DNA of 29,451 bases, taken from IMG/VR virus record IMGVR_UViG_3300010885_018185, positions 1-29,451 of that record; one strand, written 5' to 3'. The DNA comes from a virus. How positions within the stretch are numbered: position 1 is the first letter of the stretch; each line of letters starts with the position of its first letter. Position numbers and translations under genes: made by a program. Below, piece after piece: positions 1 through 29,451 of this stretch. The notes under the pieces are model-generated. The model was not told where the DNA came from. It did no database searches and worked only from the letters and a program-made list of their open reading frames with translations.

Positions 1-323
1 ACGTGATCTTTTTCTATTGTATTTAATAACCATGCTAATGCTTTGCCTGTATAAGTCAAATTGTTAAACCGTTTATTAACGCCCAAAACGTGAGAGATTG
101 TCACGTCTTCATTACCAAACTTGTAACCGTTCTTTTTAATCATTGTGTAATTAAACAGATCTGCGCAAATGACATTGCCTAATTGATCAATTGACTTTGC
201 AATGGTGAAAAGGTAGCTGTTAAGTGATCGGGATGATGTAACTATTAACTGAAATGCGAAGCCTACAGGCAATAAAATTATTGACAGACACAAAGCAATT
301 AATAGTAATATAAATCCTCTCAT
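1..323 (-). CDS. Membrane-anchored phage protein, cut by the left edge
   Basis: The frame is open from the ATG at 323 to the window edge, giving 107 visible residues with no stop. Residues 2-30 are strongly hydrophobic (MRGFILLLIALCLSIILLP), either a membrane anchor or an uncleaved signal. The rest is soluble and contains GNVICADLFNY, YKFGNEDVTISHVLGVNK and a final IEKDHV. From memory, small proteins with this GN(E/P)DETIS-VLGxNK pattern recur in Bacteroidota phages at the end of the tail module, but I know no established function. The ATG overlaps the stop of the gene before it (ATGA), which supports this start. A lysis or envelope role is only a guess from position and the membrane anchor. 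Confidence 0.75.
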   Translation of the reverse strand, partial: MRGFILLLIALCLSIILLPVGFAFQLIVTSSRSLNSYLFTIAKSIDQLGNVICADLFNYTMIKKNGYKFGNEDVTISHVLGVNKRFNNLTYTGKALAWLLNTIEKDH

Positions 324-739
324 ATCAATTCTATATCAGGAAACCATCCTGCATCTTTCATTTGTTGGTAAGTAAATACAGTAGTATCCTGTGGTATTAT
401 ATACTGAAACGGAAAACTTTGTTGTGATTCAATAAACGCTGTAAGTCCGTCTTTTTCCGCTTGAGATAACTCAGGAAACAAAGCGATAAGATTAGTAAGA
501 TTATTTTCGGGATGTACAATTATGTTATAATCTAATTGCACACGCAAAGCCGTATCTACTAACTCCGCATAAGCGGGGTCTTGTGTAGGGTGCTTCACCC
601 ATCCAAACATATAAGCCGTAACATCATTCGGGTTACGGATTGCTGGCGGCCTGCTAATTGCCCATAATTCGTAACTTATAGCCTCAGCCCTTTGGGCGCT
701 TGTTAATCCTCCCTGCGGAAGCACTTTAATAAATGACAT
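320..739 (-). CDS. Hypothetical protein at the end of the tail operon
   Basis: The product is 139 aa, acidic and soluble, with no signal peptide or transmembrane segment. I do not recognise a family. The N-terminus (MSFIKVLPQGGLTSAQRAEA) and the C-terminal FTYQQMKDAGWFPDIEL look like an ordinary small globular protein. Its start overlaps the end of the adhesin gene by 14 bases, and its stop overlaps the next start as ATGA, so it is translated as part of the same leftward operon. Its place right after two fibre or adhesin genes would suit a fibre assembly helper or a small structural protein, but nothing in the sequence proves that. Confidence 0.7.
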   Translation of the reverse strand: MSFIKVLPQGGLTSAQRAEAISYELWAISRPPAIRNPNDVTAYMFGWVKHPTQDPAYAELVDTALRVQLDYNIIVHPENNLTNLIALFPELSQAEKDGLTAFIESQQSFPFQYIIPQDTTVFTYQQMKDAGWFPDIELI

Positions 740-1595
740 AATAAGAATTTATGTTTGTTTGTATTCCATTTCGGTTTGATGATTGATCTGAATTCCATGC
801 GACAACCTCCTGAACTTCGCCCTGAAAATCAATTGCGGACGCATTTTGTCTGCCGCCTAATCTATCTACTGTTATAGACGAAGCAAAAGCACCGGTATTT
901 GTTTCCGAACTGCCATCCTTAGCTACAAATAAACTACTGCTTCTTTGTGAAAACCACCCTAAATGCTGATTTAAATCTTCGCCTGTAATGCTTCTTACAT
1001 TTGTTCCGTCAAATCCTCCTAACCCATTAACCCCTGCAAAGCTACCGTTCCAAAAAAATCCATTATTTGCATTTGCATAACTATAATTAATTGTTTGCTG
1101 AACATTTACTTTTGCTACCATTACGTGATGTGTTATGGTATATGTTGAAGCAGAAGTTAAAACATTCACACTTTGAAAATTTACACAAGGTTTACCGTTA
1201 GTTCTTTTTACTGTACCATTAAATACTATTTCTGGCTGTGTTGCCGCCGTTGCGTTTGATTTATTTCTACCATTTCCTGATTGATCATACCAAATTGTCA
1301 CTCTCCCATTATTAACACCAACAAAAGTTTTTAACGAAGCAGTATCTAAATCACCGCTTGAAGTAAAACCAATATCCTGTTCGCTATTATCGTTTGACCT
1401 CCTTACTCTTATTGCGCTTCCTGTGTATGCAGTTCTAAGTTTACGCAAAGAATAAGCGGCCACCGCTCCTGTGTAAGTATCTAACAATAAATTAGTAGCA
1501 ACGGGAAAAGGCCGGTAATTAGGATGCGCCTTTATAATCATTTGAGCATCCGCACGTAAACTGAAAAAAAGTAATATTACAAAAGTAAATCTCAT
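726..1595 (-). CDS. Secreted-type adhesin with GH54/arabinofuranosidase-B-like (ConA lectin) fold
   Basis: The product is 289 aa. Residues 1-18 form a signal peptide (MRFTFVILLFFSLRADAQ). Residues about 45-150 carry the pattern of the alpha-L-arabinofuranosidase B catalytic-domain family: AYSLRKLRTAYTG, AIRVRRSNDNSEQDIGF, GDLDTASLKTFVG, then VTIWYDQSGNGRN. The C-terminal half is less conserved and ends with the VVAWN-N--IQ-NIN-YY pattern common in LamG/ConA-like folds. In phages this fold is usually a carbohydrate-binding or receptor-binding module, and I cannot show that the catalytic residues are kept. It follows the tail fibre gene with an ATGA overlap. The most likely role is recognition or trimming of surface glycan. 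The signal peptide is odd for a virion protein. Confidence 0.78.
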   Translation of the reverse strand: MRFTFVILLFFSLRADAQMIIKAHPNYRPFPVATNLLLDTYTGAVAAYSLRKLRTAYTGSAIRVRRSNDNSEQDIGFTSSGDLDTASLKTFVGVNNGRVTIWYDQSGNGRNKSNATAATQPEIVFNGTVKRTNGKPCVNFQSVNVLTSASTYTITHHVMVAKVNVQQTINYSYANANNGFFWNGSFAGVNGLGGFDGTNVRSITGEDLNQHLGWFSQRSSSLFVAKDGSSETNTGAFASSITVDRLGGRQNASAIDFQGEVQEVVAWNSDQSSNRNGIQTNINSYYVIY

Positions 1596-2959
1596 ATTCT
1601 TTTTTTATAACCTAATAATGTCAAAGTAAAATAAGTTGGCTTTGTTGCCACCGCTGATGTGCGAACAAATACCCATACATTCGGCGGAATTTTATTATTA
1701 GTAAACGATGTTACGTTTGTAGCACCTATGGTTCCTGTCACACTTGTACCGCCACTCACCAAAATAGTAGCACCGGCTGTAATATTTAAACTATCGTTCC
1801 AATAAACCTCTGTTGTAATGCTTGGCGAAGTACCTAACACACCAGCCCTCATTTGCGTTATTATCAAAGTATCGCTCCCTGCATTGTAAAAGCTACCATA
1901 CACAGCCGATGTGCTAAATGCAAGTGTATCCCCTGCCGCACCGCTACCCGCACCAAAAACAGCGATAGGAACAGTATCGAGCTGAAGCTGATAAGTAGCA
2001 TTTGCGACATTAGACCTCAAATAAGGACTAAGCATAGTCGCTGTATCACTGATATTCACCTTTGCATTATTCTGAGAAATAGTAGCATAAGTAGCAGTTG
2101 CTATATTTGATCGCAAATAAGGACTTAACATAGCAGATGTATCAATTACATTTAATGGAGTATAACCCAACGCAGTCGCTACACTTTTATTTTCCCAAAC
2201 TTGAGAAGATGCCGTATAAGCTAATATTTGATTATTTGTTTCAGATGTTATCTTGACATTATGTAACTCATCTAATTCTACCCCGTTTTGTGGCTTTACA
2301 TATATTAATCCATTACCTGCGTTTGCTCTTTCTACAACACCTACAAATACACTATGGTAAGGGGCTTGTGGCTTATTTTTAGTAAAGCCTCCAGCAACAC
2401 TATCTAACCATAGAATATCCCCCGCTGTATATGCGCTTAAATTTATACCGCTAACCTGACCCTGCGTTGTAATCCATCCCTTTTGACCCGCCGCAATATT
2501 TGCCCTTACTATACCCAATGTTTTAGAACTAAAAGTATCAGATGTATTTTTTGCTAATTTTACCGATGCCCTGTCACCCTGCGCGCCAAAAATATAAACC
2601 ACCTGACCTTTTGTAATCGTAAATGCCTCTGCATTTGTTACATAAGCCGTTACTACTGTTGCCGTATCGCTACCGCCACCAATTGCACCCACTACATAAA
2701 CACTTGCGCCTTTGCTATATTTTAAGGTATCAGATTGAATATAAATACTGTCCAATGCCCCATCTACCGCAATGCTATCTAATAACTGTAATGTCCCATA
2801 AACAGTATTCTGCATCCTATAATTAGTAAATGATTCAACCGCACTATTTTTTACGTATCTTAAAACGTAATTTTTAGCAGAATCTACAGACGGGAATCTA
2901 TTTTGTGCAAATGATGTGAAAGCTAATAAAACAAAGATAATTATTAAAAAATGCTTCAT
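1592..2959 (-). CDS. Tail fibre / receptor-binding protein with signal peptide
   Basis: The product is 455 aa. It starts with a clear signal peptide (MKHFLIIIFVLLAFTSFAQ) whose FAQ end is typical of Bacteroidota secreted proteins. The middle, about residues 100-225, has the KGQVVYIFGAQGDRASVKLA and AGDILWLDSVAGGFT segments seen in many phage tail fibre shafts. Residues about 265-325 hold two copies of a repeat around MLSPYLRSN(I/V)A-ATY, 32 residues apart. The C-terminus is a beta-rich head without cysteines. It is the first gene after a promoter-like motif at 2964-3008 and is followed by the lectin-fold adhesin, so the two probably form the host-recognition unit. Its length is modest for a fibre. 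The exact receptor is unknown. Confidence 0.8.
   Translation of the reverse strand: MKHFLIIIFVLLAFTSFAQNRFPSVDSAKNYVLRYVKNSAVESFTNYRMQNTVYGTLQLLDSIAVDGALDSIYIQSDTLKYSKGASVYVVGAIGGGSDTATVVTAYVTNAEAFTITKGQVVYIFGAQGDRASVKLAKNTSDTFSSKTLGIVRANIAAGQKGWITTQGQVSGINLSAYTAGDILWLDSVAGGFTKNKPQAPYHSVFVGVVERANAGNGLIYVKPQNGVELDELHNVKITSETNNQILAYTASSQVWENKSVATALGYTPLNVIDTSAMLSPYLRSNIATATYATISQNNAKVNISDTATMLSPYLRSNVANATYQLQLDTVPIAVFGAGSGAAGDTLAFSTSAVYGSFYNAGSDTLIITQMRAGVLGTSPSITTEVYWNDSLNITAGATILVSGGTSVTGTIGATNVTSFTNNKIPPNVWVFVRTSAVATKPTYFTLTLLGYKKRI
1988..2143 (-). repeat. Two-copy repeat inside the tail fibre gene
   Basis: Two degenerate copies (about 1988-2047 and 2085-2143) encode DTATMLSPYLRSNVANATY and DTSAMLSPYLRSNIATATY, offset by 96 bases (32 codons). 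The shared DNA core is a near-identical AAATAAGGACT box. Such in-frame shaft repeats are common in phage fibres and can expand or contract by recombination. Confidence 0.75.
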
Positions 2960-2963
2960 ATTT

Positions 2964-3008
2964 CAAAATTAATGCCCAAAATAGGGCTTATTTTTTTAAA
3001 TGTCAACT
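2964..3008 (-). promoter_or_regulatory. Candidate late promoter for the tail fibre operon
   Basis: Read on the minus strand: AGTTGACA at 3008-3001, a 29-base gap, TAATTTTG at 2971-2964, then AAAT and the ATG at 2959. The same arrangement with the same gap precedes the gene starting at 11075, and a near copy precedes 16248. TAATTTTG fits the Bacteroidota -7 element (TAnnTTTG), but the gap is too long for a normal -33 partner. TTGACA could instead be a -35 with TATTTT 17 bases downstream. A weak GCCC/GGGC hairpin (2987-2974) lies between the two boxes. Confidence 0.55.
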
Positions 3009-3644
3009 CTAAGGAATATAATATATTTTAACAGTTTTCCCAGATGCAAATGCTGAATCGAAAGTAATAACCCCTAATCCATACCCATTGTTTGGTATAA
3101 ATTCATAAGTATCTGGGGCGTAATATTCACCGTCAACAAATACCATTAAAATAGTAGCGTTTAAAAGGCTTGCAGATGAATATGTTATGGAAAAATTAGT
3201 AGTGCTATACTCTAAATATGTCGGCTCATTTTCTGTATTTTTTAGGTCGTTTGTGCTATACAACGGCCCATCTGCATTTATCGTAATATCATATTTAGCC
3301 AACTCCCCCGATGTGCCGGTATTAGTTGCACTTGAAACGATGCCAATACCGAAATAAAAATCAGATCCGTAAACTGCTTTAACCGCTACCTTTTTACCTT
3401 TTATCAGATTATCGTTAAAATGCAATGGATTGACCTTTGTAGCTTCGTCAACTGTAATAACCCCGCTTGCCTGTATTTTCCAGTCATAACTGCCATATTC
3501 CCTATTTGTAGCCCTGCCGCTTCCCTTTGTTGTAGTTATTATCTCATTAGACGTCAGATTAAGGGTAAATGTTTCCTCACATCCTATTGGATATAAATTT
3601 TCATAAGCGTATAAAACAAGTTCGTTTCCGTTAAGATTTGCCAT
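3009..3644 (-). CDS. Tail-tube-like structural protein with C-terminal beta domain
   Basis: The product is 211 aa. The first 130 residues run MANLNGNELVLYAYENLYPIG, LNLTSNEI, YDWKIQASGVITVDEATKV, then LAKYDITINADGPL. This order (start strand, ion-channel-like beta region, kD(I/V)TINADGPL) resembles phage major tail tube proteins of the TP901-1 type. A beta-rich tail follows (VFVDGEYYAPDTYEFIPNN) ending VKIYYIP. A more canonical tail tube lies at 8795-9217, so this one may be a distal tail or baseplate component or a second tube subunit. It is the last gene before the promoter-like motif of the fibre genes. The structural assignment is good; the exact place in the virion is inferred. Confidence 0.62.
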   Translation of the reverse strand: MANLNGNELVLYAYENLYPIGCEETFTLNLTSNEIITTTKGSGRATNREYGSYDWKIQASGVITVDEATKVNPLHFNDNLIKGKKVAVKAVYGSDFYFGIGIVSSATNTGTSGELAKYDITINADGPLYSTNDLKNTENEPTYLEYSTTNFSITYSSASLLNATILMVFVDGEYYAPDTYEFIPNNGYGLGVITFDSAFASGKTVKIYYIP

Positions 3645-3646
3645 AA

Positions 3647-3988
3647 TTATGGATATTCAAATGATTGATCAAATTCACTACCGAATAATTGAAAAGAAAT
3701 ATATTGAGAAGATGCGTAAATGCTAACAATATCCCCCTGAGCCATTGTAACCCCTTTCAACCTTTGAGCCGAACAGTTACCATAAACTGTCATGTTATAT
3801 TCTAAATAATCAGCAGTTGCAGGCGTTTCAGTACGATAAATTGCTATTCTAATGGTAGCGTCTAATGTATCTCTATTGCAAATATTTAAAAAAGATACTA
3901 CCGTCCCTTTATCTGTAGGTACTGTGTACAAAGTGGTTAATATGGTTGCACTTGGCGAAACCTTACCTAAAACTTTAATCACCTCCAT
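3647..3988 (-). CDS. Small phage tail-associated beta protein
   Basis: The product is 113 aa. Its layout, (V)LGKVSPSATILTTLYTVP, then VVSFLNICNRDTLDATIRIAI, then DYLEYNM, then GDIVSIYASSQYISFQLFG, matches a small single-domain beta family I have often seen between tail-tip and fibre genes in phages. Those proteins share Q/K-x-P-x-A-T-L-x-x-L-Y-T-V-P, CNR and GD-V-VYAS signatures. It is probably a minor tail or fibre-attachment protein. It has no signal peptide. Its start overlaps the preceding 61-aa gene by 14 bases; its end is followed two bases later by the next ATG. Function beyond 'virion-associated' is not established. Confidence 0.68.
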   Translation of the reverse strand: MEVIKVLGKVSPSATILTTLYTVPTDKGTVVSFLNICNRDTLDATIRIAIYRTETPATADYLEYNMTVYGNCSAQRLKGVTMAQGDIVSIYASSQYISFQLFGSEFDQSFEYP

Positions 3989-4160
3989 AGAAAAATATTT
4001 TTGCCCATTTATTGGATTTGTCTGTAGTTATTTCAACAAGTAAGTTGCTACCATCACCTATGTAATATTTTCCGTCCACAAGATCACGAACTATAAACTG
4101 ATCTTCTGTTTCGGTTAATTCCGTAATATCTACAGTCCTTATAATTTTAACTACTTGCAT
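3975..4160 (-). CDS. Small hypothetical tail-module protein
   Basis: The product is 61 aa and starts MQVVKIIRTVDITELTETED. It contains FIVRDLVDGKYYIGDGSNLLVEI, so it is a short beta-rich protein. It sits between the big tail-tip protein (TAATG overlap at 4160) and the small beta protein (14-base overlap). The 'GKYYIGDGSNL' run resembles the 'tTGkLYIGDGtt' pattern of tail fibre or major tropism N-terminal segments, so it may be a tip or fibre adaptor. I cannot name a family. Confidence 0.62.
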   Translation of the reverse strand: MQVVKIIRTVDITELTETEDQFIVRDLVDGKYYIGDGSNLLVEITTDKSNKWAKIFFYGGD

Positions 4161-6292
4161 TACGAATAATTATTAAATCTTCTCCTTTTGTTTCTTTTTA
4201 ATAAACTCATTATAATACCCATAGTGCCATATTTCCAGTCTATTGGCGTTCGTGGCTCTTTAATCACATCATCATAATTTTGCGCCTTTACATTTAAATA
4301 TCTAAATGCTTCATTTCCTAATTGGGTAAAATCGTTATTATTAGATGTGTTTCTAAGTTCAACCATTGTAAATTCTGCCGATTCATTTCGTACATCAATA
4401 TTTAATGTAGTAATCATAAACTCTTTATCTGAAATAGCAGAAAACTCAACTGTATTTAACGGTGAAATTAATCTACTTCCCTGATATAAATCATATAATC
4501 TACCCTCCATTCTTTGAAAATTACGATACATCGCCCGCCAATATCCCCTTGCATTATACTTAGCAAAGTTTACGGCTGTATTGTCGTTTGCGCTGTAATA
4601 TTTCCAGTTATTTAATTGCGTATAATTGCTTGCAAGTATTGCGCCCTGTGTGCCTATATTATCTGATTTGCTTAAAAATATCTCATTATCGTATAAGTTT
4701 TTTAATTCGCTAACCTGACTATTTTTATATTCGTACCCGTCAACCTCAAGCATTTCGTTAAAATATGTCCTAATATCTATAGACATATCTTTATAATGCA
4801 CTTCATTATTAGCCGTTCTGCTATGCCCTATACTTGTAAACTCAATTGTTAATTTACCATTTTCTGGGAAAGGCTGTGCCTGTATTTCATAGTCTTTCCA
4901 AAACCTACGATCTTCAGCACTTGACCATGCAACCCCTACCCTACGCCACAAATTATACGACCATGTTCCTGTAGAAGATAAAGTATAAAAATTACCGTCT
5001 GCCAATTCTAATTTGACATATACAAACTGATTTGTATTAACAAAGCCTGTATTTTTCTCCCTTGTAGAATAAGATAAATTTAATACATCATTTGCATTTA
5101 CCCAATATTCTGTAGTTTGTTTTGCATTATCATTATTTGGGTTAGTATCTTCATAAAACAATAGATACCTTGTTAGCTCTGCATTAGTTGTATTATCTAC
5201 CTCTACTCCTACATATGCTGTACTTCCTGTGGATGTTGGATTTTCTCCGTTTTGCCAATATAAAATGCTATAAACTTGCCTTTGTAGTGTTATGGCTGTA
5301 ATTACATTATTAACTATTATAAACCTTGTAATGTTTCCAGACAAAGGACTGCTAAATGTACCGTCTAATAAATCCCAATTCCTAAAAAATATGGGAGGCA
5401 TTTTAAAACTATACTTTATTACAGTTTCTTTAAATTCCTTTTCCCAACTTGTTAAGGCATCCGCATTTATTAGCTTAGTAACCTTATCCAAACCAATATC
5501 TATGCTGAAATCCTGATTTGTGACCGTTTGCTGAAATGTTCCTGATGAATTACGCCTATTTCCGTCAAGATCCGCCGCTATTCTGTCATTAGTCTGTAAA
5601 ATATACCATGCCCCCCTTGCCTGAAACAAAGTACATCCATATGCCTGCATGATCTTTGACAATACGGTATAGCAGTCGTCAAATTCACGTGGGCCACGAA
5701 TGAATGTATGTGAAGTTACATGAGAATAATAGAAAGCGTCAAAATCGCCGTTTGTAGCCCTCTGAGATGCGCTAGCAGGGTACATATTGATATAACTCCA
5801 ATAATCTAACCCCAATTCTGTTTTATCTAAGGCATAAGCTATAAAATCCTTAACCCTATAAATGCCCCATACCTCATTACCTGATAAATCCGCTAATTCT
5901 ATGGATTTGATAAGAGATAAGCCATCCGATGCGGATAATTCTATTTCGTTTGTAGTATCTAAAAATTGCTCAGTAATATAATCATTATCCAGCCACCCTA
6001 CCCACTCAACATTATTATTTACATACACTTTTACCTTGTATTGTGTATCGGATGTAATCAGTAAATCGTCCGTATTGATATTATTAGATATAACCTTTAT
6101 CCTTAGCCTGCTTTCTCTGATACCACACATTTTGTCAAATTCCCCGTCTGGGTAGGATATTTCCAACGGCATATCACCCGATGCTGTTAGGTTAGTTATG
6201 CTACCGGCAAAGGCATCTTCTTCTATATCTATTTTAATAGATCTACCCTTTACAGTATCAAACTCTATTCTATATTTTGTGTTATATGCCAT
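4160..6292 (-). CDS. Large tail-tip / distal tail (hub-like) protein
   Basis: The product is 710 aa and comes directly after the tape measure gene (TAATG overlap), where siphophages encode distal tail and tip proteins. The N-terminal 130 residues (YRIEFDTVKGRSIKIDI, then VEWVGWLDNDYITEQF, then IELSASDGLSLIKSIEL) match the N-terminal region of tail-tip proteins found in Bacteroidota phages, which share a GW-x-DY---EP and L-A-DGL-LLK pattern. Around residue 210, CYTVLSKIMQAYGCTLFQARGAWYILQTN continues the same family. There are no enzymatic motifs. It probably forms the base of the tail to which fibre genes 3975-1592 attach. Family level is from memory; position strongly supports it. Confidence 0.78.
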   Translation of the reverse strand: MAYNTKYRIEFDTVKGRSIKIDIEEDAFAGSITNLTASGDMPLEISYPDGEFDKMCGIRESRLRIKVISNNINTDDLLITSDTQYKVKVYVNNNVEWVGWLDNDYITEQFLDTTNEIELSASDGLSLIKSIELADLSGNEVWGIYRVKDFIAYALDKTELGLDYWSYINMYPASASQRATNGDFDAFYYSHVTSHTFIRGPREFDDCYTVLSKIMQAYGCTLFQARGAWYILQTNDRIAADLDGNRRNSSGTFQQTVTNQDFSIDIGLDKVTKLINADALTSWEKEFKETVIKYSFKMPPIFFRNWDLLDGTFSSPLSGNITRFIIVNNVITAITLQRQVYSILYWQNGENPTSTGSTAYVGVEVDNTTNAELTRYLLFYEDTNPNNDNAKQTTEYWVNANDVLNLSYSTREKNTGFVNTNQFVYVKLELADGNFYTLSSTGTWSYNLWRRVGVAWSSAEDRRFWKDYEIQAQPFPENGKLTIEFTSIGHSRTANNEVHYKDMSIDIRTYFNEMLEVDGYEYKNSQVSELKNLYDNEIFLSKSDNIGTQGAILASNYTQLNNWKYYSANDNTAVNFAKYNARGYWRAMYRNFQRMEGRLYDLYQGSRLISPLNTVEFSAISDKEFMITTLNIDVRNESAEFTMVELRNTSNNNDFTQLGNEAFRYLNVKAQNYDDVIKEPRTPIDWKYGTMGIIMSLLKRNKRRRFNNYS

Positions 6293-8160
6293 TATCTACC
6301 CCTACTTAGTAAAAAAGAAAATACATCACCACGCATAGTTGCAAGACCCGTACCGCTTACCGCTGCCCCTGCCGCTGGGCCACCTATTGCAGATGTAACC
6401 GCCTTTAAAATTAAGGATTTTATTACGGCTTTTCCTAATTCTATAACTAATTGTTTTACGCTATTTTGCAATACCTCAAAAGGATCTTCGCCTTTGACTA
6501 CCGCTTCAAATACGCTTTCCAATGCAGGACTTAAAAATCCAGATATAGTATTTGCTAACTCTTCATTTTTTTTCTGCAAATCAGATAAAGCCTTTTGTTG
6601 CGCTTTGTAGTTTTCTAAAAATAGCTTGCCTGTTTCATTAAGAGCCTTTATTACTTTCTTTTGTGTTTCGCCTAATGCTTTTTCTGTATAGCTTCCGATA
6701 TTGTTAGTATATTCCTGTACGCCTGCATTTATTTCGGCTAATCTTTTATCTCTTACAAACTTATCAAATGCACTTTGGAACTGATCAAAATCGGCTTTAA
6801 CTCTTATCCATGCGGCACTTGTTTCTTTTACTCCAGCTAAATAAAGGGTTTTTAATGTTTCGCCCGCTAACTCTAATCTTTTCTTTGTTCCGTCTATTTG
6901 CCTGTTTTGCTCATCCCAATTAATGCCTTTTAATTGCTCATTATATTGCTTTAATAAATCAACAATTTCATTTGTGGCTTTTGAAGCAGACTTTTGCGCC
7001 TTTTCATTACCCAACGCTAAGGCATTTGTAGCTGGCAATTGCCTTTCATATTCGGCTCTTAACTTTTGATTATCTGCTAAAATCTGAGATGCTATATCCC
7101 TACCCTCTTTTTGTATCTGATTCCTTCTGCTTTCATTATTTTCTATTTCTGCGGAAAATGCTTCAATAACTTGGTAGTTAGGAATTGTAGCCGTTAATGC
7201 CTTATTATACTTAGCCCTAAGTTCTACTAACTTATTTTCTATTTCTGAAGACTTTTGCAGGGCATTATTTCTATTATCAAATAGCTTTACGTTATTTTCC
7301 GCAATTCTATTTATAAGTAACTCCGCTGTAGCCCTTCCCTCTATCGCTTTAATGTATTCCCTTGTAATGCGTGCGCCTTCCTGTGTGGCTATATTTTGAG
7401 CCGTTAATTTACCAATGGTATCGGGAAGTATTTTGTTAAGTCTTTCTAATGCCTGCGCCCTTTCATTTTCGGTATTATTAGCACTTTTTGCAATATTTAC
7501 TAATGCCTCAAATTCTACCCTTTGCTTAGTTATTGTAGTAACTAACTGATCTGTCCCCTGTTTTAATTTATCTTGATCTTCTTTAACTTTTTGCGCACTT
7601 GCACCCCATCTACTAAAACCTAATTGTGCAAATTGCAAAGCAGATGTAATTAACGAAACGGCAATTATTAAACCTCCCCCACCTGTTAATGATGCTGTTA
7701 ATGCAGATAATGCCGCTTTACCAGATCCTGTTTCTTTTCTTAATGCTATAAATGATTGTACTAACGGATCTATGTTATTGGCAATACCTATTAATCCAAA
7801 AGGCGCATCCGATGCAACCCTACTAAAATTTGTTAAGGCTACAGTAGCTTGGTTTGTGCCTTGTGTTGTATTACTATTATTTCTGTTTAATATTAATAAT
7901 GAATTATTTAAGACATTTACTTCTTTTGATGTCTTACTAATTAACGACCCTAATCTCTGATATTGTTCTGTAGATAAATTTGGGTTTGCGGCTAACCTTT
8001 GTAACCTTTCCAGTTGGTTATTTAAAATATTAATGCTCTTTAACCCTAATGTTTCTGTGGCATTACTTGCATTAATTAATTCACTATTGAATTTATTTAT
8101 GTTAGTAATCGCTTGCTGTACGTCAGCAGATATTTTAATTTGTAATCCTTCCGCCGCCAT
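6292..8160 (-). CDS. Tail tape measure protein
   Basis: The product is 622 aa, rich in Ala, Asn, Lys and Leu, with long coiled-coil helices (residues about 15-100, 190-380 and 400-540). A hydrophobic Gly/Ala stretch at about 145-175 (LTASLTGGGGLIIAVSLITS) and another near the C-terminus (KAVTSAIGGPAAGAAVSG) are typical membrane-interacting regions of tape measures. The segment LTNFSRVASDAPFGLIGIAN is shared, as far as I recall, by tape measures of Bacteroidota phages. It lies just after the tail chaperone frameshift pair, as in lambda-like tails. At the usual 1.5 angstrom per residue it predicts a tail of about 90 nm. I see no peptidase or lysozyme domain. Confidence 0.93.
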   Translation of the reverse strand: MAAEGLQIKISADVQQAITNINKFNSELINASNATETLGLKSINILNNQLERLQRLAANPNLSTEQYQRLGSLISKTSKEVNVLNNSLLILNRNNSNTTQGTNQATVALTNFSRVASDAPFGLIGIANNIDPLVQSFIALRKETGSGKAALSALTASLTGGGGLIIAVSLITSALQFAQLGFSRWGASAQKVKEDQDKLKQGTDQLVTTITKQRVEFEALVNIAKSANNTENERAQALERLNKILPDTIGKLTAQNIATQEGARITREYIKAIEGRATAELLINRIAENNVKLFDNRNNALQKSSEIENKLVELRAKYNKALTATIPNYQVIEAFSAEIENNESRRNQIQKEGRDIASQILADNQKLRAEYERQLPATNALALGNEKAQKSASKATNEIVDLLKQYNEQLKGINWDEQNRQIDGTKKRLELAGETLKTLYLAGVKETSAAWIRVKADFDQFQSAFDKFVRDKRLAEINAGVQEYTNNIGSYTEKALGETQKKVIKALNETGKLFLENYKAQQKALSDLQKKNEELANTISGFLSPALESVFEAVVKGEDPFEVLQNSVKQLVIELGKAVIKSLILKAVTSAIGGPAAGAAVSGTGLATMRGDVFSFLLSRGR

Positions 8161-8452
8161 TTTCTTTTAACCTTTTTAACTTATCCATTAATCTTTTTTC
8201 CCTGCTGTTTTCCTCTATCTTATCATCAGGCAATGGCCAATAGTTTTTATAAAATTGGCTCATATTCAACTGTTTGCTAAGGTGAGGGGCGATTGTAAAA
8301 TACGCTTGCCGCCTTGCTATTTCATGTTGATCTATGAGCCTTTTATTATACCCTTCGATAAATTGATAAAAATCGCTGGGCTTCATCCACATATACTCTT
8401 CAGGCCTTAATCCGGCTGCATAGGCTGTGATTCTTGTATTATGCCAATCTGC
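8135..8452 (-). CDS. Tail assembly chaperone C-terminal part, reached by -1 frameshift (gpT-like)
   Basis: This frame has no good upstream start of its own. The first internal ATG (8392) would give 85 aa, but the frame is open back to 8452, exactly where the slippery run of the upstream gene ends. Reading in after a -1 shift adds 20 residues (ADWHNTRITAYAAGLRPEEY) before MWMKPSDFYQFIEGYNK. The AAGLRPEEY-WMKPSDF stretch resembles the gpT part of tail chaperone fusions (G-L-P-EF-LTP-EF). The fusion product would be 219 aa (114 + 105). It overlaps the tape measure start by 26 bases. The role is to bind tail tube subunits to the tape measure during assembly. Confidence 0.82.
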   Translation of the reverse strand, partial: ADWHNTRITAYAAGLRPEEYMWMKPSDFYQFIEGYNKRLIDQHEIARRQAYFTIAPHLSKQLNMSQFYKNYWPLPDDKIEENSREKRLMDKLKRLKENGGGRITN

Positions 8453-8793
8453 TTTTTTTTTATCTCTTCTACCTCTTCATTTGCCTCTATTAAAGCATCC
8501 TTTTTTTTCTGTATGGCTTGACAGTTATTAAAATCATTAATTACCTCAATCAACTCACTATTATCTTCACTTGACATCATTCGGCTTTCTACAAAATCGT
8601 AAATCTCTTCAAAAGTGATCGGGTACTTTTGCTGTTTGACTTCGTAATAATTGACCATGCCGGCATAAATAATTCGTGCCATTTGCAAAGAACTATAATA
8701 AGAAAGGCCGTTATCTTTAGCGGCCTCTCCTAAAAAAATCTCAACTGAAAGCATCCCAAAACGGAGGCTTATTTGTTTATCGTTTATCTTCAT
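8407..8793 (-). CDS. Tail assembly chaperone, gpG-like upstream part
   Basis: The product is 128 aa and lies between the tail tube and tape measure genes, the fixed position of gpG/gpGT chaperones in long-tailed phages. It is helical and charged: IRxGMLSVEIFL-like start (LRFGMLSVEIFLGEAA), ITFEEIYDFVESRMM, then a lysine and glutamate-rich end. Two AAAAAAG heptamers lie near the end of the gene. Only the second, 8458-8452, leads into the long downstream frame, while a -1 shift at the first (8506-8500) hits a stop after seven codons. The non-shifted product ends at 8407. Confidence 0.85.
   Translation of the reverse strand: MKINDKQISLRFGMLSVEIFLGEAAKDNGLSYYSSLQMARIIYAGMVNYYEVKQQKYPITFEEIYDFVESRMMSSEDNSELIEVINDFNNCQAIQKKKDALIEANEEVEEIKKKQIGIIQESQPMQPD
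8452..8458 (-). promoter_or_regulatory. Programmed -1 ribosomal frameshift site (A AAA AAG)
   Basis: On the minus strand the zero-frame codons are ATA AAA AAA AAG CAG. The last seven bases before CAG form the A AAA AAG heptamer, an established efficient bacterial -1 slippery sequence. A shift here enters a frame open to 8135 without a stop. The gene pair, order and frame relation (-1) are those of lambda G/GT. I did not find an obvious strong downstream stem. Confidence 0.85.
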
Positions 8794-8794
8794 A

Positions 8795-9217
8795 TTATGG
8801 GGTTATATCTACTGTTCCTGTTAATTGGAAAGAAGCAGTAAAAGTTACAGCACCTTCCGCAGGCGAAGTTATACCAAACTCAGTAATATATCCACTACCT
8901 TGAACATAAAAATTTGTTCCTGAACCTTCAGGATCTTCATATTTAATATCTAACAAACTGTTTCCCTTAAACCATGAAAGCATATTTTCAACACTAACTT
9001 GCCCTGCACTTGGGGCTGTTTCAGCTACACCATCAATCGCAAAAGTGATCGTTGGGGCGGCTACAGATGTGATTGTGTTACATTTTGTTACCGCTGTAGT
9101 TACAGAAGCAGATCCTGACAGGCTACTTGTTGTTTCACAAACTACGTTTAAATATGCGCCTGTAGTTCCGCTTTCTCTTAATTGTAAAGTGACCGATGTA
9201 CCTTGAATTGTTGCCAT
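8795..9217 (-). CDS. Major tail tube protein
   Basis: The product is 140 aa, beta-rich and without cysteines except two (C27, C46). It opens MATIQGTSVTLQLRESG and carries ITFAIDGVAETAPSAGQVSV, GNSLLDIKYEDPEGSGTNFYVQGSGYITEFGITSPAEGAVTFTAS in the order expected for TP901-1-type tube subunits: an ion-loop beta sandwich with the signature G-GYITEF-I--P---V-F-ASFQLTG near the end. It lies between the tail terminator and the chaperone pair. Codon use here is slightly richer in GC third positions than in its neighbours, as in the capsid gene, which fits a highly expressed virion protein. Confidence 0.87.
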   Translation of the reverse strand: MATIQGTSVTLQLRESGTTGAYLNVVCETTSSLSGSASVTTAVTKCNTITSVAAPTITFAIDGVAETAPSAGQVSVENMLSWFKGNSLLDIKYEDPEGSGTNFYVQGSGYITEFGITSPAEGAVTFTASFQLTGTVDITP

Positions 9218-9218
9218 T

Positions 9219-9662
9219 TTATTTTTCTATTATTAATTGTGTGAATGTTGTTAATCTCCTAACTATCTTTTTAGTTCCTGTATCAATAATCGGCACGTGC
9301 TGACTTCCGCTTTTCCTTACATCTATAATCTGAAAATCCGTATTATCTGACAAGGAACTATTACCTACCGAAGGTATAATCACATTTAAAACCTTTTCCG
9401 TTATGCTGTCAACTATCTTTTTTACCAGATCTACCCTAAAATTGTTTTGGCTAACCACATCAATCAGCACTTGCACATCATTCATAAACTTAGCCTTATT
9501 AGGGGCATCCGCATCTGTAATGGTAGAAATTAAAATATAGTAATCCCCGCCCGTTTCGTCCGCCTCTTCGTCATATACGTACACTTCGCTACCATTGTAC
9601 GTTACAGCCCCATTTAAGGCGTTAAAATATGCGTCTTTAATAAACTTAATTGGATCTTTCAT
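9219..9662 (-). CDS. Tail terminator / tail completion protein (gpU or DUF3168-like)
   Basis: The product is 147 aa. It begins MKDPIKFIKDAYFNALNG and contains VYDEEADETGGDYYILISTI, then FMNDVQVLIDVV, and ends VRRLTTFTQLIIEK. That is an alpha-beta layout: start helix, strand with 'P-YYVLI', helix-strand 'F-n-v-v-iDV', C-terminal strand. It matches the tail terminator family that caps the tail and contacts the head connector. Position between the gp10-like connector and the tail tube gene is the standard one. It overlaps the upstream gene by four bases (ATGA). No single diagnostic motif exists, so position carries much of the call. Confidence 0.72.
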   Translation of the reverse strand: MKDPIKFIKDAYFNALNGAVTYNGSEVYVYDEEADETGGDYYILISTITDADAPNKAKFMNDVQVLIDVVSQNNFRVDLVKKIVDSITEKVLNVIIPSVGNSSLSDNTDFQIIDVRKSGSQHVPIIDTGTKKIVRRLTTFTQLIIEK

Positions 9663-10183
9663 AAATCAGATATTACCTTGTTAATGCGTTCTATTAATTT
9701 CTTTCTATTTTTTAGGTAAGGATCGAAAAAGTACGGTCTTGGCTCTGATCCATTTTTAATCTTATTTAATGCCGCAATAAATGCTAATTTCTCATTATAT
9801 CCGTTCCGTTTAAGCCATGCCCTCATTTTAGCCACAAACTCCTTAAAGGTACCTTGTTTTTTACCTCTAAATTGCGCCGCATAAGCCGTAACCTCAGAAG
9901 GTATTTTAACCTTTGCACCCGTACCAAACTCTATGAATGGGGCATAATAAACATTGCTAATAAGTTCTACCCCGTCCTTTGTTGGCATTGCCTTTGTGTT
10001 CTGTTGTAATGCCCCTAAATCCTGTATCTTTTGCTGGCTTATTAATGCAAGTTGTTGGCCGTTTACCTCATAACCCCATGCTTGTATTTCCCCTACAACC
10101 TCTTCCTGTACATCTTTTGGCAAAGTTTTGATTTTTGCCTGTAGCTTATCCAAACCTTGTATTTCAAAAGTAAACTTAGACAT
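9659..10183 (-). CDS. HK97 gp10-like head-tail connector protein
   Basis: The start chosen is the ATG at 10183, which overlaps the previous stop as TAATG. An in-frame ATG at 10219 would add 12 residues and overlap that gene more. The 174-aa product starts MSKFTFEIQGLDKLQAKI and has the gp10 family hallmarks: helix 'L--L--K', then VYYAPFIEFGTGAK (the 'YA-yvEfGTg' motif), then an Arg/Lys-rich helix and PRPYFFDPYLKNRKKLIERI, the 'pRPFl-PA' end. It is predicted to help close the head and join the tail, next to the gp6- and SPP1 gp16-like genes. Confidence 0.85.
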   Translation of the reverse strand: MSKFTFEIQGLDKLQAKIKTLPKDVQEEVVGEIQAWGYEVNGQQLALISQQKIQDLGALQQNTKAMPTKDGVELISNVYYAPFIEFGTGAKVKIPSEVTAYAAQFRGKKQGTFKEFVAKMRAWLKRNGYNEKLAFIAALNKIKNGSEPRPYFFDPYLKNRKKLIERINKVISDL

Positions 10184-10551
10184 TAGGCTATATCTTGGGA
10201 TGTGGCAATAATTCGCCAATATCTACCTTCAGGATTATTTTGCAATTGGCTTGCAAATTTATCCTCCGCCCTTACCCTATCTACCCTGTCAATGCTTTGT
10301 ATAGAATAAAATCTATTGCTGTATTCAATCATACAGCGGATAGATATTTCTATGGCAGAATCGTACCTTATTAAAAATTCATAAGATGTTTTAAAGTTAG
10401 CTTTGCCGGCATCAAATCCCCTTGACTGACTAATGGTATTAATTTGCGCCCATAGGTTAGCTACTTCGTCCGATGTCACATCTGGGCCGTCTACCCCCTC
10501 AGTTTGACCCACTACAACAATTTTCACCTTTCTGGCAACACCTATACCCAT
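10183..10551 (-). CDS. Head closure / head-tail adaptor protein
   Basis: The product is 122 aa and beta-rich: ARKVKIVVVGQTEGVDGPDVT, then ANLWAQINTISQSRGFDAGK, YEFLIRYDSAIEIS, RFYSIQSIDRVDRVRAEDKFAS and YWRIIATS. A small barrel with a W-x-I / -I-Y---I--id--D-v-R- pattern is typical of SPP1 gp16 / head-tail joining family (PF05521-like) proteins. It lies between the gp6-like and gp10-like connector genes, and overlaps both starts. It would seal the connector pore after DNA packaging. The family call rests on pattern and position. Confidence 0.72.
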   Translation of the reverse strand: MGIGVARKVKIVVVGQTEGVDGPDVTSDEVANLWAQINTISQSRGFDAGKANFKTSYEFLIRYDSAIEISIRCMIEYSNRFYSIQSIDRVDRVRAEDKFASQLQNNPEGRYWRIIATSQDIA

Positions 10552-11075
10552 GTCAGTACTTTTAATGTTTTGGCATTGCTCATTAATTCGTCTGGCATAT
10601 TATCGCTATCATCCCCTCTATTTTCGTACAACCATAACAAAATTCGTTTTAAGTCCGTTTTAAGCCCTGAATCTGCATTTGCAGTAGTTGTATAGGTAAT
10701 TTCATAAATAGCGGCAAAATGCGGCCTAAATTGCCTGTCATTGTATCCTATAACCTGATATTCATCTGGATCTAATGTCTCCCATTCATTAACGCCTGTG
10801 TCTACCGTTTGCCCGTCCAGATATTTGACCGCAGATAGCGCAGAAATAGGCGCATAAGGTAGCATAAAAGCAGTGTCAACATATCCTGTTAAGGTTATAG
10901 ATTTAGCGACTAAGGAACGCAAAGTATATGCTTCTATTCTTTTACGGGCTACCGTAATAAGATCCGTTATTATTGTATCATCATCTTCTGTGCTAACCCT
11001 TAACCAGTCTTTTGCAGTTGCAAGATTAACAGGCTCTGCACCGTCCGATACCTTTATTTCGTAAATATTATTCAT
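10542..11075 (-). CDS. Phage gp6-like head-tail connector (adaptor)
   Basis: The product is 177 aa. It has the classical start of gp6/gp15-like adaptors: EPVNLATAKDWLRVSTEDDDTIITDLITVARKRIEAYT. That is 'P-sL-eaK-~LRid-~dDD~lI~~lI~aAr~~iE~~t'. It goes on to ISALSAVKYLDG and DEYQVIGYNDRQFRPHF, and ends with helix LKTDLKRILLWLYENRGDD. This ring sits below the portal. The gene opens the connector and tail sub-operon right after the glycosyltransferase cassette, with its own promoter-like motif at 11081-11125 five bases from the ATG. Confidence 0.88.
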   Translation of the reverse strand: MNNIYEIKVSDGAEPVNLATAKDWLRVSTEDDDTIITDLITVARKRIEAYTLRSLVAKSITLTGYVDTAFMLPYAPISALSAVKYLDGQTVDTGVNEWETLDPDEYQVIGYNDRQFRPHFAAIYEITYTTTANADSGLKTDLKRILLWLYENRGDDSDNMPDELMSNAKTLKVLTWV

Positions 11076-11080
11076 TTTAT

Positions 11081-11125
11081 CAAAATTAATCTTACAATAA
11101 GGCTAAAAAATATAGTTTGTCAACT
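11081..11125 (-). promoter_or_regulatory. Candidate late promoter for the connector and tail operon
   Basis: On the minus strand AGTTGACA (11125-11118) is followed by exactly 29 bases, then TAATTTTG (11088-11081), then ATAAA and the ATG at 11075. Spacing and boxes are the same as at 2964-3008. A TTGACA/TATTGT reading with an 18-base gap is also possible. If TAATTTTG is the -7 element, the mRNA would be nearly leaderless. Confidence 0.55.
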
Positions 11126-11173
11126 AACATTTTTCTAATTTTGGCTTTCTCATATAGTTTAGGTTTTATGTTC

Positions 11174-11201
11174 CCCGCTTGTTTCTACAGGCGGGTTTTT
11201 T
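11174..11201 (+). terminator. Rho-independent terminator, pointing rightwards
   Basis: The arms CCCGCTTG (11174-11181) and CAGGCGGG (11188-11195) form an 8-bp stem with one G-T pair and a 6-base loop. A run of six T follows on the plus strand. All genes here run on the minus strand, where there is no U-tract after the stem. It would therefore stop antisense transcription entering the glycosyltransferase cassette, not the cassette itself. It touches the stop codon of the 11200-12138 gene. Confidence 0.65.
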
Positions 11202-12138
11202 ATTTACAGATAAAATCTTCTAATTCCTTAAACTTAGGTTTTAACTGATCTGCCCGCTTTAATCCCTTTTTGCTCCATTTTTTATAATAGACATCATCCG
11301 TCATTAACTTATTTATTTCAGATGCCCATTTTTCGGTATCTTTTCTATTTATACAAATACCCGCATCCCCTACGTTTTCAAGTAATCCCGCTGTAGGATT
11401 ATATATTACAGGGATGCCGTTTATCATCCCTTCACCTGCAACCATGCCCCAAGATTCGTAATGGCTTGGCACTAATAACACCTTTGTCACTTTATATATT
11501 TCACGAATATCTGGCGTATTTGGTAATATTTTAACGTTTGGCAGATTTTCAATATGCTGGCCATCATAACTACCCCTTACCCCTAAAAATTGAAATTGTG
11601 GCAACCTTTTTGCCATTGCATAAAAATATCTTGAGCCCTTGTTTTGGTTTAAATTAATCAAAGTAATATATTTCCTTTCCTTATCATCTGTTTTGACCCA
11701 TTCATCAATCGGAGGTGGAAAAACAATAGAAGGCCATTTATAGCCCAATGATAATTTGCACCATTCAGAATTATAAATAACATTAACAGGAATAGGCGAA
11801 TCTTTTACACTTGGGTAGGATGTATCGTTATGTACTATATGAACAAATGGTTTATTATACTTTTGGCAAGTATGGGTAGTCCATTTATTGTAATCTAAAT
11901 GTGAAATAACGACATCCGCCCATGTAAATAGTTTATCTATAATGTATTCATCTGGGGGGAATACATCTACCCCCTCATATGTGTACATCTCAGTAATTTT
12001 ATACTGATTAGCTTGATGAAGCAATATTTTAACTTCATGGCCTTGACTTATTAAATGCCTATTAATATTGCGTGCCATTGCCTCCGCCCCACTTCCATGT
12101 TTTGGGAAGTACAAATGTATAGACCATAGAATTTTCAT
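11200..12138 (-). CDS. GT4-family glycosyltransferase
   Basis: The start is the ATG at 12138, overlapping the previous stop (ATGA); the frame is open further up but that part overlaps the GT11 gene. The 312-aa product begins MKILWSIHLYFPKHGSGAEA, with the N-terminal Rossmann glycine-rich loop (GSGAEAMARNINRHL), and DVVISHLDYNKW. The C-terminal domain has the GT4 acceptor/donor motif with E-x7-E, SHYESWGMVAGEGMINGIP, then VIYNPTAGLLENVGDAG. It is a retaining GT-B enzyme that would transfer a sugar from a nucleotide-sugar. No signal peptide. It is last in a four-gene cassette between capsid and connector genes. Sugar and acceptor are unknown. Confidence 0.9.
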   Translation of the reverse strand: MKILWSIHLYFPKHGSGAEAMARNINRHLISQGHEVKILLHQANQYKITEMYTYEGVDVFPPDEYIIDKLFTWADVVISHLDYNKWTTHTCQKYNKPFVHIVHNDTSYPSVKDSPIPVNVIYNSEWCKLSLGYKWPSIVFPPPIDEWVKTDDKERKYITLINLNQNKGSRYFYAMAKRLPQFQFLGVRGSYDGQHIENLPNVKILPNTPDIREIYKVTKVLLVPSHYESWGMVAGEGMINGIPVIYNPTAGLLENVGDAGICINRKDTEKWASEINKLMTDDVYYKKWSKKGLKRADQLKPKFKELEDFICK

Positions 12139-12890
12139 ATAACTATCCAATTTTGGTGATAAATGTCTTTTGCTGAAATATCTACATGAGGCCCAAACCA
12201 TTTAGATGGGGCAATTACTTTCTTATCGGGATGATCTGCTAATATAGCCGCCATTGCCGAAAAGCTACTATTTGCTATTATAAAATGTTTGCATCGTTTC
12301 ATTAGCCTAAAATCGTCTATGTAATTACCAGATAAGTATAAAGCCTCAATCCCTACCCTCTTTTTTGCAAACTCTAAATCATCTGAAAAAACGATATACT
12401 GTGTATCTGCCGGCATTAATTTAAATGCCTCTTTGTAATATTCCTCTGAGCATCTGGGATGATAAGCATTTGGATCGTCTAAATAATCACCCGCCCTAAC
12501 ATGAATAGCACAAAAGTTATTTTGCTTAGGCTCATTTACCATAGTAAAATAATGCCTTATTTCATCCATGCAATGTTCAAAGAATTTAGGGCTTTGTAGA
12601 TGGGCATCTATATTCCAATCACAATTTGACAGATCGACATCTTTATATCCCCAAAAATACCCGTAACTATTTATATGTCTGCCGTCTGGCAAAATAGGTA
12701 ACTTATTTACAAAAAACCTATCCATAGTATCTGCAAAATCCCCAAACAAGGCGTTATCTCTATTCACCCATTTAGGAAAGGCAAATGATGTATTATTACG
12801 CTTTGCAATACCTATAACGCCTGCAATTGTCCATAACTGATTTCCAAACCTACCTAACCCGCCGTTTCCTATGCTTAAAGCCGTTACCAT
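12135..12890 (-). CDS. GT11-family glycosyltransferase (alpha-1,2-fucosyltransferase-like)
   Basis: The product is 251 aa. It has the motifs of GT11 in order: GGLGRFGNQLW near residue 10 (the G-R-GNQ-f motif), FCAIHVRAGDY near 125 (HxR-GDY, GDP-fucose binding), YIVFSDDLEFAK near 163, then LMKRCKHFIIANSSFSAMAA, and VIAPSKWFG near the end. Known members add L-fucose in alpha-1,2 linkage to galactose using GDP-fucose. The usual SSFSWW is SSFSAM here, so substrate may differ. The sequence is a bit short for the family, about 270-300 aa. It overlaps both neighbours by a few bases. Confidence 0.88.
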   Translation of the reverse strand: MVTALSIGNGGLGRFGNQLWTIAGVIGIAKRNNTSFAFPKWVNRDNALFGDFADTMDRFFVNKLPILPDGRHINSYGYFWGYKDVDLSNCDWNIDAHLQSPKFFEHCMDEIRHYFTMVNEPKQNNFCAIHVRAGDYLDDPNAYHPRCSEEYYKEAFKLMPADTQYIVFSDDLEFAKKRVGIEALYLSGNYIDDFRLMKRCKHFIIANSSFSAMAAILADHPDKKVIAPSKWFGPHVDISAKDIYHQNWIVI

Positions 12891-13618
12891 TCGTTATTAC
12901 GTTTTCTATGATGATTAAATATTACAGGGTAATTATCTTCAGCAAATTGCGGATGCTTATCATAAATAAATTGACCGCCGTTATAATGCGCCGCCCACCA
13001 ATGTAATTTAATTGCGTATTTATAAGCCAAACAGGTTAAGATAGCCTGATCATGCCTATGCTCTATAAAATGTAAATAATTTTGTGTATTGCTTTGACTG
13101 TCATCTATAAACCCGTTTACTTGGCATAATTTAAGCCATTCCCTAACAAACATTCTTGCCTGTAAAGTGTTTTTAATTATAATAACAGATGCCTGCACTT
13201 GCCTTGCCTCCATGTCGTACGAAAGTTCCCAATTCGGTAAAATAAAATCCATTACATCCATTTTACACCAATCTAAATGCCTGTAGTTATTACCGAATAG
13301 CCATACATCAGAATCCATCCGCTCTATTATCAGTTTTAGACTATTTACAAACTCCACCCCCGCATCGCTATAAACAAATATGTCATTTTCAGGTAGTTCG
13401 CTTAATTTCCTTTCTATAATGTACGGCTTCCATAGCCAATAACCCGCACCCCTTTCTTTGCTTAACACATCATGATTCATCCGTTTAAATTCCTCAGAAT
13501 AGCATGATTGATTATACATAATAGATATGTCCGCCCCGTTATTTAACGCACTATTGCGGCATACAATTCCGCTTTGTGACATATTTTGGTCGCTAAATGT
13601 GATATGGGTAATATTCAT
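12884..13618 (-). CDS. Putative glycosyltransferase of an unclassified family
   Basis: The product is 244 aa. Features: GAGYWLWKPYIIERKLSELP, NDIFVYSDAGVEFVNS (a DxG/SDAG acidic motif after a beta strand), WCKMDVMDFI, then HRHDQAILTCLAYKYAIKLH and the end VIFNHHRKRNNEW. The 'GYWxWKPYII' plus 'DIxxYxDAGCE' and 'HRHDQaILt' pattern is one I recall from GT-A-like hypothetical proteins in surface-polysaccharide clusters. It probably has a GT-A fold with the acidic motif binding the nucleotide sugar metal. The position between a GT25-like gene and a GT11 gene supports this. Activity is not shown by the sequence. Confidence 0.68.
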   Translation of the reverse strand: MNITHITFSDQNMSQSGIVCRNSALNNGADISIMYNQSCYSEEFKRMNHDVLSKERGAGYWLWKPYIIERKLSELPENDIFVYSDAGVEFVNSLKLIIERMDSDVWLFGNNYRHLDWCKMDVMDFILPNWELSYDMEARQVQASVIIIKNTLQARMFVREWLKLCQVNGFIDDSQSNTQNYLHFIEHRHDQAILTCLAYKYAIKLHWWAAHYNGGQFIYDKHPQFAEDNYPVIFNHHRKRNNEW

Positions 13619-14175
13619 ATTAACTTACTTTGTGTATGCAATATCCCGTAATCGGTATCCGTCTGCCATAAATCACTATACCCCGCCCTTTGAGTAGTAA
13701 TGAAAGGCTTACAAATATAACACTTTAATTCAGGCTGTATTTTGCGCAAAAGATAATCATCATAAATCCCGTCTTTATATGGATCGTATCTATCGTAAAT
13801 ATACTGTGCCGCCTTTTCGGTATAAATAACAGAATGTGTCGTGTGCGTTTGTTTACACCTCCACCAATGATCTTGAATATGTTTTAATGGGGCTAATACG
13901 TGACCCGATAAATACAATATATCGTAATCATCTGGGGCTGTTTCTAATACGTATTTAAGCATATTATTTACAAACAATACATCATCTTCAAATACCAATG
14001 TATTTTCTGTTATTGATTTTAAAATAGCCTTTTGCGATAAATTAAAAGATGTAAAACGATCTTCATGCTTAATCGCTAAAAATCTATCTACTTCTAAATT
14101 CTGTTCTTTAAATTGCTTTTGTGCAAGTTCCCATCTATCGTTTCGGCTTGCAAGGCTTAGGCAAATGGCTTTCAT
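13615..14175 (-). CDS. GT25-like glycosyltransferase
   Basis: The product is 186 aa. It starts MKAICLSLASRNDRWELAQKQF, the 'vinL-~R-dR' start of GT25 (LPS biosynthesis / galactosyltransferase) enzymes. LVFEDDVLFVNN near residue 60 carries the ED(D) motif for the metal and sugar donor. DILYLSGH, then THSVIYTEKAAQYIYDRYDP and DDYLLRKIQ, then CYICKPFITTQRAGYSDLW near residue 160 complete the family order. It leads the cassette. A terminator ends capsid transcription just before it, and a TATATTTG box lies four bases from its ATG. Confidence 0.85.
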   Translation of the reverse strand: MKAICLSLASRNDRWELAQKQFKEQNLEVDRFLAIKHEDRFTSFNLSQKAILKSITENTLVFEDDVLFVNNMLKYVLETAPDDYDILYLSGHVLAPLKHIQDHWWRCKQTHTTHSVIYTEKAAQYIYDRYDPYKDGIYDDYLLRKIQPELKCYICKPFITTQRAGYSDLWQTDTDYGILHTQSKLI

Positions 14176-14179
14176 ATTT

Positions 14180-14187
14180 CAAATATA
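14180..14187 (-). promoter_or_regulatory. Possible -7 promoter box for the glycosyltransferase cassette
   Basis: TATATTTG on the minus strand matches the Bacteroidota -7 element TAnnTTTG and lies four bases from the ATG at 14175. It sits just after the U-tract of the capsid terminator, so it would restart transcription for the cassette. I see no matching -33 TTTG at the usual distance, and no AGTTGACA box, so this is weaker than the three late motifs. Confidence 0.4.
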
Positions 14188-14188
14188 C

Positions 14189-14214
14189 AAAAAAGCCCCC
14201 CAAAAATGGAGGGC
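14189..14214 (-). terminator. Rho-independent terminator after the major capsid gene
   Basis: On the minus strand GCCCTCC (14214-14208) pairs with GGGGGGC (14201-14195), seven pairs with one G-T and a loop ATTTTT. Six T follow (14194-14189). It lies 34 bases after the capsid stop codon. It would trim the abundant capsid mRNA and insulate the glycosyltransferase genes. Confidence 0.85.
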
Positions 14215-14247
14215 CTCTAATTGCAACCTAACAAAACAAACAGGATA

Positions 14248-15384
14248 TTATGCTGTTCCGCTTGTACCGTAAACGGCGGCAGTTGGCTGGAAGCTAAGCA
14301 GTTCGATACGGGCTTCAGCACGATAAGTGATAAGATTCTTTTGGAAATCTGTATCATCAAATTCTGTGCTACGTACGCTAAGTGCAGACGCTTGAGCGAT
14401 TCCGAATGCTTCTGTATTGATAACATAGAAACGTGAAGGGGTTACCTGAGCATGAGGAACTACAGGGATACCAACGATACGTGTTTCACCGTTTGCACCG
14501 ATAGTTACACCACCCGGCACGCTGTAATCAGCAGGCTTAGTTTTCATCAGATTAGCCCATGAAGCATGGGTAGTAAGAATAAGATTAGGCATACCCAAAC
14601 CTAATGCCATGTGCTGTGCAACGCCATCGATCATTTTCTCAGCATTAACAGTAGCAGAAGATGAAAGTGCAGTAGAACCAGAAGCGATAGTGTTCAGGAA
14701 ACGTGTATTAACCGCTCTGTTCCAGTCTTCAACAAGTGACTGAGAAAGATAGGCCTGTAAGAAAGGTAGATCCTGTAGCATTTGACGGCTAACCTTAGCA
14801 AAACCAGCGATAAAAGGAACAGCAACGTTTACCATTGTTACATCGTAATCTACTTGTGCTTTACTTTGGCCTTCTGTTTGCGCCCCGAAAGATCCTTCAC
14901 CTACAGGGTTATTTCCACGAGGGAAAGTTACGCTTCCTGTAGCAGTAGGGATGATGCGGAAAACATCGTAAAGGTGAGGATTATAGAAAGAACGAAGTAA
15001 GTTAGAAGGAACATAACTAATTTGTGAACTTCCTGTAAGGTTGTTACCCAATGTCATGTCACCTACTACCTTAGTAGATTGAAAAGATGTTTCATTCTTA
15101 ATTTTATCGAAATTCTCAGCTACGATATCATAAATAGCAGATTTGAATTTGTCGGAATTAGACCAGTCTTTTTTTGCAGAACTTTCAAGTCCAGACTTCA
15201 AACGGTTAGCGGATGCAGACATTTCTTTTACTTTTGCTGACAGTTCGCCGATTGATTCATTTTTCTTTTGCGCATCTTCATTGAGTTGAGCGATATCTGC
15301 GGCTAATTTAGCATCTACAGATTTAATTTCAGATTTGATGCCATCCACAAGGGGATTCAAGGCATCTAAAATTTCATTTGCCAT
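14248..15384 (-). CDS. Major capsid protein, HK97 fold
   Basis: The product is 378 aa. The first 70 residues are a charged coiled coil (ILDALNPLVDGIKSEIKSV then AAKKDW), the delta/scaffold domain removed by the prohead protease. The shell domain follows: VPSNLLRSFYNPHLYDVFRIIPT, FPRGNNPVGEG, AQTEGQSKAQVDYDVTMVNV, VPFIAGFAKVSRQMLQDLP, SLVEDWNRAVNTRFLN, and ILTTHASWANLMKTKPADYS near the C-terminus. These are the E-loop and P-domain segments of HK97-type capsids. It follows the protease by six bases and is followed by a terminator. GC-richer codons than its neighbours fit high expression. Confidence 0.95.
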   Translation of the reverse strand: MANEILDALNPLVDGIKSEIKSVDAKLAADIAQLNEDAQKKNESIGELSAKVKEMSASANRLKSGLESSAKKDWSNSDKFKSAIYDIVAENFDKIKNETSFQSTKVVGDMTLGNNLTGSSQISYVPSNLLRSFYNPHLYDVFRIIPTATGSVTFPRGNNPVGEGSFGAQTEGQSKAQVDYDVTMVNVAVPFIAGFAKVSRQMLQDLPFLQAYLSQSLVEDWNRAVNTRFLNTIASGSTALSSSATVNAEKMIDGVAQHMALGLGMPNLILTTHASWANLMKTKPADYSVPGGVTIGANGETRIVGIPVVPHAQVTPSRFYVINTEAFGIAQASALSVRSTEFDDTDFQKNLITYRAEARIELLSFQPTAAVYGTSGTA

Positions 15385-15390
15385 TTTGTG

Positions 15391-16248
15391 TTATTTGTAA
15401 AATTTTAATGTTAATATATCTATTGCAGATTTTAGCTGTTTCAAGTCTTGTGCAGTTTCCTGCGGCTTGACCTCTTCGTGTGCAATTTCTTGCGGCACAA
15501 ATAAAGCCGAAACTTCTTGCAATTCGTTTATAAGTAAAGATTCGTTTTCGCCTGTGTATTTACCCTCTTTTAGCTTTTTAATAACCCATGCCATATAATC
15601 TACGGCTGTTTCTTTCTTTTGCTCTAAAAAGGATTTAACTACTTCAAATGTCGGCGTATTAGGATTAGCACCCCATAGAACTGCGCTACCTTCCCATAAA
15701 GCCACCTGAGTAATAACATTGTGATTAACGCCTTTTTGCTGATTGAGAACAGAGAACCCAACGCTATGTTGTGTAATATCGCCACGTTCATATAAAGGCC
15801 ATGCAACCTCTTTCCATAGGAACATATCCCTATAACTGTTTTCACCTACGATATATTTCCCCTCTTTATATAGCTTTTGAAATTTACCTAATGAAGATTC
15901 AAGTTTGCGCTCATGGTTTACTAGATGCCATATCTCATTAGATCCATTAGGGCCACGCTCTGCTATTGTTTTATCAAATGCAGATTTTTCGAATACATCA
16001 CCGTCTCTATCTACGCTTTCCATTTCAGCAATGGCAACCTTTACGCTACGATTAGATGTGTCAACATCCAATGCTTTCAGATCGTATACTTTGTGCTGTA
16101 TCGTATTCATACTTTTCTTATTCTGCCAATAAGAAATGCAAACGGCATACCTTTGATCGTTTTCGCCATATTCTCCCACCATTTCATTATCCCCCATACA
16201 ACGCTCTAAAAACTGATCTCTATTTTCGCTTGCTCTCGGACTTGGCAT
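15391..16248 (-). CDS. Prohead protease (HK97/S78 family) with an N-terminal phage-specific domain
   Basis: The product is 285 aa. Residues about 50-220 form the S78 protease: VAIAEMESVDRDGDVFEKSAF, WHLVNHERK (catalytic His region), GDITQHSVGFSVL (catalytic Ser region), and LWEGSAVLWGANPNTP. Before it, residues 1-45 (MPSPRASENRDQFLERCMGD then YAVCISYWQNKK) form a small domain that in other phages I know as the start of head proteins or a separate ORF. An internal ATG at codon 47 (MNTIQHKVYDL) could give protease only. The C-terminal 60 residues are charged linker. It would cut the scaffold domain of the capsid protein. A promoter-like motif lies at 16254-16299. Confidence 0.9.
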   Translation of the reverse strand: MPSPRASENRDQFLERCMGDNEMVGEYGENDQRYAVCISYWQNKKSMNTIQHKVYDLKALDVDTSNRSVKVAIAEMESVDRDGDVFEKSAFDKTIAERGPNGSNEIWHLVNHERKLESSLGKFQKLYKEGKYIVGENSYRDMFLWKEVAWPLYERGDITQHSVGFSVLNQQKGVNHNVITQVALWEGSAVLWGANPNTPTFEVVKSFLEQKKETAVDYMAWVIKKLKEGKYTGENESLLINELQEVSALFVPQEIAHEEVKPQETAQDLKQLKSAIDILTLKFYK

Positions 16249-16253
16249 ATTAA

Positions 16254-16299
16254 CAAAATTGAATTGATATATTGTATTTTTTATCTTAATCTGTCAACT
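16254..16299 (-). promoter_or_regulatory. Candidate late promoter for the protease and capsid operon
   Basis: On the minus strand AGTTGACA (16299-16292), 30 bases, CAATTTTG (16261-16254), TTAAT, then the ATG at 16248. This is the third copy of the composite motif, with one extra base in the gap and C in place of the first T. The AGTTGACA box overlaps the end of the upstream coding sequence (16281). Confidence 0.5.
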
Positions 16300-17117
16300 A
16301 TAGGATTTTTTCTCATTAACCTTCCGTTTGCATCCCTTTTATTTGTAATGGCAAAAGTACAACGGCATCGGATCACATCTACCGCTTGCGCTTGTGGATC
16401 GTGTGGATGATCTAACTCACTACCCGATTTGCTATCTATAAACTTATCATTAAAATCTACCGTTTGCCCATCTAAATGCCAATGGTCGGCTTTATCTTTT
16501 TGCCCCTTAAAAGGGTTACCCCTTGTCCTATTATCCTTTGCGGCTATCCAAATCTTTTGCTTTTGAAACAATGACTTATCCGCCCCAACGTATGCGCCGG
16601 CATGTATAGCCCTGCCTACCTCAGTACGAGCGATCATTTCCGCCCTATTCCTATTTAACTCAGGTACGGCCTCTGAAATGTATTTTGCATAATCCATATA
16701 ACCCCACCCTTCCCGATTGCCACGCTCTAATATGTCAAGCATCATTTTTCTACTTGTCTTTACTATCTGCAAAACCCCCTGATTGTAAAAGTTAGTGCCT
16801 AAATAGTCAAGTATCATTTGCACCCATTCCTCAGATGTGTTAAACTGCTTTTCTTTGCGTAAAGTATCGTAATTCTGCCTTGCATACCTTACCCCTATTT
16901 CACGTATTAGCTGATCTAATGTACGGCTTATCCTATCGCTAAAAAGTAAACTATTAGTAAACTTTCTGGCAGATTGTTCGCCGTCCCTTAACGCATCTTT
17001 AAAATCTGACATATCAGACTGTAAAGCATTGTAAAACCTCTTTTGATACTTTGTGATGTATTTAACGGCTTTATTCCTTTCCCTGTTCCAATATATTCGC
17101 CTCTGTCTTGCCGTCAT
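16281..17117 (-). CDS. Mu gpF-like minor head protein
   Basis: The product is 278 aa. The N-terminal 160 residues are helical and basic, and the C-terminal part has the gpF module: NRAEMIARTEVGRAIHAGAY (the 'A~~iArTE' motif), QKIWIAAKDNRTRGNPF (the 'W-a--D~RtR' motif), HWHLDGQTVDF, then DVIRCRCTFAI (the C-x-C 'iRCrC' end). In this family these positions bind metal or fold the domain. It follows the portal, as in SPP1 gp7 and Mu gp30-like loci, where the protein is packaged inside the head or helps early DNA ejection. The overlap with the upstream 67-aa gene is 47 bases. Confidence 0.9.
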   Translation of the reverse strand: MTARQRRIYWNRERNKAVKYITKYQKRFYNALQSDMSDFKDALRDGEQSARKFTNSLLFSDRISRTLDQLIREIGVRYARQNYDTLRKEKQFNTSEEWVQMILDYLGTNFYNQGVLQIVKTSRKMMLDILERGNREGWGYMDYAKYISEAVPELNRNRAEMIARTEVGRAIHAGAYVGADKSLFQKQKIWIAAKDNRTRGNPFKGQKDKADHWHLDGQTVDFNDKFIDSKSGSELDHPHDPQAQAVDVIRCRCTFAITNKRDANGRLMRKNPIVDRLR

Positions 17118-17274
17118 ATTCTGTAATAAAGTTAATTAATTGCTTACTAAATTGGCCTCTTTTAATTACCATCTTGCCATATTCGTTAATGCAGTTTTTC
17201 TCTTTTTCTGTTTCAGGATACTTACGTTTGGCGATACTGTCACAATACTTTTTAATTTCTGTTATTTCTGACAT
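17071..17274 (-). CDS. Small hypothetical protein between portal and minor head genes
   Basis: The product is 67 aa, charged and helical: MSEITEIKKYCDSIAKRKYP then EKNCINEYGKMVIKRGQFSKQL. It has two cysteines and no recognisable family. The gene overlaps the minor head protein gene by 47 bases and the small gene before it by 23, and fills what would otherwise be a gap, in line with the tight packing of this operon. The coding frame looks real, but the start could be an internal one. Confidence 0.6.
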   Translation of the reverse strand: MSEITEIKKYCDSIAKRKYPETEKEKNCINEYGKMVIKRGQFSKQLINFITEYDGKTEANILEQGKE

Positions 17275-17401
17275 TGTACTCTATAAACTTGTAAAACTCT
17301 ATTGCCGGCACGTTAATAAAAGCCTTAAATATATCTGCATTCACAAACTGCCACCCGTAATCCTTAGCCCAAATAATCGTTATATTTCTCGCTTTGTTCA
17401 T
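17252..17401 (-). CDS. Very small hypothetical protein after the portal gene
   Basis: From the ATG at 17401 the product is 49 aa (MNKARNITIIWAKDYGWQFV then AIEFYKFIEYNVRNNRN). An upstream ATG at 17437 would lengthen the overlap with the portal gene to 74 bases, so the shorter start is preferred (38-base overlap). No family is recognised. It fills an 89-base gap between the portal stop and the next gene. It may be real, but support is only the gap and frame. Confidence 0.4.
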   Translation of the reverse strand: MNKARNITIIWAKDYGWQFVNADIFKAFINVPAIEFYKFIEYNVRNNRN

Positions 17402-18719
17402 CTGCCACCGATTCATTAGGTACGTCAACATCCTCAATTAAACTGTATTGCCCAGTAATTAAATACTTACTATGCATATCCTCATTTGTAGGCTCAAAAC
17501 CTAACAATTGCCTGTATTCATTGCCTGTAATTGCGCCTCTGTCAAACATGCCGTTATAGACTGTTGACATCTTACTGTAATCATCCTGTAATTCAGGTAT
17601 GGCAGAAAAATCGTAATCTAAATATTCCTTTCCCTTAAAAAACGGTACTAATTGCCTGTTAAGTTCATCCCTTAGACTATTGCACAAAGGCATAATTAGG
17701 TCGGTAACAAATTTCTTTTGCGCCCATTCCTTATTACTAAAAGATTGACCAGATACTAAAATATCGGGATCTACACCGAAAGCCATTGCAATGCGCTCCA
17801 TTGTCTTATCCTGACTATCTAAAAGTTGCATATCTACAGAATCCTTACCAATATCTAAATAGCCCCATTTGCCCTGCAAAGTAGCTACAGCCGATTTCAT
17901 TGCCGTATTATTGATCTTATTATCAATAACAGATTTTAGCTGACCCGATTGCTCAGGGGTTAAATTATCCAATGTTTCGTTAAACATAACGCCCTTTGCC
18001 CCGCCATTTTGAAACATAGCTACCGCCGCCTCCATTGCATCATTATCCTGTTGTAATCTACGTTTAAGGGGAAGCAATGGGTTAAATCCACGTAAATGCT
18101 CACGATCTACCGCATCAAAGTTTGGATTAAATGTTTTCCAATGGATAATCTCTGACTTGCTAATCGGTATAAACTTACCGCCTATATTTAGCAGATATCC
18201 CGTAACGCCGTATAAATCCTGAGGATCTGGCACTAACTCAACCTTTGATGGCGGCAATACATACATTTCCAACACTTCGCCGTTTTCTATCCCGCCACGA
18301 TTAAGCCATATAAAAACCTCACCATAAAGTGTATAAAAAGAAAATATAGCCTCAAAAAAACTATCCGATCCCTGCGATGGGTTAGGGTTATTTATAAGCA
18401 TTGATAAAGGCGTATTAACCGCCATTTCATCCAATGCCTTAATCTTATTAATCTGATACTTAGATATGTTATTTAGTGGTGAATTTTTGTATCTTTTTAA
18501 TGCTGTTTCGTTTTTTGGCAGATAGGTATAAATAGGCACATTCGACGCTTTCTTTGCTATTTTCTTAACTACCGTATAGATAGTATCGTTATTGCTGTAT
18601 GCGTTTGAATCTTTATCCCATTTAAAAAAATTAGCTTGATGGCCAATGTAAACGCTGGGAAAAGTCATTGCCTTAGTTTTGATCTTTTCCATGCCTAAAA
18701 GTTTCGTAATCCAACTCAT
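17364..18719 (-). CDS. Portal protein, HK97 type
   Basis: The start at 18719 overlaps the terminase stop as TAATG; an earlier ATG (18734) would add five residues. The product is 451 aa: MSWITKLLGMEKIKTKAM, VVKKIAKKASNVPIYTYL, LLINNPNP-like 'MLINNPNPSQGSDSFFEAIF', GEVFIWLNRGG, EMYVLPPSKVEL, SEIIHWKTFNPNFD, then FQNGGAKGVMF, ERIAMAFGVDPDIL, and the C-terminal GNEYRQLLGFEP. These are the standard blocks of the HK97 portal family: the 'L---PN----f' stem, 'vp-~i~Hik-~n', 'la~afgVPp~ll' and 'N~~R~~lglep'. It forms the dodecamer at the packaging vertex. Confidence 0.95.
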   Translation of the reverse strand: MSWITKLLGMEKIKTKAMTFPSVYIGHQANFFKWDKDSNAYSNNDTIYTVVKKIAKKASNVPIYTYLPKNETALKRYKNSPLNNISKYQINKIKALDEMAVNTPLSMLINNPNPSQGSDSFFEAIFSFYTLYGEVFIWLNRGGIENGEVLEMYVLPPSKVELVPDPQDLYGVTGYLLNIGGKFIPISKSEIIHWKTFNPNFDAVDREHLRGFNPLLPLKRRLQQDNDAMEAAVAMFQNGGAKGVMFNETLDNLTPEQSGQLKSVIDNKINNTAMKSAVATLQGKWGYLDIGKDSVDMQLLDSQDKTMERIAMAFGVDPDILVSGQSFSNKEWAQKKFVTDLIMPLCNSLRDELNRQLVPFFKGKEYLDYDFSAIPELQDDYSKMSTVYNGMFDRGAITGNEYRQLLGFEPTNEDMHSKYLITGQYSLIEDVDVPNESVADEQSEKYNDYLG

Positions 18720-19888
18720 TAGAAAGCTACCCAACTGGGCGATTTAGTGGTTAATTTTGTAAAGATAGCGTAACGCATGGCATCTAATAAGTGATCGTTT
18801 TCTTTGACCGGTGACTCATCCGCCGCTATTTCCCCGTTTTTATCTGTTTTCCATTTGTACGATTGCAATTCAGATTTCAGATTATTGCTATTTTGTACAA
18901 TATGCAAAGGATATGATTTAACTTTCATGATGCCCGCCCATACATCTTTATTCGCTGGCTTACAATTAAAACCCGCCCTTGTAAGTTCCTCTATTGTTTT
19001 AGGCTCTGCGGCATCACAAAAGATTTCCTCACTTCTTGACAAATTTAATTCCTTTAATTTGCTTATGATGTCCGAAATTGTCAACTTAGGGCTGTAAAGC
19101 AATTCCTTTACATAATTAGCCGATTCGTAATGCTCTACCTTTACTAATGCTGTGGGTACTGTATAACCAAAATCTAAGCCGTAAAATGTCTGCCCCTTGT
19201 TTGGAAATTCATCCGCTATTTTCCATGCAGTATATATCAGTTCCTTAGATGCACCCCTTTGCCCTAACCCGTACACTTTCCACATAAAATCATCTGGCAA
19301 ATCTTTGTAGCTTTCTATGTAATCTATTTGCTGTTGGGATAGGTTATAGATATTGTCTAAATAGGTAGAATGGATCTTTTTATTTTTGGTATTGTCTGCA
19401 ATGTCGTAAACCCACGATCTAAATTCGGCAGGGTTCCAGTCCATAAAAATAGTGCATGTAGTACGCATGGCTAATTGGTCAAATAGTATTTTATTGATTA
19501 GGTTAGCTTCATTGATAAAAAGGATGTCACGACTCGGCCCTCTTGCTTTGCCTTCGTCCTCAAGTCCGAAAAGTTCGATATAGCTACCGTTTGGGAATGT
19601 ATAATAAAAATCTGTGGCTCTCCACCTATCTTCTCGCCATTTGCCACATTTTTGTAATATTTGTTTAAAATCCCTAAAAGCACCTCTTTTAATATGAGGC
19701 AATGAATGGCTAACTATGGAGATACGTATATTTGGTTTTGAATCTGCAATACCTATTAAAAGCTGAATAATACTGTAAGATTTAGAACTTCTACTTCCGC
19801 CCTCATTACATATTATAGACCAGCCTTCATTATATGCTTCAAAATTGCGCTCAAATATTTCTGTTACTATTATCGGGATTGCTTCCAT
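18719..19888 (-). CDS. terL: Terminase large subunit
   Basis: The start at 19888 (MEAIPIIVTEIFERNF) fits the family; an upstream ATG at 19927 would add 13 residues and overlap TerS more. The 389-aa product has Walker A GGSRSSKSYSIIQLLIG near residue 30, Walker B DILFINEANLI near 130, and coupling motif WNPAEF. The nuclease domain has YGLDFGYTVPTALV (first Asp), IFCDAAEPKTIEEL, and HLLDAMRYAIFTKL (last Asp). This is the PBSX/Terminase_3-like type. It cuts and pumps DNA into the prohead through the portal, encoded next in the operon. Confidence 0.95.
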   Translation of the reverse strand: MEAIPIIVTEIFERNFEAYNEGWSIICNEGGSRSSKSYSIIQLLIGIADSKPNIRISIVSHSLPHIKRGAFRDFKQILQKCGKWREDRWRATDFYYTFPNGSYIELFGLEDEGKARGPSRDILFINEANLINKILFDQLAMRTTCTIFMDWNPAEFRSWVYDIADNTKNKKIHSTYLDNIYNLSQQQIDYIESYKDLPDDFMWKVYGLGQRGASKELIYTAWKIADEFPNKGQTFYGLDFGYTVPTALVKVEHYESANYVKELLYSPKLTISDIISKLKELNLSRSEEIFCDAAEPKTIEELTRAGFNCKPANKDVWAGIMKVKSYPLHIVQNSNNLKSELQSYKWKTDKNGEIAADESPVKENDHLLDAMRYAIFTKLTTKSPSWVAF

Positions 19889-20210
19889 GTTTAAGAAATA
19901 ATAAAGGTTTTTCTTCGTTACCTTCATGTATTAATGGCTGAGTTAATTTGCCGTATGCAGAATCCATAAGTTCTTTAAACGCATTTACATCTCCCTCTCT
20001 GGCCTTTTTTATTAATGCCAGCGTCATAATATCTTGTTGTTGCAAAACCTCTTCTTTGCCTGTAATAGGATTTCTAAATGATTGTTCTACTTCTAACCAT
20101 TCTTTTGCAATAGTTGCTCTATTACGTACTCCCTTCGGTCTACCTTCTTTATTTATACGTTCTGGGTTAGTATGAAAGCCTTGATTTAATATGTTTTCAG
20201 GATTTGGCAT
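19851..20210 (-). CDS. Terminase small subunit-like DNA-binding protein (DUF5681-like)
   Basis: The product is 119 aa. It has NKEGRPKGVRNRATIAKEWL, a basic 'GRPKG-~N--t' motif, followed by two predicted helices (DIMTLALIKKAREGDVNAFKELMDSAYGKL) and an acidic tail. This matches DUF5681 / small terminase-like proteins of Bacteroidota phages. It lies directly before TerL with a 38-base overlap. Recognition of the packaging site is the expected role, from position and not from shown residues. Confidence 0.78.
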   Translation of the reverse strand: MPNPENILNQGFHTNPERINKEGRPKGVRNRATIAKEWLEVEQSFRNPITGKEEVLQQQDIMTLALIKKAREGDVNAFKELMDSAYGKLTQPLIHEGNEEKPLLFLKHGSNPDNSNRNI

Positions 20211-20216
20211 TCGTTG

Positions 20217-21404
20217 TTAGTTCGTTGTTTTATAAGGCTTTCCGTTTCTTTTGATTTGCAGCGTTGGATCAAGTTTAAGCATCCTGTCTATAATGACCTG
20301 ACAGTATTTAGGATCGAGTTCCATACCGTAACACTTGCGTTTCAGTTGGTGAGAAGCGACCATTGTTGATCCGCTGCCTGTAAATAAATCCACAACTATT
20401 TGATTTATCTTACTGCTATTTTTAATTGCTCTTTCTGGTAACTCTACTGGTTTTTGTGTAGGATGGTAATCATTTTTATTTTCCTTTTTAAGCTCCCATA
20501 CAGTCTTTTCATCAGTTGGCCCAAACCATTGCGGCGCATGACCATCTTTAAAAGCATATATACAAGGTTCGTAGTTTGGAATGTATTGGCTCATAAATGC
20601 CCCTAATCCACTTTTAATCTTGTACCAACATATAACTGCCCTAACCTTTAATGATAACTGATCAAATGATTTAAATGTTTCAACAGCCTTTCCATTTGCA
20701 TACCAGATATAAAATGCTGCGTGTTCCCATGAAAATAATTCGGCATTTACTAAAGAATCGTAGAAAAGGTCTGTAAGATTATCGCCTTCCAATGTATCAT
20801 TCTCAATACCTTTCCGCTTCTTTTTATTATGACCTCCTTCATAACTTACACCATAAGGAGGATCAGTAAATACCATATCCGCCTTTTGTCCGTTCATTAA
20901 CTTTGCGACCTGATCGCTATCCGTACTATCCCCACAAAGCAAACGATGCTCACCTATCTCGAACAAGTCACCGAGCACTATATCTGTTTCAATTCCACCT
21001 TCAGGAGCTTCATAATCATCTTCTTCTGCTTCAAGTACTTCCGCTTTAAAGTCAGGTACATCCAACCCCCATTCATTAAGCTTTTCAGCATCCCATTCGT
21101 TGGCAAGCATATCCCAATCCCACTCACCGTAACCTACGTTATCTTTAATCGTGAAAGCTCTTTGCTTCTCCTCTGACCAATCGACTATCTCGCATGGTAT
21201 CTCTTTCCAGCCTAACTCCTTTGCAGCCTTTAGTCGCATATTGCCACCGAGAACGATCATGTCTTTATTTACTACAACAGGTCGCACATTACAGAAGTCA
21301 GGGTCTTCCTCAAGTGACTTAACAAGCTTGTAAAATTTGTCATCCTTAATCAATCTTGGGTTATTAGGATTGCTTTTGATTTGGTTTATTTTTATTAAAG
21401 CCAT
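20217..21404 (-). CDS. ParB/sulfiredoxin-like domain fused to DNA N6/N4 methyltransferase
   Basis: The product is 395 aa. Residues 1-105 are a ParB-like N-terminal fold: PRLIKDDKFYKLVKSLEEDP, VVVNKDMIVLGGNMRLKAA (the 'GG-~R~~A' nucleotide site), CEIVDWSEEKQRAFTIKDN. Residues 140-395 are a methylase: IGEHRLLCGDSTD, ADMVFTDPPYGVSYEG (motif IV, DPPY), then DYHPTQKPVELPERAI, then VVDLFTGSGSTMVA (motif I). The order IV then I is that of the beta class. DPPY suggests adenine N6 methylation. This fusion is common in phages and may protect phage DNA from restriction or mark it for packaging. It sits just before the terminase genes. Confidence 0.9.
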   Translation of the reverse strand: MALIKINQIKSNPNNPRLIKDDKFYKLVKSLEEDPDFCNVRPVVVNKDMIVLGGNMRLKAAKELGWKEIPCEIVDWSEEKQRAFTIKDNVGYGEWDWDMLANEWDAEKLNEWGLDVPDFKAEVLEAEEDDYEAPEGGIETDIVLGDLFEIGEHRLLCGDSTDSDQVAKLMNGQKADMVFTDPPYGVSYEGGHNKKKRKGIENDTLEGDNLTDLFYDSLVNAELFSWEHAAFYIWYANGKAVETFKSFDQLSLKVRAVICWYKIKSGLGAFMSQYIPNYEPCIYAFKDGHAPQWFGPTDEKTVWELKKENKNDYHPTQKPVELPERAIKNSSKINQIVVDLFTGSGSTMVASHQLKRKCYGMELDPKYCQVIIDRMLKLDPTLQIKRNGKPYKTTN

Positions 21405-21420
21405 AATAATTTATTCGTCT

Positions 21421-21732
21421 TTAATGATTATAAAGTATTCCTAAACAATCAGTTAACTCATTTATTTTATCTATTTGCTCAGGATTATTATCGTAATGAA
21501 CCGTTATATTTAATCTTTTAATGGTTTTCCATTTATCTTGGCCGTTTGTAAAATGTACCTTATCTCTATTAATGCCTAAATCTTTTGCAGTAGAATATAC
21601 CGATTCGCTGTTTTCCTGTTGCCTTGCCGTTATAATATAGACTTGGTCGCCTTCGCTAATCTTTTCTTTTGCTAATTTTTTACCCTTAGCAGTAGAAAGC
21701 ACCCCGTCGTAATCAAAACTTATTTTGGCCAT
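21421..21732 (-). CDS. HAD-superfamily-like small phosphatase
   Basis: The product is 103 aa. It has the start SFDYDGVLST (DxDGVL motif I, nucleophile Asp) and VYIITARQQ (motif II, T/S-AR). NITVHYDNNPEQIDKIN near the end takes the place of motif IV with an acidic residue. It is shorter than most HAD enzymes and has no large cap, as in small phage HAD proteins such as polynucleotide kinase-phosphatase fragments or nucleotidases. The substrate is unknown. It lies two bases from the gene before and 16 bases from the ParB-methylase gene in the same operon. Confidence 0.75.
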   Translation of the reverse strand: MAKISFDYDGVLSTAKGKKLAKEKISEGDQVYIITARQQENSESVYSTAKDLGINRDKVHFTNGQDKWKTIKRLNITVHYDNNPEQIDKINELTDCLGILYNH

Positions 21733-21733
21733 A

Positions 21734-22030
21734 TTATTTTAGCATTTGTTTTACAGCGTAAATATCCGCTAATAGTTCTGGATTCTTTCTACGAAGGTAC
21801 ATCCTTCTAATTACTTGGTAAATGGTCTTTTTATATTTATAGCATATTAGCGTATCCCTTATAATTGATCTTGGGGCGTTATATTCGTTAAAGGCATACC
21901 AGATATAAATGTATCTGGCTTTATCGAAATTCTTTGTTTTCAGGTCGGATTCTCTAAATTTAGGGGCGTCGTATTCTATCTCTAATATAGAGGCTATTTT
22001 ATCAAGGGATGATAATATAGGGTTTCCCAT
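21734..22030 (-). CDS. Small helical protein at the head of the leftward operon
   Basis: The product is 98 aa, mostly helices, strongly basic in the C-terminal half (YKYKKTIYQVIRRMYLRRKN). The stretch ARYIYIWYAFNEYNAPRSIIRDTLI then a basic helix looks like a small helix-turn-helix, resembling DnaA domain IV in outline, but without its 'DHTTV' signature. It is the first leftward gene after the divergent spacer. A regulator of the late or packaging genes is possible. No family is recognised with confidence. Confidence 0.6.
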   Translation of the reverse strand: MGNPILSSLDKIASILEIEYDAPKFRESDLKTKNFDKARYIYIWYAFNEYNAPRSIIRDTLICYKYKKTIYQVIRRMYLRRKNPELLADIYAVKQMLK

Positions 22031-22068
22031 TTAAATATAAAAATATAAAAAAATATAAAAAAATATTT
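22031..22068. repeat. A/T-only tandem array in the divergent spacer
   Basis: Every base from 22031 to 22068 is A or T. It is built from about three copies of AAATATAAAA. It lies between the two divergent operons, directly upstream of the rightward promoter, where it could act as an UP-element-like or easily melted region (origin or regulatory). Nothing else in it marks an origin. Confidence 0.6.
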
Positions 22069-22097
22069 GGATGATGTTGATAAAGTGTATATATTTG
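22066..22097 (+). promoter_or_regulatory. Bacteroidota-type early promoter
   Basis: TTTG (22066-22069), 20 bases, then TATATTTG (22090-22097). This fits the host primary-sigma consensus (-33 TTTG, -7 TAnnTTTG, about 20-base gap). Transcription would start near 22101-22104 and run into the rightward genes with a leader of about 35-40 bases. Because the upstream ATG at 22071 lies inside this promoter, the first gene more likely starts at 22140. Confidence 0.7.
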
Positions 22098-22139
22098 TAC
22101 TCAGATAGCAATTATTCTAAACATTTAAACCTAAACATT

Positions 22140-22301
22140 ATGCTACTTTGGATTATCGGACTTATCGTCTTCGCTTACTTTTACGACCTAATAAACATTG
22201 AGAAGGTCAAACAGATGCCTATCTGGAAAGGCAAATACGCCCGCACTCATAGACATAAACAAGCCTTAAAACAGTCTAAATCATCTTACAATGCTCGTTA
22301 A
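22140..22301 (+). CDS. Small membrane protein, first early gene
   Basis: The product is 53 aa with one N-terminal membrane helix (MLLWIIGLIVFAYFYDLI) and a basic tail (KYARTHRHKQALKQSKSS). An ATG at 22071 lies upstream of the likely transcription start, so 22140 is chosen. Its start is preceded by CCTAAACATT, a motif repeated before 22563 and 23306. The last codons overlap the next gene by 11 bases. Function unknown; small basic membrane proteins at this position are often host-takeover factors, but nothing proves that here. Confidence 0.65.
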   Translation: MLLWIIGLIVFAYFYDLINIEKVKQMPIWKGKYARTHRHKQALKQSKSSYNAR

Positions 22302-22545
22302 ATTCCTAATTCAGTCTACAGACTTAGATCATATCAAATCTATCTGCTATAACGATGCTGAATATACAGATGAAAGCATCATAGCTAAACTTGTCGCTGT
22401 TCATCCTGTAACTGAAACAGGCTTTCAATTCGTTGAAATAGAGATCAAAAGGCTTGAGATGTTCCTGATGGATTTGCTCATTCAAGGTAAGCGCATAGGC
22501 GCAAAGCATGATCCAATACCCGCCAACACTCCATTACCATTTTAA
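22291..22545 (+). CDS. Hypothetical early protein with PLPF tail
   Basis: The product is 84 aa, soluble and alpha-beta (MLVKFLIQSTDLDHIKSICY, then FQFVEIEIKRLEMFLMDLLI). It ends NTPLPF, close to the SSB-like protein's DLPF end, but less acidic. No family is recognised. It overlaps the small membrane protein by 11 bases and lies 17 bases ahead of the Erf-like gene in the same operon. Confidence 0.62.
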   Translation: MLVKFLIQSTDLDHIKSICYNDAEYTDESIIAKLVAVHPVTETGFQFVEIEIKRLEMFLMDLLIQGKRIGAKHDPIPANTPLPF

Positions 22546-22562
22546 ACAATAAATCTAAACAC

Positions 22563-23105
22563 ATGAAACAATTATTACAAATTCAGGGCGAATTAAAAGC
22601 CCCCAAAAATCAGTTTAACGCATTTGGTAAATACAAGTACCGCAATGCTGAGGACATTTTAGAAGCAGTAAAACCCCTACTTTCTAAATACGGATGCACC
22701 TTAACATTATCAGATCAAATAAAAGAAATTGGCGGGATGGTTTATGTAGAATCAACCGCTACCTTATGCCACGAAAGCGATTGCATTACAGTAAACGCAC
22801 AGGCAGGGATTGAGCCGAACGCAAAGGGAATGCATATCGCACAAAGTTTTGGGGCATCTGGCAGTTACGCCCGTAAATATGCGCTTTCAGGATTATTCCT
22901 TTTAGATGACACAAAGGATGCCGACGCTAATAATACACATGGCAAGGAAACACCAACAAGGGATGAAAAAGATGCATTGATTAGACAGACTGAAAAGTTA
23001 CCAGAAGATAGAAAGGTAAAGGCTATTGTAGCCATAAACAAAGCCGAAACGCATGACGAATTTATGAAACTTAAAACCGCTTTAGATGGTATCAAAATTA
23101 ACTAA
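22563..23105 (+). CDS. erf: Erf-family single-strand annealing recombinase
   Basis: The product is 180 aa. The Erf core is at residues 1-125: QFNAFGKYKYRNAEDILEAV, then LSKYGCTLTLSDQ, YVESTATL, and the signature QSFGASGSYARKYALSGLFL then DDTKDAD. This is the ssDNA-annealing region. The C-terminus is a charged linker and two helices. It would anneal complementary single strands, for example to recircularise or recombine phage DNA, together with the SSB-like protein and the VRR-NUC-like nuclease encoded downstream. The start is preceded by TCTAAACAC, one of the repeated early start motifs. Confidence 0.92.
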   Translation: MKQLLQIQGELKAPKNQFNAFGKYKYRNAEDILEAVKPLLSKYGCTLTLSDQIKEIGGMVYVESTATLCHESDCITVNAQAGIEPNAKGMHIAQSFGASGSYARKYALSGLFLLDDTKDADANNTHGKETPTRDEKDALIRQTEKLPEDRKVKAIVAINKAETHDEFMKLKTALDGIKIN

Positions 23106-23295
23106 CCAACAGCTGAAAGAAGTTAATACGATGTTATCTTCAGGTAATTTCAAACAGATCGAAATAGCACGTAAACTGAACATCGATGCCTCAACTGTTA
23201 ATTACTATCACAGACTGCACATAGCTCACAAAAAGGTAGTTCAGGAAGGATATTTCAACATAAACTTGTACAGCAAAGAATTAATCACAATTTAA
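23086..23295 (+). CDS. Small HTH protein
   Basis: The product is 69 aa. QLKEVNTMLSSGNFKQIEIA then RKLNIDASTVNYYHRLHIAH forms a helix-turn-helix: 'IARKLNIDASTVNYYHR' is a typical recognition pattern with 'S-TV-~~~'. It is basic. It overlaps the Erf-like gene by 20 bases, and an internal ATG at 23131 would reduce this. It could be a regulator of early genes or of the replication module, by analogy only. Confidence 0.65.
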   Translation: MVSKLTNQQLKEVNTMLSSGNFKQIEIARKLNIDASTVNYYHRLHIAHKKVVQEGYFNINLYSKELITI

Positions 23296-23305
23296 AACCT
23301 AAACA

Positions 23306-23584
23306 ATGGAAGTAAAAAAATCAGCAGTAGATATGTTCTGGCTAAAACTCTTAGAGATTGATCATGAGTCAGCATTGAGAATATTAGCAACATATCGTGA
23401 ATGCAAAAGGATCGAAAGCATTCAGGTCATGAATGCTTTTACATTTGCAAGGGATAAGTTGAAAATGCACGTAAACTCAGCATCTTATTGCGTTGACACA
23501 TTCGGAGATGGATCGGAAAACATTAACTTAAAACAAACCCCTAAACTCGTATATGAGACTAACACTACTGACAGACAGAGCTAA
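23306..23584 (+). CDS. Hypothetical early protein
   Basis: The product is 92 aa (MEVKKSAVDMFWLKLLEIDH, ALRILATYRECKRIES, and KLMHV-like helices). It is helical with a polar C-terminus and no transmembrane segment. No family is recognised. Its start has the repeated CCTAAACA motif right before the ATG. It overlaps the next gene by 32 bases. Confidence 0.6.
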   Translation: MEVKKSAVDMFWLKLLEIDHESALRILATYRECKRIESIQVMNAFTFARDKLKMHVNSASYCVDTFGDGSENINLKQTPKLVYETNTTDRQS

Positions 23585-23777
23585 TTACGTTCTGCAAGAA
23601 TTAGGAGATAAATGCCAAGTAATAGACACAGACATTGAGTTCACAAGGATTCAATTATTAGATGCAGATCCAATGACTTTACTAAAACTCTTCCAAGCAG
23701 GTCACAAAGCAGGATTTGATGCCTGTTTGACAGAATTAAAAAGGAAATTTAAAAACGCAGGATTTAATAACTATTAA
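23553..23777 (+). CDS. Small hypothetical protein (phage early module)
   Basis: The product is 74 aa. It contains IQLLDADPMTLLKLFQAGHK then AGFDACLTELKRKF, a helix pair I recall from small Bacteroidota phage proteins near replication genes ('D-~~LLK-F-AG--~G-D'), with no known role. The start is uncertain because the overlap with the previous gene is 32 bases. Confidence 0.58.
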   Translation: MRLTLLTDRANYVLQELGDKCQVIDTDIEFTRIQLLDADPMTLLKLFQAGHKAGFDACLTELKRKFKNAGFNNY

Positions 23778-23796
23778 CCAATAAAATCAGATCAAA

Positions 23797-24033
23797 ATGT
23801 CAAACTACGACAACACAAACAAAGGCGTATTATTTACAAACGACCAGAAAGGAAATGAAAAAGCACCTTATTACAAGGGTAAACTAAACGTAAACGGTAA
23901 AGATTACGATTTGGCGGGATGGGTACGGGAAGGTAAAACAGGCACTTTTCTATCTCTTACAATATCAGAGCCGTATCAAAAGACAGACAGCAAAAATGAA
24001 AAACCTAAATTTAGCACAGATCTACCATTTTAA
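23797..24033 (+). CDS. SSB-like OB-fold protein
   Basis: The product is 78 aa. It starts NTNKGVLFTNDQKGNEKAPYYKGK, goes on LNVNGKDYDLAGWVREGKTG, TFLSLTISEPYQ, and ends KFSTDLPF. The short beta-barrel pattern and the acidic PF tip are those of small SSB-like proteins in Bacteroidota phages. It would cover ssDNA for the Erf-like protein, and its tail may recruit partner proteins. Alternative: a related DUF736-type OB protein. The next gene starts two bases after its stop. Confidence 0.75.
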   Translation: MSNYDNTNKGVLFTNDQKGNEKAPYYKGKLNVNGKDYDLAGWVREGKTGTFLSLTISEPYQKTDSKNEKPKFSTDLPF

Positions 24034-24035
24034 TC

Positions 24036-24473
24036 ATGACAGTACACGAAGCATACAACGACATAAAGGATTATTTCAATCTTGACTTATTGCCTTATTC
24101 CTCAGAAAAACTAATGCGAATTTTGTATAAACTTGAAAAAACTAAAACCATTGTTAAGTACAAAAGGATATTAGTAAATAATGAAGAGCAAAAGCAATTT
24201 GAAGAGAAAAGGATTGATTTAGTAGAAGAAGCCGAAAGAATAGCGCATATTTACGCAACTACCTTAAAAGAGATGCAAAGCGGATGCCGTCAACAAAACA
24301 TGGTCTCGGCAAGGGTACACTTTTGTAGGTATGTAAGACTTAATTCTCAAATTAGCCTTAAACAGATAGGTAAATTTTTAGGTAAAGATCATACAACTAT
24401 AATTCACTATATCTACAAAAGTAAGACCGAATGTATGTTAGCCCCTTTACAGTCAAAATACAAATTGAAATGA
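24036..24473 (+). CDS. DnaA domain IV-like DNA-binding protein
   Basis: The product is 145 aa. The C-terminal 50 residues are ARVHFCRYVRLNSQISLKQI then GKFLGKDHTTIIHYIYKSKT, the DnaA signature (basic loop, 'iG-~~gkDHTTvih'). There is no AAA+ ATPase domain, so it is a stand-alone DnaA-box-type binder. The N-terminal part is charged and helical. It may bind repeats of the phage origin or block the host origin. The gene lies between the SSB-like protein and a nuclease gene. Its last codons overlap a 42-codon gene (ATGA). Confidence 0.85.
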   Translation: MTVHEAYNDIKDYFNLDLLPYSSEKLMRILYKLEKTKTIVKYKRILVNNEEQKQFEEKRIDLVEEAERIAHIYATTLKEMQSGCRQQNMVSARVHFCRYVRLNSQISLKQIGKFLGKDHTTIIHYIYKSKTECMLAPLQSKYKLK

Positions 24474-24598
24474 TTTATTTAATTATCTCACTAATCTGCA
24501 CAGGCATTGCTTTTTTATGGGTAAGCGGAATCGATGCCATGCACCAAAATCATCCCGATTATAATGGCGAAGACTTATTTAATGAAAAAGATATCTGA
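24470..24598 (+). CDS. 42-aa membrane peptide
   Basis: This short gene starts at the ATG overlapping the previous stop (ATGA). It encodes one membrane helix (MIYLIISLICTGIAFLWVSG) followed by IDAMHQNHPDYNGEDLFNEK. The 'HPDY-GEDL' end is, as I recall, repeated in tiny proteins of many Bacteroidota phages. Its stop lies 14 bases into the next gene. It is too short for usual gene callers. It may be an accessory replication membrane protein; function unknown. Confidence 0.72.
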   Translation: MIYLIISLICTGIAFLWVSGIDAMHQNHPDYNGEDLFNEKDI

Positions 24599-24968
24599 AA
24601 AGGAAGTTCATACTGCTGTCTGTAAGTATTTAGACGCTAAGTATCCTGATGTGATCTATTTATCCGATGCCTCTGGGATAAGGGTAACTGTAGGCCTGCA
24701 AATGGAAATTAAGCGTAAAAGATGCAAAAGGTATAAGATTCCTGATCTGATTATCCTACACCCGAATAAGATTTACAAAGGACTTGTAATAGAGATAAAG
24801 ACAGATTTGTCAAAAGTTGTCACAAAGTCAGGGGATTTAAGAAAAGACACCCATGTAAATGAACAACTTAAAACACTTGAAAGGTTGCAGGAGTTAGGTT
24901 ATGCCGGTGTATTCGGATGCGGATTTGATCACATTAAAAGTCTTTTAGATGAATATTTTAAACCATAA
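24582..24968 (+). CDS. VRR-NUC-like endonuclease
   Basis: The chosen start is the ATG at 24582 (MKKISEKEVHTAVCKYLDAK); an in-frame ATG at 24534 lies inside the 42-aa gene. The 128-aa product is of PD-(D/E)XK type: RYKIPDLIILHP provides the first acidic residue, GLVIEIKTDL the E-x-K pair, then LERLQELGYAGVFGCGFDH. This fits the VRR-NUC family, which cleaves branched DNA and often stands in for a Holliday junction resolvase in phages. It fits the neighbouring Erf-like and SSB-like genes. Confidence 0.85.
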   Translation: MKKISEKEVHTAVCKYLDAKYPDVIYLSDASGIRVTVGLQMEIKRKRCKRYKIPDLIILHPNKIYKGLVIEIKTDLSKVVTKSGDLRKDTHVNEQLKTLERLQELGYAGVFGCGFDHIKSLLDEYFKP

Positions 24969-24979
24969 AATTTAATCAA

Positions 24980-25645
24980 ATGAGGATACTTATTGCTTGT
25001 GAAGAAAGCGATGAAGTAAGAGGAAGATTTGAAGAAATTGGTTTTGATGCTTGGAGTTGCGATCTGCAAAAAAACAGAAACCCAAAAGCAAAGCATTATC
25101 AAGGAAATGTTTTTGATATTATAAATGACAATTGGGATGCAATGATAGCCTTTCCACCTTGCACACATTTAGCAGTATCAGGTGCTGCTTGGTTTGAACA
25201 AAAACGAAAGGATGGCAGACAGCAACAAGGGATTGACTTTTTTTTACAAATAACAAAAGCCAAAATAAAGCATATTGCAATAGAAAATCCGGTAGGGATA
25301 ATGAGTAAAATTTATATGCCACCAACACAAGTAATACAACCTTATTATTTTGGCGATAAAGCACAAAAAACAACTTGCCTATGGTTGAAAAACTTGCCAC
25401 CACTTTACCATAATGCAGCACCTAATTTATTTGATGATGTAGTAACGCATACGGATAAAGGCGAGTTTTTTGAATGGATTGATAGCAAGACAGGCAAGAA
25501 AAAAAGACAGCCCTTGTGGTTTAAAGAAGCAAGGAGTTTAAAAGGCGATGAACGGAGTAAGGTAAGGTCAAAGACATTTCCAGGCATTGCACAAGCTATG
25601 TCAAGTCAATGGGGAACATTTTTATTAAACCATAAAAACCAATAA
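24980..25645 (+). CDS. Phage DNA cytosine methyltransferase-like protein
   Basis: The product is 221 aa. It has MRILIACEESDEVRGRFEEI, AMIAFPPCTHLAVSGAAWF (motif IV, PPC with catalytic Cys), IAIENPVGIMSKIYM (motif VI, ENP for ENV), and QPYYFGDKAQKTTCLWLKNL. This is a compact family annotated in phages as C5-type methyltransferase. The usual glycine-rich motif I is replaced by ACEESDE, so target or activity may differ. It lies 11 bases after the nuclease gene and one base before an HTH gene. It may protect phage DNA from restriction. Confidence 0.8.
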   Translation: MRILIACEESDEVRGRFEEIGFDAWSCDLQKNRNPKAKHYQGNVFDIINDNWDAMIAFPPCTHLAVSGAAWFEQKRKDGRQQQGIDFFLQITKAKIKHIAIENPVGIMSKIYMPPTQVIQPYYFGDKAQKTTCLWLKNLPPLYHNAAPNLFDDVVTHTDKGEFFEWIDSKTGKKKRQPLWFKEARSLKGDERSKVRSKTFPGIAQAMSSQWGTFLLNHKNQ

Positions 25646-25646
25646 C

Positions 25647-25937
25647 ATGACACGAACACAGGCACTTGCCACACACCTTTTATCAGGTAAACCAGTAAGC
25701 ATTAAAACGGCTTACAAAGATTTTGGTATCAGTAACATAAGCAGGGAAGTTGCAAGATTAATAGAACGACCTTTCGGTTTATACCTTACCAGAACAAAAT
25801 TAGAAGGTAAAACAAAGTACGGTACTTATTGCTGTTGGTTTGAATACCGATTAATGAACACAAAGCTAAATTCTGCCGGTATAAAAAAGCTAAAAAAACA
25901 TCTACAGGAAAGCGTAAAAAAGCAAAAAGTTTCGTAA
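25647..25937 (+). CDS. Small DNA-binding (HTH) protein
   Basis: The product is 96 aa. Residues 1-70 read LSGKPVSIKTAYKDFGISNI then SREVARLIERPFGLYLTRTK, a winged-helix-like pattern ('GKpiS---A---FGi--~~rei~~LR'). The end is basic. It could be a regulator or a small replication protein. It closes the first rightward run before the terminator-like structure at 25947-26031. Confidence 0.68.
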   Translation: MTRTQALATHLLSGKPVSIKTAYKDFGISNISREVARLIERPFGLYLTRTKLEGKTKYGTYCCWFEYRLMNTKLNSAGIKKLKKHLQESVKKQKVS

Positions 25938-25946
25938 TTTAGCAAC

Positions 25947-26031
25947 TGATGAGTAACGGCATCAATTTTAACTTTTTAGCCCCGAAGGAATGGTCGCGCC
26001 CGTTACCGCACTATTCCCGAAGGGCTTTTTT
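25947..26031 (+). ncRNA. Structured leader: hairpin plus terminator with complementary loops
   Basis: Hairpin 1: TGATG (25947-25951) and CATCA (25960-25964) close the loop AGTAACGG. Hairpin 2: AGCCC (25978-25982) pairs with GGGCT (26022-26026), a symmetric CGAA/CGAA internal loop follows (25983-25986 and 26018-26021), then GGAAT (25987-25991) pairs with ATTCC (26013-26017). Its large loop contains CCGTTAC (26000-26006), exactly complementary to GTAACGG (25953-25959) in loop 1. T's run from 26026 to 26031, giving a terminator that ends six bases before the start codon at 26038. It may be a terminator-based control element for the replication genes. No known RNA family is recognised. Confidence 0.6.
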
Positions 26032-26037
26032 AATTTT

Positions 26038-26649
26038 ATGACCAGAAAAGCATTTAATTTTTACAGATCTTATTATGATGTTTTTTTAATGTTAGAATCA
26101 GATACTGACAAAGTACAATTTATAACGGCTTTGCTAAAAAAACAGTTTGAAAATATAGATACGGACAATTTGTCTCCAATGGCTTTATTTGCTTACAAGT
26201 CACAGGAACACAATATAAACTCACAAATAGAAGGTTATTTAAGTAAAAATAAATTAGGGGGTAGGCAAGGGGGTTCGGTAGGGGGTTCGGTAGGGGGTTC
26301 GGTAGGGGGTTCGGTAAAGGGTAGGCAAGGGGCTTCGGTACAAGAGGAAGAGAAAGAGAAAGGGGAAGAGAAAGGGAAAGAGGAAGAAGAAGAGAAAGTA
26401 AAAGAGGAATATAAAGAGGAAGGTTTATTTTTAGAAAATTGTAAGGAAATAGCTTTAAAGGATGAAAAATGGGTTAGAATAGCTAAAACAAACTCAGAAG
26501 AGTTAGAAGCATTTAACGACCATTGCATCCTAATAGGATTAAGTAAGAAAACGCCAATAGATTATAAAAGACATTTTGTAAACTGGAAAAAACAAAATCC
26601 TCAAATATTGGTTGATATTAACAGAAAAAATAGAGATGATTCATGGTAA
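26038..26649 (+). CDS. DUF6291-like phage replication initiation protein
   Basis: The start at 26038 (MTRKAFNFYRSYYDVFLMLE) fits the family start; an ATG at 25990 would place the terminator stem in the coding frame. The 203-aa product has an N-terminal helical domain of the DUF6291 pattern ('KSF-~Y-sYYdi~~~L---~--~fi~al~~--f') up to about residue 70. A linker (72-100) is built of GGSV repeats and is followed by a Glu/Lys-rich stretch. The C-terminal part ends KKTPIDYKRHFVNWKKQNPQ. Such proteins occur beside phage and plasmid helicases and probably load the helicase encoded just after (seven-base overlap). The function is inferred. Confidence 0.75.
   Translation: MTRKAFNFYRSYYDVFLMLESDTDKVQFITALLKKQFENIDTDNLSPMALFAYKSQEHNINSQIEGYLSKNKLGGRQGGSVGGSVGGSVGGSVKGRQGASVQEEEKEKGEEKGKEEEEEKVKEEYKEEGLFLENCKEIALKDEKWVRIAKTNSEELEAFNDHCILIGLSKKTPIDYKRHFVNWKKQNPQILVDINRKNRDDSW
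26257..26340 (+). repeat. G-rich tandem repeats, possible G-quadruplex
   Basis: Four perfect copies of a 12-base unit, GGGGGTTCGGTA, lie at 26269-26316. They are flanked by two copies of a unit starting GGGTAGGCAAGGGG. Seven runs of three to five G occur on the coding strand, with gaps of about seven bases. They encode the GGSV repeats of the replication protein. The tract could fold into a G-quadruplex in mRNA or ssDNA, and the repeat number could vary. Confidence 0.85.
26342..26398 (+). other. 57-base all-purine tract
   Basis: Every base from 26342 to 26398 is A or G on the plus strand. It encodes the Glu/Lys-rich linker. Long polypurine runs can form triplex DNA and stall polymerases. It lies directly after the G-rich repeats. 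Confidence 0.8.
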
Positions 26650-28448
26650 CAGCATATAGAAATATTTGGGCAAAAGAGGCAAAAGATGCACACTACATTA
26701 CAGTAGATCAGGCATTAGCAAGAATAAAGAATGGTAAGTCAAAACAGGCTGTAGAAGAGATAAGACTACAACTTGACAAAGAGCGTAAAAATAGCCTTAA
26801 AAACAATTTACCATGCATCTGTTTTTCAGGTAAGTTTACAAAAAGAGAGGATAAGGCTATAATTCAGCATTCAGGATTTATAGTGTTAGATTTTGACGAA
26901 TTAAAGGATGTAAGGGAAAAACAGACCGAAATTATAAATTTACCATACATTTATGCCTGTTGGCTTTCACCATCTGGCAATGGATTAAAGGCATTAGTTA
27001 AGATAGCAGATGCCACAAAGCATAGGGAACATTTTACCGCTTTACAGGAAATAATGCCCGAAATTGACCCATCTGGCAAAAATGAAAGCAGGGTATGTTA
27101 TGAAAGCTACGATCCTGACATTTACATTAATGTTAATGCCGTACCGTTTACTAAAACTCTTATACATGACAAAATTAAGGCTCAGGATATAGTAAGTGAT
27201 AAATCTGAGGTATATCGTAAAATACTTACATGGCTTAGTAATAAAGGGGATGCTTTTCGTACCGGCGAAAGAAATACATTTATTTTTAAATTAGCCTCAG
27301 CCTGTTGCAGATTTGGTATAAATCAATCTGAGACCGAATATTACATTAATAACGATTTTGTTCACAATGATTCAAATTTTGCAAAGTACGAATCAGATAG
27401 GGCCATAAAATCCGCTTATAGATCTAATAACTTTAATACCGCTGTATTTGATCGTGATATACTTATAGATATAAAAACTAAAAAAGAAATACAAATAGAC
27501 CCTGCCATCTATGATCTTACAATAAGGCCAAAAGATGTTATATACGGCGAAGATGTCAAAGAAAATGCCTTAGAATTGTTTAGAAATGGATTTGCTAAAT
27601 TAAAAGGCATTGATTGTGAATTGGATGAATATTTTAAATTTAAACATGGGGAAATTACGTGTTTAACAGGCATAGGCAATTACGGGAAAAGTAGCTTTCT
27701 CATGTGGTATATTCTTATAAGAGCAATAAAATACGGCGAAAAATACGCCTTATTTTCTCCTGAAAATAACCCTGCGGAAGAGTTTTACCATGATTTAACC
27801 GAAATTTACATAGGGCAACCATGCATAAAACCATACGTTAATGAGATGAAATACGAACAGGCATACGATTTTATCAGTAAACATATTTTTTATGTCTACC
27901 CAAAAGAATTAGCACCTACCCCAGAATATATAAAAGAAAGATTTTTAGAATTGATAATAAAAGAAAAGGTGATGGGATGTATAATAGATCCATTTAATCA
28001 ATTGTCAAATGATTACCTTAGCGCAGGCGGTAGATCAGATAAGTATTTAGAAACATTTTTATCTGATTGTAGCCGTTTTGCTCAGATAAACAATATTTAT
28101 TTTATTATTGTTGCACATCCTCATAAAATGAGAAAAGAGCCGGACGGTAACTATCCATGCCCAGATGTATTTGATTTGGCAGACGGGGCAATGTGGAACA
28201 ATAAAATGGATAATATTATAGTTTACCATAGGCCTAACCACCAAAAAGACCCCAGCAGTCCTATTTGTACTTTTCACTCAAAAAAGATTAGAAGGCAAAA
28301 GCAAGTTGGTAAAAAGGGTGAATTAGAATTTGAATATAACAGAAAAGAAAGACGGTATTATTTTAACGGTCGGGATGTTTTGGCTTATTTATTGGCAGAA
28401 ATAACAAAACAAACTACATTTGTTTATGATGATGAAGCCCCATTTTAA
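26643..28448 (+). CDS. Primase-helicase-like fusion: VirE_N/BT4734 domain plus RecA-type helicase
   Basis: The product is 601 aa. Residues about 40-185 form a VirE_N/BT4734-like domain (HSGFIVLDFDELKDVREKQ, then CWLSPSGNGLKALVKIA), a family of prim-pol-like fold often joined to helicases in Bacteroidota. Residues 195-290 are helical. The RecA core starts near 330: GEITCLTGIGNYGKSSFLMW (Walker A), YALFSPENNP, GCIIDPFNQLSNDY (Walker B), NIYFIIVAHPHKMRKE (the 'H' sensor), then DGAMWNNKMDNIIVYHR. It is a DnaB/T7 gp4/Twinkle-like helicase unit. The last residues are YDDEAPF, like an SSB tip. It would drive the phage replication fork with the preceding gene. Confidence 0.85.
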   Translation: MVTAYRNIWAKEAKDAHYITVDQALARIKNGKSKQAVEEIRLQLDKERKNSLKNNLPCICFSGKFTKREDKAIIQHSGFIVLDFDELKDVREKQTEIINLPYIYACWLSPSGNGLKALVKIADATKHREHFTALQEIMPEIDPSGKNESRVCYESYDPDIYINVNAVPFTKTLIHDKIKAQDIVSDKSEVYRKILTWLSNKGDAFRTGERNTFIFKLASACCRFGINQSETEYYINNDFVHNDSNFAKYESDRAIKSAYRSNNFNTAVFDRDILIDIKTKKEIQIDPAIYDLTIRPKDVIYGEDVKENALELFRNGFAKLKGIDCELDEYFKFKHGEITCLTGIGNYGKSSFLMWYILIRAIKYGEKYALFSPENNPAEEFYHDLTEIYIGQPCIKPYVNEMKYEQAYDFISKHIFYVYPKELAPTPEYIKERFLELIIKEKVMGCIIDPFNQLSNDYLSAGGRSDKYLETFLSDCSRFAQINNIYFIIVAHPHKMRKEPDGNYPCPDVFDLADGAMWNNKMDNIIVYHRPNHQKDPSSPICTFHSKKIRRQKQVGKKGELEFEYNRKERRYYFNGRDVLAYLLAEITKQTTFVYDDEAPF

Positions 28449-28465
28449 TAAATACTTTTAAATAC

Positions 28466-28527
28466 TTTGCCTCCATAATTAATTTTAACCGTAAGATTAG
28501 TTATCGAAAAATGAAGATAGAGGCAAA
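28466..28527 (+). ncRNA. Structured RNA, hairpin with CCGTAAGA loop
   Basis: The outer stem is TTTGCCTC (28466-28473) with GAGGCAAA (28520-28527), eight perfect pairs. Inside it, ATAATTAA (28475-28482) pairs with TTAGTTAT (28497-28504), one G-U, leaving a 14-base loop ending CCGTAAGA. A second hairpin with a 14-base loop containing the same eight bases follows at 28530-28559. The region has no protein-coding support. Function unknown. Confidence 0.45.
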
Positions 28528-28529
28528 AG

Positions 28530-28570
28530 ACCGGCTGTTTCCCGTAAGAAGCAGTCGGTTAATTTAAACT
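28530..28570 (+). terminator. Terminator-like hairpin after the helicase gene
   Basis: ACCGGCTG (28530-28537) pairs with CAGTCGGT (28552-28559), eight pairs with one G-U. The 14-base loop holds CCGTAAGA. T-rich sequence follows, but the run is broken by A, so termination may be weak. It lies 81 bases after the helicase stop. Confidence 0.55.
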
Positions 28571-28578
28571 TTTAAATA

Positions 28579-28602
28579 GTCAGGTGGCGGAATTGGTAGA
28601 CG
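28579..28602 (+). other. 5' fragment of a tRNA-Leu-like sequence
   Basis: The bases CAGGTGGCGGAATTGGTAGA and the following CG (28581-28602) match the 5' end and D-arm of bacterial tRNA-Leu (acceptor, TG, GCGG, AATTGGTAGACG). The match stops after that. No anticodon arm, T-arm or 3' end follows. It may be a remnant of host recombination, an attachment-site core or a short decoy. It lies in frame inside the truncated gene that follows. Confidence 0.7.
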
Positions 28603-28843
28603 TAACAAAGAGGTTAAGAGATTATCTAACCTATATGAAAATAAAATACCTTCTGCTTTATTATTTGAAACACTATTTAAAACAGAAGAAATACACAAGC
28701 AGGAGATTATAGAGGCTCATAATAGTGGATTTGAAAAAAGTGCAGAGGGTTGGAATGGAGAGTATGGTTTAATGGATATGAATAATATATCGGAAGAAAT
28801 AGGATCTGAACAATACTATCAAGAAACATTTAAAAAAGATTAA
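28580..28843 (+). pseudogene. N-terminally truncated paralogue of the 28846 gene
   Basis: The frame is open from just after the TAG at 28577 to the TAA at 28841, but has no ATG near its start. It encodes ALLFETLFKTEEIHKQEIIE and ends SEQYYQETFKKD. The next gene (28846) has KEMHKQEIENAY and CEQYYQETF at matching places, and 25 bases are identical (28807-28831 and 29007-29031). Its 5' end is joined to the tRNA-Leu fragment, which suggests a recombination scar. Use of a rare start codon cannot be ruled out. Confidence 0.5.
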
Positions 28844-28845
28844 TT

Positions 28846-29139
28846 ATGACATCAATAGAATGGTTAATAGGAAGATTGAAGTATAGATTTTTGAATAACG
28901 ATACAGAAGAAAGTATATTTGAACAAGCCAAAGAAATGCACAAGCAGGAGATAGAAAATGCTTATTGGGATGGTGGACAAGATATACCTACGAGTGGACA
29001 ATCTTGTGAACAATACTATCAAGAAACATTTGTAAGTAAGGGAAGTGATGAATGTCAGACCTTTGAAAAAATGTATGATACAACATCAGCCACCCTTTGT
29101 GCTAATTGTGGTAAAGAAAAATTTTTACATAAAACCTAA
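28846..29139 (+). CDS. Small accessory phage protein
   Basis: The product is 97 aa. It begins MTSIEWLIGRLKYRFLNNDT, contains EQAKEMHKQEIENAYWDGGQ and CEQYYQETFVSKGS, and ends TLCANCGKEKFLHKT. The pattern 'HKQEI--A---G----~-QYY-ETF' is common in small proteins of Bacteroidota phages. The end looks like a half zinc site (CANCGK) with only two cysteines. Role unknown. The start is set by TTAATT ATG two bases after the truncated paralogue's stop. Confidence 0.65.
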   Translation: MTSIEWLIGRLKYRFLNNDTEESIFEQAKEMHKQEIENAYWDGGQDIPTSGQSCEQYYQETFVSKGSDECQTFEKMYDTTSATLCANCGKEKFLHKT

Positions 29140-29151
29140 AAAAGATTAATT

Positions 29152-29388
29152 ATGAAAACAGGAACATCAAGGTTAATGGATAGTCATTTAGTAGATTTTA
29201 CTAATCCAAATGCAAATAATATAAAGAGTGGTTCAACACAACTTCCCCAACAAGAAATATCAGATGAAGAAATAGAAAGTGCAGCAAAAGAATGCAGATT
29301 TGAAGATTTAGATATTTCAGTAGGTTCATTTGAATTAGGAGCTAAATGGTATAGAGAACAATTAAAAATTATAGACAAAAAGCTGTGA
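29152..29388 (+). CDS. Small accessory phage protein
   Basis: The product is 78 aa. EISDEEIESAAKECRFEDLD then FELGAKWYREQLKIIDK follows the 'I-deeIe-aA-e-------F--GakWyReql' pattern of short proteins common in Bacteroidota phages. The 19 bases around its start (29137-29155) repeat those before the previous gene (28831-28849), a recent duplication of the start region. Function unknown. Confidence 0.65.
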   Translation: MKTGTSRLMDSHLVDFTNPNANNIKSGSTQLPQQEISDEEIESAAKECRFEDLDISVGSFELGAKWYREQLKIIDKKL

Positions 29389-29451
29389 AATAAACTGACA
29401 AATGTCTAAATAATGTCTAAAAACAATGATTAAAAAAGCATGGTGGATGAT

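Follow-up and report, generated by a model that had tools for sequence, protein, structure and literature searches.

To our knowledge, the control of replication genes in phages of the Bacteroidota has been little described. In an uncultivated virus represented by IMG/VR record IMGVR_UViG_3300010885_018185 (positions 1 to 29,451, the whole stretch of 29,451 bases being referred to here as the window), two hairpins with perfectly complementary loops lie just ahead of the replication genes. This locus raises the questions of whether the two loops pair in a functional RNA and, if so, what such pairing would do for the genes behind them. The present analysis indicates that the feature is real and far larger than first described in the window: it represents an RNA family with strong covariation, missing from both Rfam and the literature searched, that is fixed before the replication module while the genes behind it have been exchanged. 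The leader is present in many viruses of Bacteroidota bacteria, just before DNA-replication genes, and it probably sets the amount of replication protein made.

Two hairpins ahead of a replication module

The minus strand of the window encodes the head genes, and the plus strand carries a replication/recombination set in the order ERF, SSB, DnaA-C-like protein, methyltransferase, the element, a replication-module protein, and a primase/helicase. The element itself is 85 nt long (25947-26031). It is preceded by a gene for a 96-aa protein (25647..25937, +) that had no match in Pfam and PHROG searches, and a sequence resembling this gene also precedes the element in the related loci L002-L008. 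The initial annotation placed the element before a replication gene, and the neighboring genes bear this out: the start codon behind it belongs to a replication-module protein of the RKAFNFYRSY type (26038..26649, +), which shows a weak DUF7833 match at its C-terminus, and this gene is followed by a BT4734/PriCT primase/helicase (26643..28448, +; BT4734-like_N and PriCT_1 domains, PHROG primase/helicase). Other first genes at the same place encode DUF6291 proteins. Within the first replication gene lies a 12-bp tandem repeat, AGGGGGTTCGGT, in 4.1 perfect copies (26268..26316, +), and the first replication gene of relatives encodes similar GG-rich repeats at this site; the repeats are iteron-like and mark a candidate replication origin. 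Elsewhere in the window, a run of glycosyltransferase-type genes (11200-14175, −), comprising GT4, a GT11 fucosyltransferase-like gene, one gene without a Pfam match, and a GT25-like gene, is located between phage structural genes, and a fusion of ParB_N to an N6/N4 DNA methylase (20217-21404, −) adjoins the terminase region.

The unconstrained minimum free energy (MFE) fold of the 85 nt consists of exactly two hairpins (−25.9 kcal/mol, z −2.69). Hairpin 1 (25947..25964, +) has the stem TGATG (25947-25951)/CATCA (25960-25964) and an 8-nt loop in which a single A precedes the segment GTAACGG (X; 25953..25959, +). A single-stranded linker of 13 nt (25965..25977, +), unpaired in both the MFE and the consensus folds, leads to the terminator-like hairpin 2 (25978..26026, +). 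Its lower stem, AGCCC (25978-25982)/GGGCT (26022-26026), is topped by a symmetric CGAA/CGAA internal loop, possibly a tandem G.A arrangement, and then by an upper stem of GGAATGGT/ACTATTCC and GCG/CGC, which closes an apical loop of C followed by CCGTTAC (X′; 26000..26006, +). All seven bases of X′ are complementary to X. A T-run forming the U-tract (26026..26031, +) ends six bases before the ATG at 26038. Two stem-loops 13 bases apart, complementary 7-base loops, a CGAA/CGAA internal loop, and a T-run six bases from the start codon had all been described for this locus, and each was recovered here. Taken alone, a 7-nt match of this kind is not significant, because 20 dinucleotide shuffles of the whole window gave 42 loop–loop complementarities of at least 7 nt within 60 nt, i.e., about 2 such loop pairs are expected by chance per 29-kb strand. 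The significance of the complementarity therefore comes from comparative evidence and not from the single sequence.

Covariation of the loop–loop helix

Two sets of relatives were compared. To assemble leaders of the window type, relatives of the downstream protein were fetched and further leaders were added by means of a DNA pattern. This gave eight distinct leaders with seven different loop sequences (GTAACGG, CTACCAG, TTCGCAC, GTAGCAG, GTAGCCG, GTCGCAC, and GTAGCGC), each of which has its exact complement in hairpin 2. Every one of these loops comprises one spacer base and seven pairs. The pairing proposed for GTAACGG/CCGTTAC is kept without exception over the seven loop types: 56/56 loop–loop cells are paired (100%, MAFFT alignment), compared with 21-43% in slid registers, and the helix shows 14 double changes versus 3.8 in shuffles. 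The hairpin 1 stem, by comparison, is almost invariant among these leaders. The loops can differ sharply between close relatives, as in L004, L005, and L008, which have near-identical leaders and very different loops, and in L129 and L245, which are 91% identical elsewhere yet share only one of six variable loop positions.

The wider family points the same way. An alignment search yielded 80 viral loci carrying a relative of the downstream gene. Of 54 initiator homologs, 19 had a full element upstream according to a detector that looked for hairpin 1, a match between loops, and a second hairpin of terminator type; of 1080 shuffles, 1 did. A covariance model built from the stems alone, without the loop–loop pairing, was combined with a gene-blind DNA pattern in IMG/VR to give 56 distinct elements. 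In these, 98.9% of the loop-helix cells pair (slid registers, 24-39%), with 131 double changes versus 37.4 in shuffles. All three stems covary as well, including the lower and upper stems equivalent to those of hairpin 2 and the stem equivalent to hairpin 1, which is paired in 97.1% of cells; RNAalifold independently predicts the same stems, with a consensus fold of two hairpins only. Chance as the source of the loop pairing is ruled out by this comparison across relatives. The initial annotation had reasoned that relatives in which one loop changed without the other would speak against the pairing, and such cases are rare: just 3/56 elements are not perfectly Watson–Crick in the aligned loop helix. 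One of the three (L191) has a G-U pair, and another (L009) is merely shifted in the alignment, its loops GAGTCTCA/TGAGACTC matching perfectly. The third (L228:542-632) has the sole clear uncompensated loop mismatch, GGTCTAAC against GTTAGACG, and is possibly an intermediate between two loop types. Comparison thus identifies the leader as a kissing-loop RNA with covarying complementary hairpin loops, for which physical contact is predicted. The first relatives had also hinted at fast-evolving “barcode” loops. This idea is unsupported over the 56 elements, in which hairpin 1 and the lower stem change at least as fast as the kissing helix and 13 elements have one loop type in common. One phage (L051) carries two leaders with different loops (48-139 and 2379-2468, the second a weak model match of 23.6 bits), one before an SNF2/methylase gene and the other before an initiator gene.

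The arrangement of the loops is likewise conserved. In the wide set, the 8-nt X directly adjoins the 5′ strand of hairpin 1, with a near-invariant AUUAUA after it, while X′ abuts the 3′ strand of the hairpin 2 upper stem and is preceded by two residues of which the first is A in 56/56 elements and the second A or G in 53/56. The mirrored arrangement is seen in cultured Flavobacterium phages. For an 8-bp coaxial kissing complex, crossings of 2 nt and 6 nt would be required, as in pseudoknot geometry, and on these general stereochemical grounds the conserved loop spacers fit groove crossing in such a complex. A rough estimate for a straight coaxial stack with a full lower stem requires the linker to span ~6.1 Å per step on average, and more than 7 Å in 12/56 elements, so that bending, partial opening, or intermolecular pairing is required.

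Promoter box, terminator-like end, and gene neighborhood

The element appears to begin where its transcript would begin. The primary sigma factor of Bacteroidota, sigma-A, has TAnnTTTG as its −7 box (PMC7366714, PMC9723704), and in F. psychrophilum this box spans −12 to −5 (PMC9723704). The motif occurs 9-14 nt before the element in 51 of 62 wider elements, against a background of 0.00086 per base. The window has a box-like sequence, TAATTTAG (25935..25942, +), that is one base off the consensus and whose TAA is the stop codon of the upstream 96-aa gene; the full box, TAATTTTG, occupies the same place in L004, L005, L008, L016, and L124. With the published box position, the RNA start appears to lie at hairpin 1, the predicted +1 in the window being 25947, the first base of the stem.

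At the other end, a T-run follows the lower stem in 55/56 wider elements, and all 56 have an ORF whose start lies 13-51 nt (median, 23) beyond the stem. A GC-rich stem followed by a U-tract, the hallmark of an intrinsic terminator, is present in 55/56 elements of the wide set and in the window; hairpin 2 was not listed by a generic terminator scanner that considers only loops of 3-8. In leaders of the window type, the ATG comes ~9-12 nt after the end of the stem. Five of these eight leaders (L004, L005, L008, L016, and L124) have an interrupted T-tract; the tract is unbroken in the window and its close twin L002. Termination may therefore not be the shared function of these leaders, despite their perfect kissing pair. 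For the family at large, a decision between termination and readthrough, as first proposed for the window, is plausible and fits the architecture, with the box at hairpin 1, the U-tract, and an ORF right behind.

Placement before replication genes is nearly universal. Same-strand replication proteins follow 40/41 gene-blind elements that have 2 kb or more of downstream sequence, and they precede none of the 32 that have 2 kb or more upstream. Whereas the leader is retained, the first gene is drawn from unrelated families, including DUF6291, Lin1244_N, the BT4734 primase, DUF1376-like proteins, SNF2/methylase, NUMOD4-HNH or GIY-YIG homing endonucleases, and small ORFs. Even the window-type leaders have three different first genes behind them: the RKAFNFYRSY protein, a Lin1244_N protein in L125, and, in L124, a protein that matches DUF1376 weakly. 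The homing endonuclease genes, of the NUMOD4-HNH and GIY-YIG types, lie directly behind the leader and before the replication genes (L140:3621-4121, −; L246:6523-6885, +), and the interval from the leader to the replication initiator repeatedly contains small ORFs of ~55-90 aa (L133:6003-6179, L163, L217, L231, and L252-L258).

Cultured carriers accepted by the detector are the Flavobacterium phages Lillamyvirus/Muminvirus/Hattifnattvirus, Elemovirus, and Olleya Harreka_1. In the Cellulophaga phages phi13:2 and phi19:3, the element was read by eye, with loops CTCTCACA/TGTGAGAG; the detector did not accept them on account of a bulged hairpin 1 stem. No such leader was found near the gene in several homolog groups (e.g., L026-L037 and L043-L046), nor was an element seen upstream of the distant gene homologs in Vibrio and Nitratiruptor phages. 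The DNA pattern was absent from 395 Bacteroidota genomes, a weak negative for so exact a pattern, and a search of IMG/VR with the exact stem sequence returned no match.

Possible function and comparison with known RNAs

Comparison among relatives establishes, at the level of sequence, the predicted fold, the kissing pair, the position of the promoter box, the terminator-like end, and the placement before replication genes; regulation itself, and with it attenuation, its direction, and its signal, we infer. The explanation that best accounts for the placement, promoter box, and terminator-like end, and one that we consider reasonably probable, is a cis-acting leader, or attenuator, that serves the replication operon of the phage and is held in shape by a kissing-loop complex. 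In this model, transcription would start with the opening base of hairpin 1, after which the two loops would pair over 7-8 bp to form a kissing complex, the loop geometry being compatible with a coaxial stack. Hairpin 2 would act as an intrinsic terminator or, where the U-tract is weak, as a structure immediately ahead of the start codon. By default, a short RNA of ~85-100 nt would be produced, and the replication genes would be made solely from readthrough transcripts. The kissing complex would most likely fix the efficiency with which hairpin 2 forms, and hence the dose or timing of the replication proteins, and anything opening the complex would be expected to alter readthrough. In a more elaborate and quite unlikely version, the complex would compete mechanically with the terminator stem, and released leaders, accumulating with genome copies, would compete in trans for the loops, which would let the phage count its own genomes and tune its replication proteins.

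Several other readings start from the same features. The promoter box and terminator-like end could also delimit an independent small RNA that acts in trans or structurally, for example by self-assembly through complementary loops in the manner of phage pRNA, the replication genes being merely neighbors. Some members have a linker that is short for closure within one molecule, and the kissing geometry would suit a dimer equally well. However, the leader stays directly before the replication operon across unrelated first genes, as a free RNA gene need not, and extra copies of the loop sequences in the fetched loci (9, with ~4 expected) have no consistent place, so we regard this reading as rather unlikely. 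Control of translation, with the kissing complex holding a structure before the start codon of the first gene, like the pseudoknot-controlled rep mRNAs of plasmids, would suit the window-type leaders, with their short distance to the ATG and often interrupted U-tract, and mRNA structure is reported to tune translation initiation in Flavobacterium (PMC6847099). In the larger set, the variable distance to the ORF (13-51 nt) and a U-tract that is nearly always intact fit termination better, which makes translational control unlikely.

The iteron-like repeats ~240 bp downstream, in the first gene, and the position of nearly all elements before replication genes would also be consistent with a replication primer transcript, or with transcription activating an origin, hairpin 2 defining the 3′ end. 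The distance from element to replication gene varies, however, with other genes inserted between, and this role seems very unlikely. Finally, because some near-identical leaders (L129 and L245; L004, L005, and L008) have very different loops, it is attractive to imagine an antisense type of immunity or incompatibility, in which released leaders would pair in trans with nascent leaders bearing the same loops, as C4/CI RNAs do. The unexceptional rate of change of the kissing helix, the sharing of one loop type by 13 elements, the lack of a consistent third complementary copy, and the lack of an Rfam match all argue against immunity, which we judge highly improbable. The preferred reading, a cis-acting leader, is open to direct testing in the cultured Cellulophaga, Flavobacterium, and Olleya phages that have the leader, which also provides a small, naturally occurring unit of kissing loop and terminator in dozens of loop variants.

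The initial annotation recognized no known RNA class in the element, a view supported by Rfam 15: no family reached the gathering cut-off anywhere in the window, and none was credible at lax thresholds in the window and 15 related loci. No description of such a leader was found in the openly licensed papers searched. The covariance models of C4 antisense RNA and phi29 pRNA were among those without a match. In phi29 pRNA, the loops interlock by complementarity and vary in sequence from phage to phage (PMC5340915). The leader resembles it in this variability of complementary loops, but its consensus fold of two hairpins has no three-way junction, no packaging genes adjoin it, and a terminator-like hairpin forms its end, ahead of replication genes. 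C4 antisense RNA of phages P1 and P7 and the CI RNA of P4 are short leader RNAs of phage operons in which base pairing governs premature termination. The likeness, no more than a lead, lies in a short RNA from a phage operon leader with base pairing; here, in contrast, the pairing is between two loops of one RNA. In the rep mRNA of ColIb-P9/IncB, loop pairing before the replication initiator gene reportedly controls its expression (Asano and Mizobuchi 1998, cited in PMC10286972), and the phage leader shares this pairing between structures ahead of a replication gene. The plasmid system controls translation and needs an antisense RNA and a leader peptide, whereas the phage leader has a terminator-like end; neither an antisense RNA gene nor a leader peptide was seen here, though antisense transcription may escape a reading of the sequence alone.

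In its predicted working, the leader joins two known kinds of element, the attenuator and the kissing loop, and it is not assigned here to a named family. With intrinsic attenuators of leader RNAs it shares a promoter, a structured leader, a U-tract terminator, and a putatively regulated gene directly behind. It differs from them in that no antiterminator fold or ligand pocket was identified for the leader and in that its conserved feature is the pairing of the hairpin 1 loop with the apical loop of the terminator itself.
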